This document shows positions 1 to 64,000 of a stretch of 64,000 nt of DNA, piece after piece. The DNA lies in the NCBI GenBank assembly GCA_006503535.1, contig QYRS01000004.1, positions 2,232,001 to 2,296,000 on the forward strand. The letters are read 5' to 3'. This DNA comes from Arthrinium phaeospermum. Taxonomy: Eukaryota > Ascomycota > Sordariomycetes > Amphisphaeriales > Apiosporaceae. The notes beneath the pieces were generated by a model. It saw nothing but the letters and a program-made list of their open reading frames with translations. It was not told the DNA's origin and ran no database searches. The position numbers and the translations under genes are program-made. How positions within the stretch are numbered: position 1 is the stretch's first letter; every line of letters starts with the position of its first letter.

Positions 1-541
1 CCAAATGGCCTCAGACCCAGCGTGGTGTTGCCGGCGCGTCCGAACCTACCCGACCGTCAACCCGACCGCCAGGCCGAGCCTCGTCCTGGCGGCCAGTCCC
101 ATCGCTAGGGCGCTTTTCGCCTGGTTGGAGCATTTTCTAGAAATCCGGTCGGTCTCGTGATGGCTAAAACCCGGAGGAGTTATACAGCAGGAACGGCGTT
201 TACAACAGGGTTTTTGCAAGTTCTGATTCATATAGACTAATCAGATTAATGGTTTCTACGTTTCTGTACTTTGACGTGATTATGTCGAATCTCGGTCTTG
301 TTGAATATCATGGACTGATTAACTGATCTGCTAGCACCGTGGTGATGAGAATTGGGATAGCTAACAGTAAACAATCAGCGATAGAATTGTTGGCAGTGGG
401 ATGATTAGATATGAATGGGACATATAGGATGTAAGGATAACTGGTATGTACCTTTATTCATGAATCGCTAATATGTAAGTATAACATCAGGACGGGCAGT
501 TGACGATCACAGGATACTCCAGGGACCGCATGGCTGATCGT
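1..541. other. Intergenic, no gene seen
   Basis: Left edge of the window. The only open frame of note (minus strand, about 46-231) starts with a non-ATG codon and resembles no family. Most of the stretch is AT-rich. It is presumably the 3' flank of the SET-domain gene that ends at 542. Confidence 0.5.
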
Positions 542-2041
542 TCAATGAGTTTTATTCATGCCTGTCTCGCCCTTTAACCTCTCGATGGTGATACGGACAA
601 GCCTATCGACGTGCCGCCATCGTTTGCACAACAGCTCTCTCTGGGCCTTGGTGGACGACGGGCCCTCCCCCTCCCCCCCCTCCTCGTCACCGTCACCGTC
701 ACCGTCCATCGCCGCGACCTTGGCCACCGTCTTCCCGATGGTCTGCGCCCGGTACTCTTCCAGTAGCTTAATAAACACCTGGTCTATCTCACTCTGCCGC
801 GCGGCGTCCGCGTCCTCGCCCTCTTCGAGGAACCGCCGCCACTCCTCTTCCCGCCCCGCCGGCAGGCAGCACAGCGCCCGCAGCGCCACCTGGGTCCGGT
901 AGCAGACGGTGCCCGCGTCCAGCACGTAGCCGCCCAGGAAGCCGACCTCGGACAGCTTGTCCTTGGCGCTGTCGCTCAGGCGCGGCAGCAGGACGTCGTC
1001 GAGGCCGACCTCGTCCCAGCAGTTCTCCTCCAACCAATCCTCGTCGTCGTCGTCGCTGCCGAGCACGAACCCGTACTCGACCAGCAGCAGGTCGCCCCCG
1101 TGCCGGCCGTAGCAGATGCGCACCTCGTCCCCCGCGGCGTAGCGCCGGTCGGCCCGCACCGTGAACGAGGCCGCGTCGAAGGCGACGTGGCACCAGCCCG
1201 TGCGCGAGCCGGCGTGGTTGAAGAGGTCCGCCACGGGCTGCAGCACCATGCGGTCCTCCTTGGCGCGGCGCCGCAGGCGGGGGCTCTCGTGGTAGAAGGT
1301 GCGCGTGTTGACGAGGAGCCAGGCGTGGATGAACCTTTGCTTCGTGCTTGCATCCGCATCTGCTACTTCCTCGGTCTTCTTGTCGGTATCGTCGTCATTG
1401 GCGTCAGATGACGAAGAAGGAGGAGACGAAGAAGAAGGGGAAGAAGGAGAGGAGGAAAGAAACAGCTTGGATGCGGCGGCCCAGTCCCGCTCCACCTTGG
1501 CACGCTGCCGCGCCAGCAAGGCGCGCGCCGGGCCGGGCAGCAGCTCCTGGAGTGCCGGGGGCCAGTGCAGCGGCATGCTGGCGAAGTCGGCGGGCGTGGG
1601 GCACACGGCGTTCCAGGCCGCGTACGTGTCGCTGGAGTCCAGAGCCAGGTCGGCGGCGAGCAGGCCGTGGACCGAGATGTCGCGGGGCAGACGGCGGGAC
1701 AGCGACTTGGGCACCGTCTCTATGCTGCGCAGGCATCTTGCCGGGACCTCGAGGAGGATCTCATCGGGCTTTCATATGATACGTGTCAGTACACTGTATA
1801 AATAGTAAACGAGACAGGGGTATCATCACCAGTAAGTATCATTCGATACCAGGTGAGACAGACATATGACAGGCCAGAGACGAAGACGGAACGAACACAA
1901 GTCTGGCAAATAATAACTCACTTGGATCGATCGGGTAGCTACTATACCCATTCCGCGACCTGGGAGGCGCTGGGGCGCTATGCCGTCCAGCTTGACGCCT
2001 TTGGCCTCGGCCCATTGCAGCAGCTGCTCGTGAGGTTCCAT
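542..2041 (-). CDS. SET-domain protein lysine methyltransferase-like protein
   Basis: Two exons, 1922-2041 and 542-1768, joined in phase 0 across a 153-bp intron (donor GTGAGT), encode about 448 residues. The first exon gives the N-terminal SET sub-motif PGRGMGIVATRSI. The second carries the catalytic half: ADLFNHAG near residue 220-227 and GDEVRICYG with a later EYGF near residues 254-274, the usual NH...YG signature of S-adenosylmethionine-dependent SET enzymes. The layout resembles the Rubisco-LSMT/SETD6/RKM group, which methylates non-histone or ribosomal proteins. A Ser/Pro/Asp-rich low-complexity insert around residues 144-180 lies between the SET halves. The ATG at 2041 is the first in frame with the SET N-terminus. 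The substrate cannot be told from sequence. Confidence 0.85.
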
Positions 2042-2772
2042 GGCCGAGAGAGTTGGTTGGTGGTCGGTTGGGCGTGTAAGTATAAATGCCAGAGACACTG
2101 TGGCGCAGAAGTGTGCGTGAAGCAGAGCAACCGCCTGGGTTCGTGGATAAGTCTGGTCCTTCGAATTTTCTCTATCTGGATGCTGACATACTCGGAGCAA
2201 ATTGCAGAGATGATGAGCTTCGCCCGACCCTGGAAATCAGAAGTATTGATCTTCCACAGAGAACCAAATCGACTGCACTCATAACATCGTCGTTGTGACC
2301 ACGGCCCATCATTTTGCATTTCATGCTACTCTTCGTTTAGAAACGACCGACTTGGGATGAGTGGAGTGGGCTGATTGCGCCACACTTGCAGCCCCGGGGT
2401 AGGCTGTGTAATAGATACCGTACGCGAAGCGTCGCTGCCTCTCGGCTTTGTTACGCAGGTATGAACGGAAAAAGAGAGAAAGTTTTGGCAGAGCAGAAAA
2501 CATTCGTTTATATCGTTGTTACGGTTTCGACTAGGAGGCCACTTGCCAGCCCCCCAGATCAGCAAGTACGGACCAGAGTGTTGATATGCCCGTTCCGAAC
2601 ACGGCTGTCTGTCGCAACAAGCCTCCATACATTTTGAGTAGGTAGGTATGATACAATACACGGTACATTATAGTACAGATAGATGCCAACTGCCCTGTTG
2701 AGTCGGTACCTGTAATCCACGAACGCCTACATATGTTTTAGACCCGAGTATCCCGTTCATTGGACCTGGAGT
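2042..2772. other. Intergenic, no gene seen
   Basis: Spacer between the SET gene start and the 3' end of CBP4, both on the minus strand. It should hold the SET gene promoter and the CBP4 terminator. No coding-like frame longer than shadows was found, and no clear motif was recognised. Confidence 0.5.
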
Positions 2773-3296
2773 TCACAGTCCCGATTCCTTGCGCAAGGTC
2801 TCCTGCCGCGCCTTTGCCTCCGCCGCATTCTTCGCATCCTCCCGCAACCGTTCCTCCCGGTACTTCCTCCTCGCTTCGTCTTGCACCGTCCAAACTGTTG
2901 AATTTACAAAACGTCGATTAGCAAGTCAAGCCCTCGTGATCCAATGCGCGGGAGAGAGAAAAAAGGTTTGGGAGTGTCGCCTACTATGACGGTCGTCCTT
3001 GGAGTCGGTCTTGAGCTGCGTGACGAAGTCGTCAAACTCCTTCTGCCGCTCATACCGGCGGTTGAGGCTCTTCTTCTGGAGCTCCGGGTTGTAGCGCTTG
3101 AAGAGCTCCTCGTCGGTCGGCTGAACGTAGTAGACGAGCGCCGGGCCGCCGACGCAGCAGACGGTGCCTCTGTTCCCGCGCAACAAAGCATCCTGTGTCA
3201 GCCATTTGACCGGCGCAAGCCCGAAAGCGCATTTGCGGCAGAAACTCACACTGCTAGCATCTTCAGCCAAGTGCCTAAGCTTCCTTTTCTGGCCAT
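2773..3296 (-). CDS. cbp4: CBP4-family cytochrome bc1 assembly factor
   Basis: Three exons, 3250-3296, 2985-3169 and 2773-2894, give about 117 residues in one frame. CBP4 is a small inner-membrane protein needed for cytochrome b stability and assembly of respiratory complex III. A short hydrophobic N-terminal segment ([12 protein letters not shown]) is followed by the family hallmark [20 protein letters not shown] highly charged C-terminal helix rich in Glu, Arg and Lys follows. The second intron is best placed with donor GTAGGC at 2984, which restores the typical IWTVQDEAR stretch; a weaker GTCATA five bases upstream is the alternative. The first exon is only 47 bases, so automated annotation could miss it. 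Confidence 0.85.
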
Positions 3297-4109
3297 TTTT
3301 TGGCGTTGGTTCTCCCTGACGTCGGTGCTGCAAGTCGTGCGCTTTCCGGACAGAACGCAGTGATGAGTGCGCCGGCTCGAATAGAGTTACGCTTCAGTCG
3401 CAATGCTGGTCCTAACAAGTCCTCGGGCAGCGCAGGTACTTCAAACGTAAGGTAGGATGTCGGTAGCGCCTCGAGAAGTCCAGCAGTCTTCAATGACGAT
3501 ATCCCGCCCAATCCAGGGTCCCTCTTATCGATAAGGCAATGGCCCAATGCTGTGGCTGAAACTACTTACTTACCTGCGATGTACCTAGTGTGTGCGCGTG
3601 GGCGTGGCTTTATCAAATGGTGCCTCTTGCGATATGGTACCGAAGCTGACGGGCAAGACCACTTACGTGCATGTAATATCTCTTAAGAATTCATAATAGG
3701 TATCAAGATTGGGAGAACAAGACGCCTGGTATTGTTCAGCTCTTCTCCTTTCGGTTTGAAAGGAGGCAAACAACCTCCTAACGAGTACCACTAGTCCTAC
3801 AAGATAGAAAGACCCGGAAATAACCCCAAACATTGATATTCTACAAACGCCCTCTTCGTCTCGTCATGTCGATGCCTCTTTTTGCCCGTCCATGCATTAT
3901 GCAAATTGTAGTATGCGAACTTCGCCCACCGTATGGAAAACGTCGTGCCCTTCGACAACAGGTGGTGGCGCATTAAGTAGAGCAAATGAATCAAATCGCA
4001 ACCACTCGAGAACACCAGCTTAGAGCGTCAGCCCTGATAGATAAGCCCTCAAGCTGGAATCCAGATCCACCGGGTATCATAGTCATGCAATTGGCGTCTT
4101 ATCAAAAGA
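3297..4109. other. Intergenic, no gene seen
   Basis: Spacer between CBP4 and the region downstream of the chitin synthase activator. It is AT-richer than the flanking genes and shows only short unconvincing frames. The adjoining 4110-4361 segment is treated separately as a possible C-terminal extension. Confidence 0.45.
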
Positions 4110-4361
4110 CTATCTCGAAGCTACGCGACGGAACGACGGCCGAGCGTCGCAGAATGGATCGTGTAGCGGCGTTTGCGAGACAAGCCCCCGTCGGGGGTCG
4201 CCAGGGCGGCCGTACTTATCCCCCAACGATGTGCTTGAGCTTTTGCGCGTCGGCAGTGAGGTCTTGCGAGCTGGGAACACGTCGTCCAAAGCTTTGGATG
4301 CTTCAGCGGCCAACTCAACCTCGTCTAGCGGAGGCGGCGGTGTTGGCAATGTCCGGGCGCC
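4110..4361 (-). other. In-frame 83-codon extension after the chs4 UAG stop
   Basis: Directly after the UAG of chs4 the same frame runs open for 83 sense codons to another TAG at 4110-4112. The predicted peptide is coding-like. It begins GARTLPTPPPPLDEVELAAE and continues with a Ser/Thr/Lys-rich stretch. The composition is GC-rich like the gene and unlike the AT-richer DNA below 4100. If the UAG were read as an amino acid, the CaaX box would be buried and prenylation lost. Whether this is translated is an inference. Confidence 0.4.
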
Positions 4362-4382
4362 CTACATCACCGAACATTCGCC
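4345..4382 (-). promoter_or_regulatory. RNA hairpin with the chs4 UAG in its loop
   Basis: In the transcript, GGCGAAUGUUCGG (4382-4370) can pair with CCGGACAUUGCC (4356-4345): 12 pairs including one U-G, with a single bulged G. The 13-base loop UGAUGUAGGGCGC (4369-4357) contains the stop codon. The pairing is read directly from the sequence. A role in stop-codon editing or readthrough is inferred. Confidence 0.5.
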
Positions 4383-7250
4383 CTCCTGCTGCTTGCCAAT
4401 CTTGCTTCGCGAGATTCGCTCACGGGGACGCCCGGGCCCATTCTTGCCGGACCTCTTCAAGTCTTCGAGACGCTCCCGTGCCTTGGGGAAATCCTGGGCT
4501 GCAAATAAAAGTTAGCTCAGTCTTCTATGACGTTCTGTCACTCCAGGATAAAGCAATGTGAACTTACCAGCCGCCCTCCAATACCAACGCTTGGCATCTT
4601 CCAGGTTTGCGGGCACACCAATACCGACTTCGGTAAAGTAACCCATGGCGTATTCCGCCTTGGCCAATCCAGCCTGCGCTGCCTTCCTGGCCCAAAGGAA
4701 GGCTTCGGTGTCGCTCTGTTGCAAGACACCCTCGCTGCCTGTCAGGTACCAACCACTCAATGCAAGTTCCGATTGATGCTCCTCTTGAGTTGCTGCTCGC
4801 GAGTACCACATTATGGACGCTCGCGGATCAACGGGGCAACCCATAAGACCATACTCAAAGGCGCAACCCATTCTGAACTGGCTGAATTTGTAACCCAAAT
4901 CGGCCGCTTGCTCGAATAGCGTGAATGCGTACGCCTCATCGCGCAGGATCGTGTCGTTCGGCTGTGCCGACTCATACAAAAGACCCAACTCGTGCAAAGC
5001 ATGTGGGTTCTCTGCGTCCGAACGCTCTGCTGCCCTCTTAAGCCAGCCGACAGCTTCGCGAGGATTTCGTTGCTGACCAAGCAGTCCCTTGAGCAAGATC
5101 ATGCCAACTTTATACATCGCTGGTGTGTCGCCGAGCGTCGCGGCTCGCTTGTACCACTGAATCGCTTTGAGCGGATCCTTACGCGTACCACCTCCTTCAT
5201 CATGCCCAATCTCGCAGCAGACCGCGGTACGGTATGCAGCTGCAGCGTGACCCAGCTTCGCGGCAGATTGGTACAGAGTGAAGGCCTCCTTGTTATCAGG
5301 CTCGAAGCCCAATGTACCACGGCCTTGACAGTCTGCCAAAAAGAACATGGCATCGGAATTCTGGGCGCTCACAAGCTTCTTTAGAATCTTGTGGGCGTCT
5401 ACGACGTAGCGCTCTCGAGAACGTGCCCTTGCTTTCGGGTCTGGGAGTCTCGGCACAAGGACGTCAGCTGCTTCCACGAGCTTTTTCGCGAGCGTCAAGG
5501 CAGCTCCCTGGTCGTTTGGATCGGACTTGATTATTGCGCGTAGTCGTTCCAATTCCTCCACCGTAACCGGGATTGGCTCAGGCGGTCCGTTCTGCACTGG
5601 CATTGGCGGGGGCCGCCCCTGAGCGCCGATTGCCGCAGGCGGAGGACCGTTATACTGACGCATGGGAGCAGGCTTATCATTCATATTAACCATCGAGTGA
5701 GGCATCAAACCAGGACGGATTGGCGCTGGGTGTCCACTTCCGGGCCCAGCCTGAGAATGAGGAGGCATAGGCATAGGCTGTCCATTGTATGCCTGGAAAC
5801 CGCCATTGGGAACAGGCGGCATCTCAGCGGCCATCTCGAAAACGGCAGCCTGAGGCTCGCGCAAGTTCGGTTGTGACTTTGTCCGATTTATCTCGGGAAA
5901 GCGCATGGGGCCGCTTTGTTGAGCCATGCCGGCCGGAGGGCCAGGTTGCATGTGTTGGTCAAATGAGGCACGAGGACCATGATCTGGTGCTGCATCGAAG
6001 TCGGGGATACCATTCGGGGGGCCTTGAGGGTTAAATTCGCTCTCGCGCGGGTTGTAATAAGCGTCGTAGAAATCTCCAAATGAGGCCCGTACCGTAGGCT
6101 CGTTAGCCCACCCCTGTTGTGGAGCTTGATAATCATAACCTTGATCAAACTGCCCAGGGGGTCCTGGAGGCCCTGGCGGTCCTGGCGGTCCTGGAGGTCT
6201 CATAGGTCCAGGCGGCCCTTGGTTCGGGTACATTCTTTGAGGTGGCGGGCGATGACCTTGTGCTGTTGATGGTCTCGGGGGGCCTCGTCCAGGTGGCCCA
6301 CTATAAGGAGCACTATCTGCTCGCATTGGTAAAGGCCCGTTCCGCATACCCATAGGGGGCTCTATGTTGTTCGGCATCGTCATACTGCGCTCGGGGGGTC
6401 CAAAGTCTCCGCGGTTAGGCGACATAGGCGCCCCATATCCATCATCCTCGTATCCGCCGAAGCCTCGCTCTGGTGGGGGCCCGCGCCTGGGATCGGGGTA
6501 TCCTCTCGGAGGGGGTCCTCTTGGCAGGCTGCGTTGACTTTCCATTGAAGGCCTACGACCGCCATAATCCTCCATAGTCGGGCGTCTTTGCGCGGGTCTA
6601 TTCCCGCCAGGGCCAGGGCCGGGGCCGTTAAGGTCCATTTGTTGCATGCTGTCGAGAATGCGCGACTCCTGTTCAAGGTCTGATGTACGCTTTTGGCCTG
6701 GGAATACTGGATAGCTACTTCCGCCAAAATCTCGTTCTTGGGGGCTCATTATAGGAGGCCCTTGGCGATTCACTATGCTCGGTTAGTCAAGACAGCCCAA
6801 ATACGCTCAGGTTTGGATCTGCTTACTAGATGGGTCCGACGAAGCGGATCGATCAGGGGGTCGACCCCCTCGGTTAGGGGGAGGATAACCACGGCCAGGC
6901 CCTGGCATTGGGGCGCCGCCTCGCGGACCTCCTCGCATCATGGGTCCTCCCCTTCCGCCCATCGGTGGTGGCGGTCTGCCTCTGCCCGGTCCACCCGGCG
7001 GTGGCGGCCCATAAGCGTCTTGCGGATATCCTCCAGGGCCTCCTCGTCCATAGTTCCCGCCTTGAGGAGGGCCGTATCCATCATTGTAATCGTCAAAACC
7101 GCCGTCGTAACCATAATCGTCTTGGTACTGGTCAAACTGCTGCCGTGGAGGACCTGGGTAAGCTCCTCCTCCACCACCACCACCACCGCGCGGGGCAGGT
7201 CGTTGCGCGGCCATGCCAGCGTACGGTCGCTGGGCCCCGGGGTATGCCAT
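4362..7250 (-). CDS. chs4: Chitin synthase activator Chs4/Skt5 (Sel1 repeats, CaaX end)
   Basis: Three exons, 6827-7250, 4568-6772 and 4362-4498, encode about 921 residues. The protein should be the Skt5/Chs4 regulator that recruits and activates a class IV (Chs3-like) chitin synthase at the plasma membrane and septa. The N-terminal 590 residues are disordered and rich in Gly, Pro and Gln, with a collagen-like run of Gly-Pro-Pro near 6160-6215. Tandem Sel1 repeats follow (roughly residues 600-880; typical units end WYKRAA, WLKRAA, WYSRAA). The last exon is basic and ends C-S-V-M, a farnesylation CaaX box as in yeast Skt5. Both introns are short: 54 bp with donor GTAAGC and 69 bp with donor GTAAGT. 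The stop is UAG at 4362-4364, inside a strong hairpin, and the frame stays open for 83 more codons. Confidence 0.93.
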
Positions 7251-10200
7251 GATTTATGTGTCGATAGACGGCAACGTTCCTTTGTCCCTTCGCTTTGGGC
7301 TTCGTGGCCAGAGGCCGATAATAACCAGTAATCGACCTCCAGTCGCAGACCTGCTTCGGGGGAGAGCTCGGAGTCGTAGCCTTTAGCGGCGAGCAGCCAT
7401 CTGTTGGTTCAGGAAGTTGTTTCTGGGGTTGTGCGCGTTCGCAGTGAAATGTCTGAAGAAGAAGAAAAAGGTTTGGCGCGCGAAGATCCGAGGTTCGCCA
7501 GGTGGATGTAAGTTCGGTGCAGGGAGTGCGGAACCAAGCTTGGGGACCCAGTAGTTTCGCCTCGATAATGATCGCCAGTTTCGGCAGGCCTTGAGGATGC
7601 CAACTGGCCGGGTTGGGCGCTGGCGCGTGGTGTTGTCAGGTGGGGGTACCTGATTGCACTACCGCCAATATGATAAAATGAAGGAATGCGGATGCTAATG
7701 AACAGGTGCAATTCCCGGCTTCAATTGAGGGACGGGTAGCTGGCCCTCGTTTCGACCAGTCGAACGAAGAGCGAGTTGAAGCAGCGAGATGGCCTGCCGC
7801 CGAAACTGGATGGATTGGACGTGGGTGAACAATGAGGACCCTAGTGTGGTCTTGTGTACGTTTTAGTTAGGATACACAATGGCTCAGTATGTAACGACCA
7901 ATGCAATCAAAGTCACAGCTGACAAAGGTGAGCACTTGTAACGTTGTGGGCGGCAGCCGACAAGTCATAGGCAAAGAAAAGAAGTGTCTGCTTGGTCGCA
8001 ACCAATCGAGGGTATGCTTTGGCAGATAATAATATTGCCAAAAAGTTGCGATGAGGGCTCCGATCAACAGGCAAAGTTAAGATTGGACTCGGCCAGACTA
8101 TGCTGCAAGACGACGACCAACTGAACTGACGGTTGGAGTAATAATAACATCGGACGAAGGCATTACTTAGGTACCCCTAGCGGGCAGGCGGGCAGCGGGC
8201 AGGCATGCAGCGCCCCCTTGGCCGCCCCCAGCTTCTTCTAAAAAAGCAAGCGCTTTAGCGCCCTTATTACCGCTGCTTTCGGGAAGGGGTATCCATGAGC
8301 CGTGCAGCCCGCATGTTGCATTACGTACTGTACCTGGTGCCGACTCTACCGCGAGTCGTTCACTGCACTGCTAGGTACATCGCTATGTGCTGTGTTTTAT
8401 CAACGTGTGTTGGCTGTCATCATGAACCTGCAGCTTTCGCTTTGCTTACTACCTAGACACTTGTTACGTTATGAAGTATCTGCATGTACATGGTAGGTAG
8501 GTCGTCCCTGGTAAAAGGTCTGTTACCTGCCGGACCCTCTTACCTCAGTTGAATGGTCACCTAGTCAGAGATGGGTGCTCGACTCGCCTTCTGGACTGGC
8601 CTGTTGCAGCTGAGACAAGACCCTCGAAGTATCTTTGACTGGAGGACCCCACTAATGGTGTCTGCATGTACAACCTAGCCCTGCCCCTCCGGCTATGGAG
8701 TCTTACCTTTCTTAATGTGACCTGTATCAACGGTGGTAACGGGCGAAGCAAGCAATCAACAAGTACCGAAAGCCGTTTGTGTATTTCCAGCTCATTTCAA
8801 CGTTGGCCTTGATCTGGATCAATAGCTCGGTCATAGTAGCACAGGCACGACCATGTATTTATTAACGATGGCGGTTCTCGGGGCGGCAGCTACCTCTCTA
8901 GTGCAATGATGCCGCTTCGATCCCGAAACTCATCTTTCATCAAGCTTCCTCTGTGGCTTGATGCCAGTGCATTAATAAGTTAGGTTCCTGATGTCTGGTG
9001 CTAGCCTGGCGGGCGAGTGTTCGTCAAGGTGGCAGAGAGGGTCCTCTCATGTATCATAATTGACATGGGCATCGTTTGGTGGTACCCCCTGCGAGTGCGA
9101 GCACGCAGTACTGCACGCAGGGCCAAGGGCGTAGCTCCAGGTACTGCTCCAGGAACCCCCGAAATTTCTGTTGTTTCCTACACGTTCTAGCAGGTAACAT
9201 CTGAGTGATGCACGCTGGGCACTCGTCACGCGCGGAAGGGCAGGGTGCCGGGGATCCGATGCCCAGAACGTCCTTCTCCAGACGTACGTAAGACCTCCTC
9301 TAAAACATGATTCCATATTCTGTCAGGGTTTGCGAAAGAAAGAGAGATCTGTTCGCCCTAGCCTATTGGACTACCGAACCGCACGGCTGCATCACGATTT
9401 CATAATTTCACCGCCGTTGAGTGATATTTCCCCGAGAGCTAAAATCGTCAGTTCCGTCCCGCACTTTACTCGAGGGGCATGTCCCTGTTAGATTGCAAGT
9501 TGACTGGTGACTGGGCTGAGGTTCCCTTGGTTAGCTTATCGTGTACAGTAATTATATCACGGCATATACGCGGCGGCATAGAGGGCGCAGCGTCCTTGCT
9601 ACTACTATATTGTGGCTGATTTCTGCAGGTGGCAACGGCTTCCTCTCGAGTCATTGGCTCACGATGATTCCCACCATTGTCGGAGCTAGACGGGCAGTGT
9701 GAACTAGTCAAGATTACGGCATTACACATTAATTGATGATTAGGTCGCTTGTAGCCTGTTTCTCGAACTTCGTTTGGGGCGTTTGCAATGCGCTCAATGC
9801 ACGGGAGCCCGTTGAAACAATCTAGCTATATTTGAATGACACCCGGGCTCCGTGGATTCTGAGCCAGTAATACCACATCAAATTGAAGCATTTCACTATT
9901 TGCATGCTCCTCCGACCGACTCGAGGCTGGCTACACGCAGAAGAAAGCAACAAGTTGCATCTCTGGCCCCAGCCAGCTGCAAGAGAATACCCTGGTAGAC
10001 ACGACATGGCACACGATGATTCGTTCGTTACCGATGAATGCAGGTCTGCCGCGTTCCTGCATGCGCTAAGAGTTACAGTTGCGCAGGCTCGGCGAGAAAC
10101 GATCCAGGTGGCCAAAACACAAAGTTGCGGGATAGATCTGGGGGCACTAATAAAGGGGACTAATGGGCTTCCAGAATCCGCCACATCGTATAGAACTCGA

Positions 10201-11934
10201 GCACGGCGCCAGAATCTACTACATATTCCTTCGCAACAAATGGCCCCGGAGGACGTTGACGGATAGAGTCAAATGCCAAGTACCATTGGTGTAAGTGCTC
10301 CAACCTGAGCTTATCACATGTCGGCCCTACTATTGGTCGATGCGACAACCTTCAAAGTAGTATCACAAATCACCCCGTCCGATTCTGCTCTCGATCAGAT
10401 CAACTTTTCATCTTCCAACTACCTAGTCCTTATAGATACCCAGCCAGGCTCGATGACTCTAGGTAGCCAAACCCGAGTGCCTGCTCCGATTTGTCCAGCT
10501 CTGCATGCCGCATACATTAGCCATTGGCGACCGGTGTATCCTGGCTGGGTGAGTGAACTGCTGACCGTTGCAATGGCAGCCGTGGTAGAAGTTGTTACCT
10601 CGTCTCAACAACAAACATCGTATGTGGGTTCTCAGTCTTGTTTGTGGTCGTTAGGAGTCAATGCGCGAAAAGGGGGGCGTTTCAGAGCATATGGGCCCCA
10701 TACTACTAATATAAGTCATCATATAAATCGACAACACGCTCCGTGTCCGTCCGGCGACGACTTCCTAGTGGTCAGCCTTCCAGGCTCGCCCTTAGCACAA
10801 GCAGGGTGCGCATCGCCCGAAGCTGCCATCTCAACTAATGTGGATGTGATACGATACTGCTTGGTTTCAGTTTTGTCACTCGTCTGCCATCTGATCAAGC
10901 AGTCAATGAAGCTTCATGCATAATATACTAGGAAGTTTATATTCGCTATGATGAAGGATCCTTTTCTGCTTCGTGGCACTATTATATCGCTACTATTGAC
11001 AACTAGTCATTCGTATAGTCCCTCGTTCATACTAAGGGGCTCAACCCCCATATTACGAGACCGGACAGGTTGGCTTCCTTCTAACCAATGGCAAGCTACG
11101 TCCTTCGACATGCAAATCGGCTACACCAGAAAAAAAGATGGTGTAGTCTAATACATCCAGTCCAGTATAGTGTCTCTGATGATTAAACTCGAGCACGTCT
11201 TCATCATGACCCATTGGGAGGGAATCTTGGTGTAAGTCTGTCTACCCCTATGGCATCCTCATGAACATGCCCGCACATGGGCATAACCCGTCCCCTTAGA
11301 ATTGAAATGGCCGTAACCCAAGTCCCAAACTGCCAGGAGAGGATGAACCAGCCACGGGAGGAGCCTTCCGCCTCTATGGTCCGGCCCTTGGCCAATTCTC
11401 CTTCCATAGTAACCCCTATGCCCGAGACAAGCTCGGGCATAGTCTCTACAAGGTACATTGAGCTTTCTTGAACTTGCAGGAGCTTAAAACGGACGAGGCT
11501 TTGCGGGTATTTTCATGGTTGGCATTATCGGGCGACCTCTGATACAGGTGATAGGTGCGGCACTACCTTGTGAATATCGTTCCGATAAACGCCATAAATC
11601 ATGAATGTCGCGTCTGTTCTCTCGCTGAAGTAGTATCTCTTCCCAGTGGGAAGCCGCTTGGCGGAGGAGCGTGGTAGGTTTTTGGAAAGTAAATGCATTA
11701 ACAGTGGATTGCAGTACTGTACAGATGTCCCGGCCTCTATCATTTTTAAGAAAAGGTCTAATGCAAATCCGCACCGTAAGCTGAGACTGCATACGTGCGT
11801 GTCGTCATGCGCAGTGACGTGCCTTGTAAACTGCTCGATTTGGCCCCCGCGCAGAAAATCCCAATTCTGGCCCCAGGAGTCTAACGAAAGTTGCCCTGGA
11901 TGGGTATGTGCTTGCCGATATCTCGTCACCCGAT
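7251..11934. other. 4.7-kb region without a supportable gene
   Basis: Long spacer between the start of chs4 and the 3' end of the pyruvate carrier gene. Open frames exist, for example about 200 codons at 10318-10923 plus, but none shows a recognisable motif, codon bias or convincing introns. There is low-complexity GGGCAGGC-type sequence near 8180-8210. Two short perfect hairpins lie near 11112-11147 and 11416-11442. The proximal part (about 7251-7900) should be the chs4 leader and promoter. A non-coding RNA or lineage-specific gene cannot be excluded. Confidence 0.5.
11416..11442. repeat. Perfect 11-bp inverted repeat, 5-base loop
   Basis: CTATGCCCGAG, then ACAAG, then CTCGGGCATAG: an uninterrupted 11-bp stem. 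It lies in the gene-free region about 500 bp beyond the 3' end of the MPC2 gene. It is not followed by a T run, and its function is unknown. Confidence 0.6.
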
Positions 11935-12781
11935 CTATGACTTGACAGCATCCTTGACCTTCTCAACCTTCTCCTTGGCTTCCTCCTTGACCTCATCGGC
12001 AGTAGCGGGAAGACCCTTCTGGGAGCGGTAGTACATGCCGATACGCGAGCACTGAACGATACCAACGATAGCCAGGAAACCGTTGACAGCAGCAAGGCTG
12101 TACGGAAATTCGCTCTGTCAGCAAGAATTTTTTCGAATAGAGATGCGTGGAGCTAAGACGAGAGAGGGCATGACTCACAGATAGTTCTTGGGGGTGATGA
12201 TCGTGCACCATCTCGTCCAGATCAGACCGGTCGAGGTCAAGGCAGCGTTCTGGGTGAGGGAAAGCTTCTCAGCAGGGCGTGCGAAGTCGCTGATGCCCGC
12301 AATGACCAAAGCCCACTTCATGACGGGGGCCCTGAAGTTCTGATGTCAGCATCATGTCCCGTGGGTTGGCTAAAAGTGCTCGCGTGCCATGCGCCATGAA
12401 TGTCTCATTTCTCCCACTGACGCCCGCGACATCCTTGCTTGGCATTGCCGCTTCAGAGTCCAAGGGCTTGCTGCTCTGCATGATCCCCAACCTATTTCAC
12501 CCACTCTTTCCCGAATCCATGGCCACCGGGAAACATTATCTCCAGCCAAAGACTTACCAGAAGTGAACCGTCTTGAAACCGACAGGGCTGTTCCACATGC
12601 GCGAGAACCAACCAGCCGGGGGCGCCTCGCCAGCGGCCGTGCTCTGGTACCGGCGGCCAGCCTTCTGGGAGAAGTTGCGGAAGGCATTGGCGCGGCCGGT
12701 GGTGAAGGCGGTTCGGGTAGCGGCCTGCTGGAAGATAACCGGCCGGGCGGCGCGGAAGAGGGTGGTGGTGGTCGCCGACAT
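11935..12781 (-). CDS. mpc2: Mitochondrial pyruvate carrier subunit (MPC2/MPC3 type)
   Basis: Three exons, 12558-12781, 12179-12331 and 11935-12097, encode 179 residues. MPC proteins form heterodimers in the inner mitochondrial membrane that import pyruvate into the matrix. The first 70 residues look like a targeting leader: few acidic residues and many Arg, Ala, Thr and Ser. The family core follows: GFKTVHFWAPVMKWALVIAG, then RPAEKLSLTQNAAL, then GLIWTRW...ITPKNYLLAAVN. These cover the usual two or three membrane segments. The C-terminal tail is Glu/Lys-rich. The gene is transcribed away from NDUFA2 with 538 bp between the two ATGs. Identity as MPC2 rather than MPC1 rests on the WTRW and PKNYLL motifs. 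Confidence 0.93.
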
Positions 12782-13319
12782 TGCTGTTTCTTCTCTGTGT
12801 ATGGCCCTCGCTCGAAACCGATTGATTGTCGGGGTTTGGGTGGAGAGTGGAGAGTTGGGCTTGATGTCGTCGAGTCGCGCCGAAGAATTGTCAGAGGGAG
12901 GGAAGTGAAGGGACTGACGGGACTCCGATAGCAGGAAGCAGTAGCTGATTTCCAATGGAGGGTAGCCCAGGCCGATGGACAATTTGATAGGTCGGGCACA
13001 GCAGCAATGGCAGGGATTGCGCCGGACTTAATCGGGCTCACCAAAAAATTTGGTGGACCTGACTTCCAATTGAAGGGATCGGTCACTATGAGGTCAGCAA
13101 GCGTCTGTCTCTGTGTGTGTAAATGCATAAACTTCGCTTTTATGCAACACTGAGCTCCGGAAAATCTTTATGCAAAGCCTTGCAGCTAAGCAGCCAGTCA
13201 ACGTCAATTGAAGCTCGGGTATCGGATCTAACGCCTGGTTGAAGCTATTCAAAGCCACCTCTGTTTCTACCTTCCGACCCAGCACACTTCTCAAGAACCC
13301 CATTTGGGCCTGCGCAACC
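12782..13319. promoter_or_regulatory. Shared divergent promoter of MPC2 and NDUFA2
   Basis: A 538-bp spacer separates the ATGs of two nuclear genes for inner-membrane mitochondrial proteins. CCAAT pentamers occur at 12952-12956 and 13066-13070. CCAAT is the site of the Hap2/3/4/5 complex, which controls respiratory genes in fungi; use of these two copies is inferred. The spacer holds no coding-like frame. Confidence 0.4.
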
Positions 13320-13844
13320 ATGTCGGGCAAATACGCTTTCGCCAAGAGCCTCAAGGAGGTCCGCTTCCTGTTCTGCCAGACGGGCGAGCACAGCGCAGCC
13401 ACCAGGTACGGACAATCCACGGTCGATCACGGCACCCGCGAGACTCTCCCAATTCCTCCTTCTTGTGCAGGTCCTGGAAAGGGCCAATTGCGGCGTAAAG
13501 AGGGAAACGTACCGATACCAGAGGCTTAACTAACACAGCACAACCCCAGATCGTTCCTGCTCCGCGCATACCCGACGATGAAGAAGAACAACCCTCAGAC
13601 CCCCATTATGATGCGCGAAGCAGCTGGCACTCTGCCCAAGGTGTTTGCGAGATACGGTATGTCATACCAGCAGCCCCCAGCTCTGCGATATCTGCGGGCT
13701 GGACATCCGCCCGAACGTAGCGCATGCTAACGACAGGCCACAGAGTTTGGAAAGGAGACGAGCCAGAGCCTGGAGGGTCTATCCGATAAGCAGATTGAGG
13801 ACACTGTGACGACGCTGGTCAAGAACGAGTCCGCCGCATCTTAG
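13320..13844 (+). CDS. NDUFA2: NADH:ubiquinone oxidoreductase subunit NDUFA2 (10.5 kDa, B8)
   Basis: Three exons, 13320-13405, 13550-13656 and 13744-13844, give 97 residues, the normal family length. The subunit is an accessory matrix-arm protein of respiratory complex I with a thioredoxin-like fold. Diagnostic segments are the start MSGKYAFAKSLKEVRFLFCQ, the SFLLRAYPTMKKNNPQTPI block created by joining exons 1 and 2, and IMMREAAGTLPKVFARYEFG across exons 2 and 3. Intron donors are GTACGG and GTATGT, and both junctions keep the frame. It sits divergently next to the pyruvate carrier. The stop is TAG, with only 29 open codons after it, which is unremarkable. Confidence 0.94.
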
Positions 13845-14443
13845 GGAAATTGTCTCTGGCTATATTGGGGGGCAAAAAGGGAAGGCCATAATAGCATCCG
13901 AAACCAGATCCAAAGGGGGTACGCAAACCCATAGAGAGAGGGCAGCGTAGTCCCTCATTGTCTATAAAAACTACGATACCTGTGCGAATAGAGTGCCTTG
14001 CGAGCAGCTTGTCCCGCCTGCTCTGTCCTGGAGTCTTTCGATCTAGCATGGTCAGCATGTGCCTGACAACGATCACCAGCCGGGTTGCGAATCACAAGGT
14101 TTGGGGTATATCATAGCCATTATCAACTACGGACATGCAAGGAAATCTACTCTAACAGAACAGCCATATCTTGTTGTCTCCTTTTCTCTTTTCTTCTCTT
14201 CTCGTGTATTGTAGAGAATTACCAAATCGCTGTGGTATCCTTCTCTGAAATATGCCCAAATGCTTGGATCCTGCAAAAGGCCATTGCATGAGTATCTGGC
14301 ATTGATCGATCTCATGAACGGAATTGGCGTATGTATAATGCAATCATCAGCGACACCCATTCTCTTTTCGGCACCAGCACTGTTTTAGTTTTCCCATGAT
14401 CCAGGCCATGGAGAACCAAGAAAGCGGGGAGTTGAGTGAGGGT
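13845..14443. other. Intergenic, convergent 3' flanks
   Basis: Spacer between the 3' ends of NDUFA2 (plus) and the RRM gene (minus). It includes a CT-rich stretch near 14170-14210. No gene seen. Confidence 0.55.
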
Positions 14444-17400
14444 TTAACCACCCTTGCGCTCCTCGCCCACAAGCAAAGTCTCGGGATGGACGTCGATGCT
14501 CTCTTCCGTATTCTTGTCTGAGGCCTTATTCTTGCCATCCTTTCTCCAGGGAGAGTTGTTGGGGGCAGGAGCATCGCGAAGACTTGGGGTCTTGGTACCC
14601 GAGGAAGTCAAACCTGCCCTGTCATTCTCTTCAAGAACAGAGGCTAGGTCAGCCTGGCTCAGAGAAACCATCGTGTCACGACGGTCCACTTCCGCCTTCT
14701 CGTTGGTAGTAGCCTGAGTAGCGGCGGACGGGGTTGCCTGATCCTTGTCTTGCGAAGCAGCATTCTGGTTGGCGGCGGATGACTTCTGCTTTCTTCCCTT
14801 TGATTTCTTGGCCTGTTTAGAAGGGAAATTTTTCTTCTCGTTCTCCTTCTTGGTGGCAGGCTCCTTAGAAGTACGATGCACAGCTTCAGCGGACTGGGTG
14901 TCAGGATTCTCCCGCTTCTTGGCCTCAGCTGCAGTTCCAGTTGGAGCTGTGGTAGCAGCTTCCGAGGTATCCTTTGAAATTGGAGTCACGGCTCTCTCGG
15001 GGCCATCTTGGCTCTCAGCTCCAGCCTTGCGGTTGCCCCTAGACTTGTTCTCAGAGCCACCTTCACCGTTTGCTGCTTGAGGGCCCGAATCTTGTTCTCC
15101 CTTGATCCCAGGTTCTTGAGACAATGTAGGTGCAGAAGTAACACTGCTGCCAGCCGACTTTGTAGTTGTCTTGCCCTTCGGAGCATGCCGCTTCGTGCTC
15201 TTCTTCTTTGACGCTTTCTTGGGCTCGGTCTCTACCCACGTAGCGCCAGGGACGACAGGCTGGTTGTCAGGTACCTCTTTGGTGATAGGTTTACCCTTGG
15301 CATTAGACCCCTTGGGAACAGCATCTTTCTTCTCAGCCTGATCCTGTTTCTGAGCCTGGCTGTCATCTTGCTGTTGTTTATCTGCTTTTTCATTTGCATG
15401 ACTTGCTGGCCTATCCCCCGACGACGACTTTGTCTTTTTTCCAGAGTCCTTTTGGCCCTGCTCATCACGATCATTGTTTGTGGATTGAATTCCTTGTGAG
15501 GCATGACTCTTGGCCTTCTTGCTCTGATTGTATTTTGTACAGAAACTAGCAGGTTTCTTGGTTGGGTCACTTCGCTCTTCTGCGTGGCCAGTCTTGTCCA
15601 CTGGGATGGTAGAATCAGCTGTGGACTTCTGAGATTTACTGGGGGAAGCAAAGTCTTCAATTGCGCTCTGTCCTTCGTTGTTGACATCGGTAGATTCTGG
15701 TTCAGCTGTTGATGTAGGTGCATCAACAGTAGGAGATGGCTTAGAACCTGGCGAAACAGCTTGAGTTGGCAATTGGACAACAGGCGAGAGCTGCAATGGA
15801 GTAGTGATACATTTACCAACGTTCGTAGGCATGATACCTGAAGTACGGGTGGGCGAAACGAACTCCATCGCTGCCGGGTTCAGGGCATGCGACTTCCGTT
15901 TCTTGTCGCTGTCAACGACCTTCGTTGCATCTTCGTGGGCTCTGGGCGAGTGACTGGCCATCCGAGGAGCCGGGTTCTGATAGTCATGGTCATTGAAAGG
16001 AGGGAATGGCTCCGTCCCGGATGAAGTGAATGACATGGCTACTGAAGACACAGGCGGACTAAGGCCAAATGTAGAATAACCAAGTGGCCTCTCGGCCATG
16101 GGCCCTAGATAGGAGGGACTGTAGAGGGCATCAGCGTGATGTTCATGTGAAGGACCTGGCATATGTTGGGTTGGACCGGATCCCTGGCGTCTCTGCAGGA
16201 ACTTTCCCCGGGGAGATCTGGAATGCTCGTTATGCAGGTCAAAACCCTGGGGGTTCAATGAAGCCCCAGCAGTATTTCTCGAACCATTCTAGGGTTGGGA
16301 GGGTTGCTGCTGGGAGAGAGCCGCATCAGCAGGCTGAGGCTGATAGGAATTGGCCGGCAGCACATAGTTGCTGGATTTGTCATGCAATTTCTGCTGGCTC
16401 TGCTTTCCCTTACTCTTGCCCTTTCCATTCTTTTTCTTGTGCGGGCTCGCCTGAGGAGCAATTTCCTGAGACAAGACACTCTGAATAGGAAATGTTGAGT
16501 TGTGGGCTCCAGAAGGGGAAACGTCAACAAATCCAGTAGCTTGACAAGTATTGCCTGAATTGCCAGAAGGTGGTGCTGCCCAGTCCATCGGTATGGGCTG
16601 GTAGTTGACCGGTCTTTTGTTCAGATAGCGTCTTACAGTACCATAATCGAGAATGCGGTCCTCAGCGCCAGAGAATTGGTCCTCTTGTTCCTCCGATGGC
16701 TGATCCGAAGCATTGTCGGTGGGTGAGGCAAGGGCTCTGCTACTTTGTTGATCTCTTGGTATGGGAGTTGGAGTTATGGTGCGACTGGATAGTTGGGATG
16801 AGGTTGGTCCCTCCTGCCTATCCACAGCATCATCGTGCTCAATATCAGAATTGGGGATACTGGCGGCCATCATGTCTTCGCTGGTGTTCTTGCTGTCATG
16901 GTCCAAAGCCTCCCCTGATTGATCGAGCATGGCCACATCGCAGACACCGTCCACAGGCTTGTCACATTCTTTATCTGTACCCAGACTTGTGACACTGTCT
17001 TCGTCATTCTTAGGAGCCGGTTGAGTAATACCACCCTGTCCTGGGGATGTCACACCTGATAGCATTGCAGTACCTTCTTCGGCGTTTTCATCAATCGAGG
17101 AAGGATGATCCATGTGACTCAAGACATCGTTGACTCCTGGTACTGACGTAGATTGCTTCGCCAGTAACGCGTTCTTTGCCTGTCCATGAGGGGGTCCTGT
17201 CCAAGTTTTGGCAGCGATATGCGCAGGTCGAGCTGCACCGGACACGTCGAATTCATTCAAAATAGGGTTGTTCAGCCGTTTGGGGCCCCTGGGCTGGAAT
17301 GGTCTGGAGAACTGGGAACCATAAGCATGGTTCACCCTGATAGGATGCTCACAGAAATCGAATATTTTGCCATTGAGATGGCATTTGGCTTCGTGTGTTG

Positions 17401-19648
17401 ACTTATGCTCCGTGAATCTGGAGCCATTGTCAGTAAACCAGGTTAGAATAGTTGAGAATTGCAGACCAACACTTACCTAACGAATGCGGCCTGACGGGAC
17501 ACGGTAATGGATAGATCTTCAATTTCGCCAAAGTTAGAAAAAGCATTAAAGACCTTCCTCTCGCAATCGGGGCTTGATAGCTCTCCTAGTTGGAAGGGAC
17601 CGACATAAAGAGTGCGATCCTTGGTGTCGCAAAAGTCACACGGGCAAGGAACGTAGTTGTGTTGGTGAGAGTGGCCCGCCGTCTTGCGCAAGTGAGCATT
17701 CAAGCAATTGGGGTCTCTTGAGACGCTGTGAACAGAAGAGATGGTATCCCTACGATTGCGAAGGGTTGCAGAACTGAATGACTGCGACGGCAGCCGTTGG
17801 CGGGTATCGACCTGATCATACTCAGTCCCAGGGATTTCCTAGACTCGAGGGGCTGAAGGCTGATCAGCATGGCCGCTTGGCTTAGGCTCCCACCGGGGTG
17901 TGGCATTCTGGTGAAAGGTTGCGTGTTGTTGATTTGGCAATTGGTGGAAGCCATTTGTGAACTGATGCCTATTAGACCCTTGTGGCCAAAAGCCAGTGCC
18001 TTCCTGTTGGTGTCTTGGGTTACCAGTCTGACGACCAGCCTGAGGTACTGTAACCGTTTGCTGAGGCAGACCACCAAGTGGTGCTGACGGCGGATACTGA
18101 GGTTTAACGAAACGATTCTGGCCCTGGTGCACAAAGACTGGCCCATAAGCGGTATTGCCATTGTACTGTGAGTAGTTGTTGGGTCGGGCATAGCCATTGC
18201 CGTAGGCCGAAGTGACAGGAGCTCTTGATCCGTTTGACCCAAAATAGGTGGTGCTTACTCCGTATCCATGCTCAACAGGAAGTTCAGACGGTTGACGGGG
18301 TCTATGCTTATGTGCATGAGATGTGAATCCCTGATGCCCATCTGGACCTCTCATGCCATTTGCATGTGGTGCTGCTTGATATGCTGAGCTTCTGGGATAA
18401 TACCACGAGTTCGGCTGGCCATCAGGAGTATACAGGCCGCCCGGGGCATTTGTGGGTTTGTCGTACAAGACTTGGGTAGTAGAGGCTGGATGGAAGCTGT
18501 TCCGTGTCGAGGGTGGTACGACCAAATCACTCCGATGAGAAGCGCTAGAGTGAACCTCTTCTCTTGGATGGACTTGGTTCGGTGCGTTGGGGGTACCCAG
18601 GGAGGCAGTACTGGCTTTTGGCGTTTTGTCATGAGCCTGCGTCTCCGAATCTGTCTCAGCCTTGTCCATTACAGTTGCAAGAGTGTTTTCACCGTCGGAA
18701 GCACTCTCAGCACTGGGGTTACGCCTAGCCTTGGTAGCTGCTGCTGAGGTTCTATCGACAACACATGTCTCCTTGGTGGCTTCTCCGTTTTTGCATTGCA
18801 CATCCATCTCCTCATGAGCTACCACAGCAGGCTGGGGACGCTGGGCGGTGGTGTGGACTAGAAAACGACTGCGATTAGCAAAGCGTACTTATACTGTTTG
18901 GGTCTTTTCACATGGACTTACAGCTCCACTCAGAACCAGCGAATCCATGACTGTTCTCCATTTCTGTCGTGGAAGAACGGGCTGGCTTGTGAGTTGTCGG
19001 GCGAGGAGGGCAGTATGTGCCTCGGCGGATATGTCCACGAGCACACTTCAAGACATCGCGTACCAGAGAAAGCCAGTACATATCCAGGCCATCAAGATCC
19101 TTCAATTCATCCGGCTGGAACACACCAAGGATATCATATCCATCTTCGTCCTCTTCCCACTTCAACAGCCTCTCTTGGCGCTTGGGGCTTCTCAACAGTA
19201 CACCTGCCCACTCTTCAACGCAGGTGCGGACTTCTGCAGTGACCTCAGGCAACTCACGTTGGGTCTCCCAGTATATATGCTGCAGGACATTCCACAGGTT
19301 CTGAGCGCCGGAGTCCCACAGATCACTGGTGTCCCAATAATCGTGAAGGTCATACCAGGACACAGGCTGCCTGATATGCTTGAAGATGGGGAAGCAATAC
19401 GTGCGAATGGTGTCTGCGGCCTGCTTGATTTGGGCATGACTCCATTGAGTAATTCGACGGGGAGTGGGGAAAATGTCAGGGTCACGACGTGGCATTGTGC
19501 CCATGCGAGTTGAGAAGTGAGCTGGTGAGTGTTTGTATGCCTTTGTGAAAAAGTCCATAGACGGCTCGAGTGCAAGGTAGTTCTTAGCATCCCGACCAGA
19601 AGGAGGCCCTCCCCTAGCACTGAGTTCGGGCTTGAAGTACGACGCCAT
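14444..19648 (-). CDS. Large RRM protein gene interrupted by two in-frame UAG codons
   Basis: Three exons (18922-19648, 17477-18857, 14444-17417) join in one frame of 1693 positions plus a final TAA. The introns have GTAAGT donors. The frame contains exactly two internal stops, both UAG, at codon 582 (17839-17841) and codon 1079 (16289-16291), with no frameshift. Residues 1-242 are a helical region rich in Trp and Tyr with no recognised family. Residues about 243-620 are disordered and rich in Gln, Pro and Asn. An RRM lies at about 655-730, with RNP2-like TLYVGPF and RNP1-like AAFVRF, the latter formed across the second intron. The rest, to 1693, is disordered and Lys/Ser/Thr/Gln-rich. Without recoding, the RRM could not be made from this start, and no in-frame ATG follows the first UAG before the RRM. 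Recoding by A-to-I editing, readthrough, unseen splicing, recent decay or sequencing error are all possible. Confidence 0.62.
16264..16315 (-). promoter_or_regulatory. RNA hairpin with the second UAG of the RRM gene
   Basis: In the transcript, CCCAGCAG (16314-16307) pairs perfectly with CUGCUGGG (16272-16265), extended by a wobble pair. Inside it, AACC (16296-16293) pairs with GGUU (16285-16282), closing a 7-base loop CUAGAAU that holds the UAG. Functional meaning is inferred. Confidence 0.4.
17821..17849 (-). promoter_or_regulatory. RNA hairpin with the first UAG of the RRM gene
   Basis: In the transcript, CUC-g-AGUC (17849-17842) can pair with GACUGAG (17827-17821): seven pairs with one bulged G. 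UAG forms the first three bases of the 14-base loop (17841-17828). The stem is modest and could be chance. Confidence 0.35.
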
Positions 19649-20872
19649 GGTGAACGACGAAAGCACCGATGAACATGGGGGAGCGATTGAGTGTCGTACA
19701 AAAGAAGGTGGAGTGAGAATTATTGTACAAGTGCTTGGTCTGGTTCTTGAGAGTTAGCTCCAGTGTTTGGCGAGAATTTGATATGCCAAGTCTGAAGGAG
19801 GGAGGGAGGGAGTCGTGCAATGTCCTTTTGTGAACCGGATAAAGCAGTGTGGGCAGATTGATGCTTATTGTGCGTGGTGCATTGATGGGAGCTTGTGGAG
19901 TGAAAGTCGGGTGAGCACAACGTGTATGGATCAAGCTGAAGACTTTGGTCAAGAAAAAAGCGTGAGAACAAACCTGAGGTGGTCCAAAAACACTGCACTA
20001 GCCGAAGCAACAGTACCGGCTGTTTCCCTTTCAGATTATTGTGGTTATGGGAAGGGTGATGGCGATGGTGATGTGAAGGTGAATGTGAACCAAGCCACCT
20101 TGATATCACTAGATAGGAGAGGGTTTGCTTGACATACCAGCAGCTCAGTAGCCAGGGCTAAGGAGGAGGATGGGACAGGAGAAGATAGATCTGGCAAGGA
20201 CCGCACAAAATTTGTATTTGACAGGTATTGTCGAGCAGTCTCTCTTATCCGAAGGATGTGGTGGGAGAGAAGGGTTTATTGATCATGGATGGTAGAAGGG
20301 TGGAAGGGTGGAAGGGTGGAAAGGTGGAAGAGAACAGCTACTTTAAACAGCTGGGGTACTTCACCAGGGAAACAGAGCTTCAACCGGTACCTGCAGAGTG
20401 CCAATGTGGTTTTCTACCGATCTTTGGACAATCCCCTGTATTGGCACATCATCCTGTAGCCTAAACCAGCCTGACTTATTGTTCACCTTCAAAGTTGCTA
20501 TGCTTGTTAACCAGGCGATGCTCCAGTACTCACTCCCCTGGATGCTTCCATTATCCAAATGCATATTACGTATGTCCGATTTTCCTTACTCTTTGGCAAT
20601 GTGAAAAAGTGCAAACTGTGAAGAAGTGAATCGGTTGCCATTTCATCAAGTCGAATGCAATAAGGGCCACGAAACCCGGGCATGGCCTGATCAGTGCCGT
20701 AACGGAGACTACTGTCATACCATGAACCCTCTAGACCGGTCATTAGACCTGGCGATTTGCAAGAAGAAACTTTGGATACAAGGCTCGTGGATATTTGAAA
20801 TGTGCCATTTGCACAGCAGGCAAACAGCCCTGACTGTACTTCGTTATTGGTATCAAGCTGAAAGCATATCTA
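19649..20872. other. Intergenic, no gene seen
   Basis: The 1.2-kb upstream region of the RRM gene, up to the 3' end of Fmp46. It contains an 8-bp tandem repeat (20296-20327). The first 500 bp above 19648 are likely leader and promoter. No convincing coding frame. Confidence 0.5.
20296..20327. repeat. 8-bp tandem repeat, four copies
   Basis: AAGGGTGG occurs three times perfectly, followed by AAAGGTGG, and continues into a purine-rich tail. It is a short purine microsatellite upstream of the RRM gene. Confidence 0.8.
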
Positions 20873-21426
20873 CTATTCCTTCTTCAGGTTATCCAGCATC
20901 TTCAATATCTCCGACTCGTTCTCACTGGCAACCGCATGTCCGTTGTTCCAATCCACAATCTATTGGCCCGTATTAGTCCGCTGACAGGCGAAGAAAGGGA
21001 AAGCTTTGCAAGCTGGAGAGACTTACCACTGGCCGCTTGAAGTTGTCAGCGCTCTCCTTGAACTTCTTCAGAGCATCCTTGGTGCTGTTGGTTCCAGGGA
21101 TGACGGTGCTGATCTTGTTCTGTCCCACGTATTCGAGGATCGTTTGCAGCTGATCCGAGGTAGGAGCATCTTCAGTGATGTTCAGGTCAAACTCCGGGCG
21201 CTTGGGGTGGGTCTGGTGCGTGTGGTCGCTGGCTTGGTCCTCAGTGGCCGCCTCGGCGGTATTGGCGGACACCTGCTTCAGGAGAGTCGTCACTCTCATG
21301 GAAGCTGGGGAGCTCGCCTTGTGGAAGACGGTGATGATGTCCTTGGTTTTGCGCTACAAGACCAATTGTTAGTTTCTGGTCTTGCCAATTGGAAGTAAAG
21401 CATCCTGAACATACGAATCCGAACAT
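20873..21426 (-). CDS. fmp46: Fmp46-like mitochondrial thioredoxin-fold protein
   Basis: Three exons, 21415-21426, 21027-21353 and 20873-20959, give 141 residues. Family: Fmp46/DUF1687, small fungal mitochondrial proteins described as putative redox proteins with a thioredoxin-like fold. Matching landmarks are KDIITVFHKASSPASMRV near the N-terminus, DQLQTILEYVG in the middle and RPVIVDWNNGHAV near the C-terminus. The last of these forms only when exons 2 and 3 are joined. The first exon encodes just four residues (M-F-G-F), a typical trap for gene finders. The deduced protein contains no cysteine, so a classical thiol mechanism is unlikely. A His-rich insert (DHTHQTH) lies near residue 48. 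It is transcribed divergently from Nup53 with 652 bp between starts. Confidence 0.86.
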
Positions 21427-22078
21427 TGTGAAGGTTGTGGGATGGCTGAGTTGTTGGTTATGTGGAGGGGCGTAGTTGATGATACTGGGAAGAGGCTCAA
21501 CGGATAGATGGAGCTTTAAAGTTGGAAGTCTGATGATGTCGTTGGAGGAGCTACAGCTCCAGGTCTCGTAAGAAATGTCCCGGCTACCCCACTGAAGCTT
21601 CAGCCGCCTTGCCGATTAGCTGGGAAGCAACTGCTGTCAGGTACTCCGTACATACCTCTGGAAGCAGTTCACTGGCGCTCGGGTACAAGGTTGCCAAAAA
21701 CACCTGCACTCATCCCGACCCCTGCCAACTCCAACAATCAAAGTACCTGGGTACTCCCCCATTGGCCACATGCATTGGTTGCTGGGGCGGTTGGGCTTAG
21801 GTACAAGTTTGTTTTAGCCTCCGCCATTGCTCTCCAAATCAGAAATTCTATGTCTATCAATGTCAATGTCAAAGGGCAGTGGTTGAGCACATCCTGTCGC
21901 ATACCTACTATTGCAGCCCCCTTCCACCCTGATCTTAGTCTCGTCCAAATAACATTTCTAGCACAATCCTCAACTCGCGATTTCGAGACGCATCTTGCCA
22001 ATAGGTCGGACTTCGGCATCGAGACTCAGTCGCTGCAGTCAACAATCACGAGTCTCAGGCGGCCCGAGCCAAAACACA
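21427..22078. other. Divergent spacer between fmp46 and nup53
   Basis: It should contain both promoters. No open frame resembling a gene and no clear TATA box were seen. Confidence 0.5.
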
Positions 22079-23523
22079 ATGCCTCCCTTGATCTTACACA
22101 ACGTCCCCGATGACGAGCTCTACACCGGCGAAGATGGGATCCAGAGGCCATATGCTATGATATTCCCAGAGTACGTGATTTTCAGACCTCAACCGGTACT
22201 TCGCGCCTCGTTTCCCAGGCCGTTTTGACTTACAACCGTGCGTGTGGTTTTAGCAGCGACCGACAGAGAGATGCACCTCGGCGCCGCGCAATTCCCGAGT
22301 CTGGCTCCTTCGGCAAGTCTACTAGAAGGTCGCGATCGAGGACCGGCAGCTTGCCGCCGAAACGCGAAGATGCGACTATGCAAGGCGCCGACAAACTGTT
22401 CGCCGACTATGTCTCCAGCCAGGAACCCGCGGCCGCGTCGAACAACCCCCAACGAAAAACCAGCTACCTCTCCCAGGCCGTGTCTCCCGATGATGGTGTC
22501 GTGGCTGCCCAGGCACCGCGCTTCGTACAGGAGCCCACAGAGGTCATTCTGAGGGGTTACAGATCCTCGGCGCAGCAGTATGCCGCGATAAGTCAATATG
22601 AACAGCTGGCTGGGCGAATATGCGAGGACTATTCGCGCGAGCCACCCATCGAACAGCGGCGGTACAAATCGGAGCTGCGAGACTCCGCCTTCACCAGGAG
22701 GAGAGCTCTGACGCCTCAGGAAAGGACAAAGGTGAACCGCGTGGATGGGGGAGAACACTGGATCAAGGTTACATTCGAATCGGCTGATGCGGCCGAGTCT
22801 GCTATTTACGCCTCTCCGCAAAAGATCATGGGTCACTTGGTATTCGCCGAGGCCTACCGCGGCATGCCTCCTAAGGAAGACGCTGCCGTGATGGATATGG
22901 AAGGCAATGCCGGCATGTTGCAAGATGAGCAACCGAACCCGCGGTCGTTCCGCGGTGAGCGACGCCGCCCATCGGCCTCGCGCAATCAGAACGGCAAGGC
23001 GGCATCAAACCTCCCCAAGTCGTGGCTGGCCGGTACCCCAGCTGTCGGTCGGAACTCGAGCCTCGATCTGCATGGCTCGCCGCCCGAGTCCCAAACCTCG
23101 ACCCACACCATCGACTCTGCTACCATGTCTTCCAACACGACCGGCACCGCGTCCACTGCTACTGTCACTGGCGCCTACCTCGGTTCCCGGGCGGCGGATT
23201 ACGAACCCGTCGATTCCACGAGCGCCATCACCACCGCCACAAATAATGAGTACTGCCGCCGCATCCCCGAAGCTCGCCGCATAAAGGTGATATCGGCCGA
23301 CCAAGCCCTACTGCCGCAGCCCGGCGTCGTAGCGCGGCTGACAAGTCGCATTCCTCTAATCAAGTGGTTGAGCGGCAGCATGATCGGGGACGAGGTGCCG
23401 CGACTCGAAAGCGGCGAGTTTGACTTCAACCGGGCGAGCCTGTACTGGCGAGTTATGTATTACCTGGACAGCTGGTTTGGACTGTTTGGCAAAGAGATCG
23501 TTAGTGCCGATAAGGATGACTAG
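22079..23523 (+). CDS. nup53: Nucleoporin Nup53/Nup35
   Basis: Two exons, 22079-22170 and 22254-23523, encode 453 residues. Nup53 is part of the inner ring of the nuclear pore complex, linking Nic96/Nup170-type partners to the pore membrane. The RRM-like MPPN domain lies at about residues 128-237 ([13 protein letters not shown] ... [21 protein letters not shown] ... [15 protein letters not shown]), interrupted by a charged loop. The N-terminus is basic and disordered, and a Ser/Thr-rich region follows the domain. The C-terminal end ([19 protein letters not shown]) is an amphipathic helix of the type that binds the pore membrane. The intron has donor GTACGT. The stop is UAG at 23521-23523, and the frame remains open for 83 more codons. 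Confidence 0.93.
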
Positions 23524-23530
23524 ACAGTTC
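23508..23530 (+). promoter_or_regulatory. Weak RNA hairpin with the nup53 UAG in its loop
   Basis: UAAGGA just before the stop can pair with UUCUUA just after it: six pairs including one G-U, around an 11-base loop UGACUAGACAG with UAG in the middle. The stem is short, so the confidence is low. Confidence 0.25.
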
Positions 23531-23775
23531 TTAACCCGTATTCAGGGGCTGCCTACAATACATGCTTGCTACCAAGTTGCTCGGCAAGAAGTTTGGCGAG
23601 GCGCTCGCTACGGTATGACCACACTATTCTAGAGTGTGGTTCAAACAATCCCCAAAAAGTGCATTATTACAGGCGTCGAGGGGAGTTCAAGCATTTAGCT
23701 GGTTTATTTGTGTGCAATGGCGCAGTAGGAGGGGATAGGCCTCAAGAGTACTTAATCGCATTCAAGAGAGGATGA
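23524..23775 (+). other. In-frame 83-codon open stretch after the nup53 UAG
   Basis: After the UAG stop of nup53 the same frame is open to a TGA at 23773-23775. The predicted peptide is Arg- and Tyr-containing without a recognised motif, and is less coding-like than the chs4 extension. It may be ordinary 3' UTR that is open by chance. Confidence 0.25.
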
Positions 23776-24247
23776 AGGAACGAAACAAGCTCGTAACAAG
23801 AACCGAAAACTCTACACAAGCTTTTCGTGAAGGAGCACGTCATCAATAGATATTCCCGATAGACAGACACCATATATGTTACAGATTATTGTCCCTCCAA
23901 CTGTGTGCTAGCATGGCGTGGAGGTAGCCAAGATGCCACTGGGTCACACCTAAGAGGCATATGCATGTAAGTCCCCAGAGCGTGTAACTCTGACGATGCT
24001 TTCTCTGTGTTTTTAACCGAATATTGTATAAAATGGGTATATAATTAAGAATGCCGGCCCTTTTTCTAAGGCTTCCCAATTCTGAACAAGACGTCGCACT
24101 GAGCGACCTGTAATCTCTATCAGCTAGTAACTCCAACCATGACCATGTCCTTCATTTGATCCGTTTCTTCGTAAGGGGCAATTTCTGCATGAAGCATGCA
24201 TGTCAGTATGCAATGCAATACTCTACTCAATTCTCTGCCAAATAGCA
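23776..24247. other. Convergent 3' region of nup53 and ivy1
   Basis: AT-rich spacer between the 3' ends of two convergent genes. No gene seen. Confidence 0.55.
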
Positions 24248-25714
24248 TCATTCCGTTTCAGAGCTGTTGTCGTCCTTATCGGTCGAGCTCCATCTTCGTG
24301 CCCTGCCCTTGACAGTCGAGCCCGGAGAGTGTGTTCCCCCGCTGGCCCTGCGCAGCCCCTCATGCTTCCAAGGCGATGCCCCATCCTCCTCGCTTTCCTC
24401 GTCCTCGCGGTCTTTCTGCTGTTCTAGCGTGAGGCTCTGCGCGGTCACGTCTCTAGCCCCTTCGCCCTCGTCGTCGCCCAGGAACAGCGAGTCTGGATCC
24501 AAAATGACGTCCGTGTGATTCCGTCTGATGGGCTGCGGGCTGAACGGCCGGACGCCGCGGCTCTGGTTGAATTCGGAAAAGATGCTCTCGTTATCACCCC
24601 TTTCCCTCTCCACCGCGCCCGTGAGGCTCTGGTACCGATCGGTCTCAACGAGCAGGCTGTCCGTACGGCCGTGGCCCCGCGACTTGCCTGATCTCGTCCC
24701 GGAGTCGGACTCCGAGTCGCCCTGCTGCAGTATGCTCTTAGGCGGCAGTATACTAAACAGCTTCGCCCCGTCCACTCCGTTGTGGGCGCCGGGGTTGCCG
24801 ACGATACCGGCCCCGACCAGCGCGTCGTCCTCGGAGGCGAAGAGGTCCCGCCCCTTCTCGAGGAGCTCGTCCAGGCCGCCGCCGCTCCAGCCCTTGCGGG
24901 CCAGGCTCTCGAAGATGTCCACCTCGGCCCGCACCAGGCTGCAGCTCGCATCCAGGATCTTGACGCTCGTCTCCTGACTCTCGCGCAACAAGGTCCTAGC
25001 ATGGTCGCCGTGCAGGGTCGTGAGGCCGTCGAGCCGGCTCGTGAGCTCCACCAGGTGCTCGCGGAACTTGGAGACGTCCCGCCGGCGCTGCTTGTGCAGC
25101 TTGAGGCCCTCCTTCTCGAGCCGCCGGATCTCCTGGCTCCGGGCGGCCGCCTCGCGCCGGTACCGCTCGTCCTCGTCGTCGATGGCGGCCCGCCACTTGT
25201 CGAGCTCGTGCAGGAGCGGCACCTCGAAGTTGCGGTACACCGTCTCGGACAGGATTTGTTGGTGGTTCGCGACCAGGTGGTGGACGCCGCTCGCGCCAAG
25301 CAGCAGGTCCGCGGTGCAGGACCCTTGCTTGGTAGTGTAGGAGTTGGACAGGCTCGGACCGCCGCCGCCGCCGCCGATGCCGGGCAGGGGGCCGAGGGCG
25401 TCGGCGCGCGACTCCTTCAGGCGGGCGCAGGCTTCGAGGGAGGCGCCGAAGGCGGAGGCGGTCGTAGAGAGGGTGGCCAGGGCCTGGCGGTAGGACTTGG
25501 CGGTCGAGAGAAGATCGGCGTAGGCGGTCTGGCTGGCCTCGAGGTCGGCCTTGGTGAGGATGGCGTGCGCCGGCCGCGGCGGCGGTGGGAGGGGCAAGGT
25601 GTAGGACGAGAGCACGTTTGCCGTCGATGCATAGGTGAAAGTCGGTGAGCCCGGGATGGGGGGTAGTTGGGAGGGCGAGGGAGAGGGCGGACGGTCGTTG
25701 ACGGGCGACGCCAT
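24248..25714 (-). CDS. ivy1: Ivy1-like phospholipid-binding (I-BAR type) protein
   Basis: Single exon of 488 residues starting at the ATG at 25714; upstream in-frame codons offer only non-ATG starts. Yeast Ivy1 is an inverse-BAR protein of vacuole and endosome membranes that binds PI3P, the Rab Ypt7 and Vps33. A Pro-rich N-terminus ends in YTLPLPPPPRPAHAILTKAD. A long helical region follows (roughly residues 55-300) with heptad-like stretches such as RRLEKEGLKLHKQRRRDVSKF and HLVELTSRLDGLTTL, separated by a Gly-rich hinge. The C-terminal third is disordered, acidic and Ser-rich. Assignment rests on this architecture and the fungal Ivy1-like motifs rather than on catalytic residues, so another BAR-like family is possible. 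Confidence 0.75.
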   Translation of the reverse strand: MASPVNDRPPSPSPSQLPPIPGSPTFTYASTANVLSSYTLPLPPPPRPAHAILTKADLEASQTAYADLLSTAKSYRQALATLSTTASAFGASLEACARLKESRADALGPLPGIGGGGGGPSLSNSYTTKQGSCTADLLLGASGVHHLVANHQQILSETVYRNFEVPLLHELDKWRAAIDDEDERYRREAAARSQEIRRLEKEGLKLHKQRRRDVSKFREHLVELTSRLDGLTTLHGDHARTLLRESQETSVKILDASCSLVRAEVDIFESLARKGWSGGGLDELLEKGRDLFASEDDALVGAGIVGNPGAHNGVDGAKLFSILPPKSILQQGDSESDSGTRSGKSRGHGRTDSLLVETDRYQSLTGAVERERGDNESIFSEFNQSRGVRPFSPQPIRRNHTDVILDPDSLFLGDDEGEGARDVTAQSLTLEQQKDREDEESEEDGASPWKHEGLRRASGGTHSPGSTVKGRARRWSSTDKDDNSSETE

Positions 25715-26668
25715 GGTGTGTGCGGTTGGCTGAGGTTCCTTCGTTGGAAGAGGCGGCCGGTAGGGCAAGGTGGTGCAGGTGGTGGGTAGGTAGGTAATTG
25801 TTTATCTTAGCATTTGGAGACGCCGAATGGGGACGCAGGGGGTTGATGGAGCAATGGACTCGAGAACCTGGCTGTTGCACGACAACAATACTTAGAGGCG
25901 GTCGACTTTATTAAAGGACTCGCAACAAGACCTCGTCTGCCGGTAGAGCAATTAATAAATACCTCAAAGTGTTAAAGGTGGTTTGACAGCAGTTTTGACA
26001 CGACTCAACCTGATATCTGTGCAGCAAAGCCTCAACTTTCGGTGCTAAAGCTGGGCCTGGTTCCATGCACGCCTACTGTTGATTGGCCTACCCACTTACA
26101 CACCTGACAGTTGCTGATGGGTTTGCCTTGTAATCAATCGACATCTGCATCTTATAATGGGGACCTGGTCCACATGGCTATGAGATAAGGCATCTGTAGT
26201 TATGGCATTCGTTAATTGGGCAGTACAGATATGTTGTTTATATATAAGAAGAATGATGAGAAGGCTAGATAAGATATGTACCTTGCCGGGAGCCAACATT
26301 GGCGATCACGAAGGCGATTTGACATGTGCTACTGGAAATCTTCGCTAAGGTCAAAACTCCTACTACCCACGCAAAATACAGACCTCTCGGGGTTTTACCG
26401 TCTCCCGCACTCTCTGTCCAAGGTCATGCCGCGCTAACGTAAAGTGCATTAGCAGCCAAAATACAAAAATAGAAACATTTAGAGAGAGTACATACAGTAC
26501 CTAGAAACTCGCTAATTCCAGTGGAACTTCACTTCGGTAAGCGGCTTCCAAGACGCTCCCTACCATGCCTAAATAATATCTACAAGACTACATACCTATA
26601 CCTCAATCCTGGACGAGAATCCCGAAGATGCGAGGTCATAGGTTGCAGATTGTATGTGGTCGACGCAC
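25715..26668. other. Intergenic, no gene seen
   Basis: Upstream region of the Ivy1-like gene running to the 3' end of the dioxygenase gene. The DNA becomes AT-rich beyond 25900. No gene found. Confidence 0.5.
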
Positions 26669-27942
26669 TCACGAACTCGCAAATCTGTACTGAGCCCAAC
26701 CCATGCTGCCTTCGTGTAGAGTCCAGGTTCTCTTCCCCGGGTCATCACCAGCAGCTCCGGCCGCCACGTAGATCGGCATCAAATGGTCCATATGCTGAAG
26801 AATGTTAGCCCATGCTTCTTGATACGAGCCAGCAGGTATGCACTTACTGGATGTGCCTCTCGAGCATCGGGTCGTTTCGCCGCCTCCGCCATACGTGCCT
26901 GGCGCTCCGGTGGCGGCGTTTCCGTGGCTTCCTTCAGAGCCTCGTCAAACGACACCGTGTACCGTTGTGGAATGGGGCTGGACATGGCGTAGCGCATGTC
27001 TCTCAGGTTGTGCACCGACATGCCGGCGCCAATGATGACGATGCCTTCGTCTCGCAGCGACGCGACGGCTTGACCCAGGCGGTAATGCATGTCCGGGTCC
27101 TCATTGTTGTATAAGCTCACCTGGACCAGCGGCACGTTCAACGGGTTCTGCTCAGGATCGAAAGCTAGACGACATGCGTGTGAGTTCGATGGGCCCGGTT
27201 CTGGAGGCCGGCCTGCATAGGAGAGTACATACCGACGCTGAAACCAGACCAGACTCCGTGGTCGAGCCCGCGGGTCACCCCTTTGGACTTGATGCCGGCG
27301 TTCGACAGAAGACCCATGATCTTCGAGGCCAACTCAGGGCTGCCCTTATTCGGGTATTTCGCCTCATAGTAGTGTTTAGGGAATCCGTAAAAACTGTCCA
27401 ATAACCCTCCATGAGTACATGTGCGGCCGGAGTACTGGTCATGCCCGAGTATATGCCTAGGTTGGACTTACTCGTATATCAAGTCAGTATGCTCGGCAGT
27501 GTTGACCTCGATAGCATCGCGGTCCGCTTCCCAATGGCCTGAAAATACAACTACGGCTTTCGGTTTTACTTTTTGCGTGATTTCTTGTCCAATCGTTTGG
27601 AGCACGGGAAACACGGGATGCCTGGTTTCGTACTGGACATTGGGCTGCGCTAGAGTTTAGACGACATTCTTCTAATGCAGAAGGGGCTTACAGGGCTCAT
27701 ACACCGCCATGGCTGAAGAAATATACCGGCGTTCTACCCGACATTGTCGAAATCGATGAATTGGAAGTCGTCAACGATTTTCTCACGGTCGAGGAAACAC
27801 CCAATAGGGATGAAATCGGTTTGGGGATCCAACTGGACATCAACGGATCAGAGGCTATATTGGAGCGTAGAGAAATAGCAAGAATCACTACGGCGACCGT
27901 GAGAATAAGAAACGGCCTCCGGAATTGTCTGATGGAATCCAT
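26669..27942 (-). CDS. LigB/DODA-type extradiol ring-cleavage dioxygenase
   Basis: Five exons (27703-27942, 27472-27644, 27233-27393, 26848-27164, 26669-26794) join to 338 residues. Every junction restores family sequence. The family opens catechol-type rings using a non-haem metal; plant and fungal relatives act on 4,5-DOPA-like substrates. Metal-ligand regions visible are PVYFFSHGGPN (His78), VVFSGHWEAD, GLDHGVWSGF and the C-terminal GDDPGKRTW. The typical end WTLHEGSMGWAQYRFAS closes the protein. The canonical start corresponds to Met67. The ATG at 27942 adds 66 residues with a hydrophobic helix (RPFLILTVAVVILAISL) that would act as a membrane anchor or signal. The substrate is unknown. 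It is divergent from the thioesterase gene, with 351 bp between starts. Confidence 0.88.
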
Positions 27943-29306
<1,364 letters not shown>

Positions 29307-29547
29307 TCAGACCTACAACAGCATTATCATTGGTTCACGCGACGGGTCGGGGATGTGTGCCCGATACATTTGTTGCATTCCCTAGATCAATATATTACTT
29401 GAATTACCTATAGCTGACTCGTGCGGTTTGGGGCTCTGTGACATGATCAAATGGGCGACCCTAGAAACCAGTAAACACAACCCTCTGCTCACCGACATGT
29501 CTGGGTTGTCTTGAGGGATGAGGCTCTATCATCAGACCTGTGTATGG

Positions 29548-31019
29548 CTAATTCGTGTTGGCGGTCACGCCATGATTGGCTTGAAATGATGCCAAGACAT
29601 CCTTATTGATGCAGAGGCCATTGAGCGCTTCAATAAAAGCGCTGTACTCGTCGTCGAATTCCTCTAACCAGCTGTCTTCTTGGGCTTCTAGCTCCCGTAC
29701 GCTTGATACTTGATACTCTGCTCTGAAAGCTGCTCTAGTATCAATGGGGCCATCCAAGAAGACCAAGCCTTTGGTTGCAATACACGGGAATGAGAAAAAT
29801 GTGAAACCACGAATATCTGTATTCCCGACCCTTTCATGGAGGATAATGGAGCTGATGGGTCTCAACCCTGCCTCCCAAGAATCGGTAGGACCAGGGAACG
29901 TCGCCGACGGCGTGTGACCAGCGCGCAAAAGCTTCTCTTCGCGGTATGCGCAAGCCTTCATGATGTCATTGTGTCGCAGAGGAGGTGCTCTTACTCGTAG
30001 CTCGTGCCGAAACCCATCATGGCCTGAGCGAATCCGGTTATACATCGAGGCAATGTCGTCTTCAGCGAGGGATCTGAGGAGATCTGACCGGGTGGACCAA
30101 TGGAGGTAAGGGAATACGTCATCTGCAACGTCCCTCAAATCGATCATATTTGCCTGCTTACTTAGTTAGATTCACGCCTGGTATCGGAGTCCTGCTATAT
30201 TTCTGGATGGTTGCTTACTTGGCCATGGCCTGAATTCAATATGTCCGGATTAGAGGGTTGTGCAGCTGTGTTCAGCAATATAGATTGTATCTCGTCGTAG
30301 AGGGAGTCCAACATCATCATATGAAGATCTTTGAGATGCATATGGATTGCTTGGATCCCGACAATTTCCCACATTTCCAGGTCGTCCAGCAATAACCTGG
30401 ACTGCTGGCTGCTACGGAAAAGACTAGGTGCTTTGTTGCGGATGAAGACCTTGTTGAATAGCTCGTGGCGGAGCCATGCCCGCCTATACCGAGTCAACTC
30501 AGCTCTTGTGATGGCAGGACGGGTCGACGCCTGGCTCGCGGTACCGCGATAGGAAAAGGAGGAGTCGGCCCAATGCGGGAGGCAACCCTCTTCTGCAGCC
30601 CAGTCATCGCTCTTGGCCTTTCTCACAAGGTCGTCTACGAATCGCATAATGACTCGGTCTAGCTGGCAGAGCATCACGACTTCCTTGCGCGAGCAGGGCC
30701 AGGGATCCTGCGAGGCGCGGTCTGTGATATAGCTGTTGATCCTGGTGCGTATATCGTCGCGGTCGGTGATGTCGGAAAAGTCAGGACAGCGGACAATGGC
30801 CAAAGCATCGGGAAGGCATTCGTAGCCTATGGACCTGCAGACTACTCTAAACAAGATGGTGTTCCTCCTGTACAGAAAGCCGTCCAAAAGGACCGCCGAC
30901 GACGACAGGCAAGTCGCCAAGTCCTCGTACGAGTTCAAGTAGCCCAGGATATGCGCTACAAGCTCGACTGGGAGATCCGACAGGCCAACGGAGGTAGCCG
31001 GGACAAGGGATGTCTCCAT
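29548..31019 (-). CDS. F-box protein, fungal, unknown substrate
   Basis: Two exons, 30219-31019 and 29548-30153, give 468 residues; the intron has donor GTAAGC and acceptor GCAG. Residues about 13-50 (LSDLPVELVAHILGYLNSYEDL) match an F-box, the Skp1-binding motif of SCF ubiquitin ligases. The rest is alpha-helical and rich in Arg, Asp, Leu and Trp, without LRR, WD40 or other named substrate-binding repeats. The protein resembles the many expanded fungal F-box proteins of unknown target. The ATG at 31019 is the first in frame. The UAG stop is followed by 28 open codons, which is within chance. Confidence 0.77.
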
Positions 31020-31638
31020 TGGAAAATTTGGTTACCCGGAAATGGTCGTATTGGCAGTTTTCGGAAGTGGTGGGATTCTGGTGAATGCTGTAGATCTGGG
31101 TGGCCTGGCCGGCACCATCATGAACATTCTTTGTTCTAGAGCTCTTATTTATATTCACACTTGGCGAGAACAGAAAATGGCCTACGTGTTTTTCACACGA
31201 AACTCAACCTGGTTTATGGAAAGATGTGGCCCTGGTATAACAGAGTTCAAGGATCACCTGGAATTATTTTCTCTTAGTAGCTACATTGCCCTCAATCTAT
31301 GTATATAATGACTTTATGATAACGATTAAAAGAGTGAAGAGTAGCTACCACGTTTCCCTCCTGGCTGGGCTGCACCTCTAGGTATCTACTTGACCAGGAA
31401 ACAAGGGCATTGGTTTATAAATATATTTTTGGTTTCGACAACATATGAAATTTTCGTTATTTCAAACTTGATTTTACTGTATTGGTTTTTGAGGAATGAT
31501 ATTACTGGAGTATTTAACCCGTGGAACCGGATATCCTCTCTTGCAACTGCCTTTTCTTTCTAAATATTACTGCCTTCCTTATGCCCGTCATTGTTGTTGC
31601 CCCCCTGTCTTCTTGATGTGGTAATGCTGCGACATATC
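31020..31638. other. Intergenic, no gene seen
   Basis: AT-rich spacer between the F-box gene start and the 3' end of the acetyltransferase gene, both minus strand. No gene or structured element recognised. Confidence 0.5.
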
Positions 31639-32448
31639 CTATTTGAGAGGCCCCATTTCCCTCCACATCATACTACTATTGACCCGATTCCCATAGTTGT
31701 CAGTAACCTGATAACTGTCAAACTCCTTGAAACCAAGCTTGCTAGAAACGGACTGAACATGGCCTGAACTTGTTTCCAGCGTGATGACGTCGGCTTTTCC
31801 ATGTTCCTTGACAATATGCTCTATAATTCTCGTGGCGACATTCTGCTTTCGGTAATCTTGATGCACCACTAGGTCACCAATATCTAAGGCCTTGTCAGCT
31901 TATCTCCTGTTGATGCCTTCAATAGAAGTGAGTTGTGACCTCTTACCATAGAATGTCTTACCCAGAGTTCCCAAGGCATTTCTTTGCTTGATGTAAGTGT
32001 CCTTGGTCATATTGAGTATCTTCGCCTCGTTGAAGATGTAACGGAAGAGGTCGAGCCAGTATTCATGTTCATCACCTGGCGGTGAGCTTGGACGGGCAGG
32101 TCTTCCCCTCAGAGTACCGTCAGGCTCTTTCAAGTTCTTTATTTCTTCCTCTAGAATTTCTTCGTTGACAAATAATACAGTCGCACAGCCAACGACTTTG
32201 CTGTCTTCGTCTCTTGTTGCATAGTAGACACGGTTGCGGGAGAACTTTAGATCATACATCATTGTCGCTCGTTTTAGGGTCCGCTGGGCATCCCGGGCCT
32301 GCGGATCATCACCGTGCTTCAACGCTGCCTGGTAGGACTTATCTTCAAAGGAACCGTCGGCTTGTATGTCAGCGGCTTCGCGGATTAGCTTGAGCTTCTT
32401 CTCGCTGTCTTCAAGTGATGAAAACTCGTGGATATTGAACCCTGCCAT
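31639..32448 (-). CDS. GNAT-family N-acetyltransferase-like protein
   Basis: Two exons, 31947-32448 and 31639-31883, encode 248 residues. The intron begins GTAAGA and ends CTTAG, and the junction gives FYDIGDLVVHQDYRKQNVAT. That stretch corresponds to GNAT motif A (beta-4 followed by the acetyl-CoA pyrophosphate loop, here RKQNVA). Further support comes from RVYYATRDEDSKVVGCATVLFV upstream (beta-2/beta-3) and LETSSGHVQSVSSKLGFKEFD downstream, the usual motif B with a GF turn. The substrate is unknown. The start was chosen at the ATG at 32448 (MAGFNIHEF), because the open frame further upstream offers only a non-ATG codon. Confidence 0.77.
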
Positions 32449-33349
32449 TGCCCAGGGTATGGTTTGTGACTCGTTCAATGCGTGTCTTGAGCCAATGCAG
32501 TGAAAAGAAGCCTTTTGAGGGTGTACGGTTGTATTCACTTCCAATGATCTTCATGGGCTGAGGCCTCACCTTTCAGCCCAGCACACCAGACCGCAGGTTT
32601 GGGTTACCAGTCACTCTTCAGGATTCGAGCGACATTCTGGTCACTGAAAGCATAGCGACTGCAAGACGTCAGGGGTCGGAAGCTTACGAACAGTCATAAC
32701 ATACTGTAACAGTTTGTTCTTTGGACGCTAGTCGTGCATGTGTGAGGAGTACCAACCTCTATCAACGAAGCATGCTAAGAACTGATATAGGGCAAACAAA
32801 TAAAGATTACCTCTACTTCTCTCATCCGGCCAGTACAGTTTCCCAATACCAAACATGTTGATAATAGGCTCTATTCCAACTGAAGCTTAGGCATTCCAAA
32901 GTCCACAACGCGTCTTGGTGTCACTGACGGTGAGTCTTAGGGGGCATCACCGGCCACATCATATGCGTATGCTTCTTCATGTTGACTAGAGTATCCCCCA
33001 TTAAAGGAGGCCACTACCTACCTCCTAAGATTCAAAATGACAATGCTGGTCGAAAGAGAAACATGAAAGAGGATGAGCATGGTTTGCTTTTGATACCTAG
33101 GAGGGAAAATGCCAGGCGAGGTGCCACGTTGATTGAATGGTGCCACATGATTGCACAGCTGCCTCTTTAGCGCCGACTGCAGCAATTGAGCGAGTGCCGC
33201 ATGCTAAAACTCACCATTCCAAGACCCTCCCACGCACTGGCCCACTGCTCAGATGAGCGTAAAGTTCCCACCTGCCGTATCCTCATTGAACATTAACTGC
33301 ATCTTAGCTCACTGCCACCACGAAACACCATATCAAAGCATCAGACCTT
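32449..33349. other. Divergent spacer, no gene seen
   Basis: Separates the acetyltransferase gene (minus) from med17 (plus) and should contain both promoters. Open frames are short and without family resemblance. Confidence 0.5.
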
Positions 33350-35191
33350 ATGGAACATCAATCTCCCTTCTCGCTGAGGCCATGGCCTCAAGGCGACAAG
33401 AAGCCCAAGAACATTGAAGAGTTCGTGCAGCGTGTGAGCGCCGAGCGCAATGGCTTCCGCAATGTCAAGGAAGCCGACCTCGTCGAGGAAATCAAGGCGC
33501 GCGCGGCAGGAGCTGCCAACCTGGACAATAGCCAGGGCAGCCCCGAGGGTGACTCGGAATCGGACACCGAGGCCGAGAACGACAAGAAAGAGAAGACGGC
33601 TGTTGAGGCCCGCGACGACTTTCTGAGAAACCTCGAGGCGGCGCATCAATCGGCTATGCTGAATCTGGACCTGGTCTCTCTTCTTCTTTCCAAGGAAACG
33701 CCCAACCAAGCTGGCACAACCTTATCCCCCACCCTTCGTGAGCTGGTTGGAATCGGCACTCTGGGCTCATCGAAAGTGCACCAGTCCAACATCACACCCG
33801 CCAGAGAAGCCGACGATTTGGCCGTGGGTACAGGATGGAGAGTGATGGGCACCAATAAGATGGTCAGCTCTGTCTTGGAGGCAGCCGAGCGACTCGAGAA
33901 AGAGATCGCCCTCGAAACCAAGTACTGGGCCGATGTACTTGCCGTCAGTGAGAGTGGCTGGGCCGTGTCGTCCATGGTTGGCAAGGGTCTCGGCGTTCGT
34001 TTTGGTTTTGCCGAGGCTGCACCGATGTACAGAGACAGCAGTATCGCGCGGTTGGTACGGAATGAGGACGGCAGTGCACGACTGGATCATGGACAAGCCG
34101 GAAGGGGCTCTCAGAGAGCGCGCGCTATTATCGAGGTCGATGGCAAGATCGTCGGGCGGTCACGTCTCCCCGGCAGCCTCCCGGACAACAGCCGCCTGGA
34201 GGACCGGGTTCTCGAGGCCCGTAACACCATCTTCGCACAGGAGTTGTGGTACGAGATTAGTCGCGAATCACGTACGCTTCTTTCTCTTGGTGTCCAGTCG
34301 GACGGCTCGCAGGTTTCCTACAATGTAAACCCCAGCACAAGGGTGATTATACGCCTGGAGGATCTTGCGGAACCAGAACTTCCCGAAGACGGCAACCTTT
34401 ACGACCAAATGGCAGAGCTCACGATCCAAGGCCTCAACCTCTTTCTGATGGCCGCACATCGTCAAAACTACAGCAAACGAGTACAACCGAAGCATGGACG
34501 CAACAACCCACCTCACAACCTCCTACGGCCCCTTATCTCACGATATCGGTTTACTCTCGACTACGACAAGCTGGTTGGATTCATAAGCAGTCTGACCGAC
34601 TCTTTGCATACTGCAGGCTTCGATTCAGCAAGCTTCACCAAAACGCAGCCATCCCTCAGTTTGCAGCCGCCGTCTCGAGCCGACACGGACCACGCCCTCT
34701 CGCAAGCAGAGATGCTTATGTTGAATACCATCAATGTTCAGCAGTTCTCAGCTGATATCTCGATCACGCCGGAAACTCGCATCGGCTTACGCGCAAAGGC
34801 TTTCTTGTCACTGGATGCTACGCAATTCAAAATCTCACTGCCTGGCCCACAGAACCCCCTTGTCAACCTATACCCCTCGTCGGATACGTACCCGAACGTT
34901 GATGAAGCGATACACTACGTCAGACAAGCCACGATCCGCGCCATCGTCGAAAGGCTGCTCGAGTTGACCTCGGAGAAACTGGCGAAGGAGGAGCTTGGCT
35001 GGGGCGATGCCGTGGACGGCGTTGCGCTTGTAGATGCGTCAGACAGGGAGCTTACCATAGGCACCGAAGGGACACAGCTTGTCGCAAAGACCAAAACCCA
35101 ACGGCGCACTTGGAGTGTTGGCGTTTCGTCGCAAGAGAATATGGAAGAGTTCGTGCTCAAGTATTTCCAGAGCAAGGAGGATGTTCAATGA
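33350..35191 (+). CDS. med17: Mediator complex subunit 17 (Srb4)
   Basis: Intronless gene of 613 residues. Med17 is the scaffold subunit of the Mediator head module, which connects activators to RNA polymerase II. Fungal Med17 landmarks are the N-terminal SPFSLRPWP motif, the acidic linker, RDDFLRNLEAAHQSAMLNLDLVSLLLS, and the conserved middle beginning GTGWRVMGTNKMVSSVLEAAERLEKE. Next comes KYWADVLAVSESGWAVSSM, followed by LGVRFGFAEAAP. Length and single-exon structure fit filamentous fungal orthologues. The next gene downstream is transcribed in the same direction. Confidence 0.92.
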   Translation: MEHQSPFSLRPWPQGDKKPKNIEEFVQRVSAERNGFRNVKEADLVEEIKARAAGAANLDNSQGSPEGDSESDTEAENDKKEKTAVEARDDFLRNLEAAHQSAMLNLDLVSLLLSKETPNQAGTTLSPTLRELVGIGTLGSSKVHQSNITPAREADDLAVGTGWRVMGTNKMVSSVLEAAERLEKEIALETKYWADVLAVSESGWAVSSMVGKGLGVRFGFAEAAPMYRDSSIARLVRNEDGSARLDHGQAGRGSQRARAIIEVDGKIVGRSRLPGSLPDNSRLEDRVLEARNTIFAQELWYEISRESRTLLSLGVQSDGSQVSYNVNPSTRVIIRLEDLAEPELPEDGNLYDQMAELTIQGLNLFLMAAHRQNYSKRVQPKHGRNNPPHNLLRPLISRYRFTLDYDKLVGFISSLTDSLHTAGFDSASFTKTQPSLSLQPPSRADTDHALSQAEMLMLNTINVQQFSADISITPETRIGLRAKAFLSLDATQFKISLPGPQNPLVNLYPSSDTYPNVDEAIHYVRQATIRAIVERLLELTSEKLAKEELGWGDAVDGVALVDASDRELTIGTEGTQLVAKTKTQRRTWSVGVSSQENMEEFVLKYFQSKEDVQ

Positions 35192-35622
35192 GAGAAAAAA
35201 AACCCCCCAAAAACAACAACAAAAAGAAACAACGGATCCACGAGGGTTGGCAGTCAATCCAAGTAGTAAGTTCAATAAGTACGGGTTTGACCCCTCTCAG
35301 ACATTTTTATTATCATTGAAATCAATCAAGAGATTGCATGGTTCGTAACTCTCTATTGGAAGACTCGAGCATCGGCTTGCAGTGAGTAGAAGACGTGGGG
35401 GGCTGCACGTGGGGCTTTCGCTACTTAATCCATGCTCCGTTTCGTGACCGCGTGTTGGCATGGGCGGCCCCCGTCGGATTCTGTATTGCTTTTCATATAT
35501 GTCCCTTGCTTAGTCAACTTTTTTTTTAAGTTGTTCTCTACCTACCTACACTTCATGAATTATTGAAAACTCCCACTACCTTTGCTGCAAATTCTTCTTG
35601 CTTGTTTACTGGATAATTCCCC
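35192..35622. other. Intergenic between med17 and ATPase gene
   Basis: It has an A-rich stretch just after the med17 stop and a T run near 35520. It should contain the med17 terminator and the promoter of the ATPase gene. No gene seen. Confidence 0.5.
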
Positions 35623-38329
35623 ATGTCGTCCCAAGAGGAGTCTGCCAGTCAGGCACCAAAGGGCACTGGCAGTCCAGGTGCAAGTGAGCAACCAAGAAAC
35701 AGTGCCTCGCCAGACAGGCTTCCCGAGAAAACGGCGAAACCATTCACTGTTTTCTTTTCCAGCAATTCCGACCCGGCGAAAGCAGTCACTGTTCCTCAGT
35801 TCAAGTTCGATGCGGATACCGTCCCAAGATTTCCTGCATCCCTCGGCGCTGGAGGTGGCCCGTCTTCACCCGGTCTTAGCACCCATCCGGCCGCCAAAGA
35901 GCCTGCCACATCCACGTCCTCTGATGCCACCACTACTGCGTCCGCTTCAAGACCGCTTTTTGGACCATTGAGCCTGAAAAGTGCTCCTCAGGAGAAGGAA
36001 GACAAGCTTCATTTCGCTTCCCGGGATAAAAAGGAAACCACAGTGCCAACCCCACCGGCCAACACAGCAAAACCTATCTTTGGGCCATTGAGCTTGAATC
36101 TCAGGCCTCAGGAGAAGGGGAAGGAAAAGAACATATCCTTTTCTATCCCAGACAACAAGAAAGCGACTGCATCAAAACCAGCGGCTAATGGCCAGCATCC
36201 AGCCATACGTCAAGTGGAAGACAGTAGCGCACGAGCAAACCAAGGAGCACCGTCAGCTCGCCTCTCACTTATGCCTATTGTTTCGCAAGTTTTAGCATCA
36301 TCGGACAGTGAAGAGACCGTCGGTATAGGACGGCTGCAGCCAAGGAAGGCTCGCAAAACTCCGGGATCATCCAACCCTGTTACGGTTACCTCTCCCAAAC
36401 CGACAATGGCCAAGGGGGTGGCTAAGGGGCCAGACGTCACAGCCAAGCCCAGCCCCCGGCCGAAAGCAACTGCTGCGACCGAGAGCAGCGGGCCTTTGGT
36501 CAAAACTATGCAGCCTGCTCCACGGGCCGCAGATTTGTCGGCACAAAGCAGAAATGCCCCTCACAGTACATCTACATCAGACGGGCTCGAGGACAGCGAT
36601 GATGAGAGTGATGACGAGAGCGTGACCTCCAGCGAGATTTCTGATGAGGGTGACCCCCATTTCGATTACCATCTGAAGCTACTCACGCGACGACCCGAGG
36701 ACGACGACATGAAGGGCATCATATCCGCCCCTGTCTTCTCTCACCCAGTGCTTGAGCATGCGCGGTCTCTTCGACAGAGCTCCAAGTCGACACCCTTCCC
36801 GCAGTACGCTCTCCTCGCAGGCAACAACGAAAAAGGATATGGTCCCGGCTTTGCGGATTCCCGCATCTTCTACAACGTTGCCAGTCCCTCGAGCATCTTC
36901 ATCTGCGGCCAACAGGGTTCGGGCAAGAGCCACACGCTGTCCTGTCTCCTGGAGGGCTGCTTGATGCCATCCAAACTGGGCCGACTCCCCCATCCTTTGA
37001 CTGGAATCGTGTTCCATTACGACACATTTGTTTCTGACGCCAGCGCAACTCCTTGCGAGGCGGCTTATCTTGCATCTAGTGCTGATATCAAGGTCAGGGT
37101 GCTTTGTGCGCCCACGAGCATCCGTACAATGAGGGTAAGTGTGGTTTGGTGATGTCGTTGGTCGTTGCTAATGGCGCAATATGGGCTGGCTAACACATTT
37201 TGTGCAGAGAACGTACAGCAAGCTCCCGGGTGTATCAGTGGAGGAATTACGGTTGAGGGAATCAGATCTGAACACCAAGAGAATGCTTGACTTGATGCAA
37301 GTGGGTGGTGGTTCAATGCCGCTTTATAGTAAGACCCCCATAAATCATTTTCTCATCTTGTCTGTCATATACTTGTTCACCCAGCTGCTAACATATGATC
37401 TTTCAGTGCACGTCATTCAGAGACTGCTAAGAGATATGCGGCTCGAGCAGCAGAAGAGTGGCGCGGACTTCAACTACCTGCGATTTCGGAACAGTCTGGC
37501 GCGAGAGGACCTTACTCAGCAGCAGTCGATTCCCTTGCAACAGCGTCTCGACACGCTGGAAAGCTTCATGGTTACGAACCAAGTCAACCCTCGGGAGAAG
37601 CCGAGCAAATCCTTGAAGGGAACTCTTTGGACGCCTTGTGAGGGCCAGCTGACCATTGTCGACCTCTCATGCCCTTGCGTCACGGCCGAGATGGCATGCT
37701 CTCTCTTCAACATCTGTTTGTCGCTCTTCCTGGAGCAGCCGTCGTCCATCGGCCGCGTCGTGGCCCTGGACGAGGCACACAAGTACATGACCGAGTCGGC
37801 CGAGGCGCAGACGTTGACGAATTCCTTACTCTCTACAATCCGCCTGCAGCGCCACCTCGGTGCGCGGGTTTTCATCTCCACCCAGGAGCCCACCATCTCG
37901 CCGAAGCTCCTCGACCTGTGCAGCATCACGATCGTGCATCACTTCCAATCACCCGACTGGCTGCGTGTCCTCAAAGGCCATCTCGCCGGTGTATCGTCGG
38001 CTGTCAGGCAGCAGCAGCAACAAGGGAAGAAAAATCAGCAGCGTCACGATGAATACATCACAGATGAGGACGGTGTATCATACGGGGGGCTGTGCGGTAT
38101 CCATATATCGCAGGATGACCCTACAAACGACATGATGTCGCATATCGTCAAGCTTCGGACCGGAGACGCCCTCCTCTTTGCACCCAGCGCGATTCTCGGT
38201 CTGGAGAAAAAGAAGGTCGGGGGAACTGAAGAGGCCCTCACGCCTAAGCAGCTCCACCACAAGGTCATGCGGGTTAGAGTTCGCGCTCGCATCACGGCTG
38301 ATGGCGGGAAAAGTATCCTGGCCACTTGA
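35623..38329 (+). CDS. P-loop ATPase with long disordered N-terminus
   Basis: Three exons, 35623-37134, 37208-37328 and 37407-38329, encode 851 residues. Residues 1-390 are disordered and Ser/Pro/Lys-rich, with two near-identical copies of a GPLSL motif unit (around 110 and 150). The ATPase part follows: Walker A GQQGSGKSHT at about 429, Walker B VVALDEAHKY with a DEAH-like acidic pair near 665, and a sensor-like RVFISTQEP near 705. Layout and spacing recall HerA/FtsK/VirB4-type RecA-like ATPases rather than AAA+ or kinases. I recognise this only as a fungal P-loop family of unknown function. A short poly-Gln stretch lies near 760. The intron branch sequence CTAAC and acceptor TTTCAG before exon 3 are textbook. 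Confidence 0.77.
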
Positions 38330-39099
38330 AGCCTTCCGAGTTGGAAAATCGAGAGGCTTATGTGTTAGATTCTGGCGCACGGTGTCCGGTCTTGATGACT
38401 TTGCTGTCTCATCGATACCTTTGAACACTCATAGTTCAGTGCCTAGGAAAGGTGTGCTCTCCTCTACTAAGTCAACAGGCTGGAGTTATCAAGCTCCTAA
38501 CCTTCCTTGGGCAAAGCATCTTGCCCTGGCTGGACAGCTCTGTTTGGCCAACCATATCTGATGGGCTCAGTCGTAACACTTTGCTGCATAGCTCATGATC
38601 CTACAACAACCATCGCTTTCTCTGTTCGTATATGAACAGAACAAGCAGCTAAGAGGCTGGAGATATGTTTAAGTACTGCTTCGTGCACAAGCGAAACTGT
38701 GCGACCAATCGCTGATCTTGAAAGTGCATAAAGATGTAGCTCGAGCGATCTAAGGTGTGTTCAAGATCTGTCGTTGGGTAATGCATACGTTCACTCTACA
38801 GGCTTGGACACAAATGAATGATACATACGATATCTGGTCAAGGGGTACACGGCGCTTTCGAGTAGATAGACCCCTCAAGGCAATGGCCCGCGGCGCCACT
38901 TTGACTCCTTGGTGTGAGCATAGCAATGAATGATAAAGATAGTCAAAATCCCCCACTATGAGCTTGTAACCAGGATGCCTATATAAAACACGCGAACCGC
39001 GATGAGGAATTGCGTCCAAGTCTCGGTTGAATGTCGTCCAGCTTGTGTCTAAGTGGTTTTGGTCAAGTTACATGTAGGCACGCCGGGAGGACTTATGGA

Positions 39100-39119
39100 T
39101 TTGGGGCGGTTTGGGGCGG
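39100..39119. repeat. 10-bp tandem duplication
   Basis: TTTGGGGCGG occurs twice head to tail. Confidence 0.8.
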
Positions 39120-39244
39120 TCGTGGACGTATGGCACTTCTTGGGATGCACCATACCCCATCACTAATTATCCTGAAGGGACACACAGTACCACTAGAGTG
39201 AATCTAAATAATGGACGGCTGAGTGAGTAGGTATCTGTTTGGAT

Positions 39245-39396
39245 TAATCGGGTTTGGCAACGGATTAGCTGGGAACGGTGGGATAATTAGCAGTGGAATC
39301 AACGACTAATAACGAGGGGGTAATCGGTTCTGGCAACGGATTAGCTGGGAACGGTGGGATAATTAGCATTGGAAGCAACGGCTGATAACGAGGGGG
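39245..39396. repeat. Two tandem copies of a 76-bp unit
   Basis: Two adjacent 76-bp units (39245-39320 and 39321-39396) differ at about six positions. Each starts TAATCGG and ends ATAACGAGGGGG, with an identical 34-base core TGGCAAC...ATTAGCA. A third copy begins after 39396 but breaks off after a few bases. It is not part of any coding frame. Confidence 0.92.
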
Positions 39397-39531
39397 TAAA
39401 TGATAGCGATCATCACAATCAATGTCAAACAATGGAATTGGTCATAATCATCTGTTTCTCATCTCTGCTACTCATCTCTGTTTCTCAAGCAAACCATGGG
39501 AACGCCTCGCTGTAGACTAGGCCGAGAGAAA

Positions 39532-39581
39532 AAGGCAACCGCAAAGACTAGCTGATAACAAGGCAACCGCAAAGTCTAGCT
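39532..39581. repeat. 22-bp direct repeat, 28-bp period
   Basis: AAGGCAACCGCAAAG followed by A/TCTAGCT is present at 39532-39553 and 39560-39581 with one mismatch. It lies just beyond the 3' end of the helicase gene. Confidence 0.8.
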
Positions 39582-39635
39582 ACATTTATTATACATTCCA
39601 GTGGGGGAAGGAGGGGCCGGGGACCGACTTCTCCC

Positions 39636-42600
39636 TTAACGACGGGGGCCAACGCCAAAGAGGAAGGCCAGGTCGTTCGAGGAGAGACGGCCAAGATCTT
39701 TGGCTACCTTCTCGTCCATAGCACCTTCCACGATATTGCGCTTCTCCTCCTGCAATTCCATGATTCTGTCCTCCACCGTCTCCTTGACTAAGATCCGGTG
39801 TACCGTGACGGGCTTGCGCTGGCCAATGCGGTAGGTTCGATCGACAGCCTGCTTCTCGATGAAAGGGTTCCAGAAAGGATCCATAATAATGACCCTGCTG
39901 GCGCAAACCAAGTTCAGACCAGCGTTTCCAGCCTTCAGTGAAGTAAGCATAACCTTCATGCGAGGGTTCTCGGCAAATTCCTGGACCGCCTCATCGCGTT
40001 GTTTGGCCGACATGCCTCCATCGTAACGCCGGAATCGAAGACCATCTTCCTTCAGAGGGACTTCCATTAGGTCAAGAAGAAGGGTCCACTGCGAGAAGAC
40101 AATCGTCTTCTCACCAGTTTCCTGAATGTCCTGGATGAGCTGACGGCACTTGTCAATCTTGGCCGACGGCAGCCAGATGTTGGTGAGGTAACTGAGGTAC
40201 TTCCTGTGTGCATCGACGTTGCGAGAAGCATCCTTGCGCAACTTCGCAAGCATGTGGGGTTGGATATCCTCCTCCTTCTTGGCCCTCTTCTTCTTGCCCT
40301 TGGCCTTGCTCTTGGCCTTGCTCTTGGCCTTGCTCTTTCCTTTGCCCTTACGTGGCTTAGGCTTGTATTCGTCATCGTCGTCATCCACGATGAAATCTTT
40401 CAGGTTACCGCGATCGTCAATATCGTCACCTTCGTCTTCTCCCGAGTCAGTTTCAGAATCCGAGTCATCCTCATCAGAGTCAGCAGCTTTAGACTCAGCA
40501 CCGGCGTCCTTGGGGGATCCGGCTTCAGCATCGCCAGTTTCTGGCATAAACGTGTCCTTGAAAGCGCTATACGTGATGGCTTTCTTCATGTCGAACTCGG
40601 CACGGCAGATGATGCACCTCGGTTTGCCACCTTCAATTCTCTGTTGCTCCGAGCTATTCGCGTGAAGCTGGAGACACTCATGGCAGGCGTAGTGGCCGCA
40701 AGGAACAAGAATCGAGGGGTTCCAAGTATATTCGTAGCATATAGGGCAAAGGAACGGTGTGTCCTCGTCCATGAGAGCATCGACCCGCGTAGAGTGGATC
40801 TCCTTTGCAAGGGTGGTCATATCCGTCTCCGAATTAGCATTGTTGGTGAACTCCAGGTCGGTAATATGCAAGTACGGGTGGCAACAAGCCTGACGCAGCC
40901 GCAGCAACTTCACCAAGACGTACTGGTAATGCTTGCCCACGGTACCAGCTCTCAAGTATTTGCTGAACTCCACTCGAGACGCATGCTCCAGATCATCATA
41001 GTATTGCTGCTCATCCTCATTGAAAACGACATGGTCGGTGATCTCCGTCTTGGGCGGCAATGTGATGATTGGTTCTCCGTCAATCTTCGACGTCTTAGTG
41101 CGCCGGAGCATGATGGCACGCAGCAGTACTTGTAGCGACTTCATGACGCTGGCAGGATCATCGAAGCCTTTGTTGCCTTTGGGGTACAACGCATTAAACT
41201 TCCGCCTGAACTCCTGCGGGTCATTGTAGGGTTTGATTCGCAGAAAATGGATCAGAGAGCCCATTTCATCCACGCTGTTCATCATTGGCGTACCCGATAG
41301 ACACCATCTGTACTCTGCAGGAATACGACAAACTGCTTGGTGCATCTGAGTGCTCTTGTTCTTGATCATCTGTGCTTCGTCGACGATGATACGCAAGAAT
41401 TTTTGTTTGGCGCAGAGGAAAGGAAACTTCTCTGCTAGGACATCCTTGTCGAGCGGCTCGCCTTTATCGGTCTTGTCCTTGGTGAAGTAATCCAGGGCCT
41501 TGTACTCTTGGCCAAGCTTGCCATAGGAGGTCAGCACAACATCGTACTTGCGCAACTGACTGAAGGGCAGCTTCTTCTTGTGGTAGTTCCAGACCAAGAG
41601 GGAATAAGGGTACTTAAGTTTGCTCTCGATTTCCTTCTCCCACTGGGCGATAAGCGATACCGGTGCGACAACAATGTTGGTGCCCCCGCGACCTGGGTAA
41701 ATTTTGTGCTCTGGAGTACGATCCTGGACGATGAGTGCGAGCGATGAAATCGTCTTGCCAAGGCCCATATCATCCGCGAGTATGCCGCCCCTCTTATGCT
41801 CGTCGGCTTCCATTCCTTTCATCCACTTGAGGGCGATCTGTTGATGCTTATACAGTGGCTCTTTGAGAGCGGCCGGTGTGCTGTCACCATCAGCAGTGCC
41901 TGCTTCAGTCGAAATATTCGTCAGGAGCGCCTTCACTTGGTCTGATTCATCGTCGTCACCAAATGGAATAAACACTCGGTTATTCAGTGGGTCTCCATGT
42001 TCGTTGGTGCCATTGGCATAATCGTAGTTATTCGTACGCTGAACAATATCGGCCAGTGACGAAGTGCCGGGGCGATAGACGGAGGTTTTAGCTCCACTGG
42101 CGTAAACTCCGTTGGCAAGAGGGCTCGCGGCGCCGTTGGTGATAAATCCAGGGCGTTGACGAGAAGACGTACTGTTCTCCGACGGGCCTGGAAAGGGAGC
42201 ATTGGTTTCAAACCGCTGCCGCTGGATTGCAGCATGGTGGGCAAGGTCCCTGGCCTGCATATTTATGGTGCTGCTTGAAGGAACGAACCCATCATTGGGT
42301 TGATCGTCTGTGAGATCAACAAAGTTATCCTCGCCGATGTTCCAGGATCCAGGCATCCGAGGTTCTGGTAAAGCGGCTGGCTGGTATGGCTGGTATTGAC
42401 GCGATCGATCATGGCTGCTGGGGCCGGATGGACTCTCAAACTCGTTGTGCGAGAAGGACTCTTGTGCCGCTTCCTCTTCTTCCTGAATCATACGAGCGAG
42501 CGCGGCGTCTTGCTCTTCTTGCTCCCGTCTCTGACGAAACGCAAGTTCGCGCCGCTCATGTTCATTATTGACATCATCTCCAAACAACTCATCCTCATCC

Positions 42601-42833
42601 TCACCAAAGCGCAGTGCTTTTGACTCTGGCATTGAAGGTGATCCGTGGTCAATGTGAGTGCTGTATGTACGCTTTCTGGCGTATTCGTTGCTGCTGTTGC
42701 TGGCGTATTCATTGTTGATGTTGCTGGTATCATCCCAGAGGTTTTCGCCATCGAAAGGCAACCCAGAGACGCTTTCCTGATTCGGCACAGGGAAGGTGCG
42801 ACGAGCACTCTCATCGCTGCTTGATCCAGCCAT
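39636..42833 (-). CDS. SNF2-family ATPase with RING finger (Uls1/Rrp-like)
   Basis: Intronless gene of 1065 residues starting at the ATG at 42833. SNF2 ATPase motifs are present: DDMGLGKT (motif I, about 354-361), VDEAQMIKN (motif II) and LSGTPMMNSVDE (motif III). C-terminal motifs are TSLKAGNAGLNL and DRTYRIGQ. A C3HC4 RING (CPIC...CGHYACHECLQ...CIIC, about 690-740) lies between the two helicase lobes. This is the hallmark of the Rad5/Rad16/Uls1 group, DNA translocases with ubiquitin-ligase activity. No HIRAN domain is visible, which argues against Rad5. An acidic-flanked VDLTDD at about 172-177 is a good SUMO-interacting motif, favouring a Uls1/Rrp1-2-like SUMO-targeted role in genome stability. 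A Ser/Lys/Ala repeat follows the RING. Confidence 0.9.
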   Translation of the reverse strand: MAGSSSDESARRTFPVPNQESVSGLPFDGENLWDDTSNINNEYASNSSNEYARKRTYSTHIDHGSPSMPESKALRFGEDEDELFGDDVNNEHERRELAFRQRREQEEQDAALARMIQEEEEAAQESFSHNEFESPSGPSSHDRSRQYQPYQPAALPEPRMPGSWNIGEDNFVDLTDDQPNDGFVPSSSTINMQARDLAHHAAIQRQRFETNAPFPGPSENSTSSRQRPGFITNGAASPLANGVYASGAKTSVYRPGTSSLADIVQRTNNYDYANGTNEHGDPLNNRVFIPFGDDDESDQVKALLTNISTEAGTADGDSTPAALKEPLYKHQQIALKWMKGMEADEHKRGGILADDMGLGKTISSLALIVQDRTPEHKIYPGRGGTNIVVAPVSLIAQWEKEIESKLKYPYSLLVWNYHKKKLPFSQLRKYDVVLTSYGKLGQEYKALDYFTKDKTDKGEPLDKDVLAEKFPFLCAKQKFLRIIVDEAQMIKNKSTQMHQAVCRIPAEYRWCLSGTPMMNSVDEMGSLIHFLRIKPYNDPQEFRRKFNALYPKGNKGFDDPASVMKSLQVLLRAIMLRRTKTSKIDGEPIITLPPKTEITDHVVFNEDEQQYYDDLEHASRVEFSKYLRAGTVGKHYQYVLVKLLRLRQACCHPYLHITDLEFTNNANSETDMTTLAKEIHSTRVDALMDEDTPFLCPICYEYTWNPSILVPCGHYACHECLQLHANSSEQQRIEGGKPRCIICRAEFDMKKAITYSAFKDTFMPETGDAEAGSPKDAGAESKAADSDEDDSDSETDSGEDEGDDIDDRGNLKDFIVDDDDDEYKPKPRKGKGKSKAKSKAKSKAKGKKKRAKKEEDIQPHMLAKLRKDASRNVDAHRKYLSYLTNIWLPSAKIDKCRQLIQDIQETGEKTIVFSQWTLLLDLMEVPLKEDGLRFRRYDGGMSAKQRDEAVQEFAENPRMKVMLTSLKAGNAGLNLVCASRVIIMDPFWNPFIEKQAVDRTYRIGQRKPVTVHRILVKETVEDRIMELQEEKRNIVEGAMDEKVAKDLGRLSSNDLAFLFGVGPRR
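40300..40335. repeat. 12-bp coding minisatellite, three perfect copies
   Basis: TTGGCCTTGCTC is repeated three times without change inside the helicase gene. It encodes the Lys-Ser-Lys-Ala repeat after the RING finger and, being a multiple of three, can vary in copy number without breaking the frame. Confidence 0.85.
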
Positions 42834-43246
42834 GATGTTGGTGCCTGTTCTGTGTAACGCTTGCACCGAGCCTTTGCGAGAAGGAAAAATTAGTTATGGT
42901 GTAAAGACACGGGTCAAGAAGGCATTTCGCAGTACTCGCTCGAAAGATGAGAAGAAATCGTGCACCTTACACAAGCTTCGGTGCAAGATAAAGAGTGAAT
43001 ATGGTGGAAAGAATGTGTCGGCCAGGTGGGGAGGACCTCAATGTAATCAGAAGTTGAATCGAGCTGCCTTGTCGCTTGCGATACATGAGAGTGTAAGGCA
43101 GATGCAGATGGGTACAAGCTCCGATGGAAGGTGGTTTATAGAGAAGGATTGAGGTGAATGCAAGTGCAGTGTGAAAGGGAATGAATGTTGCTTCACAAAG
43201 ACGAAAACGGGTGGTCAATGAAAGGGAAGAGAGGGCTGGCTGGCTT
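42834..43246. other. Leader/promoter of the SNF2 gene
   Basis: A 413-bp spacer between two minus-strand genes. On the minus strand it is pyrimidine-rich with CTTTCATT/CCCTTTCA stretches, as in fungal promoters and 5' leaders. No coding frame is supported. Confidence 0.45.
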
Positions 43247-43480
43247 TTACCTACCTTGATTCTGCCTGGCAACCTGGAGCTTCTTAAGCTGTGCTTTCAC
43301 GCGAAGAATCTCAGCCTCGATTTCTGCCCGACGCTGTGGTGTATCCTCAGGTGTACCAGCAAGAGACTGTAGGAAGATTTCCTGCATCTGCAGCTCGTCC
43401 CTCAGGTCTTCGTCACTTGCTGCTGCAGCGGGCTCTGCCTCGACCCAGATGGGGACGGGCGGACGACCAGGCTGTGCCAT
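43247..43480 (-). CDS. Small acidic coiled-coil protein, unknown
   Basis: A 77-codon frame from the ATG at 43480. An N-terminal Pro-rich segment (RPPVPIWVEAEPAAAAS) precedes a strongly helical, charged stretch (LRDELQMQEIFLQSLAG ... EIEAEILRVKAQLKKLQ) typical of a coiled coil. I do not recognise the family. The end is ambiguous: CAAGGTAGGTAA could be Q-G-R-stop, or GTAGGT could be a splice donor leading to a further exon that I could not identify. Codon use is gene-like. Confidence 0.45.
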   Translation of the reverse strand: MAQPGRPPVPIWVEAEPAAAASDEDLRDELQMQEIFLQSLAGTPEDTPQRRAEIEAEILRVKAQLKKLQVARQNQGR

Positions 43481-45772
43481 GATGAGGTTCCTCTTCCTCC
43501 TCTTCCTACGATTAGACGGACATAGAACAAAACGAGGTCCGGATCTCCCGCTCGTGCAGAATGCGTATAATGGCGAACAAAGGGATTAGAACCAGTACTA
43601 GCAGTTGACAAGGCAAGGGAAGTCGAATGGATGAGAGACAACCATGCGCCAAGACCCGGGGGCAACTGCAGCCTCGCCTCCTTCCGTGTCGTTGCTCCCA
43701 GCCTTTCACAGCTTCAGTGCCAGGTACGGTTTGAACCTTCTAAGTGGTGGCTGGTTGCCTAAGCACTTCCCCTACTGCTACTTCCTTTACGTAAGTACAT
43801 AAGGTATGTAACCTAAGTTAAGTACCTAATTCATAGTGGAAGTAGAGCAGGTATGTAACCTTCACCGTCGACGGAAGGGCAATGGAATAATTAATTTAGG
43901 AATGGGATAGCTGGCTGATGGTGAGATAGCCTGCCGGGAATTATAACTTTAAGTAAGCAATGGAGACAGACAGCTGGTGGTAATGGAATAACCCATGGGA
44001 CGGATGGAAGGTGCAGGTAGATTGCCTTATGTAGGTAGGTACATGTGTAGTTTAAAAGCACCTGCCTACATGAAGCTAGTCAATGGCAGGCAAGAAGGTG
44101 GCAGGCAGGAGGGCGTTTTGGGTGCCGAGGCTTTCTCTGTGAGAATGAACTTACCTTTGGCAGGTCGTTGTGCATTGAAACCCAGTCTACCTCTAGGCAA
44201 TCATTGAAATACATCAATAATGAAGACGCGTCTTTATCTAGCGCGTCATTGCTCTTTAACTTTTCCACGCGGTGGGATGAGTGCATACCCCGCCCATTCC
44301 TTAGACCTGGTAATAGAACAGGCAGTCACGTCAAATGTCACCTAGGCCGCATGCGGCTAAAGTGCTCAACTTCAAATACAGGGCCATATTGCTTGGGGGC
44401 TGTTCAGCATACAGGTATCGATACTTAATTGATATTTAAAGGGTACCCAAGTCTAATACATACATCAATACCTACACAAGGTAACTGGGGGCTTGCAGGC
44501 GGGCCCATAGCAACCTACCTCACTACAATTGCCTTTTTTTCAGCAATAGTGCAATAGGTACAGTCAGCTTCCCTCCAACGTTTACCTAAACTTGGTCGTT
44601 TTCGGTCAATCAATGGCGCCAGGCCTGTGGAGGTATCCGGGGCATGCTCTATCAATGTATACGACTACATATATCCGACTTGAACTATTTGGCCACCAGC
44701 ATAATTCTTACCTTGTGTCAGGTCTCATGTTATCTTTCAAGTGTTAGCGGTGAAAATCTGCTTCGCCCCAGGCTATTGAGACGATTGGAGCAAGGCAATT
44801 GCAAGGCAGGAAGCTGTGATAGATTAGGAAGCCAATCACGACACACGCGAATTCCCCGGGATCAACATTCTCTGCACACCCGACTGTTCACATCCACAGG
44901 CTCCGTACACCTCCCCCGCGAGCTTCAAACCGGGCACCTTACGTTCCGGCTGATCTCTCTCCCACAAGCCGTCCAACCCCAGCTCCAGTTTCCTCCACTT
45001 CTTGACGCTCGATATGCGGTGCAGATGAACCTCGTCCTGGTGTAACTCCTCCGGGAGACGGGCTCACATGCTCCACCGTCGCCATGGGCAGGGTGCCGCC
45101 ACACGTTCCAGAACCCAGAGAAGTTCTGCCCGGACGACAGGGTCGCCGGGTTCCACGACCCGACGACTACGATTACTACTAAGGTGACTGATGTCGATAT
45201 AAGCACACCGAACCCCAAGAAACCTCAAAATAGCCCACGAAGCACTCACTATGACCGCCGTGAACGCCCTGGTCATCTCGTTGCAAGTAACGTATCCGGT
45301 GACGACCTCAAGACTGCAGCCGTGGGCCCGGTACGGATACTGGAAGAGCCACTTGATGTACTACCCGCAGTCGGCAAGGGTGACTTGGTGATGATGTCGT
45401 CGGGTCCCAGAGGCAGGCGGCTCGTCAGAGCACTGCCGCCGCCGCCTTTTTCTCTCCCCTTTGATTCTCGGTGACACGACGGTAGCTGCCGATAGAAGAA
45501 CCCGTGGTAAAGGCGGCTATGAGATGCCTCTCGTTGCTTATTTCGATGACAGTATATTTGCTTGTTCTTATAGCATGAGAAAGTAGACAGAAAGTTGCGA
45601 ATTGGGCTGCTGAACATCCGAGGTATACGTCAGCAAACCGCGGTCCTCAGTTGTTGGTATCTGCCAACTCGCCTCGCTAGAATGCCATCTCCCCATTTGT
45701 CTACAAGTCTATATTCTTCTACACGCAAGTATCGATCGCATTTCTTCCAGTGGTTGCTGCAAGCAGTCTTGC
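43481..45772. other. Intergenic, with a GC-rich coding-like patch
   Basis: The 43481-44880 part is AT-rich, with many TAGGTA/TACCTA motifs, and no gene is supported. A GC-rich patch at 44880-45480 looks partly coding and is listed separately. Confidence 0.5.
44890..45450 (-). pseudogene. Possible gene remnant or unresolved small gene
   Basis: A GC-rich island in AT-rich surroundings. On the minus strand, separate coding-like segments occur in different frames. One around 45261-45374 ends at a good donor (GTGAGT at 45260). Another around 44840-45060 has a charged, helix-like sequence ending in a Cys-containing tail. I could not join them into one frame with acceptable splice sites and recognise no family. 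A decayed gene, a small secreted protein with unusual introns or chance GC-rich DNA are all possible. Confidence 0.2.
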
Positions 45773-46714
45773 TCACGACAGCTTGAATTGCTTGGCGAGT
45801 TCGATACCCTCGGCCAAAGTCCCGACCCGCGCGTCGATGGCGTAGCCCTCGGCTTCGAGCCGCTTGCATTCGGCCCAGAGGTCCTTGAGCGGCGTGGTGA
45901 AGACCTCGATGAACTCGTCCTCCTCCAGCTGCGGCTTGGGGTCCTGGTTCTCCGGCAGGCTCATGTCGATGATAACGTGCACCATCCGCAGGTTGGTGTT
46001 GCAGAATCCGGGGTCTGTCAGGAAAGGGTGAAAGCAAATGATTAGTTCAGTGTCAGCATATGCATTCCAGCGAGCAGATAAATAATAATAAACAAACACA
46101 AAGGAAGGAGAAAAATACTTACCGTTGAACATCATCGGCGTAGTCTCGGCGACCTCGGCCACGTACCCCGTCTCCTCTCTCAGTTCGCGGATGGCCGCCT
46201 TCTCCGCCGTCTCGCCCTCATCAACTAGACCGGCCGGGACCTCGATGGCGACCTTGTCAATAGGAGGTCTGAACTGCTTCTGGAGCACAATCTCGGGGCC
46301 TGCGATAGAGACTCGCGAACAGCAGTCAGCTAACCAGTGTTGCCATAGAGTGTCAAAGAGGGCAATGACTGACCTGTCGGCTTCTCCAGGATGGCCACGA
46401 TGCCGACCCCGTCAATGTCCCCGCCCTTGGGCCGTGTGCGCCGCTCGGCCGTCTCCCATGTCCGCTGTTTGCCGCGGGCATCTTTGTAGTCGATCCTGGG
46501 AGAGCAGGTTAGTTTTCGGAACGCTACATGGAGAGAAACACAGGTGTTCAATGAGGTTACTTTAGCAATTTGATCCACTGGGCATCGTTCGTGTCCTTTC
46601 GTAGGTAGGCATTTAGGTCAGTCGTCGTAAGTCTTGAGAGGCAATGTCGGGTCGGAATTCGGGTGGACCCACCAGTGGCTGCGTCGAAACCACCTTGGCA
46701 TCGTTGGCTGACAT
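45773..46714 (-). CDS. ysa1: ADP-sugar pyrophosphatase, Nudix family (Ysa1/NUDT5-like)
   Basis: Five exons (46673-46714, 46561-46595, 46374-46495, 46123-46299, 45773-46014) encode 205 residues. The enzyme hydrolyses ADP-ribose and related nucleotide sugars to AMP and a sugar phosphate. The Nudix box GLVDEGETAEKAAIRELREE-TG lies at about residues 90-112 with all catalytic Glu residues present. Flanking family sequence includes LLLQKQ-like VLQKQFRPPIDKVAIEVPAG, then FNDPGFCNTNLRMVHV, and a C-terminal EGYAIDARVGTLAEGIELA. The first two exons are only 42 and 35 bases and are needed to give the expected start MSANDAKVVSTQPLDTNDAQW. Intron donors are GTGGGT, GTAACC, GTCAGT and GTAAGT; the second is non-canonical but the only one that keeps the frame. 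Confidence 0.92.
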
Positions 46715-47278
46715 CGTATAAGGGTGAGAAAGAAGCTAGGTAGCTAGTCCTACGGATGACCGTTTCGAGTGTGAACTGCTGGGAAACGATGTGAGAACTA
46801 TGATCACAATGAGAAAGGACCTGGTTGAGAAGCGGTGGGGCAAGCGAGCAGATGATGAGGTCAGGCACACAGGTATTGATCCTCTAAATCTCTGGGGCCG
46901 TGACCAACGACTGGGCAACCTTGACTTGATAGTATTCTTGACTATACTGTACGGACAAGATAGCCACTTACGATTAAATACAGCATTCATTCACTGCTCA
47001 TTCCATGTCTAACTGAGTTGCTTTGAGAGGCTTCATTCGTGAATTGAGGTCATTAGTCGTCAGCCAAAAGCCGCCTAAATAGCTACATAAGTTCTATACA
47101 AACTCCGTGCCCTAGATAGCTCCCGACACGCTATGCCATATCGTAAGATTCGTAAAGAAGAAATCCTCCATCATAGTCGTAAAGAACGCCAAATGCCCGT
47201 TTCGCGCGCGCACACACACATCATGTTTCCTTCGACACTTCTAGCACAACGACCCAGCTTGGACAAGAAAATTATAGC
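46715..47278. other. Intergenic, no gene seen
   Basis: Upstream region of the Nudix gene up to the 3' end of the Arg-rich gene. No gene or structured element recognised beyond a short CA run near 47212-47220. Confidence 0.5.
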
Positions 47279-49076
47279 CTAGCGCAGGTAACCACGGACA
47301 GGCGCGCGGTCATACACGACTTCGTGTTCGACGATTCTCTCCCTCTCATCGTCGTACTTGTCCCGGCCCATCGAACGACGGTGTCGGTGGCGGCGCTCCC
47401 ACCGGTCTCTGCTCTCACGCTCCCACTCAATCTCCCGGGCCCTTTCCCTGCGGGCTCTCCGGATCTGGTCCGAGATGCTGACAAGCTCCGATACGTCCTC
47501 CTGGAGAAAGAAAATGATTAGTCTCCTAGACGGCCACGGAAAGGTTGGTGGTACACAAGGGAACTTACATATCTGAGGTACTGCATGACGTAGAAGAACC
47601 ACTCCGTCTCCTCGTATTCGTAGCCACACTTCTCGATGGCTTCTCTCACCACCAGATCTTTGGTGATTTCGGTCCACATCTCCTGCTCCTTCTTGCGGCG
47701 AGGCCTATCCCGGTCCCGAATCGAGATGCGCGTGTCGTGGATGTCTTCCACAATGTCGCGATCTCGCGACTTGTCTCTGTGCGAATCATAGACCTGCACG
47801 CTCAACCGATCTCGGTCAGAGACCGGCTCACTGGCACTGCTGACCACGGTGGGCTCGCGCTCGGGGACAAACTTGGATCGTCTGACACCGTTGTATCGCT
47901 GCCAGGTTACCTCGGCTTGTCCACCGCCTACACCGTCCATCTGAACTCTCTCGGTTCCGGGAGGCACATCGATAATGGACCAATCCTTGGTGGCTCCGTT
48001 CCAAGCCTCGCCCATACGACCTCGCGAGTCAATCTTGCCGGTGATGTAATCTGCCTCATCCGAGTAGTCGGGACGGCGCTCTGGCGCGGCAGACTGCGCG
48101 CGGCGATGGCCATGATCAATATCGACTTGCAGTCGGTTTCGGTTGCTCTGCACAAGTACCTCATCGTCGTAGTACGAGGGCTGCTTAGCAGGTTGAGGCC
48201 GAGGCCGCTCTCTTGGTCGCGACCGAGAACGGGTACGCTTAGTAATGTCGACCTCGGTTTCACCCCGTGAAGTATAGATGTCGATATCAGTTTCACGCTC
48301 CCTGGTACGCGCTGGTCGGGGTGTGGGCGCCGGAGGCGGTGGGCTTGGGGCCTTGATGACGCCTATACAATGTCAGTGAATTGACGCAGTTGGCCGGGTT
48401 CTCGAGAATACTTACCATGGTCAATGTCTCGGTAATGAGTGATCACCTCACGCTCGATGGTCGGGCCGCGAATCACTGGCGGGGCTGCCTGAGGCGGGGG
48501 AGACGGTGAGGGGCTGGGCGAGGGGACTCTCTCCTTCTCACGTTGAATGATTCGAATACGCTCTCGCTCCCGCTCTGGGGTAGGAGATCTCTCCCTTCGT
48601 CGTACCATTTCGTGACGATCGATATGGACCATGGTACCAGGCGAGGGCGACCGCTCTCTCTCCATGAATCGTGGTCTCCTCTCCATGGCCATAGAAGGAG
48701 GGGCAGGAGACCGATCGCGTTCACGCTCTATGTAACGTTCATGCACGTGGACTGGGCTAGGACTACGAGGCCTCCGGCGGTCAACCGTCTCGATCTCTCT
48801 GGCCCGGAGGACCATTTGCCCTGCGCCCTCATTTCGACGTCCCTCGTCCCGAAGGAAGGCTGGTGTGCGCGATTCACGGCCGACAGAGATCTCCGTATCT
48901 TCATAATCGCGAACAGGGGCTCGTGACCGCGGGGGAGAGCTGCGGCGCTCCTGGCGGTCGTAGAAGTCATCATAGTCGCGACCACCACCACCACCACCAC
49001 GTGGGGGTGCTGGGTAATAGTTGCGATCATCCAGATCCCTCGGGCGTGCGCCACCACCGGTTCTGTAGGTGGACAT
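47279..49076 (-). CDS. Arg/Ser/Glu-rich protein with conserved C-terminal region
   Basis: Three exons, 48416-49076, 47569-48362 and 47279-47500, encode 558 residues. The N-terminal 300 residues are low complexity, dominated by Arg-Glu, Arg-Asp and SPSP repeats with a poly-Gly run. This resembles RS-type nuclear proteins, but no RRM or zinc finger is present. The second exon contains an ordered block (AWNGATKDWSIIDVPPGTER, then QAEVTWQRYNGVRRSKFVPE) and a helical one (KKEQEMWTEITKDLV to GYEYEETEWFFYVMQYL). These look like conserved domains of an uncharacterised fungal family. The last exon is a highly charged helix. Both introns have GTAAGT donors. Function is unknown; nuclear RNA-related work is a guess from composition. 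Confidence 0.8.
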
Positions 49077-51807
49077 GTTGCCGAGAGTTGAAAAGGGTGG
49101 TTTGAAGGTTGTGATCTGGTAGAATGCTCCCGGAGGCGTGAAATCGAGTTGTGTTCTTCAGCAAGCAAGCAGGCGGTCAGGCGGGCTGGCCCTTCGACAG
49201 TTGTCCCGCACGCACGGCGGGGTTGGTTTTAGGCGGGTGCGCTAAGCGGGTGAGCAGCAACGGGCAGGGAGAATAGCGTAGTGTTGTGCACCGGCAAAGT
49301 CTACTTGCAGACTTAGAAGGAGACCCAGTGAAGCGTGGAAAGCAAACAAACTGCAAGCCAAGCTGGTTGAGTTCAATGGAATATGTAGAAGGGAGAAATC
49401 AAAACCAGCCAAGGGCCGCGAGAGACGATTGGAAAGTTCGAGGCAGCTTCCACGGATGTCAGTTGGTCAGTTTTGGGCTCGGGTGAGTACGACTAGTCTG
49501 AGTGGGCTGGGCGACCGACCAAGGACGGGCGTAGGATCTTATGGGGAGTCGTCCAAAAGAGGGACTAGGAAGAACGTCGTCATCCTACATGCAAGTGCTG
49601 ACTCTTCTTGCTCGTTGGGTGAGATAGGGCCCGCGACCAAAAAATCGAGGGGGCAGGAGGGGGGCTGAACTTGGCAATGTGTGGGCTCTTCTCGCAAACG
49701 CCCTCCAGTCTCAAGCGTCCTGGCCCGGCCAAGTTGTTCGCTCGCTCGATTGGCTGCATTAGCATCTACCGAGCCGACACCAAGTAAGAAGATCCAGGAA
49801 GAGGCAAGTAAAATGTGCATGATGTGCATGCATTGCAACCTGCATACTTGATATTGGCAGTTTGTCCTCGTATTTCTGCTACAGTACATGTCATATCAAA
49901 AGGGAAAGGCTTGTGTTCCTCCCTGGCGACCTGACTGTTTGGCCTGCCTGGCCTGCCTGCTTTTGATGACAATTTTCGGGCGGTGCGCTTGATCTCATCT
50001 TGTGAACATTTTGGAGCAGGCTCTGAGTTGTTGGTGGGTAGCGCCCCGTGAGGTCTCGGCGAAGCCAGCCCATCAGACAGAGGGGGAGGAATCGCTCGAG
50101 CAGGGCGCCTCTGATTGGGCCTCGAAAAGCAACTAACACACAACGGGTCGGGGGCTGCAGAACTGCATCTCTCGACTCAGCAGTTGTGATTTACACAGCC
50201 GAGCCTGCTTCGCCGCATCGCAGCGCAAGCGGTGAAAATGAAAGGAGCTACAGACTGCGGGTGACAGGAGTCAGTCGAGGTCAAGCACGTTTCTAACCTT
50301 GGGAGCACGTTCTAGGCAGGCCCATCCCGGCCAGATGTAGTCGCAGTGCTTGTTTGCTGAGACTATTCTGTAGGTAGTGGTAGAGGAAAAGCCTGAAATG
50401 GGATGGGAGAAGCGGGGACAACTATGCCTAACGATCAATACCAGTCTGCGTGCAGCTTAGCAGTGAGTCTGCGAGCGACATGTGCAAAAGGTTTCTCCAA
50501 CAACGAAACGTGCAAAGCCAAACCAGTGCCTACCCAACCGGATGGTCGAGCGCTAACCGCGAACCTAACCTCTGTTAACACCCAACCCGGCCATTAGAAG
50601 CAAATCCTATCGGGATGGTGCGGCTTTCCCATAGGAGCGGCAACCTGCGACTCGGGCACCACCACCAGGCACGCAAAAGCCTCATCACGACGGGCCAGTC
50701 GAGATGGGTATTCAATAAACCTGCGGCTCAACTGTTCAATGGACGTCTCCTTATTTGTGACCATATCCCTCCTCCCGCTCGTTGACACACATCCCGCCCG
50801 CGGCAGTTGCAGTTGCGACACAGCCCTTGCCATGGGTCTTTGTTTTAGGATCAGGTTTGTACCGAACTTGTCGTCTCCAGACGGCGCGGACCCCTACTGC
50901 CTACCCAAAAGCTTGATTGGGCGCAGTGCCTATTACGTCACAACTCCGCGGCTACCAGAAATCCAATGTCACGGTAGCATACTAAGGGCGGAGGGGTCTG
51001 GAATCTTCGGGCGTTGCATTCACGATATCTATCAGCTTTCTTGCTTATACTCACGCGATCAACCGAACAGCGTCGCATTGGACCAACTTAGTAGACTCAG
51101 TTTCTCGTTGTTTATGAAAAGAAGTAGATTTCCAAAGAGACGTAGTGTCTCCCAAATCCCTTTGTAAGAACAATGTATCCTGGCCATGACGACATGTGCG
51201 TCTGATCATGATCCGATGCAGGCATTCAAGGATCCCGCAGCGCACGGGTATCCCTTCCCTGTGTATGGGTATTTTCAAGGCTCTTTGACAACGAGGCGGT
51301 AATTTCTGTCTCGATTTTCCGTACTTACCATTCGCGAGACAACACACCGTCTCTTGGAGTTTTTTTTTTCCCTTTTTTTTTTCCCCCTTTCCCTATACGA
51401 CAGAAGTGGGACGAGCTGAGATCAAATCCATCTATCTAGTGGGCAAAGTCGTGGGGCACCAAACAGCCGCCCTGCCGACCTCACAACAAACAGCACGGTC
51501 GTTGCATGGTTGATTTTAACAAAAGAAACCCCATTTCCATCGAACAAAGGAATAAAGGAACTGTCATAATGCGTAGAAAACACTTCAAACACCACACATG
51601 TAATTATATATTTGATTGGTGGTTATAAATGCATGATAGGAGAGCCCTGGGGCAGGCCGAACTTTCTAGTTAGGAAGACATCCCATTACAAAGATCCAGA
51701 AGCTTCCATACTCATCGATAGACCTCATACTTAAACCAGAGCGACGACGTCCTTGTTCCGAGGACTTTCTACCAACAGGGTGTCACCCCCTAGAGCACAT
51801 TCAAAAA
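49077..51807. other. 2.7-kb spacer, no supported gene
   Basis: Divergent spacer between the Arg-rich gene (minus) and a small Cys-rich gene (plus). Several open frames up to about 125 codons exist but look random. A pyrimidine tract with two T runs and C runs lies at 51360-51395. Confidence 0.45.
51360..51395. repeat. Poly-T/poly-C pyrimidine tract
   Basis: About ten T, three C, ten T, five C, three T and three C in a row: a homopyrimidine low-complexity tract in the spacer. Confidence 0.8.
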
Positions 51808-52053
51808 ATGTGCACATATATCGAGTTTGTCGTGAAATGCCGACAATGCGGCCGGACCATCCGCACGTTCAAGTCCGATTGGAACTTCTGCAAGACTCGG
51901 CCACGCTGTATTTACGAGTCCCGCGGCACCAGGACTGAGCTGGCCATGTGCGGAAGCTGTCAGAACCAATACTCGACTGATGCGACGACAAGTGAGCTGT
52001 TGACTGAGATGTCACATGTTGTCAAGAGATCAGATCCATGCCCAGAAGAATAG
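51808..52053 (+). CDS. Small cysteine-rich protein, unknown
   Basis: An 81-codon ATG frame with eight Cys. CRQCG and MCGSCQNQY give two CxxC pairs, and two further Cys lie between them (NFCKTRPRC). The arrangement suggests a small zinc-binding knuckle. The N-terminus (MCTYIEFVVKC) lacks a signal peptide, so a cytosolic or nuclear protein is more likely than a secreted effector. Similar short MC-starting Cys-rich proteins are common in Sordariomycetes, but I cannot name a family. A GTGAGT overlaps the stop codon (GAATAGTGAGTG), so a retained intron is possible. Confidence 0.5.
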   Translation: MCTYIEFVVKCRQCGRTIRTFKSDWNFCKTRPRCIYESRGTRTELAMCGSCQNQYSTDATTSELLTEMSHVVKRSDPCPEE

Positions 52054-52412
52054 TGAGTGTACGGGTTAGTGTCTACTTTTCAAGGAGACGACGGAAGGGC
52101 CGGGTACAGAAGACACGTGGAAGTTGACTGGAATTTAGCTGTAACGTTGAATGAGCAGATTATCACGAGCAATGCGATGAACGCAATATGGGTATTGCTA
52201 TCGACCGTGTACATGTTTGTAAAGTACCTTTTCATTCGTACAAGAAATGAAACTGAGGGGGGCAAGCGTGAGTAACAATTGCCGGAAACAGTATGCCCCC
52301 TTTTCCTTCTCCCTTTCTCGTGAAAACCACCAAACGCCGAGCATTATGTGTGTATCATGCGAATCCAAACACGACGATCCTCCCCCAAAACCACGCCCAG
52401 CCAATATGGCCT
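52054..52412. other. Convergent spacer, no gene seen
   Basis: Short region between the small Cys-rich gene and the 3' end of the lectin gene. No gene found. Confidence 0.5.
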
Positions 52413-54172
52413 TCAAGACACCTCCCGGTAATGGCCCTCGCCCATCATCTCATGTCTCGGGCGGCTCTCCGCCATCTCGAAGTACTGCTGCTGGTTGTTC
52501 ATTTCGTAAATGGGCGGGCTGTCCAACTCGCCGGGGGGCTTCTGTACTTTTTCGAGGTGTTGGTTGTGAACCGGTCCTCCCCAGTTCTGTTGCTGCTGCT
52601 GATGTTGCTGCTGGGCGCCGTAGTCCTGCACCGGCCACGCTCCTGCTGCTCCTCCTACACCGGGCTGCTGCAGCTGCTGGTACTGTTGTTGCTGGGGGTA
52701 TCCGTAGGCGTTCTGCTGGGAGTATCCAGTCGCGGGAGGTCCACCATGCTGGTTGGCCGCGAGCGCCGCCGCCTCCGTGCGCTTCTGTCGCCTCCGCATG
52801 CACCACAGCGCGGTGAAGGCGCCGCCGACAGCGAGGGCGCCCAACGCCACACCAATACCAACGCCGGCCTTGGCGCCCGTCGAGAGGCCCGTATCGCCTC
52901 CGTCGTCCGTCGCACTCGACGAGGAGTTGCCCGAGGGGGTCTGGATGCTCTTGTTGTAGTTAGGGAGGGCCTTGGCTGCCTGCCACTTGCGCCCGTCCCC
53001 GTTCACCTCGACCACCTGGCCACCGCTGACATAGTACAGGCGGAGCTCGTTGTTGCCGTAGTTGCTTGCGACGGCCAGCGGGGCCTTGGGGCTGTCGGCC
53101 TTGGGCCAGGTCTTGGCGTCCTGCCGGGCGAGCAGGGCCCAGCTGTCCTTGGCGTCGGAGACTTGGTAGAGCTCGCTGTCGGTGCCGATGTAGAAGACGG
53201 AGCGCATGAACTTGCTGTCGATGTGCATGCCCAGGGTGCTCGGCTGTCCGTCCCACGCCGGCAGCGTGTAGTTGGGTGTGTTTTTACTGTTGAGCTGGAA
53301 GTCGGCGGCATTGCTGGCGTTGGTCGCGTTGGACGAGCTCAGGGGGCGAGGGAAGGTACCTGCTGGCGCGTAAGCCGATGCTGCCTCTCGTTTTGTGGGC
53401 TGACGGGGTTAGAAACTCACTGATGTGCCACGACTTGTCGTCATTCAGCCTCGCGACTTCCATGTTCTCGTTGTTCTTCGGCGTAATGACGGTGATGTTG
53501 TTGCCTTCGGTGAAGCCTGCCGCGATGGCGTTCGATTTCATTTCGTCATTCGACAGCGTTCCGTACTCTGACCATCCCGATGATCCAGGAATGTACCCTA
53601 TCCAATGGAGGTGATTGGACGTGTCCCTATAGAACACTCGGTATCCCGTGGTCGATCCCAAGACGACTGCGCTTAGGGTTGTACTCGGGGACGGCGACTT
53701 CGCGCCTCCAGACACTGTATAACTGCCCCCATGGGACCAATATCCGGTGTTCATATCGCAGTGCAGATTGGAGTTGATAATATCGTCATTCTCATCCTGG
53801 AACCAGATGGAAGCCTAAGCCAGAGTCAGACCATATTGATGACGAGCAATGCCGCGAAACCTCTCATTTGATGAAAGCACTTACCTGGGTCTGAGTGTTA
53901 TCGAACCAGCCAACTCCTGCCAACGCCGATCCTTTCTTGGGTTTCGGATCAAACAGTGGCAGAGTGATGGACTTGTCCTCGGGCAGGACCGGTGTGCTGT
54001 TACTGTTGCACAAGCTGTACCGGATAAGGCCAGTTTCGTCGTCTTGCATCAACAGGGTCGCGCCCATGCGATCAGTGTACCATGCCGCTATGGATCCAGC
54101 GGATACCTGGCTTGCCAGTAAAGCCAACGGCAATAGCGCACGACTCCAAGAGCGAACTGTAGGGGCGCCCAT
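52413..54172 (-). CDS. Membrane-anchored fungal fucose-lectin-domain protein
   Basis: Three exons, 53885-54172, 53421-53814 and 52413-53359, encode 542 residues. The order is a signal peptide (RALLPLALLASQVSA) and then a beta-propeller lectin region, about residues 26-350. The lectin region has repeated blade-like units such as AAWYTDRMGATLLMQDD, TTGYRVFYRDTSNHLHWIGY and SELYQVSDAKDSWALL, as in fungal fucose-specific lectins. An Asn/Ser-rich linker follows, then one transmembrane helix (about 390-414) with a basic stop-transfer CMRRRQKR. The tail is cytoplasmic and rich in Gln, Pro, Gly and Tyr. Soluble members of the family bind fucosylated glycans; here the topology suggests a cell-surface type I protein. 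The third exon acceptor (GCAG before GTACC) restores the frame. Confidence 0.87.
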
Positions 54173-56069
54173 CTTGGCAAACGTTTTCTTCAAGAGAAAG
54201 TATTGTACCAGTGGACTGTTCTCCAGGTCACAATGCACTCTTGGTATACGAAGAAGTCGAGAAGAGCGAGCGAGTCGATATAGTAATAAGACTCGCGACC
54301 TAGCAAGGTGGAACGACAACACAGCAAGCAAGACAAGACAAGAATAGCGACAGTGGGAAAAAGAAAAGAACGCAACCGACGAAAGAACGTCGATCAATTC
54401 AGCTCGAGTGGCTCAGTTCGGCAATATGTATGCCTCACGCCATCCCATCCTTCCCGCGGGCGCTACCTGCTGGGAGCGATTTTACAGACTACTACTACTA
54501 CTACTCCTCGTGCCGCAGCGGGCCCCCGGCGGCGATAGCGGGCTCCATCACTGGATGAATATACGAAGAGTGCAAGTTCTCAAACGGACCAGGCATGTTC
54601 AGCCCTGCTAGCAGCAAAAATAGGCTGTCGCAGCCGGTGCCGACGTTGGGAGGCGGCGTCCGTGATTGGCTCGGCTGTTTGATGGATCAGGGCAGACAGG
54701 GGCGGTAAAAAGAAAACAGCATTAACAGCTATTTTAAGCAACGACAACTAAGATTAATCCTCCCAGCCTGCTATACCAAAGGGGAGTGTCGCAGACGATC
54801 TGTGTCTTCCCCCCTGTTGAGATCTAATAGTGCCTTTCTTTGATCGCCATCATACGGATACCTAGCACAAATTCAGGTCAACAACAGAGCGTCGTAGGGA
54901 TCTGCTGCGTGCTTCGTGCTGCTACAGCAAACACATCAGACCAGATAGTTACCAGCCATACAACTTGAGAAACTCCATGGCAAGCTGGAAGTAGAAACGC
55001 AGTAATTCCGCGCATTATCAGGGTCTTTGCACACACAAACAGGGGATCCTTGCCTGATGCAGCCAGCATTGCGAGAAACTGCCATACTGACCCGGGAATA
55101 GCTGCCCTATCGTGAGCGAAACTATCGACAAGCGTGGCCGGTTCGAGACCTTTGGGCAGGCAGACACATAAGAAGATGGAGATGAGAAGCGGAGAGATGT
55201 CAGCATCTTGTGGCCCCCAAGATCCTTCCTCATAGTAAGCAATGCTGGCCAGGCTCCACCCAAAAGTCTTGGGAGTCTCCACCACCATGCCGGTTTCAGT
55301 AATTGCAATATCGCGATGAATCTGGAGGAAATGTAATGTCTGAACATATGGTGCCATTGACAGTTGATACATTCGGAGCCTTACGCCGCAGATGATGCGC
55401 ATACATCAACACAGTTTCTATGCATGTCTGTGGCAATAGCTGATGCGATCTTCAAAGCATTCTACTGGCTCTGCTCTCGATATAGCTCTTCCATGTTGAT
55501 CATTTTGCCCGGGCCCGACTAGGTGCAGCCAAGCCACCCATTTGTACGACTTACGGTAATGAGATGAAACCAGCAAGCATTCCTACTTCTCACCCCATAG
55601 CATCACACCACGTTCAGTTTCCCCGTAAAATATGGCGCAATCGCACTTCAATCTCTGATCTTTATCTACCTATCTTTGATTTGTTCTAAGAACAGGAGCT
55701 TCGGGAGGGTATAGTTACCTTTCTAGTGGCATGAGCTAGGCGTGGCCGCCGCTCCGTACCGTTTCGTCACAACAGCGTTCGTTAGCTTGTTCAACTGCCC
55801 TTAATTGTCAAGAAAGCCCCGAGACACCCCCAATTAGGTACAAACATGCTGTATAACATGTAACAGAGAACCAATTAGGAGAAGAGTCTTCTGCTACAAC
55901 CCCAAACCTTAGGAATATAACCCCTCTGCTGCTTAAGAGGATGCGACTTAGTCTTGGCCATGGAGAACCGTTTGGGGGAAGAGGGGGCCAAAAGCAACCA
56001 CACCACTTAGAACTAACCGAAGGGCTAGACCGACTCCCGATTCCCTTTTCCTAACGATGCCTGGAACAA
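54173..56069. other. Spacer upstream of the lectin gene
   Basis: A 1.9-kb spacer with a small (ACT)n run near 54490-54503. One 174-codon minus-strand frame is listed as a weak candidate. The first 300 bp should be the lectin gene promoter. Confidence 0.45.
54878..55402 (-). CDS. Possible hypothetical protein, 174 codons
   Basis: ATG-initiated frame with protein-like composition: a TPKTFGWSLASIAYYEEGSW stretch, a hydrophobic segment (LLISIFLCVCL) and DSFAHDRAAIPGSVWQFLAML. No family was recognised, there are no introns, and third-position GC is weaker than in neighbouring genes. It may be a lineage-specific gene or a chance frame. Confidence 0.25.
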   Translation of the reverse strand: MRIICGVRLRMYQLSMAPYVQTLHFLQIHRDIAITETGMVVETPKTFGWSLASIAYYEEGSWGPQDADISPLLISIFLCVCLPKGLEPATLVDSFAHDRAAIPGSVWQFLAMLAASGKDPLFVCAKTLIMRGITAFLLPACHGVSQVVWLVTIWSDVFAVAARSTQQIPTTLCC

Positions 56070-57170
56070 TTAAGGACTGAAGGCATCGAACACGCTAGTG
56101 GCCCCTGGTCCCGTCAGGTTGGCGCCTCCCGGGATGTAGATCCTTCCCGCCACCGCCGCGGCGCCGCTGCCGTGTCGAGGGGCCGCCATGCTGGACAGCT
56201 TCTCCCAGCGGTCGGTCGCCGTATCGTAGACCTCGACCTCGTCGTACACGCCGCCTGCCCCGGCCCCCTGCGCCTCGTCGCCCTCGCCGCCAAACGTGTA
56301 GATCTTGCCGCCCACCGCGGCGGCCATAAGCCCGCCCCTTGGCGTAGGCATGCCGGCCTTGGACACCCACGTCCTCGCCTCGGGCGCCGCCACCGACAGG
56401 TCCAGCGCGAACACGTCCCCCTTCACGTTGGTCCGCCCGCTGCGCCGCCCGCCCACGACGTACATGGTGTCCCCGACGACGGCGCCCCCGGCGTGATCCC
56501 TGCCGCCGTCCGGGAGTGCTGGCCAGCCCTCTTCGGGGAGCCAGGTCCCCTCCTGCGCGTCGAAGACGGAGACGGCGGCTGTGGTGGTCTGGATCCCCGT
56601 GAAGGGGTTATTGTCGAGCAAGCCGCCGGCGACGATGACGAACCGGTCCCTCCAGACGCCGACGGCGCCCGCGCCGCGCTCCGATCCCGCCGGCATGTCG
56701 GACAGACTCGTCCAAGCGTCGACGGCCGCGTCGTACTCGTAGCCGACGCCTGTGGGCAGAAACGGCCCGTCGCCCGTCAGGCTGCCGAGGACGTACAGCT
56801 TGCCGGCGACGGCCGCGAGGTGGGCGTGGTTCAGCGGCGTGGGCACGTCCGCCACGCGGCGCCAGGTGCGGCTCTCGGTGGAGTAGGCCTGCACGAGCTG
56901 GAGCGAGGGGAATGCGGTGGCATTGGGGGCGGCGCTTGTGATGCCGGCGAGGATGTACACGTCGGTCCCCAGCGCGGCGACGCTGTTCTCCTGCCTGGGT
57001 CCCAGGGGCAAGGAGGGCAGGGCTTCCCAGTGGCTATCTGCGTCGAGTCGCCGAGGAGAAGACAAGGCACGAGGCTGCGTGTGCGGAATTGCGGCTGCGC
57101 CGTCTGAGTATGTGGCCAGTAACAAGAGTAACAGCCGTGAGGCAACTACGAGTAGTTTTGGGATCGCCAT
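56070..57170 (-). CDS. Secreted kelch-repeat beta-propeller protein
   Basis: Intronless, 366 residues. An N-terminal signal peptide (LLVVASRLLLLLLATYSDG) is followed by five to six kelch units. Repeated signatures include GTDVYILAG, GKLYVLGSL, GDTMYVVGGRRSG, GGKIYTFGGEGDE and GRIYIPGGAN, each preceded by a His/Arg plus small-residue turn. Such secreted propellers occur in fungal galactose-oxidase-like and nitrile-specifier-like proteins, but no copper-site or glyoxal-oxidase motif is visible, so an enzymatic role is not supported. It has the highest GC content in this part of the window. It is transcribed away from the SDR gene, across a 1.5-kb spacer. Confidence 0.88.
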   Translation of the reverse strand: MAIPKLLVVASRLLLLLLATYSDGAAAIPHTQPRALSSPRRLDADSHWEALPSLPLGPRQENSVAALGTDVYILAGITSAAPNATAFPSLQLVQAYSTESRTWRRVADVPTPLNHAHLAAVAGKLYVLGSLTGDGPFLPTGVGYEYDAAVDAWTSLSDMPAGSERGAGAVGVWRDRFVIVAGGLLDNNPFTGIQTTTAAVSVFDAQEGTWLPEEGWPALPDGGRDHAGGAVVGDTMYVVGGRRSGRTNVKGDVFALDLSVAAPEARTWVSKAGMPTPRGGLMAAAVGGKIYTFGGEGDEAQGAGAGGVYDEVEVYDTATDRWEKLSSMAAPRHGSGAAAVAGRIYIPGGANLTGPGATSVFDAFSP

Positions 57171-58688
57171 GTTTTGAATCTAACAGAGATGCGATTGACT
57201 GGGTGAAGCAACCGTATCCGTTGACTGTTCTTCTGCTGATTCTGGAGCGCCATATATGATATGTACGGTTGACAATAGCGATGTCTTCTCTCCAACGCAA
57301 CGTGGCTTGGTGATTTTACCCCACGATATGCCGAGATCACCCTTGCCGAGTGGCTGATTTGCAGATGTGGATGATGGTGATAGCCTATCATGTAGCTCGC
57401 CACATGCCGAGCGTCGCATCCGGGTTGAAAGCTGCCACGGAAGATGTTGCCGATCCGGTAATACTTTTTGGTAGTCCGCCGGACATCATGCGGGGTATAT
57501 CATCCATGTGTAACCGGGGCCGCATCATCGGTCTTGGTCGATGACGGCGCGGTTGTACATGAACCCTGAGGGAGCATAATAAATTACATAGAACCAAAGT
57601 AATCCAACAAGGTGCTTCCCGCGGTGAGATGCATTTGTCCTTGCTAAGGTACGAAAGACGTCAAAACTCCGCCCGTCCATTCCCGGCTAACAGATACCGG
57701 CGGCCCGGAGATGAAATGGTCGAAGAGATCAACCAGTGCGGACGTGATATGTCTTCGCGGCAACCCTTCTCCGGGTTGCCATAGGCTCCCTATCAGCGTG
57801 AGGGCCCTGGAAACATCAAAAATGCATCATCCTCTTGACATCCCCCTTCAGGAAATACCATTGAGCGTGGTTCTTTGTCGTTCCGAGGTTCCTTCTCGGC
57901 GGCCCATCAGAGCGGTCATCCCAGACCAACTCGCATCCCGGAGTGACCGAGCCACATTCAATGCCGTGTTACGCCAAATTGGGATGACTGAACCATTTCC
58001 TAGATGCACTCAAATGATATGGCACACCCGGCCTATCAACCCAATGGCGAGCAATCCGATCTGACTCTTGAGCCCAAGAGCATACTGGGGTGATATCAAG
58101 CAGTGGAGGTCTGGATGGATGCAGCGTGATTGCCCGCGACTGGGAAAAGTCCACGATTTCGCGTAGATGTGGCCGAAGGCCCCGATACCATCCCTCGTAT
58201 TCTCCGTACGAGATAGGTTACGCAAGAAAAGCAATATATGGAGGCCGGTCATATCCCCATATTTACGACTACTACCTCCCAAGGGTAACAAGCCCGCCGT
58301 ATCCGTATTCTCGCCGCGGGACTTTGGTGGCTTTTTCTGGTCAGACGATGCTTGACTCATGATGTCTGTGAGTTTCCAATGGAGGTTCGGACGGCGGACT
58401 CTACCAGTCCCATCAATGCGCGTACTCAGCTTTGTACATTAGCTCTAACAGCCATCGTGGGTTTTGAGTCAGCTCGAGTTTCTCAGCTTGGTAGTACGTC
58501 CCTTAGTGGAAGCTTCCAGGGAGGTATATAAGAGGATCGGGACCGCATGCTCATCCCCAGAGGCGGGGAAGTTGGCTTTCTTTCTCATTACTCGCTACTC
58601 TTCGCTCTGACCAAGTCTTGTTTATTGTTTATGCCGAGTTAGAGTGGCAGTAAAGTATACCGCAACCGACTGTTCTCGTCCAGAAACA
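57171..58688. other. Divergent spacer, kelch and SDR genes
   Basis: It should contain both promoters; a TATA box for the SDR gene is listed separately. Open frames up to about 117 codons look random. Confidence 0.5.
58525..58531 (+). promoter_or_regulatory. TATA box of the SDR gene
   Basis: TATATAA within AGGTATATAAGAGG, 158 bp upstream of the ATG at 58689. It is the clearest core-promoter element in the window. Confidence 0.5.
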
Positions 58689-59408
58689 ATGCCCGTTTAC
58701 GTTGTGACTGGAGCCCGGGGTGGCATTGGCCTGGAATATGCCCGACAGCTCACGGCCAACCCGTCCAACACCGTCATCTGTACGGTGCGTGACACGTCCG
58801 CCGACATATCAGATCTCCAGAATGTGATGGCCAAAAGCGAGGGACGCGGCCATGTCGTTCAGTGCGATATCTCCTCTGAATCCTCCATCGCGACCCTTGC
58901 GCTGGCCATCCCACCAATCCTTGGAGACAAGAAAATCGATGTGTTGATCAACAACGCCGCGATCCAGCAGTCACAAGGCCAGACCGGACTGAATCTCGAC
59001 GGTGCCTCGCTCTTATCCCACATGACGACGAATGTCATCGGTCCTGCCAAGGTCACACAGACCTTGCTGCCATACTTGCGCGAAGGCAGCGCTATTATCG
59101 CCAACATATCGTCGGGCCTGGGCTCGTTGGCCTTGCTATCAGATCGAACTATTGGGCCATCCATGACGCCTTACTCCATATCCAAGTGCGCGCTCAATAT
59201 GTTGATGGTTCATCAAGCACACGAGTTGAGAGGCAAGGCCGTGGTTGTCTGTGTGGACCCGGGACATGTGAAGACGGTAATGGGAGGGCCAGAGGCGGCG
59301 GTAGAGGTCGATGACAGCGCAAGAGGTGTGTTGAAAGTGCTTTCGGGCTTAAAGACGGAGGATACCGGCAAGTTTTTCCAATATACTGGGGATAATGTCC
59401 CTTTCTGA
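58689..59408 (+). CDS. Short-chain dehydrogenase/reductase
   Basis: Intronless, 239 residues. Classical SDR motifs: the cofactor loop TGARGGIG at residues 7-14, NNAA at 88-91, the catalytic Ser in NISSGLG (about 141-142), and Tyr162 and Lys166 in YSISK. The PGHVKT turn follows. The lack of a basic residue pattern after the Gly motif leaves NAD versus NADP open; CTVRDTSAD at the end of beta-2 has an Arg, which favours NADP. It resembles the carbonyl-reductase-like C-factor/sniffer group. The frame extends upstream only to a GTG, so the ATG at 58689 is used. A TATA box lies 158 bp upstream. Confidence 0.89.
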   Translation: MPVYVVTGARGGIGLEYARQLTANPSNTVICTVRDTSADISDLQNVMAKSEGRGHVVQCDISSESSIATLALAIPPILGDKKIDVLINNAAIQQSQGQTGLNLDGASLLSHMTTNVIGPAKVTQTLLPYLREGSAIIANISSGLGSLALLSDRTIGPSMTPYSISKCALNMLMVHQAHELRGKAVVVCVDPGHVKTVMGGPEAAVEVDDSARGVLKVLSGLKTEDTGKFFQYTGDNVPF

Positions 59409-59583
59409 AAGGTGACCATGTGCATTGGCAGGGAAAGGGAAAATCGTGGAACACAGTCACAAACAAATAGCATAAACGCTCGTGCAATCGTAATATTCGT
59501 CTAACAGGAGATATAATACCCGTGTCGTAACCGCCACATACCAGTGGCATAACCGCAATAAGCTAGTGTAATAATCACATAAA

Positions 59584-59609
59584 CCATCTCCTTAATCCAT
59601 CTCCTTAAT
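59584..59609. repeat. 13-bp tandem duplication at the pfk stop
   Basis: CCATCTCCTTAAT occurs twice head to tail, overlapping the last base of the phosphofructokinase stop codon. Confidence 0.75.
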
Positions 59610-61996
59610 CAAACCAGTCCACGCTTGGTATCCTTCGCAATCTGACCGAACAAGCTCTTCTCTGGCTTGGGGTATTTTGGACGACCTCCCAGAATATCCA
59701 CCACGTCCTTCATGTCGGTCCAGTAAGCCGTGTTGGGGCGGCGGTTCTTCCAGTCGGTGTGTTTGGTCTCCAACTCCTCCATGGGAGTGAACGTGACGTG
59801 CGCACCCTGGATACCGATGACAGAGGAGCTTGAAGGGTCGTTCTTGATCTTGTCGGGGTTCTCGAAGGGCTTGGGGCCAAACTTCTCCAGCTCCTTGATG
59901 CACATAATGGCAAGTCGAACGGCCTTGCATCGATCCATGGCTGAAGGAATGCCACCCTGTTGCAGATGGCCGGGGATGAGATCCCGTGACTCGAAGCGTT
60001 CATGAGACTCCTCTCTGAAGACATCGGCAATGAGTCTGGCGTCGTACACACGACTGGCCTTCTCGTTGACCAGGATCAAACGACCAGCCCTGGAACGGCC
60101 CTTGTCCTTCTGGAACGCCTCCTTGAGGTTGCGAACATCGGCTGCGAGCATGTCGAGGGTCACGCCCTCCTCAGGGATATAGACAGCCGAGGCACCGACG
60201 CCAAGACCAGCGAGGGTTGCGACATATCCGGATCGGCCACCTTGAGTCTCGATGACGAACACTCGTCGTCGAGTTGCTGAGGCGGACTGCTTGATGACGT
60301 CGCAGTACTCGACAAGCTCGTTCAAGCAAGTATCAGATCCCAAGGAATACTCTGTGCCTGGTACGTTGTTGGAAATGGTGGCAGGAAGGAGAGTCATAGG
60401 AATGCAGAGTTCGGGGTAGGTCTCTCGAGCGTTGCGCAGTTGCTGGACAGAGTGGAAAGCCTCGAAACCACCGATCAGGAAGAGAGCATCGAAGCGGTAT
60501 TGCTTGATGAGCTTGGCCATGAGCTCCATGCCCGACTCCTCCGGCAGCTCACGGTTGGTGCCGATCTCTGAGCCACCCCGGCTGGCCCAACCATCAACCT
60601 CGAGCCAGTCAAAGCCCCGAACGGCGCCCTCGGGCTTGTCACCGTGGTGTCTGGCGAAACCGGCGAAGCCGTTGTAGATTCCAACAGGTTCATGTCCACG
60701 TGAGCGGCAGTAGGCCACACCGGCTCGGACTGCCGCGTTCATACCACCAGCAGGGGCTCCGACGTTGATGAAGCCAATCCGCATCTTCTTGTCGGCAGAA
60801 ACGTGCTTGCTGGTATCCAGGCCCATGGCAGTGGTCATCATGAAGGAGCTGTACATCTCGGCGAACTCAGTGTCTCGCAGGGACATGGCCTTGTCGAAGT
60901 CTTGTGCTTCAATGGCCTTGGCAACCTGCTTGGTTGCAGCTACCGCAGCCATCAAGGGTTGGCGGGTGATCTTGTTCTCGTTGATCGTGATGACACAGGT
61001 TTCGGGCTGGGGCTTGCCCTCCTTCACGGCCTGTGCGGCATCCAGGACAGCCTTGACGGCTTCCACACCCTGAAGGGTTGCCAGCATACGATCGTATGCA
61101 CATGCCGCACCACCTCGTTGCATATGACCCAAGGTGGAAATGCGTGTGTCGAGGGCAAGACCGTCCTTGTCAGCGAGAAGGTCCTTCACCATATCGGGTG
61201 AAATCCTGGAACCGTGGCGATCCATGGCACCCTCAGCGATGAAGACGATGGTCTTTCTCTTGCCCCAGTCACGGTGCTTCTTGACGACCTCGCACATCTC
61301 TTTCTGCCAGTTGTCCTCTCTAGGTTTCTCTGGTATGAAGATGAAGTCGGCGCCGACAGCTACACCAGCCATCAAAGCCAGCCAACCGCAGTGACGACCC
61401 ATGACTTCGATGACGAAGGCTCGGGAATGTGAGGTCGCAGTGGACTCGATCTTATCAACCGCCTCGCAGATGTTGGCAAGTGCGGTGTAGGCACCGATGG
61501 TGGCGTCAGTACCGGAGAGATCGTTGTCGATGGAACCTACTAGGCCGACGATGTTGAGCTTCTTGTAGGGGTCGACCTGCTCTTGAGTGAGTTGGCCGGT
61601 AGCGACGAGTTCCTCGACCAGAGAAGGCCACTCAGCACGGAACTTGTCTGCACCAGTGAGGGATCCATCACCGCCGCAGATGATGAGGGCGTTGATGCCG
61701 TTGAGAATCATGTTCTTGGCACCAGTCAATCGTCCAGGACGCTCGTAGAAGGACATGCAGCGTGCTGTGCCGATGTAAGTACCTCCGATGCCAAGATAAC
61801 CTCGAACATCGTCCCATTCAGTCTTCTTGATGTAGCTTCCGCCCTGCACGAGGCCCTCGTAGCCCTCGTAGACGCAGTATGCATCGCAGCCCATGTGGAT
61901 GGCCATACGTACAACAGCTCGAACAACACCGTTCATGCCGGGGGAGTCACCCCCCGAGGTCATGACGGCGATCTTCTGTTTTGGTTCGCTCGCCAT
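59609..61996 (-). CDS. pfk1: ATP-dependent 6-phosphofructokinase
   Basis: Intronless, 795 residues, the usual size of the duplicated eukaryotic enzyme. It commits fructose 6-phosphate to glycolysis and is allosterically regulated in the cytosol. The N-terminal catalytic half has VMTSGGDSPGMNGVVRA (ATP site), CGGDGSLTGAD, GSIDNDLSGTDATIG (catalytic Asp region), EVMGRHCGWLAL and HMQRGG. The C-terminal regulatory half repeats the fold with NVGAPAGGMNAAVRAG, TISNNVPGTEYSLGSDT and ETQGGRSGYVATLAGLG, then GHLQQGG. All key catalytic residues of the N-half are intact. The ATG at 61996 gives MASEPKQKIAVM. The gene is convergent with the SDR gene, with 200 bp between stops. Confidence 0.97.
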   Translation of the reverse strand: MASEPKQKIAVMTSGGDSPGMNGVVRAVVRMAIHMGCDAYCVYEGYEGLVQGGSYIKKTEWDDVRGYLGIGGTYIGTARCMSFYERPGRLTGAKNMILNGINALIICGGDGSLTGADKFRAEWPSLVEELVATGQLTQEQVDPYKKLNIVGLVGSIDNDLSGTDATIGAYTALANICEAVDKIESTATSHSRAFVIEVMGRHCGWLALMAGVAVGADFIFIPEKPREDNWQKEMCEVVKKHRDWGKRKTIVFIAEGAMDRHGSRISPDMVKDLLADKDGLALDTRISTLGHMQRGGAACAYDRMLATLQGVEAVKAVLDAAQAVKEGKPQPETCVITINENKITRQPLMAAVAATKQVAKAIEAQDFDKAMSLRDTEFAEMYSSFMMTTAMGLDTSKHVSADKKMRIGFINVGAPAGGMNAAVRAGVAYCRSRGHEPVGIYNGFAGFARHHGDKPEGAVRGFDWLEVDGWASRGGSEIGTNRELPEESGMELMAKLIKQYRFDALFLIGGFEAFHSVQQLRNARETYPELCIPMTLLPATISNNVPGTEYSLGSDTCLNELVEYCDVIKQSASATRRRVFVIETQGGRSGYVATLAGLGVGASAVYIPEEGVTLDMLAADVRNLKEAFQKDKGRSRAGRLILVNEKASRVYDARLIADVFREESHERFESRDLIPGHLQQGGIPSAMDRCKAVRLAIMCIKELEKFGPKPFENPDKIKNDPSSSSVIGIQGAHVTFTPMEELETKHTDWKNRRPNTAYWTDMKDVVDILGGRPKYPKPEKSLFGQIAKDTKRGLV

Positions 61997-64000
61997 GGTG
62001 ATGTGGTGTTGCGGGATGTTGTGTGGGAAGTGGGAAGTGGGAGGATGGAGGTGAGAGGAAGTTGGTTCAGTTGGCGCGCGAGGGAAGAGGTAAATAGGTA
62101 GGTGGGATGATCGTTCGAGAGGTGGGGCACCCTGTACAAAACAACAGTTAGGCCATTGCGGTTTCCCTAAAGACCAGTGGAATAATTTGAAAGATCAGGC
62201 GATTATCGTGTCGTACCTACAAACGGTTATGCCGGTAGAGAGGGAAGGTGCCTTCCAGTCCAGTCGGGTAAGCTGGGAGTTTTTTGTTATACAAGTGCTG
62301 ATCGCGACTGCCGCCAGCGGAACAAACGGATTGGCGAGACAATTACTTTGCGAATCTCGGACCAACAGAAGATACTTTCATGAGTCAAGCTGCACCTGCT
62401 ACAAAGAATTCATTGATTCTAACTTTTTCATGAGGTGAGAGTTCGCCCAAAAGGCTCCTCATGGGAGATGCTACACATATGTACTTGCCGCAACCAAGGG
62501 AGGCATACCACCCCCCGAATTAGAGCTGCAGTGCAACCACTGTCTGAACTCGGGCTGATTGAGGGGCCCAGGAGCTGTGACGCAAATAGCTGGGCACTTG
62601 CTGCAGGCAAGAGCTGCTTATCGGCCTTATCGGCGATCGCGGGGCAGTTTCAACTTTCAACAAAACCACCATGTCGTAAGTTCAGAACCAGGGTCTGGCT
62701 ACTTTCCAACTAAGAGCTCCCGGATTCGGTTGGGTTGAGGCTTCCAATGGGATGATCGGCTAGAAGTCAGGGCTGAAAAGTTTACCTAAGTCAAAGCTCG
62801 CTCCCTCTTGCCGTGTGTCTCTACGTACATGTCACGTTCCTACTTCGTACTGAGCAGTATTTTGGGTTCAAGTGTTGGATGACTCCTTTCCTCTTGAGAA
62901 CGCAACTTGCTCTTTCCAAATGATCGGGCAACTGATTGATTCTATCCATGACAAACCCCTCACTTGCAGGCTGCTTCGCTCGCAGGTGACGTCGGGGTCG
63001 GCCCTGCTGAGCAAACGCTCAGCCCATACAATCGGTCTAACTTTTTGGGCTGGGTCAAACAGACTTTTCTTCAATGAAGTCACATCCTTCCAAGCTAAAA
63101 CTCGAGCTCCCCACAATGAAGCCGTGTCAGTGCCGCGAAGGCACTGCAGCATCGGTGAACAGCTCGGCGCAGGCCTGGCCAACCAGTGTCCCCTTCCAGT
63201 TCCCTTCCAACCAATGAAGAAATGCCAAAACACCACACCTGCCCTGCAAAATTCCCGCATACTTGCAGGCCTCCCTGCTTCTCAGTGATGATTGTCCAAA
63301 CAGGCTTAGTAACAACTATCAATGATGCTGCCAGACCAGACTCCATGTACATATTTCTGCCAAAATCGCGCCGCATCGTATCGCATCGGTCAGAGCACCA
63401 ATCGTGATCCCATTGCTGCTTGGGTTCATAGATGGGACAACCACGCCTGGTGCTTGGGTGTATAGGTGGAAAACCCACGCCTGGTATTTTCAAGCCTACT
63501 TGCTTCCATTGCTTGTTGAAAAGAGCTTTGCACGACCAATGGATATTTGAGTTGTTTTTTCCACGTCTGTGGAAGAAAATGCGTATCAGTCTCAATGTCC
63601 GAGCTACCACTACAAAATGAAGCAGGCCACCAATGACGAGAACCCCTCTGCCGCTGTTGAGTACACGTAGTAGCACCATTTGGCAATGGATATCTCCGGC
63701 TGCGCCTGTCGTGGCCTCTGAGATGCATGCATCTACCTCAGCTGGGTGAGTAAGCCCCCCCAAAGAAGGCTGCAATCACACAACTGATTCCCAGAGTTTT
63801 GTTATTATCAAGCTTTGGATTGTGATGATAGTATTATTCATCAATTAAACCGACTCGAGAACGCCATTGATATACCAGCCCGCTCCTACGCTCAATGAAA
63901 CGCCATGCAATGCCCCCCGTCAAATCAACGATGAATACCGAACACCTGAAATCCCTCTGAGATCGCATGCATCAGTTGTGTCTTGCTGCTGCCTGTGCGA
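61997..64000. other. Upstream region of pfk1, no gene seen
   Basis: The 2-kb right edge of the window. The first several hundred bases should be the glycolytic promoter and leader; the minus strand just above the ATG is rich in CCACTTCCC/CTCACCTCC pyrimidine stretches typical of strong fungal promoters. A 226-codon minus-strand frame at 63095-63775 resembles no family. An 11-base CCACGCCTGGT repeat occurs twice near 63441-63485. Confidence 0.45.

What the first reader, a model, noticed from the sequence alone, without database searches (positions are those of the whole stretch)
14444..19648. One 1693-codon RRM gene carries two in-frame UAG codons and no other defect
The exons join in a single frame whose total length is an exact multiple of three. 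The only interruptions are UAG at codon 582 and UAG at codon 1079. Coding-like sequence continues in the same frame on both sides of each. No in-frame ATG lies between the first UAG and the RRM, so the RRM can only be reached by passing that UAG. Sexual-stage A-to-I mRNA editing, known from Fusarium and Neurospora, changes UAG to UGG and repairs exactly such genes. If this holds here, the full RNA-binding protein is made only when editing is on, and a 581-residue form otherwise. Readthrough or recent decay are alternatives.
Basis: partly seen in the sequence, partly recalled or inferred. Interest (0 to 1): 0.88.

Follow-up and report, generated by a model that had tools for sequence, protein, structure and literature searches.

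The report
RNA-binding gene gated by editable stops
A fungal RNA-binding protein gene carries two built-in stop signals exactly where related fungi have the amino acid tryptophan, so the full protein is probably made only when the fungus edits the message, as is known for a set of fruiting-body genes in other fungi.

Summary
On the minus strand three exons join into 1693 codons plus TAA, interrupted only by TAG at codons 582 and 1079. The fungus is Apiospora or close to it. Among 18 relatives every residue readable at the two sites is Trp (5 of 5), four proteins end exactly there (two per site), and other models skip or start after a site. In the tree the site-1 stop (seen in 3 lineages, unreadable in 3) marks one clade, yet the frame behind it stays open and conserved. 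Site 1 has all six nucleotides preferred by the Fusarium editor; site 2 lies in an anticodon-like 7-nt loop. The genome encodes Tad2- and Tad3-like deaminases and an Ame1-like protein with the MV residues tied to editing. Best reading: premature-stop-correction A-to-I editing at two sites in series, giving 581, 1078 or 1693 residues. RNA was not available, and the relatives' stop codons are known only as protein ends.

The parts
18922..19648 (-). Exon 1: ATG in a CACCATGG context; N-terminal region, helical in a low-confidence model, no Pfam family
18858..18921 (-). Intron 1, GTAAGT...TTCTAG, 64 nt
17477..18857 (-). Exon 2: linker without predicted structure, first UAG, start of the RRM
17839..17841 (-). 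Site 1: in-frame TAG, codon 582; 6 of 6 preferred positions of the Fusarium editing motif; Trp in two relatives, protein end in two
17324..17616 (-). RRM (about residues 657-734), interrupted by intron 2; coordinates converted by hand from residue numbers
   Evidence: PF00076 31.2 bits; weak sequence matches to U1A and NELF-E RRMs of solved structures
17418..17476 (-). Intron 2, GTAAGT...CTCCAG, 59 nt
14444..17417 (-). Exon 3: rest of the RRM, second UAG, long C-terminal region, TAA at 14446-14444
16289..16291 (-). Site 2: in-frame TAG, codon 1079; Trp in three relatives, protein end in two
16282..16296 (-). Predicted anticodon-like hairpin around site 2: AACC-CUAGAAU-GGUU, the UAG adenosine third of the 7 loop bases

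Best explanation
The gene encodes an RRM protein whose full-length form depends on premature-stop-correction (PSC) A-to-I mRNA editing. The two UAG codons stand where the frame of relatives has Trp (UGG). Unedited mRNA gives a 581-residue protein without the RRM; editing at site 1 alone gives 1078 residues including the RRM; editing at both gives 1693 residues. The likely editor is the Tad2-Tad3-Ame1 complex, so the long forms are expected in sexual fruiting bodies. Shown here: the frame, the two TAGs, the Trp/stop alternation in relatives, conservation behind the stops, the motif and the loop, and genes that look like the editor's subunits. Inferred: that editing happens, its stage, its enzyme, and that the relatives' stops are also UAG.
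For: Trp at 5 of 5 readable relative residues at the two sites. Four relatives end exactly at these codons: P0007 and P0008 at site 1, P0002 and P0004 at site 2. The C-terminal halves of A. marii and A. phragmitis are annotated as the next-numbered gene (P0011, P0012). Other models skip a site or start after it; the same three kinds of annotation error are reported for the edited CHE1 gene (PMC11169179, passages). Window against P0005, codons 700-1693: 317 differences, 14.6-16.8 stops expected if neutral, one present in the window, the site-2 TAG. Under random nonsense mutation the chance that both stops arise as TGG to TAG is 0.001-0.016. Site 1 motif 6 of 6, shared by 33 of 1119 UAGs in the window. 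Site 2 loop type is shared by 5 of 1119 UAGs. Ame1-like protein with MV (L012), Tad2-like (L014) and Tad3-like (L020) genes.
Against: No RNA data. Relatives are known as proteins only, so their stop codon type and hairpins are unseen, and protein records are stop-free by construction, which biases the neutral test on the relative's branch. Site 1 is mostly predicted in a stem (loop probability 0.33-0.35 at +-30 and +-40 nt, below 0.03 at +-15 and +-20), and site 2 has only 4 of 6 preferred positions. 10 of 22 UAGs in the CDS are in hairpin loops anyway. No PUK1-like kinase with in-frame TAG was recognised in this genome. The A. aurea model P0006 leaves the conserved sequence after about residue 377 for unknown reasons. 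Motif and loop rarities were counted after the sites were known.
Confidence: 0.85

Rival explanations
1. Pseudogene: the stops are ordinary nonsense mutations and the downstream sequence is decaying.
For: Two in-frame stops; no RNA evidence of a full-length product.
Against: A protein end at site 1 in two relatives and at site 2 in two others; conserved sequence behind both; one of about 15-17 expected stops present downstream (about 7-8 expected if only the window's share of the differences is counted, by hand from branch lengths). The window's C-terminal segment is no more diverged from P0001 than that of P0005, which has Trp at site 2 (72.7% against 69.9% identity).
Confidence: 0.03
2. Translational readthrough of UAG without editing.
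For: Would also keep the downstream frame under selection.
Against: The following codons are GAA and AAT, not the leaky contexts known to me (recalled, no call). Relatives have Trp, which fits UAG/UGG exchange; near-cognate reading of UAG usually gives Gln, Tyr or Lys (recalled).
Confidence: 0.04
3. An alternatively spliced intron removes site 1, as the A. marii model suggests.
For: A 168-nt in-frame GT-AG stretch (17893-17726) matches the gap in the A. marii model; FgBUD14 combines editing and alternative splicing (PMC11156358).
Against: The donor GTGGGA is poor; the only branch-like site lies 26 nt from the donor; no GTRNGT donor lies within 250 nt upstream of either site. Parts of the skipped stretch are conserved coding sequence in P0004, P0007, P0008 and P0009, and P0001's model has other borders. 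It cannot explain site 2.
Confidence: 0.03
4. PSC editing by an OLD-type (OTT_1508) deaminase, as in the Neurospora antiviral OLD-ZAO pairs, rather than by Tad2-Tad3-Ame1.
For: Six OTT_1508 matches in the genome, one near a zinc-finger-like gene with an in-frame TAG.
Against: None of the six lies on the window's contig C4; OLD proteins primarily edit their neighbouring ZAO transcripts (PMC12754623, passages).
Confidence: 0.05

Closest known systems
PUK1 of Fusarium graminearum / NCU03242 of Neurospora crassa (PMC4817773, passages)
   Same: UAG codons in frame, corrected to UGG by sexual-stage editing; Trp and stop alternate between species at two sites; annotation inserts a false intron.
   Different: PUK1 is a kinase with two adjacent UAGs; here they lie 497 codons apart on either side of an RRM, so an intermediate product is predicted. 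Editing is not shown here.
CHE1 of Fusarium (PMC11169179, passages)
   Same: A stop conserved between species of one genus, three kinds of annotation error, no conserved downstream Met.
   Different: Zinc-finger factor, one stop, edited in hyphae at a low level.
OLD-ZAO module of Neurospora (PMC12754623, passages)
   Same: UAG-gated gene; [quoted passage not shown]
   Different: Neighbouring OTT_1508 deaminase gene and zinc-finger target; neither was found at this gene.

Membership tests
PSC-edited (UAG to UGG) gene of Sordariomycetes | Only in-frame defects are UAG | tested here: met
   2 TAG, 0 TAA, 0 TGA before the final TAA
PSC-edited (UAG to UGG) gene of Sordariomycetes | Trp at the same codon in relatives | tested here: met
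   5 of 5 readable residues; protein level only
PSC-edited (UAG to UGG) gene of Sordariomycetes | Selection on the frame behind the stop | tested here: met
   protein level, no dN/dS possible, relatives' records stop-free by construction
PSC-edited (UAG to UGG) gene of Sordariomycetes | Preferred flanking nucleotides | tested here: met
   U at -1 at both; site 1 has 6 of 6 and site 2 has 4 of 6 preferred positions
PSC-edited (UAG to UGG) gene of Sordariomycetes | Site in a hairpin loop (a preference, about 62% of known sites) | tested here: inconclusive
   site 2 yes in every fold tried; site 1 mostly stem
PSC-edited (UAG to UGG) gene of Sordariomycetes | Genome encodes Tad2, Tad3 and an Ame1 with the MV residues | tested here: met
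   L014, L020, L012; named by motif, no tree made, position of MV off by one against the paper's numbering
PSC-edited (UAG to UGG) gene of Sordariomycetes | A-to-G at the sites in sexual-stage RNA | not testable with these tools
   no RNA reads available
OLD-ZAO module | Adjacent OTT_1508 deaminase gene | tested here: not met
   six matches in the genome, none on contig C4
RRM protein (PF00076) | Score above the Pfam gathering cut-off | tested here: met
   31.2 against 20.7 bits

The most novel reading that the evidence does not exclude
Two editable stops act in series as a graded gate on one RNA-binding protein: unedited mRNA gives the N-terminal part, editing site 1 adds the RRM, editing both adds the C-terminal region. 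Species differ in which lock they carry (stop/stop, Trp/stop, stop/Trp) but keep at least one. All 3 lineages readable at both sites fit this: the window, A. phragmitis, and P0008 with P0005, joined here by equal contig length (69380).
Probability: 0.45. Interest if true: 0.7.

Novelty: new member of a known kind. Interest (0 to 1): 0.55.

Why it matters
It extends PSC editing, by comparative evidence, to Apiospora; in the held open-access library 0 papers contain both 'Apiospora' and 'RNA editing', and a wider search on Xylariales or Amphisphaeriales was seen only as a list of 12 of 2,643 papers, none of which has a title about editing in these orders. It gives a natural series of Trp/stop states at two sites of one gene within a genus, which can test whether editable stops are kept by selection. 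It also warns that some annotated Apiospora genes are probably halves of one gene.

Tried and rejected
Looking for a PUK1 orthologue with in-frame TAG in this genome: the six TAG-bearing kinase matches that I opened (L035, L036, L037, L038, L041, L042) have their stops at apparent introns or exon borders. One further match listed with a TAG (C2:1471687-1472016) was not opened, and one search scored 120 of 193 candidates (143 of 144). The DNA methyltransferase search (RID family) showed no TAG in 4 of 4 matches; one has 1 TGA and 2 TAA.

Structure: two AlphaFold2 models of P0004 had mean pLDDT 33.4 and 32.6, so no fold search was run; only a helical N-terminal region and an RRM-like order of strands and helix show. 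Alignment A4 was set aside because I judged that fragments disturbed it; A5 was used instead.

A genome-wide count of TAG-interrupted genes was not possible (the genome gives no file). No named relative outside Apiospora appeared in the three protein searches; one search scored only the 7991 candidates sharing most words. In the tree 13 rows were used: P0016 and P0017 (A. arundinis, near copies of P0015) were left out, P0005 was blanked before residue 700 and the two site columns were masked.
Full report
What is there. The gene lies on the minus strand. Three exons join across two standard introns into 1693 codons and a TAA; the only other in-frame stops are TAG at codons 582 and 1079. The translation has no Met between codon 582 and the end of the RRM. 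The RRM scores 31.2 bits against Pfam's cut-off of 20.7; its best solved relatives by sequence are weak matches to U1A and NELF-E RRMs (E 0.0002 and 0.0005). The other pieces have no Pfam family above cut-off.

Where it comes from. The full-frame search, with X at both stops, returned five proteins: four named Apiospora and one unnamed. Two further searches with N- and C-terminal alignments returned 4 and 11 rows, giving 18 different relatives; all named ones are Apiospora, five are unnamed. I therefore place the window in or next to Apiospora; the species is not known.

State of the two codons in the 18 relatives. Site 1: Trp in 2 (P0004 A. phragmitis, P0009); protein ends exactly there in 2 (P0007, P0008); the model skips it in 2 (P0001, P0002 A. 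marii) or starts after it in 1 (P0003 A. saccharicola); 11 do not cover it. Site 2: Trp in 3 (P0001, P0003, P0005); ends exactly there in 2 (P0002, P0004); starts after it in 9 (P0010-P0018); 4 do not cover it. So all 5 readable residues are Trp. The C-terminal halves of A. marii and A. phragmitis are the next-numbered gene models, PG985_012281 and PG994_007623. That the skipping and late-starting models hide stops is an inference. PMC11169179 (passages) reports the same three kinds of annotation error at the edited stop of CHE1, and PMC4817773 (passages) a false intron at PUK1. The A. aurea model P0006 leaves the conserved sequence after about residue 377; I do not know whether that is a model error or damage.

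The stops are old and the frame is kept. In a tree of 13 rows one clade of six (support 99) holds the three lineages with a stop seen at site 1 (window, and the contigs of P0007 and P0008) and the three where site 1 is unreadable; the two lineages with Trp lie outside it. Site 2 changes state more than once. The root is a midpoint and one deep branch has support 34, so the order of events is tentative. Window and P0005 differ at 121 of 376 residues (700-1078) and 196 of 587 (1080-1693). If this stretch were neutral, 14.6-16.8 nonsense mutations would accompany those 317 differences; one is present, the TAG at site 2 in the window. P0008, whose contig has the same length as that of P0005 (69380), ends at site 1, so both sequences appear to carry the first stop. 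Protein records are stop-free by construction, so the test is fair only for the window's branch, about half of the distance; about 7-8 stops would then be expected. Window and A. marii differ at 105 of 987 residues behind site 1, with about 5 stops expected and none seen apart from site 2; here P(0) per segment is only 0.05-0.10. The window's C-terminal segment is 72.7% identical to that of P0001, and P0005's 69.9%, so there is no sign of faster change behind a stop.

Origin of the stops. Counting one-step routes to a stop in this gene's codons, the chance that both new stops are TGG to TAG is 0.001 to 0.016, depending on transition bias. Editing predicts just this, because G-to-A at TGG gives an editable UAG.

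Fit to the editor's preferences. In F. graminearum the editor prefers C/U, U, A/G, G, A/G, A/G at -2, -1, +1, +2, +3, +4, and sites with all six preferred nucleotides are less often in hairpin loops (PMC9600606, abstract and sections 6 and 7). Site 1 has six of six, as do 33 of 1119 UAGs on both strands of the window; site 2 has four. Site 1 is predicted mainly in a stem (loop probability 0.33-0.35 at +-30 and +-40 nt, below 0.03 at +-15 and +-20). Site 2 is in a 7-nt loop, CUAGAAU closed by AACC/GGUU, with the adenosine third, in each fold from +-15 to +-40 nt. In the anticodon loop the edited A34 is also third of seven and follows U33 (recalled). 5 of 1119 UAGs in the window have such a loop. 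Since 10 of 22 UAGs in the CDS are in some hairpin loop, 'in a loop' alone says little; both rarities were counted after seeing the sites.

Machinery. Editing needs Tad2, Tad3 and Ame1, a DUF726 protein whose MV residues arose in Sordariomycetes (PMC11087585, passages). The genome has four DUF726 genes; one (L012, C3:650486-651574) has MV at the corresponding place and the others LD, KS and RN. In L012 MV stands 30 and 29 residues before the nucleophile serine, whereas the paper's numbering gives 31 and 30, so the match rests on the local alignment. A Tad2-like gene (L014) and a Tad3-like gene with the catalytic Glu replaced (L020) are present; these were named by motif, not by tree.

A second UAG-gated candidate. 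Six OTT_1508 deaminase matches were found. About 2.4 kb from the one on C7 a zinc-finger-like gene on the other strand has an in-frame TAG in a predicted hairpin loop (TAG at C7:383250). It resembles the OLD-ZAO pairs of Neurospora (PMC12754623, passages), though its fingers score below the Pfam cut-off (17.7 against 25.2 bits). It suggests, but does not show, that UAG gating is used in this genome.

Mechanism and limits. I conclude, at 0.85, that this is a PSC-edited gene with two stops in series and three possible products. The stage, the editor and the role of the RRM protein are inferred from known members of the system. RNA evidence is missing, and the stop codons of the relatives are not visible because only their proteins were held. 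The review PMC11156358 was read in parts 1 and 2 of 3.

Noticed in passing
L052 (G000:C7:380700-390600): OTT_1508 match 4929-5129 +, zinc-finger-like gene about 2750-1968 -, TAG at 2551: OLD-ZAO-like pair: an OTT_1508 deaminase gene about 2.4 kb from a gene with finger-like motifs and an in-frame TAG in a predicted hairpin loop; fingers below the Pfam cut-off.
   Followed up: partly
G000:C3:508901-509083 and 511546-511725: Two OTT_1508 deaminase matches lie within 3 kb on the same strand; no convincing zinc-finger partner in the 15 kb read by simple motif scans.
   Followed up: partly
L009 to L012: Four DUF726 (Ame1-family) genes; only L012 carries the MV pair linked to editing.
   Followed up: partly
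window 17893-17726: In-frame 168-nt GT-AG stretch over site 1 that matches the gap in the A. marii gene model and is probably an annotation artefact there.
   Followed up: partly
P0006 (A. aurea), after its residue matching window residue 377: The model runs out of the conserved sequence and also reads through intron 1; cause unknown.
   Followed up: no
window 39636-42893, 33308-35191, 4512-6782: Neighbours include a SNF2/RING helicase, Mediator subunit 17 and a Sel1-repeat protein; no deaminase among the ten frames scanned.
   Followed up: no
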